Source: Pantoea agglomerans (lineage in GTDB: Bacteria; Pseudomonadota; Gammaproteobacteria; Enterobacterales; Enterobacteriaceae). Taken from it: a DNA stretch of 64,000 nt. A model generated the notes under the pieces. That model saw only the letters and a program-made list of their open reading frames with translations. It had not been told where the DNA came from and ran no database searches. Below are positions 1 through 64,000 of this stretch, one piece after another (within the stretch, counting starts at the first letter, position 1; every line of letters begins with the position of its first letter). The position numbers and the translations under genes are program-made. The DNA is taken from positions 1,426,001 to 1,490,000 of the forward strand of contig NZ_CP090207.1 of NCBI RefSeq assembly GCF_021397715.1, written 5' to 3'.

Positions 1-339
1 GTTGCCCGTCGTAAATTCAATAAAGGTCAGCAGGAAGGGGGCAAAGCGGCGCTGGTACTGGGTCTCTGCTTTATCTCTGAAGGTGCGATTCCGTTCGCGG
101 CCCGTGACCCGATGCGTGTTCTGCCTTGCTGCATCGTCGGCGGCGCGACCACCGGTGCCATTTCGATGGCGGTGGGTGCCAAACTGATGGCACCACACGG
201 TGGGCTGTTTGTGCTGCTAATCCCAGGCGCGATCACCCCGGTGGTCGGCTATCTGGTAGCGATTGTGGTCGGCACGGCGATTGCTGGCCTGAGCTATGCG
301 GTGCTGAAACGTCCGGAAGAGCAGTTGGCAAAAGCCTGA
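1..339 (+). CDS. fruA: PTS fructose transporter subunit IIBC, C-terminal end (partial)
   Basis: Only the last 112 residues lie in the window; the 5' end is outside. FruA takes up fructose and phosphorylates it to fructose 1-phosphate in the inner membrane. The visible part is the end of the IIC membrane domain. It contains the characteristic stretch FISEGAIPFAARDP followed by hydrophobic segments (VLPCCIVGGATTGAISMA and LIPGAITPVVGYLVAIVV), and ends KRPEEQLAKA. This closely resembles the E. coli FruA C-terminus recalled from memory. Neighbour nfo is convergent, as in E. coli. A rho-independent terminator follows at 377-406. Confidence 0.95.
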   Translation, partial: VARRKFNKGQQEGGKAALVLGLCFISEGAIPFAARDPMRVLPCCIVGGATTGAISMAVGAKLMAPHGGLFVLLIPGAITPVVGYLVAIVVGTAIAGLSYAVLKRPEEQLAKA

Positions 340-376
340 TTTGCTCAGGGGCATAATCTGCTGAAGTAAAAAAACC

Positions 377-406
377 GGGAGCCAGATGGCTCCCTGTTTG
401 CTTTTT
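377..406 (+). terminator. Rho-independent terminator of fruA
   Basis: Perfect hairpin GGGAGCC-AGAT-GGCTCCC at 377-394 followed by TGTTTGCTTTTT. It lies 38 bases after the fruA stop. Its right arm and tail (380-399) recur almost exactly at 771-790, just before the convergent nfo stop. Confidence 0.85.
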
Positions 407-770
407 CAGACGGTGAATAAGGTTAAAGCGATGGATGAATACGCCTGGAGTAAAGCATTGCGCCGCCGGGATAAAACGCCAGGCGCTGGCCCGGATGCTG
501 GCCTGAGCGCCCTTTCTAACAACATGCACTGAAGTTTCAGAGCAGGCTGGGGTCGGGCAGGGGCAGGCAATCCGCAGCGCTGAACAGAATGAGTCTGCCA
601 GGAGAGCCCGCAGGACGCGGGCGAAAGGCGGGGCGGCACAGGATGTGCCATCCCCGGCGGTCCGTCAGGCAGAGGAATGACGTGAAGGAACCGCGCAGCG
701 GCGCGAGGACCGCCAGCCCCTGAGCGGCACCAGACTGCGTTATCACCGATCCCTTAACTGATCGGCATTA
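400..770 (-). repeat. Dispersed intergenic repeat, copy A (mosaic of two modules)
   Basis: This stretch has no credible gene. Module 1 (about 516-748, minus sense) matches 60257-60490 (plus sense) with few differences, including the segment GTGATAACGCAGTCTGG. Module 2 (about 403-515, minus sense) resembles parts of the copies at 5789-5978 and 19768-19960, sharing CCGGGCCA, a GCRATGCTTT block, AGGCGTAT and TTAAAGCGA blocks. The whole lies between 20-bp direct repeats of the form AGCC-N3-TGGCTCCCTGTTT at 380-399 and 771-790. An open frame inside module 1 exists in both copies but is read as a by-product of the repeat. Confidence 0.8.
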
Positions 771-789
771 AGCCGACTGGCTCCCTGTT

Positions 790-1635
790 TTATCCCTGCT
801 GTTCGGACTTCAGCCAGGCAATCTCATCTTTCCAGATATCCGGGTTGATGGTTTCAAGGATTAACGGAATCCCGTCAAAACGCGCATCCTTCATCATCCA
901 GCTGAACACGGTTTTACCGATATTGCCTTCACCCAGGCTGTGATGACGGTCAACGCGGCTGCCGAAGGTGCTTTTTGCATCGTTGAGATGCATCCCGCGC
1001 AGATACTTAAAGCCAACGATGCGCTCAAACTCAGCGAAGGTGGCGACACAGTCCGCTTCGGTACGCAGATCGTAGCCACCGGCAAAAGCGTGGCAGGTAT
1101 CCAGGCAGACCCCGACGCGTGTCTTATCCTCAACCTGGTCAATAATTTCCGCCAGATGCTCAAAACGGAAACCCAGATTGCTGCCCTGACCGGCGGTGTT
1201 TTCAATCACGGCTGTGACGTTACGGCTCTGGTCGAGGGCGATGTTGATCGATTCGGCGATGCGCTTCAGGCAGGCCTGCTCGTCAATCTGATGCAGGTGG
1301 CTGCCCGGATGGAAGTTCAGCAGCGTCAGGCCAAGCTGATCGGCACGCTGCAGCTCATCAATAAAGGCAGCGCGGGATTTTTCCAGCGCCTCAGCCACCG
1401 GATGACCAAGGTTAATCAGGAAGCTGTCGTGCGGCAGGATTTGCTGCGAACTGAAGTGATATTTCTCGCAGGCGGCGCGAAAGGCATCAATCACCTCAGT
1501 GGAAAGCGGGGCGGCTTTCCACTGCCGTTGATTTTTGGTAAACAAGGCGAAGGCGGTGGCGTCGATCTCATGGGCGCGTATCACTGCCTGATCCACACCA
1601 CCTGCCGCACTGACGTGTGCGCCGATATATTTCAT
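790..1635 (-). CDS. nfo: Deoxyribonuclease IV (endonuclease IV, AP endonuclease)
   Basis: 281 residues against 285 recalled for E. coli Nfo. The enzyme cleaves DNA 5' to abasic sites and removes blocking 3' groups in base excision repair. It is a TIM-barrel enzyme with three metal ions. Ligand motifs are visible in order: [37 protein letters not shown] and [13 protein letters not shown], then LILETI near the C-terminus. The N-terminus [13 protein letters not shown] is canonical and follows an AGGAG ribosome site. It is convergent with fruA. Confidence 0.97.
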
Positions 1636-1689
1636 GCCGTTCTCCTGAAGGGGCTATGCACTGAAGAGACGGCATGATACCTGATGCGG

Positions 1690-2745
1690 TTAGCCCATGA
1701 AATGTTGCACCAGCAGATTGATGGCGCCGCCACCGACGATCAGCCAGATAAACACCAGCGCACCCAGCAGCAGCGGTTTCACGCCCGCTTCACGTAATGC
1801 ACTGAAACGGGTGGTTAATCCCAGCGCTGCCATCGCCATCGCCAGCAGTAATCCGGCCAGCTGATTCAGCATTGCGACAACTTCAGCCGGTAACAGGTGC
1901 AGCGAGTTAAACAGCGCAACCGCAATAAACAGCAGCGCAAACCACGGAAAGGTCACCGGACCCGAAGCCTGCGCGCGTGGCGTCTGGCGGCGCAGCACCG
2001 CACTGAGGCAAAGCAGGAACGGCGCCAGCATCATCACCCGCAGCATTTTGGCAATCACTGCGCTGTTCTCGGCATCCGACCCGATGCTGTGTCCGGCAGC
2101 CACTACCTGCGCCACTTCATGAATGGTTGAGCCGGTAAACACGCCAAACTGCGCCTGATCAAGGGCAGGGAAGAGCGTATGCGCCAGTGGCCACAGCAGC
2201 GGATAGATAAAAATGGCCAGGGTACCAAACAGCACCACTGTGGCGATAGCGACCGCGACTTTTGACGCTGCCGCTTTAACCACCGGTTCGGTCGCCAGCA
2301 CCGCCGCCGCACCACAGATACTGCTACCGGCACCAATCAGCCAGACGGTATCGCGATCCAGCTTCAGCAGGCGTATCCCCAGCAGACAGGTAATAAAGAA
2401 GGTGCTGCTCAGGGTGAGTGCATCAATCAGGATACCGCTGAGGCCGACGTCAGCGATCTGCTGCAGCGTGATGCGGAAGCCGAACAGAATCACCCCCAGC
2501 CGCAGCAGCTTCTGTTTTGCCAGCGCCACGCCGGCATCGCAGTGTGGGGAAAGCGGCGTATAGATGCTGTTGCCGATAATAATGCCCAGCACAATCGCCA
2601 GCGTCAGCGATCCCAGCCCCCAGGAGGCGATCGCCGGTTGCCCGGCCAGCCAGCTGGCGGCAGCGGCAATCAGCGCGGTCAGCAGCAAACCAGGGAGCCA
2701 GAGCTGAAGCTGAGGGTGCGTTTTGTGAATGCTCAGATCTGCCAT
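1690..2745 (-). CDS. yeiH: YeiH family putative sulfate/anion exporter (UPF0324)
   Basis: 351 residues when started at ATG 2743-2745, which is preceded by GGAGG at a good distance. The frame is open further upstream (to 2937), but that extension lacks a ribosome site and runs through the AT-rich promoter. About ten hydrophobic segments are seen, with conserved family blocks such as GIIIGNSIY, RLGVILFGFRITL, GSSICGAAAVLA and TGSTIHEVAQVVAAG. The family is annotated as putative sulfate exporters; the substrate is not shown by sequence. In E. coli the gene neighbours yeiE, whose product is a sulfite-linked LysR regulator. Here a small DUF1232 gene is inserted between them. Confidence 0.9.
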   Translation of the reverse strand: MADLSIHKTHPQLQLWLPGLLLTALIAAAASWLAGQPAIASWGLGSLTLAIVLGIIIGNSIYTPLSPHCDAGVALAKQKLLRLGVILFGFRITLQQIADVGLSGILIDALTLSSTFFITCLLGIRLLKLDRDTVWLIGAGSSICGAAAVLATEPVVKAAASKVAVAIATVVLFGTLAIFIYPLLWPLAHTLFPALDQAQFGVFTGSTIHEVAQVVAAGHSIGSDAENSAVIAKMLRVMMLAPFLLCLSAVLRRQTPRAQASGPVTFPWFALLFIAVALFNSLHLLPAEVVAMLNQLAGLLLAMAMAALGLTTRFSALREAGVKPLLLGALVFIWLIVGGGAINLLVQHFMG

Positions 2746-2851
2746 GTCGATTCCTCCTTCTGATTGAGACCCGATCATGGCGCTGGCTGGCTTAAAAGTG
2801 AAATTGATAATATATTTATAATTGACCAGAATAATCGATAAGACGGCTATT

Positions 2852-3217
2852 ATGCTATTTTCGCGTCTGCGCCGGTGGGCGAGGCTGATCAAAAGGGACA
2901 TCGTGGTGCTGTGGTTTGCCTTTCGCGATCCGCGCACCCCGTGGTGGAATAAGCTGGCGATGATGGGGCTGGTCGCTTATGGCATCAGCCCGATCGATAT
3001 CATTCCGGATGTGATCCCGTTTGTGGGTCTGCTGGATGATGCGGTGATCATTCCCTCTGGCGCAATGATACTGCTGCGTCTGCTGCCACGCGAGGTGCGT
3101 ATCAGCAGCAGCGAAAGGGCGCAGTCCCAGCGTGCGCGCGGCAAAAAAATCGCCGGCTGGCTGGTGCTGATCGCGTTGATCTGGCTGGCGGTGGTGATCT
3201 ATCTCATCAGGCAATAA
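2852..3217 (+). CDS. YkvA/DUF1232 family small membrane protein
   Basis: 121 residues from ATG 2852. An in-frame TTG at 2822 would give 131, and neither start has a strong ribosome site. The DUF1232 core is plain: PWWNKLAMMGLVAYGISPIDIIPDVIPFVG then LLDDAVI (split here for length), with the signature SPIDIIPD-x-IP-x-xG-x-x-DD. A C-terminal transmembrane helix (about GWLVLIALIWLAVVIYLI) follows a basic linker. Function of the family is unknown. It is divergent from yeiH and lies 18 bases upstream of yeiE on the same strand, so it may be co-transcribed with the regulator. Confidence 0.85.
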   Translation: MLFSRLRRWARLIKRDIVVLWFAFRDPRTPWWNKLAMMGLVAYGISPIDIIPDVIPFVGLLDDAVIIPSGAMILLRLLPREVRISSSERAQSQRARGKKIAGWLVLIALIWLAVVIYLIRQ

Positions 3218-3235
3218 GTGATTTAAGGAGCGCCG

Positions 3236-4102
3236 ATGCACATTACGCTGCGGCAGATAGAAGTATTCACGGAAGTGCTGAAAAGTGGCTCAACCACTCA
3301 GGCGTCACAGCTGCTGGCGTTGTCACAGTCGGCCGTCAGCGCGGCGCTGGCCGATCTGGAAAACCAGCTCGGCGTACAGCTGTTTGATCGGGTCGGTAAG
3401 CGGCTGGTGCTGAATGAGCATGGGCGACTGCTCTATCCGCGTGCGGTTGGCCTGCTGGAACAGGCCAGCGAAATTGAGCAACTGTTTAAAGAGGACAACG
3501 GGGCGATTCGCATTTTTGCCAGCAGCACCATCGGCAACTATCTGCTGCCGGGCATGATGGCGGCTTACCGGCGTGATTTTCCCGGCCTGCCGCTGGAGCT
3601 GAGCGTCGGCAACAGTCAGGATGTGATCACGGCGGTGTCCGATTTCCGCGTTGACGTTGGCCTGATTGAAGGACCCTGCCACATGACCGAACTGGTCAGT
3701 GAACCCTGGCTGGAGGATGAGCTGGTGGTGTTTGCCGCCCCGGATGCGGCGATCCTGCAACAGCCGGTGACGCTGGAGACGCTGGCCGCTGCGCCGTGGA
3801 TCCTGCGTGAACGCGGCTCCGGCACCCGTGAAATCGTCGATTATCTGCTGCTGTCGCATCTGCCGACTTTTCAGCTGGGTATGGAGCTGGGCAATTCCGA
3901 GGCGATCAAACATGCGGTGCGCCACGGCATGGGCATCAGCTGTCTGTCACGTCGGGTGATTAGCGATCTGCTGGAGGCCGGTACGCTGGTTGAACTGGCG
4001 CTGCCGCTGCCGCGTCTGACCCGTACGCTCTATCGCATTCATCACCGACAAAAGCACATCTCGAAGGCACTGACCCGTTTTTTATCCTATTGTCGCGAGT
4101 GA
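3236..4102 (+). CDS. yeiE: LysR family transcriptional regulator YeiE
   Basis: 288 residues. The N-terminal winged helix-turn-helix spans about residues 1-60 ([20 protein letters not shown]...[13 protein letters not shown]...GVQLFDR), followed by a LysR substrate-binding domain. E. coli YeiE is described as a regulator responding to sulfite and affecting iron and flagellar genes; transfer of that role is inference from orthology and the yeiH-yeiE-lysP context. An AAGGAG ribosome site precedes the ATG at 3236. Confidence 0.93.
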
Positions 4103-4219
4103 TTACTAATAATCCGGGCGCGATCATGAACGTAACTTATAACAGCGCGGCATTCGCTATACAGCGCAGGCTTAGCTGCTACAATCGCGCCTCATTTTTA
4201 CCCAGCGTAGCGTTTACAC

Positions 4220-5686
4220 ATGCATAATGACTCAAATACAACACAACAACCTGCGTTACGACGTGCGTTAAAAGCACGTCATCTGACGATGATCGCCATT
4301 GGCGGTTCTATTGGTACCGGCCTGTTTGTCGCCTCCGGGGCGACCATTGCCCAGGCGGGGCCTGGCGGCGCGCTGCTCTCCTATATCCTGATCGGGCTGA
4401 TGGTCTATTTCCTGATGACCAGCCTCGGTGAGCTGGCGGCCTTCATGCCGGTATCGGGCTCCTTTTCCACCTATGGCGCGAAATATGTCGAAGAGGGCTT
4501 TGGTTTCGCGCTCGGCTGGAACTACTGGTACAACTGGGCGGTGACCATCGCGGTTGACCTGGTGGCCTCGCAGCTGGTGATGAACTACTGGTTCCCCGAT
4601 ACCCCTGGCTGGATCTGGAGTGCGCTGTTCCTCTGCCTGATGTTCCTGATGAACTATATCTCGGTGAAGGGCTTTGGCGAGGCAGAATACTGGTTCTCGC
4701 TGATTAAAGTAGCGACCGTGGTTATCTTTATCGTGGTGGGCGTGCTGATGATTACCGGCATCATGCGCGGCGCGGAGCATGCAGGCTGGCAGAACTGGCA
4801 GGTGGGTGACGCACCGTTTGCCGGCGGTTTTGCAGCGATGATTGGCGTGGCGATGATTGTCGGATTCTCCTTCCAGGGCACCGAACTGATCGGTATCGCG
4901 GCGGGCGAATCTGAAGATCCGGCCAAAAACATCCCGCGCGCGGTGCGGCAGATTTTCTGGCGTATCCTGCTGTTCTACGTATTCGCCATCCTGATTATCA
5001 GCCTGATCCTGCCGTATACCGATCCGCAGCTGCTGCACAATGATATCAACGATATCAGCGTCAGCCCGTTCACTCTGGTGTTCCGCAATGCCGGGCTGCT
5101 GTCGGCGGCGGCGGTGATGAATGCGGTGATCCTGACGGCGGTGCTGTCAGCCGGTAACTCTGGCATGTACGCCTCAACCCGTATGCTCTACAACCTGGCC
5201 AGCGAAGGCAAAGCGCCGCGCATTTTTGCCCGGCTGTCAAAAGGCGGCGTGCCGCGCAATGCGCTGTGGGCCACCACCGTGGTGGCAGGGCTCTGCTTCC
5301 TGACCTCGAAATTTGGCAACCAGGAAGTGTACCTCTGGCTGCTCAACACCTCGGGTATGACCGGCTTTATCGCCTGGCTGGGTATCGCCATCAGCCACTA
5401 CCGTTTCCGTCGCGGCTATGTGGCGCAGGGGCACGATCTGAATGCGCTGCCGTACCGTTCCGGCTTCTTCCCGCTGGGCCCAATCTTCGCCTTTGTGCTC
5501 TGCCTGATTATCACCCTCGGTCAGAACTACCAGGCGTTCCTCAATGACCGCATCGACTGGTACGGCGTGGCGGCGACCTACATCGGTATTCCGCTGTTCC
5601 TGATTATCTGGTTTGGCTACAAGCTGACGCGCGGCAGTCGCTTTGTGAAGTACAGCGAAATGGAATTTCCGGTTCACAAAGATTAA
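4220..5686 (+). CDS. lysP: Lysine-specific permease LysP
   Basis: 488 residues, nearly identical over long stretches to E. coli LysP (489). An APC superfamily, inner-membrane lysine:H+ symporter with about 12 transmembrane segments. Visible are the family motif GGSIGTGLF at residues 28-36, the block FSFQGTELIGIAAGESEDP and the C-terminal HYRFRRGYVAQGHD. In E. coli LysP also acts as the lysine co-sensor for CadC; no cadC is in the window. It stands alone downstream of yeiE. The start lacks a strong ribosome site, but the N-terminus aligns with the family. Confidence 0.96.
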   Translation: MHNDSNTTQQPALRRALKARHLTMIAIGGSIGTGLFVASGATIAQAGPGGALLSYILIGLMVYFLMTSLGELAAFMPVSGSFSTYGAKYVEEGFGFALGWNYWYNWAVTIAVDLVASQLVMNYWFPDTPGWIWSALFLCLMFLMNYISVKGFGEAEYWFSLIKVATVVIFIVVGVLMITGIMRGAEHAGWQNWQVGDAPFAGGFAAMIGVAMIVGFSFQGTELIGIAAGESEDPAKNIPRAVRQIFWRILLFYVFAILIISLILPYTDPQLLHNDINDISVSPFTLVFRNAGLLSAAAVMNAVILTAVLSAGNSGMYASTRMLYNLASEGKAPRIFARLSKGGVPRNALWATTVVAGLCFLTSKFGNQEVYLWLLNTSGMTGFIAWLGIAISHYRFRRGYVAQGHDLNALPYRSGFFPLGPIFAFVLCLIITLGQNYQAFLNDRIDWYGVAATYIGIPLFLIIWFGYKLTRGSRFVKYSEMEFPVHKD

Positions 5687-5788
5687 CTTAGCGGATGGCA
5701 CGGGCTCAGGGCGCTAATGCTATTGAGTCCGGTGCCTGGCAGCGCGCTTTGAGGCGTGCCTAAGGCGCTGGCTTAGCGCGCTACGTCC

Positions 5789-5978
5789 TGCGCAAATACG
5801 CCCTCTAAGGCAAGGTTCAGCGCGGGCGATTATGCACCTCATCCCTGAAGCGCGCCTTAGCCGGGCCAACGCTTTGCGTTGTTCAAATTGCGTTGTTCAA
5901 ATTGCGTTGTTCAAAAAACGCAAAGCGTTTTTATCTGGGCGGCGCGATGCTTTGCGTCAGGCGTATGCTCCCTGAGCC
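5789..5978 (+). repeat. Dispersed intergenic repeat, copy B, with a 14-bp tandem triplication
   Basis: The 420-bp gap between lysP and the ABC permease has no gene. This stretch aligns with the reverse complement of 19768-19960: TGCGCAAANACGC, CTCATCCCTGA, TAGCCGGGCCAACG, then a GCGATGCTTTGC block. Unique to this copy is a 14-bp unit ATTGCGTTGTTCAA present three times in tandem (5873-5914, the first with T for A). Perfect 13-bp inverted arms AACGCTTTGCGTT (5868-5880) and AACGCAAAGCGTT (5917-5929) bracket most of the tandem run, so RNA could form a long hairpin. Confidence 0.75.
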
Positions 5979-6040
5979 AGTCTCCCACCTGTCACACCGT
6001 TTTTTACTGTTTTTTCCCCTCTCGTTTATGCTCACGAATT

Positions 6041-6053
6041 GATAATTATTATC
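6041..6053. promoter_or_regulatory. Candidate Fur box
   Basis: GATAATTATTATC is a perfect 6-1-6 inverted repeat that matches the core of the Fur consensus (GATAAT-N-ATTATC). It lies 55 bases before the permease start. This placement suggests iron repression of the two ABC genes downstream. Binding itself is inferred. Confidence 0.75.
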
Positions 6054-6107
6054 ACCTGCACTATTGTGGCTGCGTTTTCTGACGGCATAGCCACACAGGG
6101 TTAAAAC

Positions 6108-7184
6108 ATGACTACCGAAACTTCGCTGCTGGCGGGGGATGAGACGCTTCAGCACACCATGCAAAACTACCATCAGGTGCTGCGCCGCCGCCTGTTCTGG
6201 ATTGGCATACTGCTGCTGGCGATACTCGCCTCGCTGATCCTCGACTTCACCCTGGGCCCGGCCGGTCTCTCACTGCAAACGCTGTGGAACACGCTGCTTA
6301 GCCCGGAGAGCGTCGATGCCGGTACTCGCGTTATTGTCTGGGACATTCGTCTGCCCTATGCGCTGATGGCGATTGTGGTCGGGCTGTCGCTGGGGCTGGC
6401 AGGGGCAGAGATGCAGACCATCCTGAATAACCCGCTCGCCAGTCCGTTTACCCTTGGCGTCTCGTCTGCGGCGGCGTTTGGGGCAGCGCTGGCGATCATT
6501 CTCGGCATCGGCATTCCCGGCGTCCCCGATCAGTGGCTGATCTCTGCGAATGCCTTCGTGTTTGCGCTGTTTGCTGCCCTGATGCTGGATGCAGTGACCC
6601 GCTGGACTCAGGTTTCGTCGGCAGGCGTGGTGCTGTTCGGCATCGCGCTGGTGTTCACCTTCAATGCGCTGGTCTCGATGATGCAGTTTATCGCCAGCGA
6701 AGATACGTTGCAGGGACTGGTGTTCTGGACCATGGGCAGCCTGGCGCGCGCCTCGTGGGAGAAGCTGGGCGTACTGACCGTGGCGCTGGCCATTCTGCTG
6801 CCGTTTTCACTGCTGAGCAGCTGGAAGCTGACGGCGCTGCGCTTAGGCGAAGACCGCGCGGTGAGCTTTGGCATCGATGTGCGCCGTCTGCGTCTGGCGA
6901 CGTTGCTGCGCATCAGTATTCTCTCTGCGCTGGCGGTAGCCTTTGTCGGCCCAATCGGCTTTATTGGCCTGGTGGCACCGCACATCGCCCGCATGATGTT
7001 CGGTGAGGACCATCGCTTTTATCTGCCAGCCAGCGCGCTGGTCGGGGCGCTGGTGCTGTCGCTGGCGTCCGTCGCCTCGAAGAACCTGATCCCGGGCGTG
7101 ATCATTCCGGTCGGTATTGTCACCTCGCTGATTGGCGTGCCGTTCTTCCTGAGCATTATTTTGCGTCATCGGGGGACAGTCTGA
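6108..7184 (+). CDS. FecCD-family iron-siderophore ABC permease
   Basis: 358 residues with about 9-10 hydrophobic segments. Diagnostic FecCD/BtuC blocks are visible: NNPLASPFTLG at 107-117, the coupling-helix region RLGEDRAVSFGIDVRRLR at 245-262 and GFIGLVAPHIAR at 284-295. It would form the membrane channel that carries ferric-siderophore (or haem/cobalamin) complexes into the cytoplasm. It overlaps the ATPase gene by one base (TGATG). A Fur-like palindrome sits upstream. No substrate-binding protein or TonB receptor is adjacent, so the substrate cannot be named. In E. coli this position is occupied by the siderophore receptor gene cirA (context from memory). Confidence 0.9.
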   Translation: MTTETSLLAGDETLQHTMQNYHQVLRRRLFWIGILLLAILASLILDFTLGPAGLSLQTLWNTLLSPESVDAGTRVIVWDIRLPYALMAIVVGLSLGLAGAEMQTILNNPLASPFTLGVSSAAAFGAALAIILGIGIPGVPDQWLISANAFVFALFAALMLDAVTRWTQVSSAGVVLFGIALVFTFNALVSMMQFIASEDTLQGLVFWTMGSLARASWEKLGVLTVALAILLPFSLLSSWKLTALRLGEDRAVSFGIDVRRLRLATLLRISILSALAVAFVGPIGFIGLVAPHIARMMFGEDHRFYLPASALVGALVLSLASVASKNLIPGVIIPVGIVTSLIGVPFFLSIILRHRGTV

Positions 7185-7972
7185 TGAAACAGGGTCTGAC
7201 GTTACGCGGGTTCAGTGCCGGTTATCCAAAGCACAAGGTGATTGAAAACCTCAATGTTGCGCCGCTGCCGCGTGGAGAAATCACCGTGCTGCTTGGGCCA
7301 AACGGCTGTGGCAAGTCAACGCTGCTGCGGGCACTGGCCGGGCTGAATAAAGGCCGTGGCGAACTGTGGCTCAATGGCGAAAACCTGATGACCCAGCCGT
7401 TTGCACAGCGGGCAAAGCATGTGGTTTATCTGCCTCAGTCATTGCCGGCCGGCGTGCATCTGCACGTGCTGGAGTCGATTATCGTGGCGCAGCGCGCCTC
7501 CGGTGGCCTGCACAGCGCTAACAGCCAGGCGGAAGTGATGCACCTGCTGGAACAGCTGGGTATTGCTCATCTGGCGATGCGCTACCTCGATCAGCTGTCG
7601 GGTGGGCAGAAGCAGCTGGTCGGGCTGGCGCAGTCACTGATTCGTCGTCCGGCGCTGCTGCTGCTGGATGAACCGCTCAGCGCGCTCGACCTGAATTATC
7701 AGTTTCACGTGATGGATCTGGTGCGACGTGAAACGGCTCAGCGCAACATGGTGACGGTGGTGGTGGTGCATGACATCAATATCGCGCTGCGTCACGCTCA
7801 GCATGCGTTAATGCTGAAGCAGGGCAGTCTGGTCGCCGAAGGTCAGCCGGATCGGGTCATTACACCCGCCACGCTGGCACAGGTGTATGGCGTGGAAGGC
7901 CGGATTGAGCACTGTAGCCGCGGTATGCCGCAGGTGATGATCGACGGGCTGGTACACGACGCACTGGTGTAA
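7184..7972 (+). CDS. ABC transporter ATP-binding protein, iron-siderophore type
   Basis: 262 residues, FepC/FecE type. Walker A GPNGCGKST at 38-46, signature LSGGQ at 138-142, Walker B LLLLDEP at 158-164 and switch histidine in VVHDIN at about 196. It powers the permease encoded immediately upstream, with which it overlaps by one base. The binding protein must be encoded elsewhere or be shared. A strong hairpin follows at 8010-8041. Confidence 0.9.
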   Translation: MKQGLTLRGFSAGYPKHKVIENLNVAPLPRGEITVLLGPNGCGKSTLLRALAGLNKGRGELWLNGENLMTQPFAQRAKHVVYLPQSLPAGVHLHVLESIIVAQRASGGLHSANSQAEVMHLLEQLGIAHLAMRYLDQLSGGQKQLVGLAQSLIRRPALLLLDEPLSALDLNYQFHVMDLVRRETAQRNMVTVVVVHDINIALRHAQHALMLKQGSLVAEGQPDRVITPATLAQVYGVEGRIEHCSRGMPQVMIDGLVHDALV

Positions 7973-8009
7973 TGCTGAAGCAGGGCGGTTAACCGCGAAG
8001 AAGAGAAAT

Positions 8010-8041
8010 ACCTCATCGCCTCCGGCAGGAGACGATGAGGT
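8010..8041. terminator. Bidirectional hairpin between the ABC ATPase and yeiG
   Basis: ACCTCATCG...CGATGAGGT with an inner CTCC/GGAG pairing forms a long stem between two convergent genes. There is no clear T-tract on either side, so it may work as a weak or factor-assisted terminator, or as a transcript-end stabiliser. Confidence 0.6.
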
Positions 8042-8046
8042 GAGGC

Positions 8047-8892
8047 TTAACGCGCCAGCAGATGCTGCGCGTGGAAGCGCAGATGATCCTCAACAAAACT
8101 GGCGATGAAGAAGTAGCTGTGATCGTAACCCGGCTGAATACGCAGGGTCAGCGGGAAGCCCGTCTCACGGGCCACCGACTCTAACCGCTCCGGCTGTAGC
8201 TGATCGGCTAAGAACTGATCGCTATCGCCCTGATCGATCAGCATCGGCAGGCGGTGTGAAACCTGCGTCATCAGCTGACAGCTATCATAGTCACGCCAGG
8301 CTGCGCGATCGTCGCCCAGATAGGCCTGAAACGCTTTCTGTCCCCACGGCACATCCATCGGATTCACTATCGGCGCAAACGCCGAGGCTGAGGCAAAGCG
8401 ACCGCCCAGACGCAGCGCCAGCATCAGCGCGCCATGTCCACCCATTGAATGCCCCATGATCGACTGACGTTCGCTGACCTTGAAGTTATCCGCAATCAGC
8501 GCTGGCAGCTCACTGCTCAGATAATCGAACATGCGGAAATGGCGGGCCCACGGCTGCTGCGTGGCATTGAGGTAGAAACCGGCGCCCTGGCCGAGATCGT
8601 AACCCTCATCATTCGCCACCTCTTCACCACGCGGGCTGGTATCCGGCATGATCAGCACCAGACCCAGCTCCGCCGCGACGCGCTGCGCCCCGGCTTTGGT
8701 GGTGAAGTTTTCATCATTGCAGGTCAGGCCGGCCAGAAACCAGACCACCGGCGGCGGCGCATCATCGTGCGGAGTCGGCAGATAGATGCTGAAGGTCATC
8801 GGGCAGTTCAGCACCGCCGACTGATGACGCCAGCGCTGTTGCCAGCCGCCGAAAATGCGATGTTCTTCCAGAAGCTCCAGAGTGGATGCCAT
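8047..8892 (-). CDS. yeiG: S-formylglutathione hydrolase (FrmB/YeiG family)
   Basis: 281 residues. It hydrolyses S-formylglutathione to glutathione and formate, the second step of glutathione-dependent formaldehyde removal. The esterase-D fold signature is present: nucleophile in GHSMGG (Ser149), acid in QGDSDQF (about Asp225) and YDHSYFF (His258), with oxyanion-side motif FLAGLTC at 52-58. The gene follows adhC by 12 bases on the same strand, making a two-gene detoxification operon. E. coli has YeiG alone at this map position and the frmRAB operon elsewhere. Confidence 0.95.
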
Positions 8893-8904
8893 AACGCCTC
8901 CTGA

Positions 8905-10110
<1,206 letters not shown>

Positions 10111-10130
10111 TTAAACATAGCGCGGAACGC

Positions 10131-11042
10131 TTATTCCGCCGTCTGTAATGGGTGGATCAGCTCATCGTTGAGCGGGCGATCGTCAAATTGTTCGATAATC
10201 AGGTATTTCAGCGCTTCGACATTCGGGGTAAACGCATCGCGTCGCCACATCAGCCAGGTAGCCGTATCACGATAGCCTGGCGGCAGGCTGTGCGCCTGAA
10301 CCCGTGAACGATCGGCCATCTGCTTCAGCACCGAGGCCGGGATCATCGCCACGCCCGCGCCGCCTGCCACACAGGCCAGCATGGCGTGATAGGACTGAAT
10401 CTCCATCACGTTGTCAGGCGCGGTCTGGCTGTCGCGATACCAGCTTTCCAGCTTCACCCGGTAGGAGCAGCTATTGCGAAAGGCAAACAGCGTATCCCCC
10501 TGAACGTCACGCGCGCTGCTGATCGGCGCGTGATCCAGCCCGGTGATCAGCACCATCTCCTCGCGAAAGGCGATACAGCCGTTGAGATCGTCATGAGAAA
10601 CCGGGCCATCGACCAGCGCGGCGGCTAAGGTGCCTTCACGCACCCGATCGATGATTTCGCCCGAGGTGCCGGTGATCAGCGACAGCGCCACTTTGGGAAA
10701 ACGCTGGTGATAGGCGGCCAGCAGGCCAGGCAGTCGGGTCGCCGCGGTACTCTCCATCGATCCTAAGGCAAAATTACCGGCCGGTTCGCCGGTGCGGGTC
10801 ATGCTCATCGCTTCTTCGCTCAGCGCCAGGATACGCTGCGCATAATTCAGGAAATTATGGCCCATTGGCGACAGGCGAATGCGCTGCTTCTCACGAATAA
10901 ACAGATCAACGCCTAACTCTTCTTCCAGCTGGCGCAGCCGTGTGGTCAGATTAGAGGGTACGCGATGCAGCTGTTCTGCTGCGCGCGCCAGCGAACCGCT
11001 TTCGGCGACGGAACAGAACATACGTAGCTGTACTAAATCCAT
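10131..11042 (-). CDS. LysR family regulator, PtrR/YneJ-like
   Basis: 303 residues from ATG 11040-11042, which is preceded by GGGAAGAG; the frame stays open seven codons further. The N-terminal helix-turn-helix MDLVQLRMFCSVAESGSL...HRVPSNLTTRLRQLEEELG resembles E. coli YneJ (PtrR) as recalled. An effector domain follows with the conserved-looking FRNSCSYR motif. It is divergent from an MFS gene 128 bases away, the usual arrangement for a LysR gene and its target, and it is also 101 bases upstream of adhC. Which of the two neighbours it controls cannot be decided from sequence. Confidence 0.85.
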   Translation of the reverse strand: MDLVQLRMFCSVAESGSLARAAEQLHRVPSNLTTRLRQLEEELGVDLFIREKQRIRLSPMGHNFLNYAQRILALSEEAMSMTRTGEPAGNFALGSMESTAATRLPGLLAAYHQRFPKVALSLITGTSGEIIDRVREGTLAAALVDGPVSHDDLNGCIAFREEMVLITGLDHAPISSARDVQGDTLFAFRNSCSYRVKLESWYRDSQTAPDNVMEIQSYHAMLACVAGGAGVAMIPASVLKQMADRSRVQAHSLPPGYRDTATWLMWRRDAFTPNVEALKYLIIEQFDDRPLNDELIHPLQTAE

Positions 11043-11170
11043 ATCTTCTCTTCCCGTAAACAACTTGGTTAATATTATTCACTTTCCGTGAGTTTAAACA
11101 TCCTGCATGCTGTAAGCAAGTCGGAAAAGATCTCAGGTCAGCACCAAACCAGCACAACAGGAGTTCAGCC

Positions 11171-12298
11171 ATGGCGGTACGCGTCGCGCTTAGCGCATTT
11201 TTAACCTTATTTGTGGCAATGGGGATCGGGCGCTTTGCCTTTACGCCGCAGGTACCGCTGATGATTCAGGAGCACCAGCTGACGCTGACCAGTGCCAGCC
11301 TGGTGGCGGCATTAAACTATCTCGGTTATCTGTGTGGCTCTTTTGATGCGATGCGCGCGCACCGTCGGGTAGAGCTGCGGTTGCTGGCCGGTGTCTGGGG
11401 CGCGGTGATCCTGACGCTGCTTTCGGCCTGCGTTAGCGGTCCCTGGCTGCACGGGGCGATTCGTTTCCTGATTGGCTGGGCCAGTGGCTGGGCGATGGTG
11501 CTGGTGGCCGCGTGGAGCAATGAACAGCTGCATCGGCATGGCAGGGCAGGGTTATCGGCGGCGGTGTTTGCCGGTCCGGGCTGCGGTATCTTTGTCAGCG
11601 GTCTGCTGGCGGTCGCGCTGCACAGCTTTCAGGTATCTGCATCGCTGGCATGGGCCGCTTACGGCGCGCTGGCGCTGCTGCTGATTGCGCTGATTAGCCG
11701 TAACCTGCCGCGTCGGGGCGAACTGCATCGTCCGGATCAGGCACCTGAACCGCTGGTGCTGAACCGCGATCTGAAGCGGCTGGTACTGAGCTACAGCCTG
11801 GCGGGCTTTGGTTACATTTTGCCTGCCACTTTTTTGTCGCAGATGGCGGCGGCACGCTTTCCTGACGGGGCATTCGCGCAGTTCGTCTGGCCAATCTTTG
11901 GCGGGGCGGCGATGGTCGGCATTGTGATCGGCATTATGACCCGGCGCTGGGGCAGCAGCCATGCCCGGCTGGCGCTGGTGCTGTGGGCGCAGGCGCTGGG
12001 CGTGCTGGCGGCAGCGCTGTTGCCGGGCTTCAGCGGCTTGCTGATTGGAGCGCTGCTGGTGGGTGGCGGCTTCCTCAGCGTGGTGCAGCTGTCACTGCTC
12101 TATGCGCGTGAACTGGCACCGCAGCATCTGCGCTACATGGCCGGATTACTCACCACCGGTTATGCGGTCGGGCAACTGGTCGGCCCGCTGCTGTCGTTTC
12201 TGTCAACCGCGCTGCTGCACCGGCTGGAACCGGCGTTGTGGGTGGCGGGCGCGAGTCTGGTATGGGCGGGTCTGCTGGTCTGGCGACGCGCTGCCTGA
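11171..12298 (+). CDS. YbfB/YjiJ-type MFS transporter
   Basis: 375 residues with about 12 hydrophobic segments. The family-typical start is present: GIGRFAFTP-x-x-P then LNYLGYLCGS (residues 17-25 and about 47-56). The C-terminal half keeps TTGYAVGQLVGPLLS. Substrate unknown. AGGAG lies six bases before the ATG. It is transcribed divergently from the LysR gene and is probably its target. Residues 12-20 repeat the pattern of YbfB/YjiJ proteins, which are often paired with LysR genes. Confidence 0.85.
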   Translation: MAVRVALSAFLTLFVAMGIGRFAFTPQVPLMIQEHQLTLTSASLVAALNYLGYLCGSFDAMRAHRRVELRLLAGVWGAVILTLLSACVSGPWLHGAIRFLIGWASGWAMVLVAAWSNEQLHRHGRAGLSAAVFAGPGCGIFVSGLLAVALHSFQVSASLAWAAYGALALLLIALISRNLPRRGELHRPDQAPEPLVLNRDLKRLVLSYSLAGFGYILPATFLSQMAAARFPDGAFAQFVWPIFGGAAMVGIVIGIMTRRWGSSHARLALVLWAQALGVLAAALLPGFSGLLIGALLVGGGFLSVVQLSLLYARELAPQHLRYMAGLLTTGYAVGQLVGPLLSFLSTALLHRLEPALWVAGASLVWAGLLVWRRAA

Positions 12299-12423
12299 CC
12301 CGCGTTGATCACCAATCTGATTGATTGCTGGATTCCCCGCAAAGAAAGTTTCACAATACGCGCTCAGTAACAGGGCCCGCAGGCATTCACCGGCGGGCGC
12401 AACACCAGCCGGAGAAGAGTACG

Positions 12424-13089
12424 ATGAGCACCTTAAGTCAGGAAGCTGCCCTGGTTCATGAAGCGCTGTTAGCGCGTGGCCTGGAAACGCCGTTACGTGC
12501 ACCGACGCGCGATCTCGATGACGAAACGCGTAAGAGCCTGATTGCAGGCCACATGACCGAAATTATGCAGTTGCTGAATCTCGATCTGGAAGATGACAGC
12601 CTGATTGAAACCCCGCACCGCATTGCCAAAATGTATGTTGATGAGGTGTTCTCCGGTCTCGACTACGCCAACTTCCCTAAAATCACCGTCATTGAGAACA
12701 AAATGAAGGTTGATGAGATGGTCACCGTGCGTGATATCACCCTGACCAGCACCTGTGAACACCACTTTGTGATTATCGATGGCAAAGCGACCGTCGCCTA
12801 TATCCCGAAAGATACGGTGATTGGTCTGTCGAAGATTAACCGCATCGTGCAGTTCTTCGCGCAGCGCCCGCAGGTGCAGGAGCGCCTGACGCAGCAGGTA
12901 CTGGTGGCGCTGCAAACGCTGCTGGGTACCAACAATGTCGCGGTGTCGATTGATGCGGTGCACTACTGTGTGAAAGCGCGTGGCGTGAAAGATGCCACCA
13001 GCGCTACAACCACCACTTCACTCGGCGGACTTTTTAAGTCCAGTCAGAACACCCGCCAGGAATTTCTGCGCGCGGTACGCCATAGTTGA
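12424..13089 (+). CDS. folE: GTP cyclohydrolase I
   Basis: 221 residues against 222 recalled for E. coli. It converts GTP to 7,8-dihydroneopterin triphosphate, the first step of folate synthesis. The start at 12424 follows GGAGAAGAG; an upstream in-frame ATG (12325) would add residues not found in the family. Zinc and catalytic motif TSTCEHHF with Cys111 and His113-114 is present, along with the GLSKI(N)RI block and the second zinc cysteine in HYCVKARGV near 180. It is followed 50 bases later by yeiB, as in E. coli. Confidence 0.97.
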
Positions 13090-13139
13090 GTCAACGGCGG
13101 GCGCACTCTGGCGCCCGCGTCGTCAATGCAGGGTGCCGC

Positions 13140-14300
13140 ATGCAACGCTATCACGCGCTGGATTTCATACGTGGATGTGCCATTCTCGGCATCCTGCTGC
13201 TTAATATTGTCGGCTTCGGACTGCCGTCCGCCGCTTATCTCAATCCTGCCTGGCAGGGCAGCGTCACGCTCTCTGATGCCTGGACATGGGCGGTTTCTGA
13301 CGCACTGGCTCAGCTCAAGTTCCTCACCCTGTTTGCGCTGCTGTTTGGCGCGGGTCTGCAAATGCAGCTGCCGCGCGGCAGCCGCTGGCTGACCGCTCGC
13401 CTGACGCTGCTGGTCTTATTCGGTTTTCTGCACGGCGTGTTTCTGTGGGAAGGCGATATTCTGCTGGATTACGGCATTATCGGTCTGGTGATATGGCGGG
13501 TTTTGCGCGATGTTCCCTCGACCCGCAGCCTGATGAACACCGGCATTCTGCTCTATCTGCTGGGCTGTGGCGTATTGCTGGTGTTCGGGTCGATTTCCGA
13601 CCATCAGGCGACCCGTTCATGGCTGCCGGGCGCGGCCGATCTGCAATATGAGCAATACTGGAAACTGACCGGCGGCTGGGATGCGGTGCAAAACCGGCTC
13701 GATCACCTCGCCTCGGGTTTAATGGCGCTGGCGGCACAGTATGGCTGGCAGCTGGCGGGCCTGATGATGATTGGCGGGGCGCTGCTGCGCAGTGGCTGGC
13801 TGACCGGCGAATTTTCACCACAGCATTATCGTCAGGCGGCTGCGCTGCTGCTGACGATGGGGCTGTCGATTGCGGTGGCCGGCGTGGCAGCGCAGTGGCT
13901 GTTACATTGGGAATTTCGCTGGACCGGCTTTTATCTGCAAACCCCGCGTGATTTAGCGAGTCCGCTGATCAGCCTCGGCTATGCTGCACTCTGCCTCGGC
14001 TACTGGTCACGAATTAGTCGCTGGCGTATTAGCTATGCGATTCAGTGCGTTGGCCGGATGGCGCTAACCAATTACCTGCTGCAAACCCTGATCTGCACCA
14101 CGCTGTTCTATCGTTTCGGGCTGTTCATGCATTTCACCCGTCTGCAACTGGTGATGATGGTGCCCGCGGTGTGGCTGATCAATCTTCTGTTTTCACTCAT
14201 CTGGTTACATTACTTTGCGCAGGGGCCGCTGGAGTGGCTATGGCGGCGTCTGACGCTGCTGGCCGCCGGTAAACCTGCCGTCACTGACAACGCCAGATAA
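13140..14300 (+). CDS. yeiB: DUF418 inner-membrane protein YeiB
   Basis: 386 residues (E. coli YeiB about 385). Start chosen at 13140, where MQRYHALDFIRGCAILGILLLN aligns with the family opening. Hydrophobic throughout, with roughly nine to ten membrane segments. The DUF418 domain is in the C-terminal half (GRMALTNYLLQTLICT...). The LDFIRGxAILGI motif resembles acyltransferase-3-like membrane proteins, but the function is unknown. It lies between folE and galS as in E. coli and is probably transcribed with folE. Confidence 0.93.
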   Translation: MQRYHALDFIRGCAILGILLLNIVGFGLPSAAYLNPAWQGSVTLSDAWTWAVSDALAQLKFLTLFALLFGAGLQMQLPRGSRWLTARLTLLVLFGFLHGVFLWEGDILLDYGIIGLVIWRVLRDVPSTRSLMNTGILLYLLGCGVLLVFGSISDHQATRSWLPGAADLQYEQYWKLTGGWDAVQNRLDHLASGLMALAAQYGWQLAGLMMIGGALLRSGWLTGEFSPQHYRQAAALLLTMGLSIAVAGVAAQWLLHWEFRWTGFYLQTPRDLASPLISLGYAALCLGYWSRISRWRISYAIQCVGRMALTNYLLQTLICTTLFYRFGLFMHFTRLQLVMMVPAVWLINLLFSLIWLHYFAQGPLEWLWRRLTLLAAGKPAVTDNAR

Positions 14301-14330
14301 TGACCGCCATCACAAAGGTTGCAGAATTGT

Positions 14331-14346
14331 ATGTAACCGTTTTCAT
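14331..14346. promoter_or_regulatory. GalR/GalS-type operator upstream of galS
   Basis: ATGTAACCGTTTTCAT matches the gal operator consensus (GTG-K-AANCGNTTNCAC) in its central half-sites. It sits 102 bases before the galS start, which fits autoregulation of galS. Confidence 0.75.
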
Positions 14347-14447
14347 TGATGTGACGCAATTCACGCTGCCTGCCTCCCGCCCCTGACAAAATAGCGCCGG
14401 TGTTCAACCCGGCGTGATGCCTTATTCTTCCTCTGTGGAACTGCTGC

Positions 14448-15488
14448 ATGATAACGATTCGTGATGTTGCCCGTCAGGCTGGCGTGTCGGTAGCGACCGT
14501 CTCGCGCGTACTCAACAATAGTAGCGCTGTCACGTCTGATACCCGTGACGCCGTGTTACAGGCGGTTGACGCGCTGGGATATCGCCCTAACGCCAACGCG
14601 CAGGCGCTGGCTACTCAGGTCAGCGACACCATCGGCGTGGTGGTGATGGATGTTTCCGATCCCTTCTTTGGCGCACTGGTCAAAGCGGTCGATACCGTGG
14701 CGCAGCGCGTACACAAGCATGTATTAATCAGCAACTCCTGGCATCAGGAAGAGAAAGAGCGCCACGCGATTGAGGTGCTGATTCGGCAACGCTGCAGTGC
14801 GCTGGTGGTCCATGCGAAAACGCTTTCAGACCAGGAGCTGGCTGAATTTATGCAACATGTACCCGGCATGGTGGTGATTAACCGCATCGTGCCCGGTTTT
14901 GAGCACCGCAGCGTCAGCCTCGATAACGTCACCGGCGCGCTGATGGCGTCACGAACGCTGTTACAACAAGGGCATAGCCGCATTGGCTACCTCTGTTCCA
15001 GTCATCCGATTGAGGATGTCGCCCAGCGCCGCGAAGGCTGGCTGCAGGCGATGGCGGAGCAGGGCATCCGGCCGCAGGAGAGCTGGATCGCCAGCGCTGA
15101 GCCCGATATGCAGGGCGGAGAAGCGGCAATGGTGGAACTGCTGGGGCGCAACCTCAATCTGAGTGCGGTGTTTGCCTATAACGACGGCATGGCAGCGGGC
15201 GCGCTCACGGCATTAAAAGACAACGGTATTCAGGTACCACAGCATTTTTCTGTCATTGGTTTTGATGACATCCCGATTTCGCGTTACACCGATCCGCAAC
15301 TGACAACCGTACGCTATCCCATTGTTTCTATGGCTAAACTGGCCACAGAGCTGGCGTTACAGGGCGCGGCAGGGCTGCTGGATGACACCGCAACTCACAT
15401 CTTTATGCCGACGCTGGTACGCCGTCATTCGGTGGCGCAGCGGCAAAATGTGGAGTCCGTCACTAATTCAAGCGATTCAGCCATGTAA
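14448..15488 (+). CDS. galS: LacI family repressor GalS (mgl isorepressor)
   Basis: 346 residues. The N-terminal LacI helix-turn-helix [22 protein letters not shown] is followed by the hinge region ([11 protein letters not shown]) and a periplasmic-binding-protein-like effector domain with [16 protein letters not shown]. Galactose is the expected inducer. Its location directly upstream of mglBAC on the same strand is the E. coli arrangement. Operator-like sequences are found both upstream of galS and overlapping its stop codon in front of mglB. A GalR-type paralog is not in the window. Confidence 0.95.
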
Positions 15489-15498
15489 CCGTTTTCAA
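15483..15498. promoter_or_regulatory. GalR/GalS-type operator of mglBAC
   Basis: ATGTAACCGTTTTCAA is almost identical to the operator before galS (15 of 16 bases). It overlaps the galS stop codon and is two bases from a CRP palindrome. Confidence 0.8.
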
Positions 15499-15500
15499 TC

Positions 15501-15516
15501 TGTGATTACATTCACA
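15501..15516. promoter_or_regulatory. CRP site of the mgl promoter
   Basis: TGTGATTACATTCACA is a perfect TGTGA-N6-TCACA palindrome. It lies 292 bases before the mglB start, so a long mglB leader is implied. The 15517-15807 stretch contains no gene; promoter and leader are presumed there. Confidence 0.85.
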
Positions 15517-15807
15517 GTTAATTAACATTGCCCTCACTATGATGGCAGCGTCTCACCGGACTGAAACATTATGTAACGCCCGCGTAACCGCATCAGGCAC
15601 CGCTTCAGTCACTGGATGAAATGGTTCACAACATATTCATATTCACGGAAGCGTTTGCGTACAGGGAAGTCAGATTTTGGACGGCGGTCCAGCGGCTTAG
15701 CGTAACGTTGTGTCTACTCCGCATCGCCGATCAGTTTTACCGATTGTTCTCCCGCCTCTGTGGCGCGGCAGAGCTAAAAAGACCCTGCATAAAAAACCGG
15801 AGATACC

Positions 15808-16803
15808 ATGAATAAGAAGGTTTTCACGCTCACAGCACTGGTTGCCAGCATGATGTTTGGTGCAACCGCTCACGCAGCTGACACCCGTATCGGCGTGACC
15901 ATTTACAAATATGATGACAACTTCATGTCGATGGTGCGCAAAGACATCGAGAAAGAAGCGAAAACCATCGGTGGCGTTCAGCTGCTGATGAATGACTCGC
16001 AGAACGACCAGTCTAAACAGAACGATCAGATCGACGTGCTGATGGCGAAAGGCGTGAAAGCGCTGGCGATTAACCTGGTTGACCCGGCGGCTGCCGCGGT
16101 AGTGGTCGATAAAGCGCGCGCGAATGAAGTGCCGGTGGTGTTCTTCAACAAAGAACCTAATGCCAAAGTGCTGGCCGGTTATGACAAAGCCTATTATGTC
16201 GGTACTGACTCTAAAGAGTCCGGCATCATCCAGGGCCAGCTGATTGAGAAGCACTGGAAAGCGACCCCGGCATGGGATTTGAACAAAGATGGTCAGATTC
16301 AGTTCGTGCTGCTGAAAGGCGAGCCAGGTCATCCTGATGCTGAAGCACGTACCAAATATGTGATCGATACCCTGAACAAAGATGGCCTGAAAACCCAGCA
16401 GCTAGCGATGGATACGGCGATGTGGGACACCGCTCAGGCGAAAGACAAGATGGATGCCTGGCTGTCAGGCCCGAACGCCAAAAAAATCGAAGTCGTTATC
16501 GCTAACAACGATGCCATGGCGATGGGTGCGGTTGAAGCGCTGAAAGCGCACAACATGACCTCGATTCCGGTGTTCGGCGTCGATGCACTGCCAGAAGCAC
16601 TGGCGCTGGTGAAATCGGGCGCGCTGGCCGGTACCGTGCTGAACGATGCGGAAAACCAGGCGAAAGCGACGCTGGATATTGCCAACAACCTGGCAAATGG
16701 CAAAGCCGCCACTGACGGAACTAACTTCAAGATGGTTGATAAGATCGTCCGCGTTCCTTACGTTCCGGTTGATAAAGAAAATCTATCACAGTTCGTGAAA
16801 TAA
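15808..16803 (+). CDS. mglB: Galactose/methyl-galactoside ABC transporter binding protein
   Basis: 331 residues. A signal peptide (MNKK then a hydrophobic stretch, cleavage after AHA at about residue 23) sends it to the periplasm. It binds D-galactose and D-glucose and feeds MglAC, and in E. coli also signals to the Trg chemoreceptor. Visible features: the EF-hand-like calcium loop DLNKDGQIQ, sugar-contact regions YKYDDNFM and [12 protein letters not shown], and NNDAMAMG. First gene of mglBAC behind GalS and CRP sites. A terminator-like hairpin separates it from mglA. Confidence 0.97.
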
Positions 16804-16814
16804 GATCGATTGCG

Positions 16815-16840
16815 GGCGCGACCGCTGTCGCGCCTTTTTT
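16815..16840 (+). terminator. Intra-operon hairpin between mglB and mglA
   Basis: GGCGCGA (16815-16821) pairs with TCGCGCC (16828-16834), followed by six T. It probably ends many transcripts after mglB, so that the binding protein is made in excess over MglA and MglC. Confidence 0.8.
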
Positions 16841-16871
16841 ATGTCACCACCGTTTTTTAGCCAGGTAAATT

Positions 16872-18392
16872 ATGGCCAGTGATAATACGACCGCGCAGCG
16901 AGAATATCTGCTGGAAATGACCGATGTCAGTAAATCATTTCCCGGCGTTAAAGCTTTAGATAATGTCAATTTAAAAGTGCGGCCTCACTCTGTTCATGCA
17001 TTAATGGGCGAGAACGGCGCCGGAAAATCTACCTTATTAAAATGCCTGTTTGGTATTTATAAGAAAGATACCGGTAGCATTTTGTTTCAGGGTAAAGAGA
17101 TCGATTATAAGAGCTCCAAAGAGGCGCTGGAAAATGGCGTGTCGATGGTGCATCAGGAATTAAACCTGGTATTACAGCGTACCGTGATGGACAACATGTG
17201 GCTGGGGCGTTATCCCCGTAAAGGCTTCTTTGTCGATCAGGACAAAATGTATAACGACACCAAGGCGATCTTTGACGAGCTGGATATCGATATCGATCCA
17301 CGCGACAAAGTGGCGCATCTTTCCGTGTCGCAAATGCAGATGATTGAAATTGCCAAAGCGTTCTCTTATGACGCGAAAATTGTGATTATGGATGAGCCCA
17401 CCTCCTCGTTAACCGAGAAAGAGGTCAATCATCTGTTCACCATTATTCGTAAGCTGAAAGATCGCGGCTGCGGCATTGTTTATATTTCGCACAAGATGGA
17501 AGAAATTTTCCAGCTGTGTGATGAAATCACCATTCTGCGTGATGGACAGTGGATCACCACCCAGCCGCTTGACGGGCTGGACATGGATAAGATCATCTCA
17601 ATGATGGTTGGCCGTTCACTGAACCAGCGCTTTCCGGACCGGACCAACGTGCCGGGTGAAACCATCCTTGAGGTGCGTAACCTGACGTCATTGCGTCAGC
17701 CATCGATTCGCGACATCTCGTTTGATCTGCGTAAAGGGGAGATTCTCGGCATTGCCGGACTGGTGGGCGCTAAACGTACCGATATCGTCGAAACGCTGTT
17801 TGGCATTCGCGAAAAATCGGGCGGCACCATTAAACTGCACGGTAAAACGATTAATAATCACAGCGCCAACGAAGCTATTAACCACGGTTTCGCGCTGGTA
17901 ACAGAAGAACGACGTTCGACCGGGATTTATGCTTTTCTGGATATTGGTTTTAACTCGCTTATTTCCAATATTAAAAAATATAAAAACAGTATGGGGCTGC
18001 TGGATAATAAACGCATGAAGAGTGATACCCAATGGGTGATCGATTCAATGCGGGTGAAAACGCCAGGTCACCATACGCAGATTGGTTCGCTTTCGGGTGG
18101 TAACCAGCAAAAAGTCATTATTGGTCGCTGGTTATTGACCCAGCCTGAAATCCTGATGCTTGATGAACCGACGCGCGGTATTGATGTCGGGGCAAAGTTC
18201 GAAATTTACCAGCTGATTGCTGAGCTGGCGAAAAGAGAAAAGGGCATCATTATTATCTCTTCCGAAATGCCAGAGCTGTTAGGCATTACCGACCGTATTC
18301 TGGTGATGAGTAATGGTCTGGTAGCAGGCATTGTTGATACCAAAACCACCACGCAGAACGAAATATTGCGTTTAGCGTCATTACACCTTTAA
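16872..18392 (+). CDS. mglA: Galactose/methyl-galactoside import ATP-binding protein
   Basis: 506 residues with two ABC domains, as in all sugar CUT2 ATPases. The N-terminal domain has Walker [10 protein letters not shown] at 46-54 and Walker [11 protein letters not shown]. The C-terminal domain has the degenerate Walker [10 protein letters not shown] typical of MglA/RbsA, and the signature LSGGNQQKV followed by [12 protein letters not shown]. It energises galactose import together with MglC. It lies 68 bases after mglB and 19 bases before mglC. Local AT content is higher than in the neighbours, but the sequence is standard. Confidence 0.97.
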
Positions 18393-18411
18393 TGAAGCAA
18401 GGGCTGTTAAC

Positions 18412-19422
18412 ATGAAAGCGACTACAAAAAAGAATGCGCTAACCTGGTTAAAAGAGGGCGGCATTTATGTCGTGCTGCTGGTACTGCTGGCTATTATTAT
18501 TTTCCAGGACCCGACATTTTTAAGTTTAATGAACCTGAGTAACATTCTGACCCAATCTTCGGTGCGCATTATTATTGCACTGGGTGTGGCGGGGCTGATC
18601 GTTACCCAGGGTACTGACCTTTCCGCGGGTCGTCAGGTCGGTCTGGCTGCGGTCGTCGCAGCAACCTTGTTGCAGGCGATGGACAACGCTAACAAGGTAT
18701 TCCCGTCGCTGGATACCGTGCCGATTCCGCTGGTAATCCTGACCGTCTGCATCATTGGCGGCGTGATTGGTCTGGTCAACGGTGTGATCATTGCCTACCT
18801 CAAGGTGACCCCGTTTATTACCACGCTCGGCACCATGATCATCGTTTATGGCATTAACTCGCTCTATTACGATTTTGTCGGTGCGTCACCGATTGCCGGT
18901 TTTGATGCTGGGTTCTCGAAATTTACCCAGGGCTTCTTACGCTTTGGTGATTTCAAGCTCTCGTTCATCACCTTCTACGCGGTGATTGCGATTGTGTTTG
19001 TCTGGGTGCTGTGGAACAAAACCCGCTTCGGTAAAAACATTTTTGCTATCGGTGGTAACCCGGAAGCGGCGAAAGTCTCAGGCGTTAACGTCAACCTGAA
19101 CCTGATCATGATCTATGCGCTGTCCGGTGTGTTCTACGCCTTCGGCGGGATGCTGGAAGCGGGCCGTATCGGCTCGGCAACCAACAACCTCGGCTTTATG
19201 TATGAGCTGGATGCGATTGCGGCCTGTGTGGTCGGCGGCGTCTCCTTCGCCGGCGGTGTCGGTAGCGTGGCGGGCGTGGTGACCGGTGTACTGATCTTCA
19301 CCGTTATCAACTACGGCCTGACCTATATCGGTGTTAACCCTTACTGGCAGTACATTATCAAAGGCGGCATCATCATTTTCGCCGTGGCGCTGGATTCGCT
19401 GAAATACTCGCGCAAAAAATAA
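18412..19422 (+). CDS. mglC: Galactose/methyl-galactoside ABC transporter permease
   Basis: 336 residues, the length of E. coli MglC, with about eight to ten hydrophobic segments. CUT2 permease motifs are present: GLIVTQGTDLSAGRQVG, ITTLGTMIIVYGINSLYY and the coupling region NPEAAKVSGVNV followed by GGMLEAGRIGSATNN. It forms the membrane channel of the MglBAC importer. Last gene of the operon, followed by a strong terminator at 19451-19474. Confidence 0.97.
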   Translation: MKATTKKNALTWLKEGGIYVVLLVLLAIIIFQDPTFLSLMNLSNILTQSSVRIIIALGVAGLIVTQGTDLSAGRQVGLAAVVAATLLQAMDNANKVFPSLDTVPIPLVILTVCIIGGVIGLVNGVIIAYLKVTPFITTLGTMIIVYGINSLYYDFVGASPIAGFDAGFSKFTQGFLRFGDFKLSFITFYAVIAIVFVWVLWNKTRFGKNIFAIGGNPEAAKVSGVNVNLNLIMIYALSGVFYAFGGMLEAGRIGSATNNLGFMYELDAIAACVVGGVSFAGGVGSVAGVVTGVLIFTVINYGLTYIGVNPYWQYIIKGGIIIFAVALDSLKYSRKK

Positions 19423-19450
19423 TGCGCTGGCGATGACGTCAGAAAAGCAG

Positions 19451-19474
19451 AGCGACCTTCGGGTCGCTTTTTTT
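19451..19474 (+). terminator. Rho-independent terminator of mglBAC
   Basis: AGCGACC-TTC-GGGTCGCT stem with a stable TTCG-type loop and a run of seven T, 28 bases after the mglC stop. Confidence 0.92.
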
Positions 19475-19519
19475 ATGGGAAAAGTGCTGGCGTTGTTGCT
19501 GTGAGACGGAGTATGCGAA

Positions 19520-19622
19520 GGGAACACGGTCAGATCGGAAAGTCGCAAAAGCCGTCATCCATGACATGCTCGGCCCGCGCCATCCCTGGCGCGGGACGCT
19601 TTCCTATTCTGACCGTGTTCCC
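19520..19622. repeat. Nested-hairpin element (MITE/REP-like)
   Basis: Outer arms GGGAACACGGTCAGA (19520-) and TCTGACCGTGTTCCC (-19622) extend inward to about 23 bases with few mismatches. Inside, CCCGCGCCA-TCCC-TGGCGCGGG is a perfect 9-bp hairpin. The symmetrical 103-bp structure with no coding content is typical of a dispersed palindromic element. Only one copy was seen in this window. Confidence 0.65.
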
Positions 19623-19767
19623 TGCGCGTTGAGCTTAGTCATTGCTATCAGATTCACCCTGCTCCAACTTCTCAGCAATCTGTAGAGACCCTAAGGGGGG
19701 AGTCGTGCTGAATTCGCTGTAGTAGCATGAGAGGTGTGAGCTTAAATATCACAGCAGACTGGTCTTC

Positions 19768-19960
19768 ACTTTTAGACGGCGACAAAAGTTAAAGCGAAGG
19801 GTCATATGCCGATAGCAAAGCATCGCGGGCCAGGGACAAAAAAGCCGGGAGCGTTTTTAACAACGCAAACGTTGGCCCGGCTACGGGCGCACCTCAGGGA
19901 TGAGCTGCGGCATAGCCCATGCTGAGCCCGCCACAGAAGGCGGTTTTGCGTCTTTGCGCA
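19768..19960 (-). repeat. Dispersed intergenic repeat, copy C
   Basis: Part of the 575-bp gene-free gap between mglC and sanA. In minus sense it aligns with copy B (CTCATCCCTGAGG, TAGCCGGGCCAACG, TTGCGTTGTT, GCGATGCTTTGC). In plus sense its left part (TTTTAGACGG, GTTAAAGCGA) matches 403-433 in copy A. Open frames here have no support as genes. Confidence 0.7.
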
Positions 19961-20049
19961 AGGGCAGGCTCCCGGAGCCCTGCACGTACTATCAGACCCC
20001 AGCATGGGCGTCACAGTCAGCACAGCATAAAGAAGCCGCTGTGCGTAAG

Positions 20050-20787
<738 letters not shown>

Positions 20788-20871
20788 TCAGAATGGTGAG
20801 ATGGCACAAGGCTACTTGAGCCGCCGCAGCGAAGCAAGTTAGTGCCGGTTGGCTGGTCTCTTTTTGAGCAT

Positions 20872-20895
20872 TGCCGGACCAGAATAGGTCCGGCA
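20872..20895 (-). terminator. Hairpin downstream of maeA
   Basis: TGCCGGACC and GGTCCGGCA form a perfect 9-bp stem with a 6-base loop, eight bases after the maeA stop. No T-tract follows on the minus strand, so termination strength is uncertain. Confidence 0.6.
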
Positions 20896-20903
20896 GCGCA
20901 CGA

Positions 20904-22601
20904 TTAGATCGAGGTACGACGATAATGACGGTATTGCGGCAGCCAGAAGTTGTTGGCAATTGCCTGCGACAGCACATCTTCAGAGGTGACGACAGCCACA
21001 CCTGCCAGCTGTGCCGCTTTACCGACTTCCATAGCGATGATTTTCGACACGCCCTGGATATCTTTGATTTCAGGCAGAACCGGACCTTCGCCATCGTTAA
21101 CCAGCGGGGAGCAGTCAGCCAGGGCACGGCTGGCAGTCATCAGCATGGTATCCGTCACGCGACTGGCACCTGAGGCGATAACGCCCAGACCAATACCGGG
21201 GAAGATATAGGAGTTGTTGCACTGGGCAATCGGGTAGATTTTTCCGTTCCAGCTGACCGGCGAGAACGGGCTGCCGGTGGCGACCAGTGCCGCGCCGTCG
21301 GTCCAGGCGATGATGTCGGCTGGCGTCGCTTCAACGCGTGAGGTCGGGTTAGAGAGCGGCATGACGATCGGGCGTTTGCAGTGCTTGTGCATCTCGCGGA
21401 TGATCTCTTCGGTGAACAGCCCTGGCTGACCCGATACCCCAATCAGAATATCCGGCCGGGCGTTACGCACCACGTCGAGCAGCGAAATCGCGTCGCTGGT
21501 GACATCCCAGTGCTGAATGTTTTCACTTTTCTGCACCAGCTTGCTCTGGAAATCGAGCAGGTTAGGCAGCTTGTCGGTCAGCAGACCAAAGCGATCCACC
21601 ATCATGACCCGGCTGCGCGCTTCTTCATCGCTCAGACCTTCCGATTTCATCTGCGCAATAATCTGTTCCGCGATGCCACAACCGGCAGAACCGGCGCCCA
21701 GGAACACCACTTTCTGTTCGCACAGGCGGCTACCGGCGGCGCGGCTGGCGGCGATCAGTGTCCCGACGGTGACCGCGGCGGTGCCCTGAATGTCGTCGTT
21801 AAAGCAGCAGACTTCATCACGATAGCGGTTAAGTAACGGCATGGCGTTCTTCTGGGCGAAATCTTCGAACTGCAACAGCACTTTCGGCCAGCGGCGTTTT
21901 ACCGCCTGAATAAATTCGTTAACGAAAGCATCGTACTCTTCGCCGGTAATACGCGGGTGACGCCAGCCCATGTAGAGCGGATCGTTCAGCAACTGCTGGT
22001 TATTGGTACCGACATCCAGCACCACCGGCAGGGTATAGGCTGGGCTGATACCGCCACAGGCGGTGTAAAGCGACAGTTTACCGATCGGGATGCCCATACC
22101 GCCGATGCCCTGGTCACCCAGACCCAGAATGCGCTCACCGTCAGTAACCACAATCACTTTCACGTTCTGTTTAGTGGCGTTCTGCAGCATATCTTCGATA
22201 CGGTCGCGGTTCGGGTAAGAGATGAAGACCCCGCGTGCGCGGCGATAAATTTCAGAGAAGTGTTCACAGGCAGCGCCGACGGTAGGGGTATAGATAATCG
22301 GCATCATCTCTTCGAGATGGTTATCCAGCAGGCGATAGAACAGCGTTTCGTTGGTGTCCTGGATGTTACGCAGATAGACGTGCTTATCGTTATTGTTTTT
22401 GAAATCCTGGAACTGACGCCAGGCACGCTGCGCCTGCTCTTCAATTGACTCTACCGCTTCCGGCAGCAGGCCATTGAGATTAAATTCGTTGCGTTCTTCG
22501 ATGCTAAAGGCACTGCCTTTGTTGAGCAGGGGAAATTCCAGCAAAATCGGGCCAGCGTAAGGGATGTAGAGCGGACGTTTACTTTCGTAGTCGAGTTCCA
22601 T
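20904..22601 (-). CDS. maeA: NAD-dependent malic enzyme (malate dehydrogenase, decarboxylating)
   Basis: 565 residues, same as E. coli MaeA (SfcA). It converts malate and NAD+ to pyruvate, CO2 and NADH. Malic-enzyme blocks run in order: the tyrosine region [42 protein letters not shown], the metal-binding [14 protein letters not shown] loop [13 protein letters not shown] and [13 protein letters not shown]. The start [18 protein letters not shown] is the family opening. It lies between cdd and sanA, a position it does not have in E. coli K-12. Confidence 0.96.
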
Positions 22602-22871
22602 GCAGTGATGCTCCGGTTGCAGTGTTGTCTGGCGTCACGCCGGAAAGGTAGCGCCAGTTTACTTACCCGTTATAGCTCAGGCTGCAGGAGCAGTGCAGCG
22701 GCCGAGTTTCCGCTGCGCATCATTCACGTACCTGCTGCTATCCTGCAACCCGAATTATTCAGAGTAATTTGTCATGACGTGAATTCTGGCGCCAGATCCT
22801 ATGAAATTTCCCACAGAAGTACAGCATTTGTTCATAAAAGGTCACAAAACTGTGGCCTTTCTGACAGCCGG
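22602..22871. other. Gene-free interval between maeA and cdd
   Basis: Nothing that looks like a gene was found in these 270 bases. They should carry the maeA promoter and the end of the cdd transcript. No clear hairpin with a T-tract was noticed. Confidence 0.5.
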
Positions 22872-23762
22872 TTATGCTTTGTGCAATCTGACAGCCAGCA
22901 GCTCACTGCAACCAAAGGTCTGTAATGTGGCCTGCGTGGCGGCAAACTGGCTCAGCGTGGCATTTTCGACTTCTGCCAGCACCGCTCTTTTTATCTGGCT
23001 GCTGTGACCGCCCTGCATATTCAGCAGCACCAGCGCGGCCTGTAACGGCGGAAAGCTGGGGTTAAACGCCGCGTTCTCAGCATAGCGACCGGTCACAATG
23101 GTGCCGGATTCGGTTTCCAGCGCCACGCCGCTGTGTGACTGGCTGTAGGGCGCGTGACTGGCGTTGGCCGCCGCAACGGCAGCCTGTACCAGCGGATCGC
23201 CGTCAGCACGATAGCCGTGATCGACCGCGTCCATCAGCAGCGTGGTGATGTCGAGATCGCGCGGGCCAAAGGCATCAGGCAGGTAATCCGCCAGGGTGCT
23301 GATGGCGCGCTGCGGCAGCGAAATACGAATCTCTGTGCCGCTGTTGAGTTCATTCATAAACTGACGGCAGTGGCCGCACGGCGTGTAGTTGACCGTGATG
23401 GTCTCCAGCCGGCGTTCACCGCGCAGCCAGGCGTGGGTGATGGCACTCTGCTCAGCGTGTACCGTCTGTTGCAGCGGCGTGCCGGTAAACTCCATGTTGG
23501 CACCGAAGTACCAGGTACCGCTGACGCCACGGGCGATAGCACCAACGTTAAAGTGTGACACCGTCGCTACGGCACAGGCCGCTGCCAGTGGCAGCAGCGC
23601 CAGCGCCAGCGCATCGGCGTCCATCTGAGTCTGTTGCTGAAGCGACGCGACCTGGTCGGCGTTCAGCACGGCCTGAAAGTCAGGCGCGTCCAGCAGCGGA
23701 GCCAGCGCCGTTTGCAGAGTTGACGGCAACGCCTCGAAGGCGGAGAGGAAACGTGAATGCAT
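22872..23762 (-). CDS. cdd: Cytidine deaminase
   Basis: 296 residues, the long two-domain form found in enterobacteria (E. coli 294). It deaminates cytidine and deoxycytidine to the uridines in pyrimidine salvage. Zinc-site residues are at the expected positions: His102 and Glu104 in TVHAEQSA, Cys129 and Cys132 in TPCGHC. The degenerate C-terminal domain follows. Upstream lie candidate CytR and CRP sites, as expected for this gene. It is downstream of yohJK on the same strand. Confidence 0.96.
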
Positions 23763-23811
23763 GAGAGCCTCATTAAATTCAGCAGGGCGATATGCCAGTC
23801 ATCGGTTTATA

Positions 23812-23827
23812 TGTGATCCACATCGCT
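23812..23827. promoter_or_regulatory. Candidate CRP site of cdd
   Basis: TGTGA-TCCACA-TCGCT has one perfect half-site and a partial second one at the correct 6-base spacing, 50 bases before the cdd start. Consistent with CRP/CytR control of cdd. Confidence 0.6.
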
Positions 23828-23833
23828 CTGACA

Positions 23834-23851
23834 ATGCAACCTGTGTTGCAT
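23834..23851. promoter_or_regulatory. Candidate CytR operator of cdd
   Basis: ATGCAAC-CTGT-GTTGCAT is a perfect 7-bp inverted repeat containing GTTGCAT, the CytR octamer core. It lies next to the candidate CRP site, the arrangement CytR needs for cooperative binding. Confidence 0.65.
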
Positions 23852-23856
23852 GTTTC

Positions 23857-23882
23857 AACTTTGCGAGATCTCTCGCAAAGTT
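23857..23882. terminator. 26-bp palindrome between yohK and cdd
   Basis: AACTTTGCGAGA-TC-TCTCGCAAAGTT has perfect 12-bp arms and starts directly after the yohK stop codon. As RNA it would be a long stem with a very tight loop; as DNA it could be an operator. No T-tract follows. Confidence 0.5.
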
Positions 23883-24575
23883 TTAGCCAAACCAGTGCAG
23901 CAGAACCGGAAAAATAATCGGGGCTAGCAGTGAGGTGATAATGCCGCAGATCACCAGCGCCAGTGAGCTGAATGCCCCTTCCTGATAATCGAGTTCTGCG
24001 GCGCGGGCGGTGCCAAGGGCATGAGAAGCGTTGCCGATCGCCAGGCCGCGCGCCGCTTTAGATTTGACGCCAAGCAGATTCAGCAGCATATGACCGAATA
24101 CCGCGCCCAGCACGCCGGCGATCAGCACGCAGATCGCGCTGATCGCCGGAATGCCGTGCAGCGAACCGGCCACCGCCATCGCAATCGGCGTGGTCACCGA
24201 CTTGGGAATGATCGTGGCGGCAATTTCCGGCGTAGCACCCAGCCACAAGGCGATGGCGGTGCCCGACACCATCGCCGTCAGGCTGCCGATAAAACAGACG
24301 CCAATGATCGACTTCCAGCGGGCGCGAATCTGATGCATCTGCTCATACAGCGGCAGCGCCAGCGCCACCACCGCCGGTTGCAGCAGCTGATTGAGAATCT
24401 GACTGCCGGCAAAATAGCGCGAGTAGGGCAGCTGCAACAGCAGCAGGATCGGGATGATAATCGCCATCGCCACCAGCAGCGGATTGAGCAGCGAGATTTT
24501 CAGGGTTAGCGCCAGCTTGCGCGCCAGAAAGAAAGCCGCCAGCGTCAGCGGCAGCGACCACCAGATATCACTCAT
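23883..24575 (-). CDS. yohK: LrgB/CidB family protein YohK
   Basis: 230 residues with about seven hydrophobic segments. The LrgB family motif region is visible: [18 protein letters not shown] followed by [18 protein letters not shown] and [16 protein letters not shown]. The family partners holin-like LrgA/CidA proteins; E. coli YohJK has been linked to 3-hydroxypropionate and pyruvate-related transport, which is not shown here. It overlaps yohJ by eight bases, so the two are translationally coupled. Confidence 0.93.
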
Positions 24576-24960
24576 CCTCTGACTCCCTCACCGGGCGGCG
24601 GCTATGGAGCTGGTGAGCGCTTACGCCGACCACAGCCAGCACCACAAAGGTACTGACGATGCAGGAGATGACGATCGGACCAAACTGGGCGCTGAGAATA
24701 TCGGTGTGGCTCATCACGCCGACGCTGATCGGCACAAACAGCAGCGCCATGTAACGAATGATCAGATGACAGCCCGGTTTTACCCAGCTGACCGGCAGGA
24801 TTTGAGATGCCAGCAGGGCGAACAGGATCAGCATTCCAAGAATACTGCCAGGAATGGTGATTGGCAGCAGCGAGGCGATGCCGTTGCCACTGTATAAGCA
24901 GAGATAAATGATAATAAAGGCACGTAGGTAGCGCCCGCAGACAGACAGCACGGTGAGCAT
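24568..24960 (-). CDS. yohJ: LrgA/CidA family holin-like protein YohJ
   Basis: 130 residues against about 132 in E. coli, with four hydrophobic segments. The family signature [19 protein letters not shown] and the [12 protein letters not shown] block are present. An AGGAG ribosome site lies before the ATG at 24960. It heads yohJK. The 210-bp upstream gap contains the metG terminator. Confidence 0.93.
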
Positions 24961-25099
24961 GACAGGCTCCTGTTTTCACTGAGCTTCATCATACGCATTA
25001 ACCGCTTAGCGTGCTAGCGATCACATAACAGGCACCAGGCAGACGCTCGGTGGTGCAGAGCAGAAGATAACCCACACAGAAGAGGAATGAGGAGTGAGG

Positions 25100-25128
25100 A
25101 AAAAGAGGGGGAAGAAACGATCTTCCCC
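25100..25128 (-). terminator. Terminator of metG
   Basis: On the minus strand GGGGAAG-ATCGTTT-CTTCCCCC is followed by CTCTTTTT. A second perfect hairpin, TACTGCTG-TTGC-CAGCAGTA at 25129-25148, lies between it and the metG stop. Confidence 0.75.
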
Positions 25129-25169
25129 TACTGCTGTTGCCAGCAGTAAGGAAAGATCATGGCGGGCGG

Positions 25170-27203
25170 TTACTTAACCGGCATACCCGGTACCGCACCG
25201 CTGTCTACCGACAGCACAAACAGATCTTTGCCGCCAGGACCGGCTGACAGCACCATCCCTTCGGAGATGCCAAAGCGCATTTTTCGCGGAGCCAGGTTAG
25301 CCACGATGATGGTCATCTTGCCGACCAGCACCGATGGATCGGGATAGGCCGCGCGGATGCCAGAGAAGATCTGACGCTTCTCGCCACCCAGGTCGAGCTG
25401 CAGACGCAGCAGCTTGTCCGAGCCCTCAACCAGCTCGGCCTGCTCAATCAGCGCCACCCGCATATCGACTTTGGCAAAATCGTCGATGGTGATGGTGTCA
25501 CCTACTGGCGCATCCGCCAGCGGACCGCTGACTGCCGGCGCGCTGGCCGCGGCGGCATCTTCTTTCGACGCCTCGATCAGCCCCTCAACCTTCGCCATTT
25601 CAATGCGGCTGTAGAGCGCTTTAAACGGCGCAACCTGGTGATCCAGCAGCGGCTGCGGGATCGCATCCCAGCTCAGTTCGCAGTTAAGGAAGCCTTCTGC
25701 CCGCGCACTCAGCGACGGCAGCACCGGCTTCAGCCAGGTCATCAGCACGCGGAACAGGTTAATCCCCATTGAGCAGATCGCCTGCAGATCGGCGTCACGG
25801 CCTTCCTGCTTCGCCACCACCCACGGTGCCTGCTCATCCACGTAGCGGTTTGCCAGATCGGCCAGCGCCATGATTTCACGGATAGCGCGGCTGTACTCGC
25901 GGCTCGCCCAGGCTTCGCCAATCTTCTCTGACGCATCCACAAAGGTTTGATAGAGCGCCGGATCGGCCAGTTCAGCCGCCAGCTTGCCGTCAAAGCGTTT
26001 GGTAATGAAGCCAGCGTTACGTGAGGCCAGGTTAACCACTTTATTCACGATGTCAGCATTCACGCGCTGAACGAAATCTTCCAGATTCAGGTCGATGTCG
26101 TCGATGCGGGACGAGAGCTTGGCTGCGTAGTAATAACGCAGGCTGTCGGCATCCAGATGCTGCAGCCAGGTGCTGGCTTTAATAAAGGTGCCGCGCGATT
26201 TCGACATCTTGGCCCCGTTCACTGTCACATAACCGTGCACAAACAGGTTATTCGGCTTGCGGAAGTCGCTGCCTTCCAGCATTGCCGGCCAGAACAGGCT
26301 GTGGAAGTAGACGATATCTTTGCCGATAAAGTGATAGAGCTCGGTGGTGGAGTCTTTACGCCAGAATTCATCAAAGTCGATGTCGCCACGCTTGTCACAC
26401 AGGTTCTTAAACGAGCCCATGTAGCCGATTGGCGCATCCAGCCAGACGTAGAAATATTTGCCTGGCGCATCCGGGATCTCGAAACCGAAATAGGGCGCAT
26501 CACGCGAAATATCCCACTGTTGCAGACCCGATTCGAACCACTCTTGCATCTTATTGGCAACCTGATCCTGCAACGCACCGGAACGGGTCCAGGCCTGCAG
26601 CATGGCGCTGAACGATGGCAGATCAAAGAAGAAGTGTTCAGAGTCGCGCAGCACCGGCGTCGCACCGGAGACCACTGACTTCGGATCAATCAGTTCGGTC
26701 GGGCTGTAGGTTGCACCGCAGACTTCACAGTTATCACCATACTGATCGGCAGATTTACATTTCGGGCAGGTGCCTTTAACAAAACGGTCCGGCAGGAACA
26801 TCCCTTTTTCCGGATCGTAGAGCTGAGAAATGGTGCGGTTCTTAATGAAACCGTTCTCTTTCAGGCGGCCGTAAATCAGCGCCGAGAGCTGGCGGTTCTC
26901 GTCACCGTGCGTTGAGTGATAGTTGTCATAGCTGACGTTGAAACCGGCAAAATCCGCCTCGTGCTCCTGTTTCATTTCAGCAATCATCTGCTCCGGCGCG
27001 ATGCCAAGCTGCTGCGCTTTCAGCATGATCGGCGTGCCGTGCGCGTCATCGGCGCAGATGAAGTAAACCTGATTGCCACGCATTCGCTGGTAACGCACCC
27101 AAATGTCTGCCTGAATATGCTCGAGCATGTGGCCGAGATGGATTGATCCGTTCGCGTAAGGCAGCGCGCAGGTTACCAGAATTTTTTTAGCGACTTGAGT
27201 CAT
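25170..27203 (-). CDS. metG: Methionyl-tRNA synthetase
   Basis: 677 residues, identical in length to E. coli MetG. It charges tRNA(Met). Class I signatures are HLGH at residues 22-25 and KMSKS in the catalytic domain. A zinc-knuckle [17 protein letters not shown] is present. The C-terminal EMAP/Trbp-like tRNA-binding dimerisation domain begins near [13 protein letters not shown]. It is divergent from mrp, the E. coli arrangement. Confidence 0.98.
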
Positions 27204-27380
27204 AGTTTGCGTAGCTTTCTGTTGATTGAAAAAACGGGCTTAGATGGTAACCGAAGGCTCCGCTGGCGTAAACACAAGGGATTCGCCACCGCCAGTCGCC
27301 GCGAAACCCTGGCCATCTGATATCATTGACAATACATCGCTGAAGCACAGCGTAAGAACAGCAGAAAAAAGGAGTGGGGG

Positions 27381-28493
27381 ATGACAGCACAATCCCGGGA
27401 ACCGCATACGCCTGAAGCCCTGCGCGCCATCGTGGTTGGCGTGCTGAGAGGCTTTGAGCATCCGACGCTTCAACAGAATCTCACTGCGCTGAAAGCGTTA
27501 CATCATGTGGCGCAGCTCGACGGCAAACTGCATATCGAACTGATTATGCCGTTTGCCTGGGCCAGCGCCTTTGAAGAACTGAAAGCTGAAACCAGCGCGG
27601 AGCTGCTGCGCCTGACCGGCACGCGCGCCATTGACTGGCGTTTAAGCCACGATATCGCCACCCTGAAGCGGGTGAAAAATCAGCCGGGCGTTAACGGCGT
27701 GAAAAATATTATTGCCGTCAGCTCCGGCAAAGGCGGCGTGGGCAAATCCAGCACCGCTGTCAATATGGCGCTGGCGCTGGCCGCCGAAGGCGCGCGCGTC
27801 GGCATCCTCGACGCCGATATTTATGGCCCGTCGGTGCCGAATATGCTCGGCACCGAACACGAGCGGCCCACCTCGCCCGATGGGACCCATATGGCACCGA
27901 TTATGGCGCACGGGCTGGCCACTAACTCAATCGGCTATCTGGTAACGGACGATAACGCGATGGTATGGCGCGGCCCGATGGCCAGCAAAGCGCTGATGCA
28001 GCTGCTCAACGAAACCCTGTGGCCGGAGCTCGATTATCTGGTGCTGGATATGCCGCCCGGCACCGGCGATATCCAGCTGACGCTGGCGCAGAATGTCCCG
28101 GTCACCGGCGCGCTGGTGGTCACCACGCCGCAGGACATCGCGCTGATCGACGCCCGCAAAGGGATCGTGATGTTTGAGAAAGTCAGCGTGCCGGTGCTGG
28201 GCGTGGTAGAGAACATGAGCCTGCACATCTGCAGCCAGTGCGGATTCCACGAACCGATCTTCGGTACCGGTGGGGCACAAAAACTGGTGGCTGATTACCA
28301 GACTCAGCTACTGGCCCAGTTGCCGCTGCACATTAACCTGCGAGAAGATCTGGATGAAGGCCAGCCGACGGTGATTCGCCGGCCGGAGAGTGAATTTACC
28401 GCGCTCTACCGCCAGCTTGCCGGACGGGTTGCCGCCCAGCTTTACTGGCAGGGCGAGGTGATCCCTGGCGATATCGCGTTCCGCGCGCTCTAA
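27381..28493 (+). CDS. mrp: Iron-sulfur cluster carrier protein Mrp/ApbC
   Basis: 370 residues (E. coli 369). A P-loop ATPase that binds and hands on Fe-S clusters. An N-terminal DUF59/MIP18-like region (about residues 1-95) is followed by the deviant Walker A SSGKGGVGKSS, then DADIYGPSVPN, the MPPGTGD motif, and the bridging-cluster cysteines in CSQCG. An AAGGAG ribosome site precedes the ATG. Its stop overlaps the convergent GNAT gene by four bases. Confidence 0.96.
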   Translation: MTAQSREPHTPEALRAIVVGVLRGFEHPTLQQNLTALKALHHVAQLDGKLHIELIMPFAWASAFEELKAETSAELLRLTGTRAIDWRLSHDIATLKRVKNQPGVNGVKNIIAVSSGKGGVGKSSTAVNMALALAAEGARVGILDADIYGPSVPNMLGTEHERPTSPDGTHMAPIMAHGLATNSIGYLVTDDNAMVWRGPMASKALMQLLNETLWPELDYLVLDMPPGTGDIQLTLAQNVPVTGALVVTTPQDIALIDARKGIVMFEKVSVPVLGVVENMSLHICSQCGFHEPIFGTGGAQKLVADYQTQLLAQLPLHINLREDLDEGQPTVIRRPESEFTALYRQLAGRVAAQLYWQGEVIPGDIAFRAL

Positions 28494-28945
28494 GCCCGGC
28501 CCGACCCGCTGGTGTATTCAGACGCCAGCGGGTAGTGCATCAGCACATAGCCTCCCTGTTCCCCTTCGCCCTGTGAAATCATCTTCCAGCCATGTTTCAG
28601 GTAAAACGCCTGTGCTGCTTTATTCATCGACAGACACTTCAGCGCGCCGGTCGAGGTGAAGCGCGCCTGAACCGCTTCCAGCAACGCGCTGCCGGCACCG
28701 CGGCCCTGCCAGTCAGGCGCGACATAGAGGCTATGCAGGAAATTGTCATTCTCCAGCAGGCCGGCAAAGCCGACCCGCTGACCGTCGCTCTCGGCCACCA
28801 GTACGGTTTCACCGAGGATTACGCTATCAAAGTCTTCCAGCTGCCAGTCGCTGCCATCCAGCCAGTGCCAGTTATGCCGACGCGATGCCAGAAACAGCGT
28901 ACGCAAAAAAGGTCGATCGGCTTCAGTAAACGGACGAATCTCCAC
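28490..28945 (-). CDS. GNAT family N-acetyltransferase
   Basis: 151 residues with a complete GNAT fold. The acetyl-CoA binding motif is LYVAPDWQGRGAGSALLEA (R/Q-x-x-G-x-G/A pattern QGRGAG) at about 72-90, and the C-terminal strand AAQAFYLKHGWKMI matches motif B. Substrate unknown; it could be a small molecule or protein N-terminus. Its C-terminus overlaps mrp, and it is divergent from ahpC with a 237-bp promoter region between. Confidence 0.87.
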   Translation of the reverse strand: MEIRPFTEADRPFLRTLFLASRRHNWHWLDGSDWQLEDFDSVILGETVLVAESDGQRVGFAGLLENDNFLHSLYVAPDWQGRGAGSALLEAVQARFTSTGALKCLSMNKAAQAFYLKHGWKMISQGEGEQGGYVLMHYPLASEYTSGSGRA

Positions 28946-29087
28946 AAGTCAGCTCCCTTTATCTCCGGTCTTACAAAGCTAGCAGCGATTGGCGGAAAAG
29001 ATTTGGAAAAGATAAAGCGGGTTAATTGTCGCGCCATTCGCTGTACACTGCCTCGCGGGCCAGAGAGCATCACGCTTTCCGCGTTTG

Positions 29088-29124
29088 ATAGCTTTCGTTT
29101 ATTTGATTGATAACGACTGCATAT
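29088..29124. promoter_or_regulatory. Candidate OxyR site upstream of ahpC
   Basis: ATAGCTTTCGTTTAT and ATAACGACTGCATAT are two 15-bp half-sites separated by exactly 7 bases, the geometry of the OxyR consensus (ATAG...CTAT twice). Outer ATA/TAT positions are kept and several inner positions deviate. It lies 58 bases before ahpC. Confidence 0.55.
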
Positions 29125-29182
29125 TAGATGTTGGCCCGGAAATTCTGTAACGTACATCACATAATTCAACGGAGGCCATCAG

Positions 29183-29746
29183 ATGTCTATTATCAATACC
29201 AAAATCAAGCCGTTTAAAAACGCAGCATTCAAAAACGGCGAGTTCATCGACGTAACCGAGAAAGACGTTGAAGGTAAATGGAGTGTGTTCTTCTTCTACC
29301 CGGCTGACTTTACCTTCGTTTGCCCGACCGAACTGGGTGACGTAGCCGATCATTACGAAGAGTTCCAGAAACTGGGCGTAGATATCTACTCCGTTTCAAC
29401 CGACACCCACTTTACCCACAAAGCCTGGCACGGTTCTTCAGACACCATCGCGAAGATTCAGTACGCGATGATCGGCGACCCGACTGGCGCGCTGACCCGT
29501 AACTTCGAAATCATGCGCGAAGCAGAAGGCCTGGCTGACCGTGGTACCTTCATCGTTGACCCGGAAGGTATCATCCAGGCGATCGAAATCACTGCGGAAG
29601 GCATTGGCCGTGACGCCTCTGACCTGCTGCGTAAAGTGAAAGCGGCACAGTACGTCGCCTCTCACCCAGGCGAAGTGTGCCCGGCGAAATGGAAAGAAGG
29701 TGATGCAACACTGGCTCCATCTCTGGACCTGGTTGGCAAAATCTAA
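29183..29746 (+). CDS. ahpC: Alkyl hydroperoxide reductase, peroxiredoxin subunit
   Basis: 187 residues, as in E. coli. A typical 2-Cys peroxiredoxin that reduces H2O2 and organic peroxides. Peroxidatic Cys47 is in FTFVCPTE and resolving Cys166 in GEVCPAKW. It is recycled by AhpF, encoded next. The codon use is that of a highly expressed gene. A candidate OxyR site lies upstream. A terminator-like hairpin lies between ahpC and ahpF, giving more AhpC than AhpF. In E. coli ahpCF is elsewhere on the map. Confidence 0.97.
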
Positions 29747-29777
29747 TCCCGCTTCGGCCTTTCGATCTTTCTCTCAT

Positions 29778-29802
29778 CGGGTGCCACGGCACCCGATTTT
29801 TT
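29778..29802 (+). terminator. Hairpin between ahpC and ahpF
   Basis: CGGGTGC-CACG-GCACCCG stem followed by ATTTTTT, 32 bases after the ahpC stop. Probably a partial terminator that sets the AhpC:AhpF ratio. Confidence 0.8.
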
Positions 29803-29817
29803 GACCAGGATATCACT

Positions 29818-31386
29818 ATGCTCGACACAAATTTGAAAACTCAGCTCAAGGCTTACCTTGAGAAATTAACCAAACCTGTTGAGTTGATTGCCACTCTGGA
29901 TGAGGGTGCCAAATCAACCGAGATCCGTGAACTGTTGGTCGACATCGCAGGCTTGTCTGATAAGGTCAGCTTCCGCGAAGAGAACGATCGTCAGGTCCGT
30001 AAACCGTCGTTTTTAATCACTAACCCAGGTTCGAACAACGGCCCGCGTTTTGCCGGTTCGCCACTGGGTCACGAATTTACCTCACTGGTGCTGGCGCTGT
30101 TGCAGACCGGTGGGCACCCATCGAAAGAAGCGCAGAGCCTGCTGGATCAGGTTGCCGCGCTGGATGGCGATTTCCATTTCGAAACCTATTATTCGCTCTC
30201 ATGCCACAACTGCCCTGATGTGGTACAGGCGCTGAACCTGATGGCGGTGCTGAACCCACGCATCAGCCACACCGCGATTGACGGTGGCCTGTTCCAGAAT
30301 GAAATTCAGGAACGCAACGTGATGGGCGTGCCGGCGGTTTACCTTAACGGTAAAGAGTTTGGTCAGGGCCGCATGAGCCTGGCAGAAATCGTCAGCAAAG
30401 TGGACACCAACGCCGACAAACGTGCCGCTGAAGAGCTGAACAAGCGTGACGCCTATGACGTTCTGATCATTGGTAGCGGACCGGCGGGCGCAGCAGCAGC
30501 AATCTATTCTGCCCGTAAAGGCATTCGTACCGGTCTGATGGGCGAACGTTTCGGCGGCCAGGTGCTGGACACTGTGGATATCGAAAACTACATTTCTGTG
30601 CCGAAAACCGAAGGGGCCAAACTGGCTGGTTCACTGCGCGCACACGTCGATGATTACAATGTCGATGTGATTGAGAGCCAGAGCGCCATCAAACTGATTC
30701 CGGCAGCGGCTGCGGGCGGCCTGCACGCGGTTGAAACTGCCTCCGGCGCAGTACTGAAATCACGCAGCATTATCCTGGCGACCGGCGCACGCTGGCGTAA
30801 CATGGGTGTGCCGGGCGAAGAAGAGTATCGCACCAAAGGCGTTACCTACTGTCCGCACTGTGACGGCCCGCTGTTTAAAGGCAAGCGTACCGCAGTGATC
30901 GGCGGCGGTAACTCCGGCGTTGAAGCGGCGATTGACCTGGCTGGCATCGTTGAACATGTCACGCTGTTGGAATTTGCCGGTGAGATGCGTGCTGACAAGG
31001 TGTTGCAGGATAAACTGCGCAGCCTGAAAAACGTTGATGTGATCCTGAATGCCCAGACTACCGAAGTGAAAGGCGACGGTAGCAAGGTGACCGGTCTGCA
31101 GTATATCGACCGTACCAGCCAGACCACTCACGAACTGCCGCTGTCCGGTATTTTCGTGCAGATCGGTCTGCTGCCTAACACCCCGTGGCTGGAAGGCGCC
31201 GTTGAGCGCAACAAAATGGGTGAAATCATCATTGATGCCAAGTGCGAAACCAGCCTGAAAGGCGTTTTCGCGGCCGGTGACTGCACCACGGTGCCGTACA
31301 AACAGATCATTATCGCCAGCGGCGAAGGTGCAAAAGCCTCGCTGAGCGCCTTTGATTACCTGATTCGCACCAAAGTGGCTGAATAA
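29818..31386 (+). CDS. ahpF: Alkyl hydroperoxide reductase subunit F
   Basis: 522 residues (E. coli 521). An FAD flavoprotein passing electrons from NADH to AhpC. The N-terminal thioredoxin-like domain carries CHNC (Cys129, Cys132). The thioredoxin-reductase-like part has the FAD motif [17 protein letters not shown], the redox centre CPHCDGP, the NADH loop [10 protein letters not shown], and the C-terminal [15 protein letters not shown]. It follows ahpC by 71 bases and ends in a strong terminator. Confidence 0.97.
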
Positions 31387-31407
31387 GTTTTGCGATAGCC
31401 ACGCAAC

Positions 31408-31440
31408 AGCCCCTCGACAGATGTTGAGGGGCTTTTTTTT
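31408..31440 (+). terminator. Rho-independent terminator of ahpF
   Basis: AGCCCCTC (31408-31415) pairs with GAGGGGCT (31426-31433), followed by T7. The T-tract reaches the stop codon of the convergent AEC gene. Confidence 0.9.
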
Positions 31441-32410
31441 AGTATCCCGCCAGCGTCATCAGCATCATCCACAACGGCGTTGTCACCGCAGCAAACAGGG
31501 TTGAAAACAACATGCTGGCGGCAGCCGGGCCGGTTATCACGTTGAATTTCTGTGACATCAGGTAGACATTCACCCCGACCGCCATCGATCCCAACAGCAC
31601 CACTACTTTACTCTCCAGCGGCGGCAGGCCGGTCAGCCAGGCGATCGCCCATACCGTCATCGGTTGCAGCACCAGCTTGAGCAGGCAGAGGGTATAGCTC
31701 TCTTTCAGGCCTTCACGCACCCGGTAATGGGCCAGACTCATGCCCAGCGTGACCAGTGACAGCGGCGCAGCGATCGATCCCAGCATTCGTAGCGGCTCAG
31801 CGGCCAGCAGCGGCAATGGGCGCTGCAGAAAACTCCAGGCGGTGCCGCTGAGAATGCCAATAATCAGCGGATTCTTCAGCACGCCGATCGCCGTGCGTCC
31901 CAGCCCCTGCATTGAAAAGCTGCCCTGTTTCGCCCATTCCACCGATACCGTCAGCAGCGTCCAGAGGATCAGGCTGTTAAATACCAGCACCAGCGCCACT
32001 GAGGGCAGGGAAGCCGGCCCCAGCAGCACGGTAGCCACCGGAATGCCCAGCATCACGTTATTCGAAAAGATGCCGCCCAGCGCGAAAACCGAGCCTGCCA
32101 CGCCATCCAGCTTAAACAGTCGTTTCGCCACGATCCGGCCGACAATAAATACCAGCAGGCAACTGCCAAAGAAGGCCAGCAGCAGCCGCGCGTCAACCGG
32201 CGGACTCTGGTAGAAATGGCTCATCACGCCAAACAGCATGCAGGGCAGCGCGACGTTGAACACGAAGCGGTTCATCCCTTCGCTGATGCTGGCGGGCCAT
32301 TTACCCAGCCGGGTCAGTCCGTAACCGAGCAGGATCAGGATAAACAGCGGTGCGGACAGATAAATTTGATGACTGAGGCTATTGAGCAGAAGAGGCATAC
32401 GGCGGTTCAT
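31439..32410 (-). CDS. AEC (auxin efflux carrier) family transporter
   Basis: 323 residues with about ten hydrophobic segments in two halves, the Mem_trans/AEC fold. Typical blocks are FVFNVALPCMLFGVM, ALGGIFSNNVMLGIPV, LKNPLIIGILSGTAWS and TLGMSLAH. Members export or import small carboxylates such as malate or malonate, but substrate is not predictable here. Two starts are possible (32410 or 32398); neither has a strong ribosome site. Convergent with ahpF. Confidence 0.87.
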   Translation of the reverse strand: MNRRMPLLLNSLSHQIYLSAPLFILILLGYGLTRLGKWPASISEGMNRFVFNVALPCMLFGVMSHFYQSPPVDARLLLAFFGSCLLVFIVGRIVAKRLFKLDGVAGSVFALGGIFSNNVMLGIPVATVLLGPASLPSVALVLVFNSLILWTLLTVSVEWAKQGSFSMQGLGRTAIGVLKNPLIIGILSGTAWSFLQRPLPLLAAEPLRMLGSIAAPLSLVTLGMSLAHYRVREGLKESYTLCLLKLVLQPMTVWAIAWLTGLPPLESKVVVLLGSMAVGVNVYLMSQKFNVITGPAAASMLFSTLFAAVTTPLWMMLMTLAGY

Positions 32411-32495
32411 TTCAGGCAGCTAATAATTATCAGCCTAACAAATTGTTAACCAACAGGTAACCTGCCGTGGCGATAAATCTCGATCTGTCTGCTTT

Positions 32496-32696
32496 TTAGC
32501 CCAGCCAGCGGCGCGCCTGCCGATCGCTGATATCGCGATAATAGACACGATGAATCATTTCGCCGCAGCCCGAACAGCGGGCGGAAATATAAGTGGAAAG
32601 ATAGTGTCTGCCATTTGGCGCAGTGGCACCGTGACGTTCGATATTAATGTCCTGCCATCGATGGCGGTGAGGAATAAGCGCTGACAATCGCATCAT
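32496..32696 (-). CDS. Small CxxC (zinc-ribbon-like) protein, copy 1
   Basis: 66 residues starting M-M-R-L, with AGGA just upstream; the second ATG has the better spacing. The frame is open 16 codons further, but the second copy has a stop there, so the shared start is preferred. The protein is basic, with histidines near the N-terminus (HRHRW) and a RCSGCGEMIHR motif, whose two cysteines and following histidine could hold a metal. I do not recognise the family. About ten of 65 residues differ from copy 2 at 35436-35636, while the CxxC core is unchanged, which suggests a real coding sequence. It lies in the left arm of a 534-bp duplication. Confidence 0.6.
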   Translation of the reverse strand: MMRLSALIPHRHRWQDINIERHGATAPNGRHYLSTYISARCSGCGEMIHRVYYRDISDRQARRWLG

Positions 32697-33036
32697 ACAT
32701 CCTGAATAGTATGAAGTTCCGCTTCCGGAGTCGTTTAACTCCATGAAAATAAGTGTTTTTTTTGCGATGCTGTGCGCAGGCTAATTATTATGGCGTGATG
32801 CAGCTTATCAATGGGAATAACATCCCCGCAGGGCGCTAATATCACCTACCTCAAAAGAGGTATATTTATAGCCCGCAGCATTAAGCCTGTTTTTGCCGTC
32901 ACAGGAATTGATCGGGATCATACGAAGTGTTACCGGCGCGAGGATTGATCGCGCAGGGGTGACTGGTTTTCGCTGCGACGGCTCCTTATGTTGCAGGCTG
33001 TAACGTGACTCGGGTGCTCTTGCTGGTGAAGGCTGA
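32503..33036 (+). repeat. Left copy of a 534-bp direct repeat flanking the guanine deaminase island
   Basis: Aligns base for base with 35443-35975, at roughly 90% or more by eye with a few single-base indels. It includes the small CxxC gene, its upstream region and the first half of a TPP riboswitch. Homology stops abruptly after GGCTGA at 33036. From there the sequence GGCTGAATCGTCAG (33031-33044) recurs once at 33174-33187. Confidence 0.9.
33005..33036 (+). pseudogene. Truncated TPP riboswitch (5' half only)
   Basis: GTGACTCGGGTGC...GAAGGCTGA corresponds to the first part of the intact thiM riboswitch (P1 5' strand, P2/P3 arm, up to CTGA). The conserved second half (TACCC-TTGAACCTGA-ATGCC-GCGTAGGGAA) is absent. 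It therefore cannot bind thiamine pyrophosphate in the known way. No thi gene follows it. Confidence 0.8.
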
Positions 33037-33673
33037 ATCGTCAGGGTTAACCCAGACACTTTCAATCCATTGAAAAAATTGGTTCTCATATTATGCCGGT
33101 GGCATCTGATTGCCTGAACCCCGCCAACGCCTGTTTTGAAGACGCTGGATCGCAGACTGCGCTGCATTGTAATGGCTGAATCGTCAGTGCCGTGCTTTTA
33201 TAACCAGGTATAGAGACTGCGTTGCTGATATCAAGGCGGGTAGTGATGCTTGCAATAGAATAGTCGCGATCAATAACCGCTTTGTCCGCTTAAATTTTCT
33301 GCTCTTCGGGAAAGGGTGAAGAGCGCTGCCACCCCTGGCAGAATGGCAAGTCAGTTAACCCATCAATAGTGGAGTGCGCTTTAATGTAAAGCTCTATATG
33401 TGTTCCAAAATGGGAAGATAAAAATTAAAAACAATTAAGGTTAGTGTAATAAAACCGTTTAATTATTTGTCACTTTTTAGGTGTGTTGAGATTTTTATTT
33501 GATTTATCAGAGCGATATAAAAAGGGTGGGGCGTTCAGGTCGTTTGTTTTGCTTAACCCGGCCCCATAATTCAACCGCATCTTTCGTATCTGGCGTCACT
33601 TACGATTTTCCTATCCTGTTGCTCCTGATTTGAAGTTGATGGATATAAAGATAATTTCTTAACGGAGTGGTCA
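33037..33673 (+). other. AT-rich gene-free leader before the guanine deaminase
   Basis: No gene is supported in this 637-bp stretch. The first third is GC-balanced and contains the second GGCTGAATCGTCAG; the last 250 bases are strongly AT-rich and should hold the promoter of the deaminase gene. A GCTCTTC/GAAGAGC hairpin lies near 33300-33325. Confidence 0.55.
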
Positions 33674-35032
33674 ATGAAACCTAAGTTTGTTGCTTTATTA
33701 TGTCTGTTTTCATTTTGTTCGGCGGCTGATACCGTTGGGTATCGAGGTGATATCCTTTATTTTAAAGGGGATCCCGCCAAAGACTCAGAGGCCACGGTTT
33801 ATATTAAGGATGGCTATCTTATTGTAAAAGACGGACGCATTGTTAAATCAGGTGACTATATATCGTTGAAGGATCAGCCTGTTGATAACACCGTCGATTA
33901 CAGCGGCAAAATTATTACTGCTGGATTTGTCGATACTCACGTTCATTATCCTCAGATCACGATGATCAGTGAATATGGTGAACAGCTGATTGGCTGGCTT
34001 AATACTTATACTTTTCCAACAGAGATAAAATATAAAAACCATCACTATGCTTCACAGCAAGCAGCAGAATTTCTTGACCAGTTGATCAACAACGGGACGA
34101 CCACTGCGCTGGTATTTGCGACCAGTTCACCGGTATCAGTCGATGCTTTTTTTGAGCAGGCGTTAAAACGCAATATGCGCATGATTAGCGGCAAGGTATT
34201 GATGGATCGAAACGCACCTGCAGAATTGCTGGATACGCCGCAGTCAGCCTATGAAGAGAGCAAATTGCTGATTGAGAAATGGCAGCACAAAGGACGGCTG
34301 GATTATGCGGTCACACCTCGCTTTGCGCCGACATCAACGGATCAGGAGTTGGCAGTCGCAGGAAGATTGCTTAAAGAATATCCCGATGTTTATCTGCATA
34401 CCCATTTAGCTGAAAACAATCAGGAAGTCGAATGGGTAAAACAGCTATTCCCGCAAAGTCGCAGCTACCTGGATGTTTATGATAAACATGGGCTGGTAAC
34501 CAAAAAATCGATTTTTGCCCACTCGATCCATCTCAACGATGATGACTTCAGGGTGCTGTCAGAGAAGAACGCTAATATTGCTTTTTGTCCTACTTCAAAT
34601 CTTTTTTTGGGCAGCGGGCTCTTTAACCTGGATAAATCAAGAGAATATCATATTCCTGTGGGCCTCGGGACGGACGTAGGTGCCGGTACCAGTTTATCTA
34701 TTATTCAGACAATGGATGAGGCTTATAAAGTCACACAAATGCGGAAAGCGTTTACTGATAAGCCAGAAGAAGTGCACTCTCTCACGCCGAGGGAAAATCT
34801 CTATCTGGCTACGCTTGGCGGTGCTACGGTGCTGTCCCTCCAGGATAAAATAGGCAGTCTGACGCCTGGCAAAGAAGCCGATTTTGTGGTGCTCGACCCT
34901 CTGGCCGGTCCGATTCTGTCTGAGCGTAACAAGCAGGCGAAAAATATCGACGAAATTCTGTTTGGTATGGAGATGCTGGGTGATGATCGCATCGTTGCGC
35001 ATACCTATGTGATGGGAAAGAAAATGAAATAA
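33674..35032 (+). CDS. Guanine deaminase family amidohydrolase with N-terminal signal peptide
   Basis: 452 residues. From residue 20 onward it aligns well with E. coli GuaD (recalled, 439 residues), which hydrolyses guanine to xanthine and ammonia. Zinc ligands are present: His89 and His91 (DTHVH), His244 (HTHLAEN), His283 (FAHSIH) and Asp334 (GLGTDVGAG). PRFAPT, FCPTSNLFLGSGLFNL and GKEADFVVLDP are also characteristic. Unlike GuaD it begins MKPK plus a hydrophobic stretch ending FCSA-AD, a credible Sec signal with cleavage near residue 17. No good lipobox is seen. The gene is AT-rich compared with the flanks, stands alone, and lies between long direct repeats, so recent acquisition is likely. 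Confidence 0.88.
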   Translation: MKPKFVALLCLFSFCSAADTVGYRGDILYFKGDPAKDSEATVYIKDGYLIVKDGRIVKSGDYISLKDQPVDNTVDYSGKIITAGFVDTHVHYPQITMISEYGEQLIGWLNTYTFPTEIKYKNHHYASQQAAEFLDQLINNGTTTALVFATSSPVSVDAFFEQALKRNMRMISGKVLMDRNAPAELLDTPQSAYEESKLLIEKWQHKGRLDYAVTPRFAPTSTDQELAVAGRLLKEYPDVYLHTHLAENNQEVEWVKQLFPQSRSYLDVYDKHGLVTKKSIFAHSIHLNDDDFRVLSEKNANIAFCPTSNLFLGSGLFNLDKSREYHIPVGLGTDVGAGTSLSIIQTMDEAYKVTQMRKAFTDKPEEVHSLTPRENLYLATLGGATVLSLQDKIGSLTPGKEADFVVLDPLAGPILSERNKQAKNIDEILFGMEMLGDDRIVAHTYVMGKKMK

Positions 35033-35442
35033 TCTGACATTTCGTGACGAGTAGAAAGACGGAGAATGCCCGAACCGCTTTTATCTGAGAGCGGTGTTAA
35101 CAGGCAGTAAGCCGACGCAATATATAAATTATAAGTCCTGCTAAAGGCGCTCTCCGTCTGTTTCTAAACCAATTTGACAGGCTTAAAGGCAATGTTCCTG
35201 TCACAAGCCGCCCGATTTACACTAACGGCACAAGAATCAATAGTTCAGGCGGTAGTACGCTTGTCACAGAGAATCGTCAATCACCATAAATTCCCGCATC
35301 AATGGGTGGTGAGGGCTCTTCGCCTGGCAAAAGGATGATTGTCTGCGCGTGAGCAAAGATAACGGGTTTTATAGCCACGCCTGGCAGAGAAATGCTTAGT
35401 GGCGACTAATTGAATTTAAGCCTGACAGTGTGATTTCACCTC
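35033..35442 (+). other. Gene-free interval after the guanine deaminase
   Basis: About 410 bases with no gene. Perfect 9-bp inverted arms AGACGGAGA (35057-35065) and TCTCCGTCT (35151-35159) bracket a hairpin ACCGCT/AGCGGT (35074-35095) that could end the deaminase transcript, although no T-tract follows. Confidence 0.5.
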
Positions 35443-35636
35443 AGCCCGCGGCGCGGCTGCCGATCGCTGATATCGCGATAATAGACACGATGAATCATTT
35501 CGCCGCAGCCCGAACAGCGGACGGAAATATAAGTGGGAATATAGTCTCTGCCGTTTGGCGCAGTGGCACCGTGACGTTCGATATTAATCTCCTGCCATTG
35601 ATGGCGGTGAAGAATAAGCGCTGACAATCGCATCAT
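35436..35636 (-). CDS. Small CxxC (zinc-ribbon-like) protein, copy 2
   Basis: 66 residues, start M-M-R-L after AGGA. The same RCSGCGEMIHRVYYRDISDRQ block is present as in copy 1 at 32496-32696. Function unknown and family not recognised. It is divergent from thiM and upstream of the TPP riboswitch. This copy is presumed to be the original locus because the riboswitch beside it is intact. Confidence 0.6.
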   Translation of the reverse strand: MMRLSALILHRHQWQEINIERHGATAPNGRDYIPTYISVRCSGCGEMIHRVYYRDISDRQPRRGLR

Positions 35637-35975
35637 ACATCCTGAATAGTATGAATTTCCGCTTCAACAGTCGTTCAACTCCCTGAAAATAGGTGTTTTT
35701 TTGCGATGCTGTGCGCAGGCTAATTCTTATGGCGTGATGCAGCTTATCAATGGAAATAACATCCCCGCAGGGCGCTAATATTACCTACCTCAAAAAAGGT
35801 GTATTTATAGCCCGCAGCATTAAGCCTGTTTTTGCCGTCACAGGAATTGATCGGGATCCTACGAAGTGTTACCGGCGCGAGGATTGCTCGCGCGGGGTGA
35901 CTTGCTTTCGCTGCGGCGGCTCCTTATGCTGCAGGCTGTAACATGACTCGGGGTGCCCTTCCACGTGAAGGCTGA
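35443..35975 (+). repeat. Right copy of the 534-bp direct repeat
   Basis: Counterpart of 32503-33036 in the same orientation. It continues without a break into the complete TPP riboswitch and thiM. Confidence 0.9.
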
Positions 35976-36020
35976 GAAATACCCGTTGAACCTGAACTGG
36001 ATAATGCCAGCGTAGGGAAG
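35944..36020 (+). promoter_or_regulatory. TPP (THI-box) riboswitch of thiMD
   Basis: All conserved blocks are present in order: ACTCGGGGTGCCC, GGCTGAGA, ATACCCG, TTGAACCTGA, ACTGGATAATGCCAGCG and TAGGGAA. It binds thiamine pyrophosphate and represses the downstream genes. In E. coli thiM control acts mainly on translation. Here the ribosome site GGAG at 36061-36064 lies about 40 bases after the aptamer. Confidence 0.96.
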
Positions 36021-36069
36021 TCTGATGCCTGACCGCATTCGCCTTCTTGTTCGCCGGTTGGGAGCTATG

Positions 36070-36867
36070 ATGAATCATCAATCTCAACACCTTTCTGCTG
36101 CGCAATTCGCGCCCATTCTGTACCGCTTCCGTCGCCAGTCACCACTGGTGCACTGCATGACCAATGACGTGGTTCAAAACTTTACCGCCAATGTGCTGCT
36201 GGCGCTCAACGCTTCGCCAGCGATGGTGATTGATGCAGAGGAGGCCGCGCAGTTCAGCGGTTTTGCCGATGCCTTGTTAATTAATGTCGGGACGCTGACC
36301 GCTGAGCGCCAGCAGGCGATGCAGGCGGCGATCACGGCTGCCCGTCAGGCCGGCACGCCCTGGACGCTGGATCCGGTGGCCGTTGGAGCACTGACGCTGC
36401 GCACGACTTTCTGTCAGCAGCTGCTGAGCCAGCAACCGGCGGTGATCCGGGGGAATGCCTCAGAGATTCTGACGCTGGCGCAGCAGGCCGGCGGCGGACG
36501 CGGAGTAGACAGCCTGCATCAGGCGGATGTGGCGCTGGAGGCGGCCCGGCAACTGGCCCGTGACTATCAGACGCTGGTGATCGTGACCGGCGAAGTGGAC
36601 TACGCTACCGACGGTCTGCGGACTTTTGCCATTCACGGCGGCAGCCCGCTGATGACGCGGGTGGTCGGCACCGGCTGCGCGTTGTCGGCAGTGGTGGCGG
36701 CCTTTAGCAGTCTGACCGGTGACCGGCTGCTCAACGTGGCGACGGCCTGTCAGGTGATGGCACGCGCCGGTGAGCAGGCAGCGGCAGGCTCGACCGGGCC
36801 AGGTAGTTTTGCCACGGCGTTTCTTGATGCGCTCTGGACGCTGGAGGTGAACCATGAAGCGCATTAA
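36070..36867 (+). CDS. thiM: Hydroxyethylthiazole kinase
   Basis: 265 residues (E. coli about 262). It phosphorylates 4-methyl-5-(2-hydroxyethyl)thiazole for thiamine salvage. Start at ATG 36070, five bases after GGAG; an in-frame ATG directly before it and another at 36025, too close to the aptamer, are less likely. Motifs: [18 protein letters not shown] near the N-terminus, [21 protein letters not shown] and the ATP-site loop [14 protein letters not shown]. It overlaps thiD by 14 bases. Controlled by the TPP riboswitch. Confidence 0.97.
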
Positions 36868-37654
36868 TGCCCTGACTATCGCCGGTACCGATCCCAGCGG
36901 CGGAGCGGGGATTCAGGCCGATCTGAAAACCTTTTCGGCGCTGGGCGCGTACGGCACCAGCGTGATCACCGCGCTGGTGGCGCAGAATACCCGAGGCGTC
37001 CAGTCGGTCTACCGCATCGATCCTGACTTTGTCGCCGCTCAGCTCGATTCAGTGCTGGATGATGTGCGTATCGACAGCGCGAAAATCGGCATGTTATCGG
37101 AAACCGCGATAGTAGAACGGGTCGCGGCACGGCTGAAGCGCGCTGAAATTCCCTTTGTGGTACTGGATACGGTGATGGTGGCGAAAAGCGGCGATGCGCT
37201 GCTCTCGCCGGATGCAATTGCCAGCGTGCGCGAACTGTTACTGCCTCAGGTGTCGCTGATCACGCCGAATCTGCCGGAGGCGGCGGCGTTGCTGGGATGT
37301 GCCGTAGCGCAGAATGAAGCGCAGATGCGGACGCAGGGCGAGGCGTTACTGGCAGCGGGATGTCAGGCGGTATTGATGAAAGGCGGACATCTTACGGCTG
37401 ACGACAGTCCGGACTGGCTGCTGACGCCTTCGGATCAGCTGCGGTTCAGCACGCCGCGCGTCAATACCCGGCATACCCACGGCACCGGTTGTACGCTGTC
37501 AGCAGCGCTGGCGGCATTGCGTCCCCGCTATGCGAACTGGGCAGATACGGTGGCTGAGGCCAAAGCCTGGTTGCAGCAGGCGCTGTTGCAGGCAGATTCA
37601 CTGGAGGTCGGGCAGGGGATTGGTCCGGTACACCATTTTCATCAATGGTGGTAA
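36854..37654 (+). CDS. thiD: Hydroxymethylpyrimidine/phosphomethylpyrimidine kinase
   Basis: 266 residues, same as E. coli ThiD. It makes HMP-phosphate and then HMP-pyrophosphate for thiamine synthesis and salvage. Ribokinase-like motifs: [18 protein letters not shown] at the N-terminus, [20 protein letters not shown], and the anion-hole loop [15 protein letters not shown] with its catalytic Cys. Start overlaps the end of thiM, so the two are translationally coupled. Confidence 0.97.
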
Positions 37655-37693
37655 CAGCGTTGCGTCGTCCCTGAACAGGGCGACGCAGCGGTA

Positions 37694-38380
37694 TCAGGGG
37701 GCTTCAAACCATGCGCTGTTGCGCTCGGCGATAGGGGTAATCGAGAAGATCATCTCCTGCAGATGGCGGCGCATCGCCGCTTCGGCAGCGTCAGGGTCGT
37801 GCTGTTTTAACGCCGCGAAAATCTCCTCATGCTGCTCAATCAGGCTTTCCGGCGGGGAAACCTCACTCAGCGTCAGAAAACGCACCCGGTCCATCGCCGC
37901 TTTGATGTTCTCGACCGTTTCCCACGCCAGCTTACAATCAATACTTTCGGCAATCAGCCGGTGAAACTCATCATCCAGGCTGAGAAACGCCTGGCTGTCA
38001 TGCCGCTCAGCGGCCATACGCTGCAGTTGCAGGTTGTGCGCCAGCACCATCAGCGCCGGTTCGCCAATCTCCAGCGCGGCACGACGCACCACCGACACTT
38101 CCACCGCTTCACGGATAAAGCGACCATCCGCCACCCGTTTGGCAGAGATTTTACGCACAAAGGTGCCGCGCTGCGGCAATACCTGTACCAGCCCGGCCTC
38201 GGCCAGTTTGATGAACGCTTCCCGCACCGGCTGGCGAGAGACGTTAAAACGCGCAGAGACCTCTTTTTCCGACAGCAGCGAACCAGGCTGAATCGCACAG
38301 GTCACGATATCTTTGCGCAGAAACCGGTAAATCTGCTGATTCACCGGTTCGCTGGTGGTAATGGTATAAGCGATCGACAT
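37694..38380 (-). CDS. rspR: GntR/FadR-type regulator RspR
   Basis: 228 residues. An N-terminal winged helix of the GntR type (SEKEVSARFNVSRQPVREAFIKLAEAGLV) is followed by an all-helical FCD domain. It is clearly similar to E. coli RspR (YdfH), sharing PVNQQIYR, PQRG and the QHLQE/RRHLQE end region. RspR represses rspAB in E. coli. Here its gene is 100 bases downstream of the YdfI-like gene on the same strand, at the end of the rsp cluster, and presumably controls the whole cluster. Confidence 0.9.
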   Translation of the reverse strand: MSIAYTITTSEPVNQQIYRFLRKDIVTCAIQPGSLLSEKEVSARFNVSRQPVREAFIKLAEAGLVQVLPQRGTFVRKISAKRVADGRFIREAVEVSVVRRAALEIGEPALMVLAHNLQLQRMAAERHDSQAFLSLDDEFHRLIAESIDCKLAWETVENIKAAMDRVRFLTLSEVSPPESLIEQHEEIFAALKQHDPDAAEAAMRRHLQEMIFSITPIAERNSAWFEAP

Positions 38381-38480
38381 GCAGCAATATCCATATTACG
38401 GCTGGCTGATGCCAGCCCGATGGGAAAGAGTCAGTCTAATCAGCACGCTGCGTCTGCGCCAGTGCTTTGTCACCAGGCGG

Positions 38481-39944
38481 TTATGCCTGGCTCATGCACT
38501 GTTGTACCGTCGCCCGCGCGCCCTGAGTCGTCAGCTGCTGATAATAGGCGGTCAGTCGGGCAACCAGATCGGCGTTTTGCGCCAGATCGTCGCCAAAGAT
38601 TTCGCGCAGACCCAATAGCGCACGCACACGCGGCGCGCCTTCTTCGCTGCTGGCGACCGTCTCTGCCAGCGTGGCTTTCAGCGGATCGCGAATTTCAATC
38701 GGCTGGCCCTGCTCGTCAATGCCTCCGACATAGCGCATCCAGGCTGCCACGCCCAGCAGCAGCAGTTCGCAGCGGCTGTTGTTACGCAGATGCCAGCGCA
38801 GACTGTCCAGCAGACGCTGCGGTAATTTTTGCGATCCGTCAGTGGCGATTTGGTATGTGCGATGTTTGATGGCGCGGTTTTCATAGCGGGCAATCAGCGA
38901 ATCAGCATAGGCTTCAAGGTCCACGCCCTGGGTGCGCAGGGTCGGTGCCTGCTCATCGACCATCAGTGAACGGGCTGCGGCACGGAAGTGCGGGTCCGCC
39001 ATGCAGTCACTGATGTGCTGATAACCGGCAAGGTAACCCAGATAGGCGAGGAAAGAGTGGCTGCCATTCAGCATCCGCAGTTTCATCTCTTCATACGGCA
39101 GCACGTCGGAGACCAGTTCGGCACCCGCTTTTTCCCACGCCGGGCGACCGCTGACAAAGTTATCTTCGATGACCCACTGAAAGAAGGGTTCCGCTTCCAC
39201 CGCCACCGGATCACGGGAGCCGAGCCGTTCGGCTAGCGCATCAAAGGCAGCATCGGTCATCGCCGGCACGATACGGTCAACCATGGTTGACGGAAAGGTG
39301 ATCTGCTGCTGGATATAATCAGCCAGCGCCTTATCCTGCCGTTGTGCCAGCTGCACAATCACGTTGCGGGTCACATGGCCATTCTCCGGCATGTTGTCGC
39401 ACGACATCACGCTGAAAGGGGGCAGACCCAGCTCGCGACGCCGGGCAATCGCGGCCAGAATCAGACCCGGCAACGAACGTGGCGACTGCGGGTTTTGCAG
39501 ATCATGGACGATGTCGGGATGATCCGGATTGAGATTGCCGCTGGCCGGCTGGTGGCAATAGCCTTTCTCCGTCACGGTCATCGAGACAATCGCCACATCG
39601 GGCTGACACAGCGCGTCGATTACCGCATCAATGCCGTCGCCTTTACCATGCAGCGCCGCCGTGATTACGCCGATGACCCGGGTCTGCAGCGAATCATCCG
39701 CCATTTCGGTCAGGGTATAGAGCAGTTGCTGTTTGCGCAGCGCCTGAATCAGTTCGCCGCTGTTAAGGTTAACTTCGCAGTAACCCCAGTCGCTGTCGTG
39801 TTCGGCGGCCAGCTTATCGCTGCACAGCGCCTGATGGGCACGGTGAAAGGCACCAAAGCCGATGTGCACCATCCGGGTTTTAAGCTGGCTACGGTCGTAG
39901 GCAGGGCGCTGGATCTCAGCGGGCAGGCGATCAATCTGTAACAT
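38481..39944 (-). CDS. ydfI: Mannitol dehydrogenase family oxidoreductase (YdfI/UxuB-like)
   Basis: 487 residues. Long-chain polyol dehydrogenase related to fructuronate reductase UxuB: Rossmann start VHIGFGAFHRAHQA, DNMPENG block, and the catalytic Lys288, Asn293 and His296 in EEMKLRMLNGSHSFLAYLG. It probably interconverts D-mannonate and D-fructuronate or a related hexonate. Symbol is by analogy with E. coli ydfI, which also lies beside rspR/rspAB. The neighbour RspA is a mannonate dehydratase-family protein, which fits a sugar-acid route. Confidence 0.85.
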   Translation of the reverse strand: MLQIDRLPAEIQRPAYDRSQLKTRMVHIGFGAFHRAHQALCSDKLAAEHDSDWGYCEVNLNSGELIQALRKQQLLYTLTEMADDSLQTRVIGVITAALHGKGDGIDAVIDALCQPDVAIVSMTVTEKGYCHQPASGNLNPDHPDIVHDLQNPQSPRSLPGLILAAIARRRELGLPPFSVMSCDNMPENGHVTRNVIVQLAQRQDKALADYIQQQITFPSTMVDRIVPAMTDAAFDALAERLGSRDPVAVEAEPFFQWVIEDNFVSGRPAWEKAGAELVSDVLPYEEMKLRMLNGSHSFLAYLGYLAGYQHISDCMADPHFRAAARSLMVDEQAPTLRTQGVDLEAYADSLIARYENRAIKHRTYQIATDGSQKLPQRLLDSLRWHLRNNSRCELLLLGVAAWMRYVGGIDEQGQPIEIRDPLKATLAETVASSEEGAPRVRALLGLREIFGDDLAQNADLVARLTAYYQQLTTQGARATVQQCMSQA

Positions 39945-40011
39945 AGTCCGTCCTTATGGCAAACGGGGCGCGAGGCGCCCCGAAATCAGTGATCATGTCG
40001 CGTGATGAAGG

Positions 40012-41295
40012 TTATACCGAAACCGGTTTATCCTGCGTTTTCGGGCTGCGAATCACAAACAACACCAGGAAAGCACCCAGCGCGGCGACACAGCCAGCCA
40101 GCACAAAGGCGCTGTCGAATTTGCCGGTATGCTGGACAATAAAGCCGGTGACAATCGGGCCGATGATACCGGACAGGCTGCCGACCAGATGGATAAAGCC
40201 GCTGATGCTGCCGACCCGGCTCTTGTGCACCACATCCTGAATAATCGCCCAGTAGATTGCGCCGGTAATGTAGAGGAAGAAGATCGACACCGACATCATC
40301 ATCACCGCGGGAACCACATCTTTTATCGTACCTGCCAGCGCCACACAAATTGCCGCCGCCAGCAGTGAGACCACCAGCACAATTTTACGGGACAACAACA
40401 GTTTGCCGGTGATGTTAAAGATTTTATCGGAGATCCAGCCGCCCAGCGCCAGGCCGACGAAACCGACAATCCACGGGATCATGGTGGTGATGCTCATCGA
40501 CTTGATATCCAGGCCGTGCGCCTGCACCAGATAAGCCGGAAACCAGCTCAGGAAGAAGAACAGAATGTAGTTGTAGCAGAAGAAGGCAAACGCGGTCACC
40601 AGGATGATCGGCTGACGCAGGTAGTAGCCAAACGGATGAGCGGTTTCTGACAGATCGGCCTCATCATTGGGGTTCGCCGCTTTCAGACGTTCAATTAACA
40701 GGCGCTCCTCTTCACTCACGCGTTTGCTTTTCGCCGGGTTGTCCGCAGCGAAGAACAGCCAGAAGGTCATCCATACCAGACCGATGCAGCAGACGATAAT
40801 GAATGCCGGACGCCAGCCATAGGCCAGCGCCAGATAACCGATAATCGGACCGGCTACCGCGCCACCCAGCGGCGAACCGGCGCTGAGTAATCCCATCGCG
40901 GTGGCGGCCTGTTTTTTGGGAAACCAGCCGTTGATCGCTTTGTTGGCCGAGGCACAGATAGGTCCTTCAGCCATACCGAACAGCACGCGCAGGATCAGCA
41001 GCGACCAGAAACCGGTCGCCAGCGCGGTCATGCCGCAGAAGATTGACCAGGCGCCTACCGCGACCGCCAGCACAATTTTCGGGCCAAACCGGTCAGTGGC
41101 GAGGCCACCGACGAAGTTAAACAGCGCGTAACCAAAGAAGAAGCTGCCGAAGATCATGCCGAACTGCTCAGCATTGATCGCCAGATCTTTTTCCACCAGC
41201 GGCACGGTCAGCGACAGGGCAACACGATCGAGGTAATTGATCATGTAAACCAGGAACAGCAGTAAAACGAGGGTCCAGCGCAGATTCTTGAACAT
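40012..41295 (-). CDS. MFS transporter of the anion:cation symporter (hexuronate/hexonate) family
   Basis: 427 residues from ATG 41293-41295, which has GGAG nine bases upstream; the frame continues 17 codons further without a ribosome site. Twelve membrane segments. The ACS-family motif MINYLDRVALSLTVPL and RVLFGMAEGPICASANKAINGWFP are present, as in ExuT/GudP/YdfJ transporters. It probably imports a hexonate or hexuronate for the enzymes encoded on each side. It lies 67 bases from ydfI and 81 from rspB. Confidence 0.87.
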   Translation of the reverse strand: MFKNLRWTLVLLLFLVYMINYLDRVALSLTVPLVEKDLAINAEQFGMIFGSFFFGYALFNFVGGLATDRFGPKIVLAVAVGAWSIFCGMTALATGFWSLLILRVLFGMAEGPICASANKAINGWFPKKQAATAMGLLSAGSPLGGAVAGPIIGYLALAYGWRPAFIIVCCIGLVWMTFWLFFAADNPAKSKRVSEEERLLIERLKAANPNDEADLSETAHPFGYYLRQPIILVTAFAFFCYNYILFFFLSWFPAYLVQAHGLDIKSMSITTMIPWIVGFVGLALGGWISDKIFNITGKLLLSRKIVLVVSLLAAAICVALAGTIKDVVPAVMMMSVSIFFLYITGAIYWAIIQDVVHKSRVGSISGFIHLVGSLSGIIGPIVTGFIVQHTGKFDSAFVLAGCVAALGAFLVLFVIRSPKTQDKPVSV

Positions 41296-41376
41296 ACAAA
41301 CTCCGTGATCTGTTTTCTCTTTATAATCATGCCGGCGGGTACGCACCGGCTGAGGACACCTGGTGTTCAGTGGGCA

Positions 41377-42387
41377 TTAACCCATTTGCAGGATCACTTT
41401 GCAGCAGGTGCGCGGATCTTTCTCGAACAGCGTCATGGCGCGTTCAATCTCCTGAAGTGGGAAATAGTGCGTGACCAGCTTCTCTGGCTGGATTAACCCT
41501 TTTTCCATCCATTCAATCACCTGCGGGAAGCGGTTGCTGTTAAGCCGTGAGGTAAACAGCGACAGCTCTTTGCTGGTGAGACTTTGCTGCGTAATGCTGC
41601 AGGGTTCGCCGGAAAAGCCCAGCAGACCGATACGCGCCGCCGGAGAGGCGAGGGCAGCCGCTTCGGCCAGAATGGTGGGATGGCAGGCCGCGTCGATAAT
41701 CAGCGTCGGCTGAACGCCTTCCAGCTGCGCTGCCAGCGGAACCTCGCTGTTGTTAAACAGCCGATCGGCCCCGTTCTGCTCTGCCAGTGCCAGCCGTTCC
41801 GGCAGGCGATCCACCACCATTACCTCTTTGACGTTGTAAACGCCTTTCAGCACCTGAATCGTGGTTAAGCCCATCGGACCGGCACCGTAAATCAGCGCCA
41901 CATCCTGCGGTTGCGGCTGCAAAAACGCAGTGATGTTAGCGGCGATGGTAAACGGCTCGACCAGACTCGCCAGCCGATCGGGGATGCTGTCCGGCAGGCA
42001 GAAGGCATTGCTGGCGGGGGCCAGCGCATAGTCACTGAAGCCGCCGTCGCGATGGACGCCAATCACCTGCAGTGAAGTACAGACGTTGGGGCGACCTACC
42101 GAACAGGGATAGCAGTGACCACAGCTGACCACCGGATCGACCGCCACGCGTTCACCCAGCCGGGCCGCATCGACGCCGTCGCCGACCGCATCGATCACGC
42201 CAAAAAATTCATGACCAATCACCCGCGGATATCTGGCGAACGGGTTGTGGCCGTGCCAGATATGGACGTCAGAGCCGCAGATGCTGGCATAGGCCACTTT
42301 CACCCGGACTTCACCGGCCGCCGGTTGCGGCAGCGGACGTTCAGCCAGCACCAGCTCGCCTGGTTGTTCAATTACCACACTTTTCAT
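41377..42387 (-). CDS. rspB: Zinc-type alcohol dehydrogenase RspB
   Basis: 336 residues (E. coli RspB 339) from ATG 42385-42387 preceded by TAAGGAGCG. A medium-chain dehydrogenase. Catalytic zinc residues Cys37 and His59-Glu60, structural cysteines 89, 92, 95 and 103 in CGHCYPCSVGRPNVC, and NAD loop YGAGPMGL are visible. It is related to L-gulonate/L-galactonate 5-dehydrogenases. Substrate is likely a sugar acid, from its company with RspA and the UxuB-like enzyme. It follows rspA by 10 bases. Confidence 0.92.
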   Translation of the reverse strand: MKSVVIEQPGELVLAERPLPQPAAGEVRVKVAYASICGSDVHIWHGHNPFARYPRVIGHEFFGVIDAVGDGVDAARLGERVAVDPVVSCGHCYPCSVGRPNVCTSLQVIGVHRDGGFSDYALAPASNAFCLPDSIPDRLASLVEPFTIAANITAFLQPQPQDVALIYGAGPMGLTTIQVLKGVYNVKEVMVVDRLPERLALAEQNGADRLFNNSEVPLAAQLEGVQPTLIIDAACHPTILAEAAALASPAARIGLLGFSGEPCSITQQSLTSKELSLFTSRLNSNRFPQVIEWMEKGLIQPEKLVTHYFPLQEIERAMTLFEKDPRTCCKVILQMG

Positions 42388-42397
42388 CGGGCGCTCC

Positions 42398-43612
42398 TTA
42401 CCAGTTCCACAGCGTGCCGTCTTCGAGACGGGCGACCGGCAGATAGGCGGGTTCGTAGGGATATTTCGCGGCCAGCTTCTCGTTAAATTCAATGCCCAGA
42501 CCCGGTTTGTCGCCAGGATGCATATAGCCCTGGTCAAAGGTCCAGTTAGCCTCGAACAGCTCCATCATCTGTTCAGAGAAGCCCATATACTCCTGCACGC
42601 CGAAGTTAGGCACCCAGAGATCAAAGTGCAGCGCGGCTGCCATGCAGATTGGCGAGAGATCGGACGGACCGTGTGAGCCGGTGCGTACCTGATAGAGTGA
42701 GGCGAAATCCGCAATGCGGCGCATCCCGGTAATTCCGCCCGCATGGGTAATGGTGGTGCGGATATAGTCAATCAGCTGCTCTTCAATCAGCTGCTTACAA
42801 TCCCAGATGCTGTTGAACACTTCTCCTACCGCAATTGGCGTCACGGTGTGCTGACGGATCAGGCGGAAACATTCCTGATTCTCGGCTGGCGTCGGATCTT
42901 CCATCCAGAACAGGCGGTAATCTTCCACGCTCTTACCGAAACGCGCCGCTTCAATCGGCGTCAGACGGTGGTGCATGTCATGCAGCAGATGCTCATCAAA
43001 GCCAAATTTGTCACGGATCGCCGCGAACAGTTTTGGTGTGAAATCGAGGTATTTCTCGGTTGACCAGAACTGCTCTTCCGGCCAGTTACCTTTGGTGGCG
43101 GGTTCATAGGCCAGCCCTTTACCTTTCGCCATGCCGTAGGTGGTTTTCATCCCCGGTACGCCGCACTGGGCACGGATCGCCTTGAATCCCAGCTCTTTAT
43201 GCTTCGCGTAGTCGTCCATCACTTCATCGATGGAATGGCCGGTAGTGTGGCAATAGACCATCACACCGGTGCGTGACGCGCCGCCCAGCAGCTGATAAAC
43301 CGGCATATTGGCGGCTTTGCCTTTGATATCCCACAGCGCCATATCCACCGCAGAGATGGCGGACATGGTCACCGGGCCGCGACGCCAGTAAGCGCCTTTA
43401 TAGAAGAACTGCCAGATATCTTCGATTTGATGCGCATCGCGGCCAATCAGCTGCGGGCAGACGTGATCTTTCAGATAGGACGCTACCGGTAATTCGCGGC
43501 CATTCAGCGTGGCATCGCCAATGCCGGTCAGGCCCTGATCGGTAGTGATTTTGACAGTGACAAAGTTTCTGCCTGCACAGGTTACAAATACTTCAGCGTT
43601 AACAATTTTCAT
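42398..43612 (-). CDS. rspA: RspA, mannonate dehydratase family enolase-superfamily protein
   Basis: 404 residues, the same length as and highly similar to E. coli RspA. Members dehydrate D-mannonate (or D-gluconate) to 2-keto-3-deoxygluconate, many with low activity. E. coli RspA was named for lowering homoserine-lactone-dependent rpoS signalling. Enolase-superfamily features: the capping domain [12 protein letters not shown], metal ligands in [19 protein letters not shown] and AVGEVFN, and the R-x-GSHGPSD motif. First gene of the minus-strand cluster rspA-rspB-MFS-ydfI-rspR. Confidence 0.94.
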
Positions 43613-43722
43613 CCCGATAGCCTTTAGTCAGCATTCAATGATGAAAAAATACGCGCTTTAATACTACCATACAAGTTGATGCGGCAGAGTTGTGAAGGCA
43701 ATCACAAAGCGTTAACGCTGGC

Positions 43723-43747
43723 AAAAAGAAAGGGGCTTTCGCCCCTT
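43723..43747 (-). terminator. Rho-independent terminator of yegS
   Basis: On the minus strand AAGGGGC-GAAA-GCCCCTT is followed by TCTTTTT, directly after the yegS stop. Confidence 0.9.
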
Positions 43748-43757
43748 GTTTGATCAA

Positions 43758-44657
43758 TCAGGCCAGCAGCGGACACTGCGGCGGCAGACGGCAACTCAGC
43801 GCACCGGCCAGCACCTCAATCACGAACTCACGTCCGGAAAGCGGCTCACCGTCAAGGTTAAAGGTCATTTCATGCGGTGAACGGATCGTCAGCGACTGCA
43901 GCTGCGTGGTGACGATGCCGGGATTGTCATCATCGCCGGTCAGCGAGTGCAGCAGCGTAGGCAGCAGCTCCTGAGCGGTGACGATGCTGACATCCAGCCG
44001 GCCATCGTTGATCAGCGCCGACGGACAGAGACGCTGTCCGCCGCCCGCCTGACGGCCATTACCAATCCCGATCACCAGCGCATCGCCCTGCCAGTGAAAG
44101 TCGGGTCCGCTGATTTCACAGGTATCGGGCTTGAGGGTATCCATCCGCATCAGGCCGTGAATAAAGTAGGAGACGCCGCCCAGAGCCGATTTCAGTTTTT
44201 CCGGCGTTTCGGTGGTGATCCGGGTGCCAAATCCGCCGGTCGCCATATTAATGAAATAGTGGGTCTGATTGACCCGCGCCAGATCGATGCTGCTGGCTTT
44301 ACCCTGAATGGCCAGCCGCAACGCGGGTTCCATCTCTTCGGGGATGCCGACGCTGGTGGCAAAATCGTTGGCGGTACCCAGCGGCAGAATGCCGAGCACC
44401 GGACGATGGGCCGCTTCAGAGGCTGCCAGCGCGGTGGCGATCTCATTGATGGTGCCGTCACCGCCGCCAGCGACCACGGTTTCTGCCTGTAGTGCAATCG
44501 CCTCTTTGACATAGCGGTCACCGTCACCTTTTTCAAAGGTCACACGTACCGCGATATCAAAACCTTCTTCACGCAGCGAGCTGATTGCGTCTCGCAGATC
44601 ATCATTGCCTGCGCCTTTTCCATTCAGAATCAGCAGCGTAAGCGATTTTTTATCCAT
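43758..44657 (-). CDS. yegS: Lipid kinase YegS
   Basis: 299 residues, as in E. coli. A diacylglycerol-kinase-fold enzyme; E. coli YegS phosphorylates phosphatidylglycerol in vitro. Conserved blocks: N-terminal LLILNGKGA, the nucleotide loop [27 protein letters not shown], and the C-terminal DGEPL. It is followed by a strong terminator and preceded by the CyaR-like small RNA gene on the same strand. Confidence 0.95.
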
Positions 44658-44734
44658 TATCTGTTCCTTGAAGATCTACAGAGTGAGAGGAGGGTTATAA
44701 CATAGCTGACCGCCGAAAATTATTGGCGATAGTG

Positions 44735-44826
44735 AGAAAAAAGAAAACCCGCACGGGGGAGCCGGGCGGGTGAATGAGGTGGTTCCAGTAATAACCTGCT
44801 GATTGTTGTTACTCGTTGGCAGCAGG
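44735..44826 (-). ncRNA. cyaR: CyaR (RyeE) small regulatory RNA
   Basis: Directly downstream of yegQ on the same strand, the E. coli location. A minus-strand TATAGT -10 box (44831-44836) puts the start near 44825. The RNA then has a 5' stem CCTGCTG/CAGCAGG, the single-stranded seed GGAACCACCTC that E. coli CyaR uses on ompX-type targets, and an intrinsic terminator ACCCGC...GCGGGT followed by TTTCTTTTTT. Length is about 88-90 bases, against 87 recalled for E. coli. A CRP-like site is centred about 40.5 bases before the start, as for CRP-activated class II promoters. Confidence 0.8.
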
Positions 44827-44857
44827 CGGGACTATAAGGCAGCGCCGCTCAGGGGTC

Positions 44858-44873
44858 TGTGATCCTGTTCTAA
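44858..44873. promoter_or_regulatory. Candidate CRP site of cyaR
   Basis: TGTGA-TCCTGT-TCTAA on the plus strand (TTAGA-N6-TCACA in the direction of cyaR) has one perfect half-site and a three-of-five second one. It is centred at about -40.5 from the predicted start, and lies just after the yegQ stop. Confidence 0.6.
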
Positions 44874-44878
44874 CTTCA

Positions 44879-46261
44879 TCAAAATGTTTCAGTTGGTAAA
44901 CGATTTGCATGAGGATCGCGCGTGTCCTGGCCGTCAGCAAAATTGCGCAGCAGCAGGCCGAAGCGCAGATCAACCTCTTCGGGTACCCGCAGCCAGACGC
45001 GGTGTCCGTCGCCGGGCGCAACATCGATCGCCTCGCCACGTGCATTCTGCAACGCATCCAGCTGACACAGCAGATTCCCGGCGGGCGTCATGATCTCCAG
45101 CTGATCGTGCAGCATGAATTTGTTTTTCACCGCCACTTCCGCCCAGTCATCCCGTCGCTCACCGGTAAATTCGCCCACGAACTGCTGACGATCGGAGACT
45201 GAAAAGCCCTGCTGATAGTTCTGGTAGCTGTCGTGGGTGTGACGACGCAGGAAACCTTCGGTATAACCGCGATGGGCCAGTCCTTCCAGCGTTTCCAGCA
45301 GCGACGGATCAAAAGGTTTTCCGGCGGCAGCATCGTCAATCGCCCGGCGATAGACCTGCGCGGTGCGGGCGCAGTAATAGTAAGATTTGGTGCGGCCTTC
45401 AATCTTCAGCGAGTGGACGCCCATCTGACTGAGACGCTCAACGTGCGCCACCGCGCGCAGATCTTTGGAGTTCATGATGTAGGTGCCGTGTTCATCTTCA
45501 AAGGCGCTCATTACCTCGCCCGGCTTCATCTTCTCTTCCAGCAGAAACACTTTGTCGGTCGGCTGCCCGACGCCGAGCGTCGGCGTGACATCCTGCACCG
45601 GGATCGGCTGATGGATACCGACGATATTGCCGACCTCATCCTGCTGGCCTTCGGCCACCTTATACTCCCAGCGGCAGGCGTTGGTGCAGGTGCCCTGATT
45701 GGGATCGCGTTTATTCATGTAACCGGAGAGCAGGCAGCGGCCGGAGTAGGCCATGCAGAGTGCGCCGTGAACAAACACCTCCAGTTCCATCTCCGGCACC
45801 TGCTGACGGATTTCGGCAATCTCTTCCAGCGACAGTTCGCGAGACAGAATCACCCGGCTCAGCCCCATCTGCTGCCAGAACTTAACCGTCGCCCAGTTAA
45901 CCGCATTGGCCTGTACCGACAGATGAATCGGCATCTGCGGAAAGGCCTCCCGCACCAGCATGATCAGGCCCGGATCGGACATAATCAGCGCATCAGGCTG
46001 CATCGCCACCACCGGGGTTAAATCACGGATAAAGGTTTTCAGCTTGGCGTTATGCGGCGCAATGTTAACCACCACATAGAACTTTTTGCCCAGCGCGTGC
46101 GCTTCATCGATCCCTTTGGCGAGGTTTTCGTGGGTAAATTCATTGTTGCGCACCCGCAGGCTGTAGCGCGGCTGGCCGGCATAGACCGCATCGGCACCAT
46201 AGGCGAAGGCGTAGCGCATGTTTTTCAGCGTGCCGGCAGGGGAAAGCAGTTCGGGTTTCAT
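44879..46261 (-). CDS. trhP: tRNA hydroxylation protein P (U32 peptidase-like YegQ/TrhP)
   Basis: 460 residues (E. coli about 453). TrhP is needed for prephenate-dependent hydroxylation of uridine 34 in tRNA (ho5U, precursor of cmo5U). U32-family signature: EVFVHGALCMAYSGRC followed by the LLSGYMNKRDPNQGTC-TNACRWEY block, giving four cysteines likely to bind an Fe-S cluster. The C-terminal part is a small beta domain. The N-terminus MKPELLSPAGTLKNMRYAFAYGADAVY is canonical. It is followed at once by cyaR. Confidence 0.95.
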   Translation of the reverse strand: MKPELLSPAGTLKNMRYAFAYGADAVYAGQPRYSLRVRNNEFTHENLAKGIDEAHALGKKFYVVVNIAPHNAKLKTFIRDLTPVVAMQPDALIMSDPGLIMLVREAFPQMPIHLSVQANAVNWATVKFWQQMGLSRVILSRELSLEEIAEIRQQVPEMELEVFVHGALCMAYSGRCLLSGYMNKRDPNQGTCTNACRWEYKVAEGQQDEVGNIVGIHQPIPVQDVTPTLGVGQPTDKVFLLEEKMKPGEVMSAFEDEHGTYIMNSKDLRAVAHVERLSQMGVHSLKIEGRTKSYYYCARTAQVYRRAIDDAAAGKPFDPSLLETLEGLAHRGYTEGFLRRHTHDSYQNYQQGFSVSDRQQFVGEFTGERRDDWAEVAVKNKFMLHDQLEIMTPAGNLLCQLDALQNARGEAIDVAPGDGHRVWLRVPEEVDLRFGLLLRNFADGQDTRDPHANRLPTETF

Positions 46262-46387
46262 CGGGTTCTCACTGATGTCAGGTCAGTATGCCGCCTCAGG
46301 CGACAGCGGCAGGGCCGGTCAGAGGCCCTGCTAAAGGTGCGGAATTGTAGGCAGTGGGAAAACGGAAGTAAATTGATCGGGATCAAA

Positions 46388-47095
46388 CTAGATCAAATGA
46401 CAAACGTCAGCTTCCCAGCGATAGCCCATACCGTAGACGGCGCGGATAAAAGGTTGTTCGCTATCAAGGCTTTCCAGCTTGCGGCGCAGATTTTTAATGT
46501 GGCTGTCGATGGTCCGATCGGTGACGACACGGTAGTCGTCATACAGATGGTTGAGCAGTTGCTCACGCGAGAACACTTTGCCTGGCTCCAGCGACAGCGT
46601 TTTCAGCAGGCGAAACTCTGCCGGGGTCAGATCCAGCGGCCGATCGCGCCAGCTGGCCACAAAGCGGCCTTCATCTATCGTCAGCAGCGAGCTGTTCGGC
46701 ACCTCTTCGGCACTGCGTTTCACCCGGCGCAGAATGGTTTTCACCCGCGCCACCACTTCACGCGGGCTGAACGGCTTGCAGATATAGTCATCTGCGCCGA
46801 TCTCCAGCCCCAGCAGCCGATCGATCTCTTCGGTGCGGGCGGTGACCATAATAATCGGCAGTTCCGAGTGGCGACGGATCTCGCGACACAGCGTCAGCCC
46901 GTCGGTGCCGGGCAGCATCAAATCCAGCAGCATCAGGTCGGGCGGCGACTGGCGTACATAGTCCAGCACCGCATTGCCATCGGCAATATGGTGGGTGCGG
47001 TAATTGGAGGCGTGCAGATAGTCGATCATCAGCTGCGCCAGTTTTGGTTCATCTTCGACCACCAGAATTAACGGGTCGTGGTTTGGCTGGCTCAT
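46388..47095 (-). CDS. baeR: Response regulator BaeR
   Basis: 235 residues. The N-terminal receiver domain has acidic pocket EDE (residues 14-16), phospho-acceptor Asp58 in LLDLMLPG and the switch lysine in CKPFSPRE. The C-terminal OmpR-type winged helix ends in [15 protein letters not shown]. It activates mdtABC and envelope-stress genes in response to indole, flavonoids, tannin and other toxic compounds. Last gene of mdtABCD-baeSR, six bases after baeS. Confidence 0.96.
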
Positions 47096-47101
47096 AAGCA
47101 G

Positions 47102-48490
47102 TTACACAGAGGGAACGTAGCGCAAGTGTAGCGCGATTTTCAGTCCACCTAAATCAGAGTGCTCTGCAGAGATGTCACCACCGTGCGCATCAACGATGTT
47201 TTTACAGATCGCGAGGCCGAGTCCCGACCCGCCGCTGGCCCGGTTACGCGAGCCTTCGGTACGGAAAAAGCGTTCGAAAATCTGCGCCTGATGTTCGCCG
47301 TCGACGCCGGGCGCACTGTCTTCCAGATCGATGCGCCAGTAAGGCGCTTCATACCACAATTTCACCTCGACCCGGCCTCCGCTGTCGGTATAGCGCAGGC
47401 TGTTTTCCAGCAGGTTGGTGAACAGCTGCATCAGGCGATCGGGATCGCCAAAGAATGGCGCTTCATCCGGCAGGTTGAGTTTCAGGGTTAAACCATAGGC
47501 GCGGTAGCGTTCAGCAAAGCTGCCGGCGGTCACCTCCAGCAACTGCACCAGATCGGTCGCCTGCTTGCGGTAGGCGAGGGCGCCCTCATCCGACAGGGAA
47601 AGCTGATGCAGATCGTCCACCAGCTTGGTCAGCACCACCACTTCACTCTGCAGCGAGGCGATTGCCTCCGGCGTGATTTTACGCACGCCATCCTGCATCG
47701 CCTCCAGCTCGCCGCGCAGAATGGCCAGCGGGGTACGCAACTCGTGGGAGATGTCCGCCATAAAGGCGCGGCGCATGCTTTCGTTTTTTTCCAGCGAGCT
47801 GGCCAGCAGGTTAAAGTCACCGGCCAGCTGACCCAGTTCATCCTGACTGCCAACCTCTACCCGGGTTGCAAAATTACCGGCCGCCAGATGATGGGTGCCG
47901 TCAACCAGCCGTTTGACCGGTGCCAACAGGCCGCGCGCCATCAGCCAGGTCACCAGCGCCGCCAGCAGCGTGGAGAGCGCGACGATATACCAGCTGGTGC
48001 GCCGCTGCTGTTGATCAAAATTAATGTCGGTGCTGCGCGTCAGCCGCTCCGGCGGCGAGCCGATCACCCAGCCAACCACTTTACCGTTGCTGGTGGTGAT
48101 ATTACGTCGCGATCCTTCGGGCGGCACCGGCGAGCGCGGGCCGACCATCACTTTATATTGCTGGTCGAGGATCCAGAACTGGGTGCGCCAGCCGTGGGGC
48201 GGCAGCTGATTATTGCTGTCGGGATTCTGCTCCAGCGACCGCAGAATATTAAACACCAGCCGATCGTTATGGCGCAGAAAATCCCAGTTACCGTGCTGCT
48301 CATACTGATCGGCCAGCGCGTCACTCAGCAGGCTTAACCGTTGTTCGTTGCCACGCTTGATGTAATCGACAAAGCCATGTTCAAAGCTGAGGCGGACGCC
48401 CCAGTGCATGGTGATCAAGACCAGCATGCAGGTCGAGAAAATCGCCATAAACAGCTTGGCGCCAATGCCGATGCGCAGGTTAACCTTCAT
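47102..48490 (-). CDS. baeS: Sensor histidine kinase BaeS
   Basis: 462 residues (E. coli 467). Two membrane helices (about 12-32 and 168-186) flank a periplasmic sensor. A HAMP domain follows, then the H-box [12 protein letters not shown] with His249, the N-box [11 protein letters not shown] and the G-box [10 protein letters not shown]. It phosphorylates BaeR. It overlaps mdtD by four bases (ATGA-type) and precedes baeR by six. Confidence 0.96.
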
Positions 48491-49893
48491 GACTTTCTCC
48501 GGCGTCGTAAGTCGACGTTTTTACTCACCTGCTGCGGCACGCGCCAGAACACCAGCGCCGGCAGGATAATAATCAGGGACATGCACAAATAGGCATAAAT
48601 AAACATCTGATGTTCCGCACTGCTGTCGCTGGCAGCATCCTGAGCAAAGGCACCCAGCAGCAGGCCAGCCAGCGTCACGCCGATACTCATCGACAGCTGC
48701 ATAATCATCGACAGCAGGCTATTGCCGCTGGAGGCGAGTTCATCGGGCAGCTCTTTCAGCGTCAAAGTATTCATTGAAGAGAAGCGGATAGCGTTGACCA
48801 TGCCCTGCAGAAATAGCACCAGCGGCAGCAGCCAGACCCAGCCCAGAATCGCCACCAGCGGGAACAGCAGCACCACCAGAGCCAGCGCAATCGTCGATAC
48901 CACCAGCACGTTGCGATAGCCAAACAGGTTCACGATGCGCACCACGATGCGCTTCATTCCCATATTGCCCAGCACCATCGGGATCATCATCAGCCCGGCG
49001 TGAAACGGGCTGTAGCCCATGCCGACCTGCAGAAAAATCGGCGTCATAAAGGGCAGCATGCCGCTGCCGATGCGGCCGGTAAAACTGCCGAGCAGGCCAA
49101 TCGAGTAGATGCGGTTATCAAACAGCTTCAGGCTGAACAGCGCATTGTCATTGCTGCGCGCGTGCATCAGATAGAACAGCAGTGAGAACATCCCGACCAG
49201 GATCATCGCGCCGAGCAGTAACGGCGAGCCGCCGCTGCTGCGCTGACCATCCAGCGCCAGAGTTAAGGTCGCCATACCCACCGCCAGCAGGATAAAGCCG
49301 CTGAAGTCAAACCGGCGGGTTTGCATCGCATAGTTCGGCATCAGCATCAGGGTCGCGACGGCACCGGCAATGCCGACCGGAATGTTGATCAGGAAGATCC
49401 AGTGCCAGCTGGCGTACTCCACCAGCACGCCGCCCAGCGCCGGCCCCAGCAGCGGGCCGATCTGACCCGGCAGCGTCACAAAGGTCATTGCCGACATATA
49501 CTGTTCGCGCGGCACGATTTTCATCACCGTCAGGCGCCCGACCGGCACCATCATCGCGCCGCCAATGCCCTGAACCACCCGCGACATCACCAGCTGATCA
49601 AGCGTGGTGGAGAGGGCACACAGCAGTGAGCCGAGGCTGAACAACACAATGGCGCTGAAGAAAATATTGCGCACCCCGAAGCGGTCGGCCAGCCAGCCGC
49701 TGACCGGCAGCATCACCGCCACCGTCAGCACGTAACAGACAATCACCGAGTGCATATGCAGCGGACTGACGCCCAGATCGTGCGCCATCGCCGGAATGGC
49801 GGTGTTCACAATGGTGGTATCCAGCGTCTGCATAAAGAAGCCGATCGCCACTATCCATAATTGCCAGCGGACATTTGCGCTCTGTGTGTTCAT
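48487..49893 (-). CDS. mdtD: MFS (DHA2 family) transporter MdtD
   Basis: 468 residues (E. coli 471) with about 14 membrane segments. DHA2-family motifs: [19 protein letters not shown] in helix 1, [12 protein letters not shown] in the first cytoplasmic loop and [20 protein letters not shown] in helix 5. A putative drug or metabolite exporter; in E. coli, deletion does not affect MdtABC resistance, and a citrate-export role has been suggested. It lies between mdtC and baeS within the operon. Confidence 0.94.
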
Positions 49894-49963
49894 CGTTCAG
49901 CCCCGAAAATCACGTCACTTCGCTCTCTTCACCCCGCGCGACGCTGCTGCGTCGCACACCCTG

Positions 49964-52900
49964 TTATTGCTGCTGCGCTGTGACCTGCGGATGTTTTTTA
50001 CGCCGCAATTTATCCATCATCAAATAGACCACCGGCGTGGTGTAGAGCGTCAGCAACTGGCTCATCACCAGGCCACCGGCAATGGTAATGCCGAGCGGCT
50101 GGCGCAATTCCGCGCCGTCACCGCTGGTCAGCACCAGCGGCAGCGCGCCAAACAGCGCCGCCAGCGTGGTCATCAGAATCGGCCGGAAGCGCAGCAGACA
50201 GGCCTGAAAAATCGCTTCGTGCGCGCTGAGCTGGCCGTTGCGCTGTGCCTCAAGGGCGAAATCTACCATCATGATAGCGTTCTTTTTCACGATGCCGATC
50301 AGCAGCAAAATCCCGATTAGCGCAATCAGGCTGAACGGGGTATCGAACAGTTCCAGCGCCAGCAGCGCGCCGACACCAGCCGATGGCAGCGTCGACAGGA
50401 TGGTCAGCGGATGAACATAGCTCTCATAGAGAATCCCCAGCACGATATAGACCGCGCCAATCGCCGCCAGCATCAGCCAGAGCTGGCTGCTCTGCGACTG
50501 CTGAAACACCTGAGCGGTACCGGCAAAGCTGCCGCGCACGCTGGAGGGGACGCCGAGTGCGGTCATGGTGCGATCGATCGCTTCAGACGCCTGCGACAGC
50601 GACACCCCTTCCGGCAGGTTAAACGAGATGGTCGACGCCGCCGAAAGCCCTTCATGGTTAACCGACAGCGGGGCGTTGGCTGGCTGCCACTTTGCAAACC
50701 ACGACAGCGGAATCGCCTTGCCTTCGCTGTTGATAACAAACATCTGCGACAGAGCGCTGATGTCCTGGGTGTAGCGCGGATCGACCTCCATTACCACTTT
50801 GTACTGATTCAGCGGCTGATAGATGGTGGAGATCTGACGCTGACCAAAAGCGTTGTTTAGCAGGGCGTTAGCGTCAGAGACGCTGATGCCAAGCCGTGCC
50901 ATGCTTTCACGATCGTAGCTCAGGTCCATCTCACTGCCTTTATCCTGCTGATCGGAGTTGACGTCCGCCAGCTGCGGCAGGGCGGCGAACGCCTGACGGA
51001 TTTTGGGCTCCCAGGTTCGCAGATCATTGAGATCGTCCGACAGCAGCGAATACTGATAGCTGGCATTCGACTCGCGTCCGCCGACGCGCAGATCCTGCAC
51101 GGCATTCAGGTAGAGGTTAGCGCCTGGCTCCTTCGCCAGTTTGATCCGCAGGCGGGCGATCACCTCCTGTGCGCTCTCTTTACGCTCGGAGAGCGGTTTG
51201 AGCGAGATAAACATCGAGCCGCTGTTGGTACGCATCCCGCCGGTAAAGCCGACCACGCTTTCGACCGCCGGATCGGCACCGACGATCTCCATGAAATCCT
51301 GCAGCTTGCTGCGCATCGCCTGGAACGAAATGCTCTGATCTGCCGAGATAAAGCCGGAGAGCCGGCCGGTATCCTGTTCGGGCATAAAGGTTTTCGGGAT
51401 GCTGATAAACAGCCAGACGGTCAGGCCGATGGTGGCTAAAAACAGCAGCAATACCCAGCGGGCATGGTTCAGCACCACGCGCAGCGATCGGCCATAGCCC
51501 TGCTGGATGGCCAGCAGCAGCCGGCCTGAGCCATGCCGCCGTGGCTGGCTGCCCGGCACCGTGGGTTTCAGCAGATACGCACACATCATCGGCGTCAGGG
51601 TGACCGAGATAAACAGCGAAATCACGATCGCGACCGACAGGGTGATAGCAAACTCGGCGAAGAAGCGGCCAATCAGCCCGCCAATCATCAGCAGCGGCAG
51701 GAAGACCGCAATCAGCGACAGACTCATCGACAGCACGGTGAAGCCGACTTCCCGCACCCCTTTCAGCGCCGCGGCCAGCGGTTTCATTCCCGCCTCGACG
51801 TGGCGGGCAATGTTCTCCAGCACCACAATCGCGTCATCCACCACAAAGCCGGTGGCGATGGTCAGCGCCATCAGCGACAGATTATTCAGGCTGAAGCCGC
51901 ACAGGTACATCGCGGCGAAGGTGCCAATCAGCGAAACCGGCACCGCAACCGCCGGGATCAGCGTGGCGCGACCGGAACGCAAAAAGGCGAACACCACCAG
52001 GATCACCAGCGCGACGGCAATCACCAGCGACTGCTCCACTTCATGCAGTGAAGCGCGAATGGTTGGCGAGCGATCCTGCGCAATCTGCAGATCGATAGCG
52101 GCCGGGATCACCTCATGCAGCAGCGGCAGTTCGGCGCGAATGCGATCGACGGTATCGATGACGTTGGCTTCAGGGGTTTTGCGAATCAGCAGCAGCACCG
52201 CCGGTTTACCGCGCGACATCCCGGCGTTGCGCACGTCCTGAACCGAGTCCTCAACCGTGGCAACGTCCGACAGCCTGACCGCCGCGCCGTTGTTGTAGTG
52301 CACGATCAGCGGCTGATACTCACTGGCGGTCTGCAGCGCGTCATTGGTACGCAGCTGCCAGCGCTGCTGCGAATCATCCAGTGCGCCCTGCGGCCGCCGC
52401 TGGTTGGCATTGCTGATGGCGGTGCGCACCGCATCCAGCGACACGCCCTGATTAAACAGCGCCTGCGGATTCAGCGCCACACGCACCGCAGGCAGCGAAC
52501 TGCCGCCCACCGTGACGTCGCCCACGCCCTCAATCTGTGACAGCTTCTGCGCCAGCTGGGTCGAGGCGTAGTCATACAGCTGACCCGGATTGTAACTATC
52601 CGAGGTCAGCGTCATGATCATGATCGGCGCATCCGAAGGGTTCACTTTGCGATAGGTCGGGCGCGACGGCATCCCGGTCGGCAGCAGGCTCTGCGCGGCA
52701 TTAATCGCCGCCTGCACATCACGCGCTGCGCCATTGATGTCGCGATCAAAATCGAACACCAGGATAATGCGGGTACTGCCCAGCGAGCTGGTAGAGGTCA
52801 TTTCACTGACCCCGGCGATGCGGCCCAGCGAACGCTCCAGCGGCGTGGCGACCGACGAGGCCATGATCTCCGGCGCGGCACCGGGCAGGGAAGCCGAGAT

Positions 52901-53038
52901 GACGATGACCGGGAAATCGACCTGCGGCAGCGGGGCGACCGGCAGCAGGCGAAAGCCCAGGATCCCGGCCAGCGCAATCGCCAGCGTCAGCAGAGTGGTG
53001 GCGACCGGCCGATGGATAAACAGCGCAAAGAACTTCAC
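49964..53038 (-). CDS. mdtC: RND multidrug efflux subunit MdtC
   Basis: 1024 residues (E. coli 1025). A 12-helix RND pump with two large periplasmic loops. It forms a hetero-trimer with MdtB and works with MdtA and TolC to export novobiocin, bile salts and similar compounds. Seen: N-terminal [18 protein letters not shown], helix-4 proton relay [14 protein letters not shown] and the C-terminal [19 protein letters not shown]. The start overlaps the mdtB stop by four bases. Confidence 0.97.
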
Positions 53039-56000
53039 TCTGCGGCCTCCGTGCGGCCGAAGCGACGACGGGTTGCCAGCGCCAGTCGATCAAACAGCAG
53101 ATAGATCACCGGCGTGGTAAACAGGGTCAGAACCTGACTGACAATCAGCCCGCCGACCATCGCAATCCCCAGCGGGTGACGCAGTTCCGCGCCGACGCCG
53201 GTACTGAGCATCAGCGGTAATGCGCCCAGCAGCGCGGCCAGAGTCGTCATCAGAATCGGCCGGAAACGCAGCAGACAGGCCTGATAGATGGCGTCGTAAG
53301 GCTGCATACCCTGTTCACGTTCGGCCGCCAGCGCGAAGTCGATCATCATGATGGCATTCTTTTTCACGATACCGATCAGCAGAATGATGCCGATGATCGC
53401 CACAATATCCAGCTCGTTGCCGCTGAGCATCAGCGCCAGCAGCGCGCCGACGCCAGCGGTCGGCAGCGTCGACAGGATAGTGATCGGATGGATAAAGCTC
53501 TCATACAGCACCCCGAGCACGATGTACATCGCCACGATGGCCGCCACAATCAGCCAGACGGTGCTGCTCAGCGCGGCTTCAAACGCCAGCGTGCTGCCCT
53601 GGAACTGGGTCATCATGTCGGCCGGCATACCGAGCTGCGCTTCCGCCTGCGACACCGCTTTAACCGCATCCTCCAGCGAATAGCCGTCAGCCACGTTGAA
53701 CGAGAAGGTGGCCGACGGGAACTGATCGAGATGGTTAATGCTGAGCGGGGTATGGCGCTGCTCAATCCGGGCGATGGTGCTCAGCGGCACGCTGCCGCCG
53801 TCGCTGCTGGCCAGACGAATGCCGTCCAGACTTTGCAGGCCGGGCGTGGCGCGGTTGTCCTGCTCCAGCACCACGCGATACTGATTGGCCTGGGTATAAA
53901 TGGTGGAGATCAGTCGCTGACCAAAGGCGTTATACAGCGCGTTATCCACGTCAGCCATACTGATGCCCAGCCGGCTGGCGCTGGCGCGATCAACATTGAT
54001 ATAGGCTTCCAGCCCCTGATCCTGCCAGTCGCTGCTGACGTCCCGCAGCTGCGGCAGGGTGTTGAGCTCGGCCAGCAGCGCCGGCACCCAGGTAGAGAGC
54101 GACGCCAGCGAGCCCGACTGCAGCGTAAACTGATAGGGCGTGCGGCTCGCCTGGGTATCGATGGTGAGATCCTGCACCGCCTGCAGCCATAACTGCACGC
54201 CCGGAATCTGGCTTACCTGCTGCTGCAGCCGTTGCTGAATCACCGGAATACGATCTTCACGCTGGTCGAGCGGCTTGAGGTTGATTTGCAGGCGGGCGCT
54301 GTTCAGCGCGGCGTTGGTGCCGTCGACGCCGACAAACGAGGTCATGCTCTGGACCGCCGGATCTTTCATGATAATCGAGGCGACGTCGCGGGTACGCTCG
54401 GCCATGCTGGCGTAGGAGACCGACTGCGGCGCCTGCAGCGTGCCCTGAATAATGCTGTTGTCCTGCTGCGGGAAGAAGCCTTTCGGGATCATCATCCACA
54501 GCATCAGCGTCAGCACCAGCGTGCCGAGCGCTACCGATAGCGTCAGCCACGGATGGCTGAGCACCCGGCGTAAACCACGGCCATAGACGGCGATAATGCG
54601 ATCAAACATCGCTTCACTGGCGCGCGAGAAACGGTTCTGTTTACGCAGCGACTCGGCGCTCAGCATCCGGGCACACATCATTGGCGTCAGGGTCAGTGAA
54701 ACCACCGCTGAAATCAGAATCGCCACCGCCAGCGTCACGGCAAATTCGCGGAACAGACGTCCGATTACATCGCCCATAAACAGCAGCGGGATTAATACCG
54801 CAATCAGCGAGAAGGTCAGAGAGATGATGGTAAAACCGATTTCGCCTGCGCCTTTCAGCGCCGCGGTCAGCGGTTTTTCCCCTTTTTCGATATAGCGGGA
54901 GATGTTCTCGATCACCACAATCGCGTCATCGACCACAAAGCCGGTGGCGATGGTCAGTGCCATCAGCGTCAGGTTGTTGATCGAGAAGCCGAGAAAATAC
55001 ATCGCCGCAAAGGTGCCGATCAGCGACAGCGGTACCGCCACCGCCGGGATCAGCGTGGCAGGCACATTGCGCAGAAACAGATAGATGATCATCACCACCA
55101 GCGCCATCGCCAGCATCAGCTCATACTGGGTATCGTTCACCGACGCGCGAATATTAGTGGTGCGATCGGTCAGCAGTTTAACGGAGACCGATTTTGGCAG
55201 CGCCGCCGTCAGCGCTGGCAGCATGGCGCGGATGTTATCGGCGGTGGCAATAATATTGGCACCCGGCTGACGCTGCACGTTGAGCACAATGGCGGCGTCG
55301 CGGTTGGCCCACGCACCCAGCCAGCTATTCTCCGCACCCTGCTCAATAGTGGCGACGTCACCCAGCCGCACCGGTGCGCCATTGTTGTAGCTGATGATCA
55401 GCTGACGGTAATCTTCTGCCGATTTCATCTGATCGTTGGCCGACAGGGTAATCGAGCGCGTTGGCCCATCCAGACTGCCTTTGGCCGAATTGACGTTAGC
55501 GTTACTGATGGCGGTGCGCACCGTCTCGCTGGTCAGGCCCAGCGCCGCCAGCGCCTGGGCATTCATTTTGACCCGCACTGCGGGCCGCTGACCGCCGGAC
55601 AAGGTCACCAGACCCACACCGCTGACCTGAGAAATTTTTTGTGCCACCCGGGTTTCCACCATGTCCTGTACCTGGGTCAGCGGCATACTGCTGGTGGTAA
55701 CGGCCAGCGTCATGATCGGCGGATCGGCCGGGTTCACTTTGCTGTAGACCGGCGGGTTAGGCAGATCGTTAGGCAGCAGGTTGGTGGCGGAGTTAATCGC
55801 CGCCTGCACTTCCTGTTCCGCCACGTCGAGCGGCAGGCTGAGCTGGAACTGCAGCGTTACCACCGATGCACCACCTGAACTCTGCGATGCCATCTGCTTC
55901 AGGCCCGACATCTGGCCGAACTGACGCTCCAGCGGTGCGGTAATCGACGAGGTGACGACATCCGGGCTGGCGCCGGGATAGAGCGTGACCACCTGAATCG

Positions 56001-56157
56001 TCGGGTAATCGACTTCCGGCAGCGCTGAGACCGGCAGGAAGCGGTACCCCAGCACGCCCGCCAGCAGAATGGCAATCATCAACAGCGTGGTGGCGACCGG
56101 ACGCAGAATAAACTGGCGTGACGGTCCACCGCTGTGATCGGGAGGCATCACCTGCAT
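53035..56157 (-). CDS. mdtB: RND multidrug efflux subunit MdtB
   Basis: 1040 residues, as in E. coli. It is the partner of MdtC in the inner-membrane pump. Seen: [26 protein letters not shown] at the start (split motif [15 protein letters not shown]), helix-4 [37 protein letters not shown] and a C-terminal tail ending [10 protein letters not shown]. The paralogy with mdtC is obvious throughout. It overlaps mdtA by one base and mdtC by four. Confidence 0.97.
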
Positions 56158-57395
56158 TACTCACGCTCTCCTTTCGACGGCAGGGTCGCACGGCTGCTGC
56201 GCGGGGCGGTACTTTGCGGCGCGACAATCTCCACGGTTGCCCCTTCGGTCAGGCGATCCAGACCGTCAGTCACCACCCGCTCACCGGCTTCCAGACCGGC
56301 GCTGATCACCACTTTCTGGCTATCCTGCAGGCCAGCCATTACGCTTTTCTTACTGACTTTATTGTCACTGTTAACCACCCAGACGAAGTGGCCTTCATTG
56401 CCCATCTGTAGCGCAGCGGCCGGGATCACTATCGCATCCTGCAGCGTATTGACCTTCAGCCGAACGTTTACGAACTGATTCGGGAACAGCGCGTCGTCCT
56501 GGTTATCGAACCGCGCTTTGATTTTGATGGTGCCGGTGGTGACATCAATCTGGTTGTCGAGACTCAGCAGCTTACCGCTGGCAATCAGCGTCTGATTACT
56601 GCGATCCCAGGCTTCGACCTGCAGCGTTTCGCCGTTTTTCTGCGCCTTGAGAATCTGGCTGATGTTATTTTCGGCCAGCGTGAAGACCACGTCGATGGGA
56701 TGCGTCTGGGTGATCACCACAATGCCGGTGGTATCGCCGCTGGTGACGTAGTTGCCGACATCAACCTGCTTCAGGCCGACCCGACCAGCAATGGGCGCGG
56801 TGATGCGGCTGTAGGTCAGATTAAGCTGGGCGCTGGCGACGCTGCCTTCATCGGCCTTCAGGGTGCCGAGGGTTTCGCTCACCAGCGAGCGCTGAGTGTC
56901 CAGCTCCTGTTGTGACACCAGCGAACTTTTCGCCAGTTTTTCGAAACGCGCCAGGTCGCGCCGGGCATTCGCCAGCGTGGCCTGATCTTTTGCCAGCTGC
57001 CCCTGCGCCTGGGTTAATGCGACCTGATACGGGCGCGGATCGACTTCCGCCAGCAATTCCCCGGCTTTGACCTGCTGACCTTCGGTAAAGTGAATCGCCA
57101 CCAGATCGCCATTCACCCGGCTACGTACCGTGGCGGTATTGGCCGCGGTCACGGTGCCTAATCCGCTCAGATATTGCGGCACGCTCTGGCGAGTGGCGCT
57201 GGCCGCCTGGACCGGGGCCAGCGGACGGCGCGCGCCCTCAGCGCCACTTTTGCCGCGGGGTGCCTGACCTTTTGTCTGGCTATCGCTTTGCGGTTTAGCA
57301 GCGTGTTGCTGCCAGCCGTAATAACCGCCCACGGCGGCGATAATCACCACCAGCACAATCAGGCTCTTTTTCATAACAGGATGTCGGGTGCTCAT
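56157..57395 (-). CDS. mdtA: Membrane fusion protein MdtA
   Basis: 412 residues. Periplasmic adaptor that links MdtBC to TolC. An N-terminal signal anchor ([19 protein letters not shown]), the lipoyl/barrel-sandwich segments around [30 protein letters not shown], a helical hairpin rich in [18 protein letters not shown], and the beta-barrel [12 protein letters not shown] can be seen. Start could be at 57395 or seven codons in; neither has an ideal ribosome site. First gene of mdtABCD-baeSR, divergent from an aldo/keto reductase. Confidence 0.95.
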
Positions 57396-57635
57396 TATTT
57401 TTCATGCTCTCCAGCAGTGACGTAGTCCCAGGCGCAGGCAGCAAACGGTGAGCCTGCAAACGACAGATTGTAGTCGCCTCTGACGGGCAAAAGTTGAAGG
57501 AAATAAGGATATCTGTCCGGGCGGGGTCATTATGCCTGTTCTGACATTAATCTCACCTCAATCGTCATAAAGGCGTTAATACGCTTTGCTATGCTCAGTA
57601 ACAGACCGTTTCGATACACCACTAAGGAGCAGATA

Positions 57636-58595
57636 ATGAGTCAGAATGAGACCCGACAGTTGGGCGACAGTGGCATTTCGGTACCGCGACTGACGTTTGG
57701 CGGCAACGTGTTTGGCTGGACCGTGGATCGGCCCACCTCGTTTTCGTTGCTGGACGCGCTGGTGGAAAAAGGGCTGTGGTTTATCGATACCGCCGATGTT
57801 TACTCACGCTGGGCGCCGGGAAATAAAGGCGGCGAATCAGAAACCCTTATCGGCGAATGGCTGAAGAAAAGCGGCAAGCGCGACAGTATCGTCCTGGCGA
57901 CCAAGGTCGGGATGGAGCTTTCGCCGGAGAAAACCGGGCTGAAACCGCAATATATTCGTCAGGCGGTCGAAGACTCACTGCGGCGGTTGCAGACCGATTA
58001 TATCGATCTCTACCAGGCGCACCGCGACGATCAGGACACGCCGCTGGCCGAAACCCTGAGCGCCTTTGACAGCCTGATCAAAGAGGGCAAAGTGCGGGCC
58101 ATCGGGGCGTCTAACTACAGCGCGGCGCGATTGCAGCAGGCACTGGAGATCAGCGAGGCGGAAGGGCTGGCGCGTTATGAAACCCTGCAGCCGGAATACA
58201 ACCTCTACGATCGTCAGCCCTACGAGTCGGAACTGGAGCCGGTGGTCACGCATCATGGTCTGGGAGTGATTAACTACTACTCGCTCGCCAGCGGCTTCCT
58301 GAGCGGCAAATACCGCCAGCCAGCGGATGCCAGCAAAAGTCAGCGCGGCCAGGGCGTAGTGGAAAAATATCTCAACCCGCGTGGCCTGAAGATCCTGGCG
58401 GCGCTGGATGCGATCAGCGAAGCGCATCAGGTTTCTCCGACCCAGGTGGCACTGGCCTGGCAGATTGCCCGTCCCAGCATCACCGCACCGATTGTCAGCG
58501 CCACCTCGCTGGCCCAGCTCGACGATCTGGTCGGGGCGACCCGGCTGACCCTGACGCCAGAACAGATTGAACAACTGTCACAGGCCAGTCGCTGA
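57636..58595 (+). CDS. Aldo/keto reductase
   Basis: 319 residues from ATG 57636 with AAGGAG eight bases upstream; the frame is open 15 codons earlier. An NADPH-dependent TIM-barrel reductase. The AKR tetrad is Asp51, Tyr56, Lys90 and His129 (DTADVY, ATKVG, QAHRDD), followed by GASNYSAARLQQA. Substrate is not predictable. It is divergent from mdtA, and a hairpin terminator follows at 58600-58625. It has no counterpart at this place in E. coli. Confidence 0.9.
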   Translation: MSQNETRQLGDSGISVPRLTFGGNVFGWTVDRPTSFSLLDALVEKGLWFIDTADVYSRWAPGNKGGESETLIGEWLKKSGKRDSIVLATKVGMELSPEKTGLKPQYIRQAVEDSLRRLQTDYIDLYQAHRDDQDTPLAETLSAFDSLIKEGKVRAIGASNYSAARLQQALEISEAEGLARYETLQPEYNLYDRQPYESELEPVVTHHGLGVINYYSLASGFLSGKYRQPADASKSQRGQGVVEKYLNPRGLKILAALDAISEAHQVSPTQVALAWQIARPSITAPIVSATSLAQLDDLVGATRLTLTPEQIEQLSQASR

Positions 58596-58599
58596 CAGA

Positions 58600-58625
58600 A
58601 CGGGGCCGCTGCGCCCCGTTTCGCC
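58600..58625 (+). terminator. Terminator of the aldo/keto reductase gene
   Basis: ACGGGGC (58600-58606) pairs with GCCCCGT (58613-58619), followed by TTCGCCTT, five bases after the stop. Confidence 0.7.
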
Positions 58626-58802
58626 TTACTCTTCTTACGCTTCGCCTCTTCTGTCGAAAGAGTAACCACACTGCGATCCAGCTCACACTTGCACGAATAA
58701 ACTGCCCGGTTGACGAATCGTGCGCACGTATTTACAAAAATTGAACTTTCCTCAGCACTATTCTCTGCGGGTCATTCCCCCGTAACTCACATAAGAATAA
58801 GC

Positions 58803-60149
58803 ATGATGAAAAACAAACAAGCAGAACAGCGTTTTCCGCTGCGCCGTGTGGCAACCGGCACCCTGATTCTGGCGATGTTAACCGGCCAGGCGATGGCCGC
58901 TGACGCGCTGAGTCCTGATTCAGAGTGGATGTTTGGTGACTGGGGCGGTTACCGAACGCAGCTGCAGAACGATGGCATTAAATTTGACGTCAATTACACC
59001 ATGGAAAGCGCCGCCAACCTGGGCGGCGGTGCCGATACCAATACCACCATGCGTTACAGCGATCAGTGGTCCTTCGGCACCAATTTCGATCTGGAAAAAC
59101 TGCTGGACTGGCAGGATGCGGAATTTCAGATGACCATCACCAACCGTGACGGGCAGAACCTGTCGGAGCAGGTGGCGGACAAGCGCACCGGAATGCTCTC
59201 GTCGGTGCAGGAGGTCTATGGTCGCGGTCAGACCTGGCGTCTGACTCAGTTCTGGTTGCGGAAAGGGCTGTTTAACGATGTGGTCGATCTGAAAGCGGGT
59301 CGGGTCACGGTCGGTGAAGACTTTGATAACTTCGACGGCAACCTGTTCCAGAACCTGGCGCTGGGTAGCGGCCAGGCCGGTAACTGGCGTGGCGATCGCT
59401 GGTTTAACTGGCCGGTTTCTCAGTGGGGCGGCCGAATCAAATTCAATATCACCCCTGAAGTTTTCTTCCAGGTGGGATTCTATAACCAGAACCGGGCAAA
59501 CTACGATCGCGGCGATGGCTTCCGTCTCGATACCAGCAATTCTGAAGGTAATCTGGTGCCGGTCGAACTGGGCTGGAAACCGACGCTCGGCGCGCAAAAA
59601 CTGCCGGGTAACTACCGCATCGGGTATTACTACTCGTCAGCCAATGGCGATGTCTATGGCAGCTGGCGCAACGGTGCCTATCAGGACCAGGATCACGCCT
59701 ACGGCGGCTACCTGCTGTTACAGCAACAGCTGACGGCGCAGGATGGCGATGTGAATCGCGGTCTTGGCGTGCGGGTTCAGGCGGTGATGAACGATCACAA
59801 AACCTCAAAAACCGACAACTATCAGTCGATCGCCTTTACCTGGAAAGGGCCGTTTGATGCGCGTCCTGACGATGAGATTGGCGTCGGTGCGGCACGCATT
59901 CACGTCAACAGCGACTACACCCGTTCGCTGCGTCAGCAGAATGAGGCCAACGGCGAAAGCCGTTTTGACAGCCCGACCTATCTGCCGATTCAGGATGGCT
60001 CAGAATATAACTACGAGGTCTATTACAACGCGAAAGTGACCAACTGGATGTCACTGCGCCCGAACCTGCAATATGTGGTTGCGCCTGGCGCGGTCAGCGA
60101 AGTAAAAGATGCGTTTATCGGCGGCATCAGCGCCAATATCGCGTTCTGA
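58803..60149 (+). CDS. OprB-family carbohydrate-selective porin
   Basis: 448 residues from ATG 58803 (the next codon is also ATG). A signal peptide with cleavage after GQAMA (about residue 33) is followed by DWGGYRTQLQNDGIKFDVNYT, the usual opening of mature OprB proteins. Alternating beta-strand pattern and a terminal phenylalanine (ANIAF) mark an outer-membrane barrel. Other typical blocks: FWLRKGLFNDVVDLKAGRV and NWPVSQWGGRIKF. It should admit glucose or related sugars. It is a single gene with no transport partner beside it. An inverted pair GCACGA/TCGTGC lies in its promoter region near 58690-58720. Confidence 0.9.
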   Translation: MMKNKQAEQRFPLRRVATGTLILAMLTGQAMAADALSPDSEWMFGDWGGYRTQLQNDGIKFDVNYTMESAANLGGGADTNTTMRYSDQWSFGTNFDLEKLLDWQDAEFQMTITNRDGQNLSEQVADKRTGMLSSVQEVYGRGQTWRLTQFWLRKGLFNDVVDLKAGRVTVGEDFDNFDGNLFQNLALGSGQAGNWRGDRWFNWPVSQWGGRIKFNITPEVFFQVGFYNQNRANYDRGDGFRLDTSNSEGNLVPVELGWKPTLGAQKLPGNYRIGYYYSSANGDVYGSWRNGAYQDQDHAYGGYLLLQQQLTAQDGDVNRGLGVRVQAVMNDHKTSKTDNYQSIAFTWKGPFDARPDDEIGVGAARIHVNSDYTRSLRQQNEANGESRFDSPTYLPIQDGSEYNYEVYYNAKVTNWMSLRPNLQYVVAPGAVSEVKDAFIGGISANIAF

Positions 60150-60160
60150 TCCTGAGTTAA

Positions 60161-60182
60161 AACGGCACAGGGAAGTGCCGTT
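60161..60182 (+). terminator. Hairpin after the OprB porin gene
   Basis: AACGGCAC-AGGGAA-GTGCCGTT is a perfect 8-bp stem starting 12 bases after the stop, without a T-tract. Confidence 0.6.
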
Positions 60183-60248
60183 GAAATTGCTCCCTGAGCG
60201 TGCTCGTCGTTATCCGCAAATAAAACGGCATTCACGGGTGTAGCTCGT

Positions 60249-60591
60249 CAGTTAAGCAGCAGGTGATAACGCAGTCTGGTGCCGCTCAGGGGCTGGCGGT
60301 CCTCGCGCCGCTGCGCGGTACCTTCACTTCATTCGTCTGCCTGACGGACCGCCGGGGATGGCACATCCTGTGCCGCCCCGCCTTTCGCCCGCGTCCTGCG
60401 GACTCTCCTGGCCAATGTTCAGCGCTGCGGATTGCCTGCCCCTGATCGGCCCCAGCCTGCTCTGAAACTTCAGTGCGTGTTGTTAAAAAGGGCAGCAGCA
60501 GAGGTGCTCTGGCCCGCACGCCTGCACGCCTGCTTACAAAAAAAGCTGCCACGTCTGACCGTGACAGCCTTTGCACATTTAACCTTAACTG
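60249..60591 (+). repeat. Dispersed intergenic repeat, copy D, with inverted ends
   Basis: The gap between the porin gene and yegD has no gene. Its core (60257-60490) matches the reverse complement of 516-748. The copy is bracketed by CAGTTAAG (60249-60256) and CTTAACTG (60584-60591), which are inverted repeats. The right end plus ATCGGCAT is identical for 16 bases to 753-768 in copy A. A CGGCA/TGCCG stem with T7 follows (60594-60623). Confidence 0.8.
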
Positions 60592-60637
60592 ATCGGCATG
60601 ACACTCACAGGTGCCGTTTTTTTATTGCAGATCAAGG

Positions 60638-61990
60638 TTAACGGAACATCACTTCTGCCCAGCGGGCCAGTCCTGCGGTTACCGAGGCGAAATCATCGCC
60701 GCCGGCAATCGGGGTATCAGGCAGCGCCTGCTGCAGTGCTGCACGCAGCAGCGGCGAGCGCGCACTGCCGCCGGTCAGGTAGACCACATCTGGCTTGATC
60801 TGGCTGGTGGCTCGCGCCAGCTGAACCTGCTCAAGAATTTTCTCCAGCGGCTGATTAATGGCCTCCTGCAACAGGTTGACGCTGATATCCGCCTGCAGCG
60901 TCGCCGCGACAAAGTCGAGGGATGCCGCGTGCTGCGCGCTGTCCGACAGGGCGATTTTGCTCTCTTCAGCCGCCCGAACCAGCCGATAACTCAGTTTCTG
61001 CTGCCACACTTTCAGCAGGCGCGCCACCACGTCACTCTGCTCGGCGTCGCGCACCAGATCGCGCAGCAACTTACCGCAGGCGGCGCTGTAAAACTCGCTC
61101 TGCGCCGGAACATCGTTAATCGCCACCGCATTCCACCACGGCAGGGCAGGCAGGGCGATGCCTTTCTGAGTATTGCCGCCGAGGCCGAGCAGCGGCATCA
61201 GGGTTTTAAACGCCAGCATAATATCGAGATCGTTACCGCCAACGCGGCAACCGCTGTGGCCCAGCAGGCTTTCGCGGCGATCGGCTTTGTCACGCCACTG
61301 CGGGCCCATCAGTAACATCGAACAGTCGGTGGTCCCGCCGCCGATATCGACCACCAGCACCCGGGTTTCCTGCTGCAGGGTGGCTTCAAAATCGAGACCG
61401 GCCGCTACCGGCTCAAACTGAAACTCCACGTCGCGGAAGCCGGCCCGCTGCGCGGCACGCAGTAAAATGCCCTGCGCCTGCTGGTTGGCCTCTTCACTGC
61501 CTAAGCCCTGGAAGTTAATCGGACGGCCAATCACCGCCTGATCGATCGGCTGATCGAGCTGGCTTTCGCCCTGCTGACGGATGTGCAGCATCATGGCGCA
61601 GACCAGATCTTCAAACAGGGCGATCTGCTGCGGCTTCAGGCCGCTGGCACCGAGAAAGGATTTAGGGGATTTTACGAACCAGACATCTTCGGGATCGACC
61701 ATGTAGTGCTGCAGGGCGGTCAGGCCGAACTGCACACTGTTGGGCAGCACGTCGATATCTTCTTCGCGGTTGAAACGCAGCGCGCGCTGCAGCAGGGCGG
61801 TGGTTTCACTGTCGGGCGTGGGCACCTGATGATGGCGATAGAGCCATTCGCTGACGGACTCACGGGTCGGCGCACAGATCATCGACGGCAGCAGGCGCTG
61901 GCCGTTTTCCAGCGTTAACAGACGCGGCGCGCCATTTTCACTGACGGCTATCGAACAGTTAGCCGTGCCGTAATCGAATCCTATGAACAT
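60638..61990 (-). CDS. yegD: Hsp70-like chaperone family protein YegD
   Basis: 450 residues from MFIGFDYGTANCS, the length of E. coli YegD; four extra codons upstream are open but unneeded. An actin/Hsp70-type ATPase: phosphate-1 motif FDYGTANCS, phosphate-2 VVDIGGGTTDCS and adenosine motif YLTGGSARSP. There is no Hsp70-type C-terminal substrate domain of normal size, so client binding is unclear. In E. coli it also lies close to yegE and mdtA. Confidence 0.94.
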   Translation of the reverse strand: MFIGFDYGTANCSIAVSENGAPRLLTLENGQRLLPSMICAPTRESVSEWLYRHHQVPTPDSETTALLQRALRFNREEDIDVLPNSVQFGLTALQHYMVDPEDVWFVKSPKSFLGASGLKPQQIALFEDLVCAMMLHIRQQGESQLDQPIDQAVIGRPINFQGLGSEEANQQAQGILLRAAQRAGFRDVEFQFEPVAAGLDFEATLQQETRVLVVDIGGGTTDCSMLLMGPQWRDKADRRESLLGHSGCRVGGNDLDIMLAFKTLMPLLGLGGNTQKGIALPALPWWNAVAINDVPAQSEFYSAACGKLLRDLVRDAEQSDVVARLLKVWQQKLSYRLVRAAEESKIALSDSAQHAASLDFVAATLQADISVNLLQEAINQPLEKILEQVQLARATSQIKPDVVYLTGGSARSPLLRAALQQALPDTPIAGGDDFASVTAGLARWAEVMFR

Positions 61991-62065
61991 TTTCGCCCCC
62001 ATGCCGGAAAAAAGGGGGCGACTTTAACGCAGCTTTAACAGGGTAGCAAGCGCTCAGCGGCGGAT

Positions 62066-64000
62066 TTAACGGATGGCAAAAAAGCGCGCTTCAGCCAGTA
62101 CGCTCAGCGGCTGACGTTCGGCCACCGCACTGCCCCAGACGCCGTCGACGTCCAGGCTGGCCAGCGCGGTCAGCACCGCCGGCACCGACACCGGACCGGC
62201 CAGCAGGGCGATATTGCGCTGCGATGCCTGACCCTGAATGATGGTCAGCAGCATCTCATCCATCAGATTATTGTGTACATTGGTCACCAGTTCCGGCGCC
62301 AGCACCAGACAATCGACCAGTTCATCGCTGAGCTGATTAAAGGCTTCAAGATTACGCCCGAACTGCTGTAATACGATGCGGCAGCCGCACTGACGCAGTT
62401 GCAGCAGGGCGCTGTGCAGCTGTTCGCCCTGACTTAACACGCTGGCGGTCTGGAAGGCGAAGCCACAGCGGCTGTCGGTCAGGCCCGCTGCGTCAAAGCG
62501 GCGACAAAGCTGCCGGACAAAATCCGCATCGCTGAGTGCCTGAGCATTCAGCGGCAGGATCACCGGGATGCCTTTTTCATTCAGCCCCTGCACGTCATGC
62601 TGGAAAAAAGCATTGAGAATTTTATTGTCCAGCTGCCGCCGCAGCGCCTCATCGGGCAGGTTATTGCGCAGCAGGGTTTCATCCACCAGCAGGCCATCGG
62701 GCGTCAACAGCTGTACGTCGAGAAGCCAGAGAAAGGCGGACTGTGGCGTTTTCGGCGGGGCAACCGCCCAGGCGGGCAGTTCAATCTGCAAGGAGTCGAT
62801 CATCGCGGCATCCAGCCCCTGATGATTACCCGCCAGCGGCATCCGGTGCTGCTCATAGATCATGTAACGGCCACGTCCGCTGCGCTTGGCGTTATAACAG
62901 GCGATATCCGCCTGCGACAGTACATCACTGCTCTGGCAGTTGTCGGGCGAAATCTGGGTGACACCGGCGCTGGCGCCAACATGATAGAGCCGCCCCAGCC
63001 ACTGAAAACGGTAATCGTTGACCGTGGCCACGATGCGCTGAATCACCTCGTGCGCCTGCTCAACCTGACAGTCAGGCATCAGCAAGGCAAACTCATCGCC
63101 ACCCAGCCGCGCCAGGAAGTCACTGCTGCGCAGATGATGCTGCATCAGGTCTGACAGTTCGCGTAACAGCGCATCGCCCGCGGCGTGACCGGCGCTGTCG
63201 TTGACCGCTTTAAACTTATCAAGATCGATAAACACCAGCACGTGCTGATGCTGATGTTCCGCCGCGTCGTACAGCAGACGTTTTAACTGGTGCTCAAAGC
63301 TGGCGCGGTTAGGCAAACCGGTCAGGGTGTCGTGCAGCGCACTGTAGCTCAGCCGCTTCATCAGTTTGCGCGACTCGCTGACATCCTGAATCACCATTAC
63401 CGCGCCCTGTTCCAGCCCGGCTTCTGAACGCAGCGGAGTGATGCTGTAATGAATGTCGATATGGCCGCCATCCGGGGTATGCAGCACCAGATCCTCGGCC
63501 AGATCGGGCGTAATCTTTTCGCGTGGCAACTGACACAGCAGCAGGTTTTCCACTTCCGGCCCGTTGCGGCCCTGAGTAATGTGCAGCAGTTCGCTGAGCG
63601 GTTTACCCGCCGCCTGTTCCTGCGTCCAGCCGCTCATCTTTTCCGCCACCGGATTCATAAAGGAGACCTGCATCGCCTGATTGGTGCTGATGACGGCCTC
63701 ACCGATGGAGCCAAGCGTGATCGCCATGCGCTCTTTCTCCTGAAACAGCGCCTCGTTCAGATTGCGTAATGGAGTGATGTCCTGGCAAATACCGAGCATC
63801 CGCTCAATTCGTCCCTCTTTACTGAGGATGCGGTTAGCCTGAGTGCGTATCCAGCGCTGACCGTCAGCGTTAACCACGCGGTACTCCATATGGAAAGCGC
63901 TGCGCAGTTCGATCGCCTGCTGTACCGTCAGGGCGGCATGTTCCCGATCGCCGGGATGCAGCAGATGCACCCACAAATCGTAACTGGGCGACTCATGAGA
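62066..64000 (-). CDS. dgcE: DgcE-like diguanylate cyclase with PAS repeats and degenerate EAL domain (partial)
   Basis: The 3' 644 codons of a gene whose start lies beyond the right edge. The frame is open through base 64000, so the first visible residues (SHESPSYDLWVHLLHPGD) are inside a PAS domain. Order seen: PAS with PAC-like end, a second PAS, a GGDEF domain with an intact active-site motif RLGGDEF (complement of 63089-63103), then a C-terminal EAL-like domain. That domain lacks an E-A/V-L signature and most metal ligands (it has LWLLDVQLL in that position). E. coli YegE (1105 residues) has MASE1, PAS repeats, GGDEF and a degenerate EAL. It should make cyclic di-GMP at the membrane. Confidence 0.92.
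   Translation of the reverse strand, partial: SHESPSYDLWVHLLHPGDREHAALTVQQAIELRSAFHMEYRVVNADGQRWIRTQANRILSKEGRIERMLGICQDITPLRNLNEALFQEKERMAITLGSIGEAVISTNQAMQVSFMNPVAEKMSGWTQEQAAGKPLSELLHITQGRNGPEVENLLLCQLPREKITPDLAEDLVLHTPDGGHIDIHYSITPLRSEAGLEQGAVMVIQDVSESRKLMKRLSYSALHDTLTGLPNRASFEHQLKRLLYDAAEHQHQHVLVFIDLDKFKAVNDSAGHAAGDALLRELSDLMQHHLRSSDFLARLGGDEFALLMPDCQVEQAHEVIQRIVATVNDYRFQWLGRLYHVGASAGVTQISPDNCQSSDVLSQADIACYNAKRSGRGRYMIYEQHRMPLAGNHQGLDAAMIDSLQIELPAWAVAPPKTPQSAFLWLLDVQLLTPDGLLVDETLLRNNLPDEALRRQLDNKILNAFFQHDVQGLNEKGIPVILPLNAQALSDADFVRQLCRRFDAAGLTDSRCGFAFQTASVLSQGEQLHSALLQLRQCGCRIVLQQFGRNLEAFNQLSDELVDCLVLAPELVTNVHNNLMDEMLLTIIQGQASQRNIALLAGPVSVPAVLTALASLDVDGVWGSAVAERQPLSVLAEARFFAIR

Follow-up and report, generated by a model that had tools for sequence, protein, structure and literature searches.

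We consider it probable (roughly 0.6) that a segment carrying a guanine deaminase gene (guaD) and a second, ~540-bp copy of the thiM leader entered the genome of Pantoea agglomerans through one crossover, that the two leader copies have since divided their work, and that the hotspot in which they lie is an integrase site. The DNA analysed is a stretch of 64,000 nucleotides (the window) from contig NZ_CP090207.1. Comparison across the genus, across Enterobacterales and within Escherichia coli shows the thiM TPP riboswitch as the predicted attachment site of a family of tyrosine recombinases, with the join at approximately nt 77-81. The features of the locus, in window coordinates, are as follows.

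32494..33036: left repeat copy (c1), comprising the CxxC gene, the intergenic region and riboswitch nt 1-37 (repeat search and alignment)
32496..32696, minus strand: CxxC ORF of 66 aa, the copy kept, in c1; the same gene lies upstream of thiM across the genus
33001..33036, plus strand: truncated TPP riboswitch, nt 1-37 (blastn; below the Rfam gathering score)
33031..33311, minus strand: IS3-family remnant, comprising one end of the element and a portion of its transposase gene, with ~0.87 kb missing inside (strand taken from L051)
33674..35032, plus strand: guanine deaminase gene guaD, 452 aa, with a signal-peptide-like N-terminus judged by eye (ORF; TIGR02967)
35033..35433: right part of the insert, with no relative in the genus genomes and plasmids searched
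35434..35975: right repeat copy (c2), with a drifting CxxC ORF, the native upstream region and the start of the riboswitch
35939..36035, plus strand: complete TPP riboswitch (RF00059, 75 bits)
36067..36867, plus strand: thiM, with its start (36067 or 36070) picked by eye and the longest ORF running from 36025
36854..37654, plus strand: thiD (ORF and profile match)

Alignment of the two repeat copies (32494-33036 and 35434-35975) shows differences at 36 of 541 sites, a divergence of 6.7%. The copies consist of in-register blocks of 269, 202, 59 and 25 nt with identities of 93, 96, 92 and 84%, respectively, and the longest run without a mismatch is 64 bp. The near-identical direct repeats reported at the thiM leader by the initial annotation are thus borne out, with best limits slightly wider than those first given. 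Its description of a CxxC gene and riboswitch leader in both repeats holds for the gene, as a 66-aa CxxC ORF lies on the minus strand in each copy, but the riboswitch is complete only on the right. The right copy matches RF00059 over model positions 1-105 at 75 bits against a gathering score of 54.3, the sole Rfam gathering match in the window; the left copy has no RF00059 gathering match and retains riboswitch nt 1-37 only.

The thiM region is matched in 60 of 61 genomes of the same genus (Pantoea), and these 60, including that of the window, were examined. Sites were counted in the 52 genomes where a single contig piece holds both the CxxC gene and the thiM riboswitch; the eight uncounted genomes comprise seven without a CxxC match and G012, where the site is split between contigs. 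Half of the counted sites (26/52) are empty, with at most 404 bp from CxxC gene to riboswitch, and the other 26 are occupied, with a distance of at least 1278 bp. Relatives with one repeat and no deaminase, which had been named as what would show the empty site, are therefore common, and the single-copy empty sites include those of G026, G062, G078, G081, G060, G033, G025 and G016. The nearest relative, G026, has an empty site whose flanks are 95.1 and 94.5% identical to those of the window. A two-copy arrangement in most relatives would speak against an insertion; a second CxxC copy is present in the window genome only (1/52). Single-copy relatives and the restriction of the two copies to one genome support the original suggestion that the segment is tied to a duplication of its insertion locus, and by this comparison an insertion with duplication of the locus is supported. 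A double CxxC match in G070 represents two overlapping pieces of one gene.

Between the repeats lies a single guanine deaminase gene, at 33674-35032, as was first described. In a profile search the guaD ORF scores 558 bits with TIGR02967 (equivalog cut-off 375.4), the whole catalytic part of GuaD aligns to the guanine deaminase model, and among solved structures the nearest in sequence is that of a guanine deaminase (PDB 6ohb); from these matches the product is predicted to be a guanine deaminase. Compared with GuaD as represented by TIGR02967 and 6ohb, the copies of the window, G073 and a Salmonella plasmid share a signal-peptide-like N-terminus (by eye) which, if it is a signal peptide, would place GuaD in the periplasm. 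The impression of an AT-rich, foreign-looking segment is confirmed by the GC3 of guaD, which at 0.450 is the lowest of 44 ORFs (mean 0.688, sd 0.059), the set being every non-overlapping ORF of the window that is 200 aa or longer, with guaD included; the GC content of the insert dips to 0.39-0.48 in 500-base windows. Elsewhere in the genus this type of guaD has one full-length copy (G073, 82%), and the remaining matches are fragments or belong to a second type at 47-53% identity; the other guaD of this genome is 53% identical to the inserted gene. The Salmonella plasmid guaD is 75% identical, and guaD in the plasmid records of P. agglomerans listed shows 74-81% identity over 61-69% of its length. 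A tyrosine recombinase gene adjoins guaD in G073 (by eye) and on one P. agglomerans plasmid, and the window insert is without one. Positions 35033-35440 have no match in the other 60 of 61 genus genomes or in plasmids, and no donor DNA in which guaD adjoins a CxxC-riboswitch segment was found among the genus genomes and plasmids searched.

The left end of the insert is formed by the IS3-family remnant. Within 33030-33240 there are matches to 332 IS3-family plasmid records, 33190-33311 is matched by further records of this kind, and an IS3-family copy on a Klebsiella plasmid matches in two pieces with the 866 bp between them left out, which indicates an internal deletion in the remnant. Against other IS3-family copies the match begins at 33033-33036, within the final letters of the left riboswitch fragment. 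The left riboswitch copy stops at nt 37, and because the IS3-family tip is found right at this junction, the end point of the left copy is probably due to the landing of the element there. The initial annotation had seen no transposase; there is no intact one, yet the remnant begins where the left copy stops. A composite IS3-family transposon was considered and rejected, as the remnant is at the left end only, no IS is found at the right, and the right part has no match in the genus genomes and plasmids searched.

In the scheme that we favor, the low-GC guaD segment would have arrived in the thiM leader accompanied by a second, ~540-bp copy, probably after the split from G026. The likeliest route would be one homologous crossover with a circle or plasmid in which the segment was already present; such a crossover would leave direct repeats on both sides and, with circular DNA, is the simplest single event. 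When G062 and G078 serve as outgroups, c1 and c2 share seven derived sites, c1 and G026 share one, and c2 and G026 share none; the c1+c2 grouping has a bootstrap value of 87, or 86 for the intergenic part alone. Since c1 and c2 share most of the derived sites, the duplication most likely came after the divergence from G026, a dating that is moderately supported. This sister relationship would also be expected if the leader had first been duplicated in tandem and the IS3-family element and guaD had entered the spacer afterwards, an order that fits the position of the IS tip, where the left copy ends; however, it needs more events and a bare duplication is seen in 0 of 52 genomes, and we regard it as unlikely.

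Following entry by a single crossover, the two copies would have split their jobs, the CxxC gene being retained on the left and the TPP riboswitch of thiMD, with the promoter region, on the right. Of the changes unique to one copy, those in the CxxC segment fall in c2 (13) and never in c1, those in the riboswitch segment fall in c1 (six) and never in c2, and the stretch between these segments has 12 and 7. Shown as site patterns, this is an apparent complementary decay in which each copy has kept one function, and it speaks against a short-lived island. The description of the segment as potentially unstable is thus not supported: its repeats have diverged by the 6.7% given above, the left has lost its riboswitch and the right lets the CxxC gene drift, although recombination between the repeats is possible. 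The IS3-family element would have cut the left riboswitch at nt 37 and later decayed; the sequence at the junction is observed, and the order of these steps we infer.

The thiM leader is a recurrent site of insertion within the genus. A left partial and a right complete riboswitch precede thiM in 12 of the 60 genomes, the window included and G012 on two contigs. The left fragment ends at nt 77-81 in nine of these, and the exceptions are G031 (nt 70, or 66 in a separate comparison), G003 (nt 48, or 19 in a separate comparison) and the window (nt 37). In the 11 genomes other than that of the window, the right riboswitch is similar from approximately nt 3-6 and is preceded by a differing stretch that is promoter-like by eye. 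A tyrosine recombinase gene starts immediately within the left riboswitch in G010, G011, G012, G032, G072 and G079. Five integrases were scanned against PF00589, of which four are above the Pfam cut-off and that of G011 is just under it (25.8 vs 27.1 bits, E 1.1e-5); the R, HxxR, H and Y columns of tyrosine recombinases are invariant in the aligned island integrases. The G012 integrase is short or truncated by the end of its contig, and G015 and G084 carry pieces (G084 by eye). Of the 26 occupied loci in the genus, 16 lack a left riboswitch fragment, G084 among them, so not all inserts at this position follow the integrase pattern; several occupied loci share conserved gene blocks, which may represent old gene content rather than islands.

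A family scan with the five genus integrases as the only query and one genome per species yielded 25 loci spanning 14 genera: Pantoea, Trabulsiella, Rahnella, Cedecea, Enterobacter, Pseudenterobacter, Silvania, Klebsiella, Winslowiella, Atlantibacter, Erwinia, Franconibacter, Mangrovibacter and Citrobacter. Six of the loci (L138, L139, L144, L148, L159 and L162) are from Pantoea genomes already examined and 19 are new. Similarity to the riboswitch ends at nt 77 in 13 loci, 78 in one, 79 in ten and 81 in one, in the numbering of the query used, where loop lengths shift positions by up to ~2. For L141 and L153, blastn covers the riboswitch from nt 32 only and the covariance model aligned the whole riboswitch. 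A second, complete riboswitch lies within the DNA compared in 11 of the 25 loci and is followed by thiM in ten; in L143 it sits at the end of the DNA compared. Chance neighborhood was also considered and rejected: 30 guaD loci gave one TPP match, that of the window itself, and a TPP riboswitch was found at 0 of 12 more distant integrases and at both of two close ones (one of them G011 again). No tRNA sites were detected within the ~1.5 kb flanks of the 12 distant integrases. Phage and plasmid records contained no close relatives of the integrases, the best match (42%) being in a 4.8 Mb record filed among plasmids.

In all 25 loci the TPP riboswitch stands just upstream of the integrase on the same strand, an arrangement that would fit a riboswitch which merely regulates the integrase gene and is not the remains of an attachment site. 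The loci of E. coli, for which K-12 MG1655 provides an empty site, make this very improbable. Five loci were compared with K-12: their left copy, native in its left flank, matches the K-12 site without a difference as far as nt 77 or 79, and their right copy passes natively into thiM. The roles of regulator and attachment site could also coexist. The right aptamer differs from that of K-12 in its variable loop in two of these five loci, a difference that marks it as having come with the island, and is identical in three. By these comparisons, the islands bring their own upstream region and aptamer before thiM, so that thiM keeps a complete riboswitch.

One integrase of the family matches 221 of 5426 complete E. 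coli genomes, and loci were opened in 11 of these and in one strain found via its split site; a riboswitch fragment ending at nt 77-79 precedes the integrase in all 12. Of the 5426 genomes, 4689 carry the 561-bp rcnR-riboswitch-thiM stretch in one place with a coverage of 80% or more, and 684 others match it only in part; of the latter, only the strains named here were opened. All five cargo proteins scanned match defence models, e.g. TIR-like ThsB, AbiU and type IV restriction. In 19KM1776 the left fragment consists of nt 37-79 only, which we read as a putative tandem of two elements, and in PapRG-06-3 the left fragment is present in the sequence but unannotated as a riboswitch. VG35A2 carries a different integrase and capsid genes, its riboswitch is split at nt 37-50 and thiM is left with nt 37-97; since this second integrase splits the same riboswitch, the riboswitch appears to be a shared landing pad.

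The guaD insert occupies the same site and, as in the islands, has a left partial and a right complete riboswitch. It could accordingly have begun as the cargo of an integrase island, with DNA of an empty-site strain later restoring the native upstream region and riboswitch, an illegitimate left join duplicating the CxxC gene, and the integrase being lost. This history is doubtful, as the insert holds no piece of an integrase (best tblastn E 0.16), no DNA common to the insert and the integrase islands was detected, and the native upstream region that precedes its right copy differs from the islands' own. For these reasons the candidate assignment of the guaD insert as a TPP-riboswitch integrase island was rejected. 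The insert shows no sign of arrival by a riboswitch recombinase, and for the single crossover that we prefer, the hotspot is maybe only the setting.

Sites restored by integrating islands are classically tRNA genes or gene ends. The dusA-associated integrases (PMC4482086) belong to genomic islands of tyrosine recombinases; these insert within the 5' part of a host gene, which receives a substitute 5' end from the island and retains putative promoters. The thiM-leader islands similarly replace the 5' part of their target but, unlike the dusA islands, their target is a non-coding metabolite sensor, of which the aptamer and upstream region are replaced; the integrase group also appears to differ from the dusA group. 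In the system named in PMC12884075 the target is likewise a conserved structured RNA that the island makes whole again, whereas the present RNA is a cis-acting riboswitch, and its restoration comes from the 5' side. Cargo matching TIR, AbiU-like and restriction-like models resembles that of the E. coli defence islands of PMC10121019, the main text of which, by term search, mentions neither thiM, rcnR nor riboswitch. A riboswitch as attachment site has no description in the open literature among the matches listed, and its novelty is provisional. The initial annotation missed the riboswitch as a recurrent integration site, and this larger result lies outside its coordinates.

Tentatively, and with a low probability, the aptamer may be a portable attachment site: an excised circle would put the aptamer before the integrase gene, vitamin B1 status could gate both thiMD and island movement, and the riboswitch would serve as a shared landing pad. 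Integration swaps the upstream region and sensor of the vitamin B1 operon while importing defence-like cargo, and the thiM leader offers a simple test bed for mobile DNA taking over host regulation. A riboswitch hotspot helps explain the frequent interruption of the thiM leader in enteric bacteria, and the window adds another outcome, a duplicated leader with jobs apparently divided between the copies.

In E. coli VG35A2 the thiM TPP riboswitch is interrupted at nt 37-50 by an element whose integrase is a different one from the tyrosine recombinase family of the islands inserted at this riboswitch. The element carries capsid and head-decoration genes alongside its integrase and is presumably phage-satellite-like, and its split leaves thiM without the 5' part of the aptamer. 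Satellite-like DNA precedes the left riboswitch fragment in E. coli 19KM1776, a locus that looks like two elements in tandem within one riboswitch.

L191 (VG35A2) 12268-12317 and 23495-23555: two parts of the thiM riboswitch, split at nt 37-50
L189 (19KM1776) 478-520: left riboswitch fragment, nt 37-79 only

Other E. coli islands (L166-L169, L170 and L192) each contain, besides the tyrosine integrase, a gene that bears the annotation "recombinase family protein". The complete-genome records H211-H215, several of which carry an O157 label, are split at the thiM riboswitch according to the match listing.

Among the Pantoea genomes, the islands of G032 and G079 resemble each other in gene order, and each codes for a roughly 1,590-aa protein; they may represent a small virus or satellite that has integrated. 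The G031 island encodes a small peptide that by eye resembles a double-glycine leader peptide, and has a match to isrN RNA. In G011, G015, G029, G006 and G034 the right riboswitch is preceded, at a distance of about 30-55 bp, by a partial second copy of the riboswitch (nt 44-85) in inverted orientation.

L055-L056 and L122-L123: the roughly 17-kb islands of G032 and G079
L036 (G031) 5182-5451 and 5921-6046: small peptide; isrN RNA match
Window 33674-35032: guanine deaminase, N-terminus signal-peptide-like by eye

The guanine deaminases of the window, G073 and a Salmonella plasmid have this signal-peptide-like N-terminus in common, again by eye, and the window enzyme is perhaps periplasmic.
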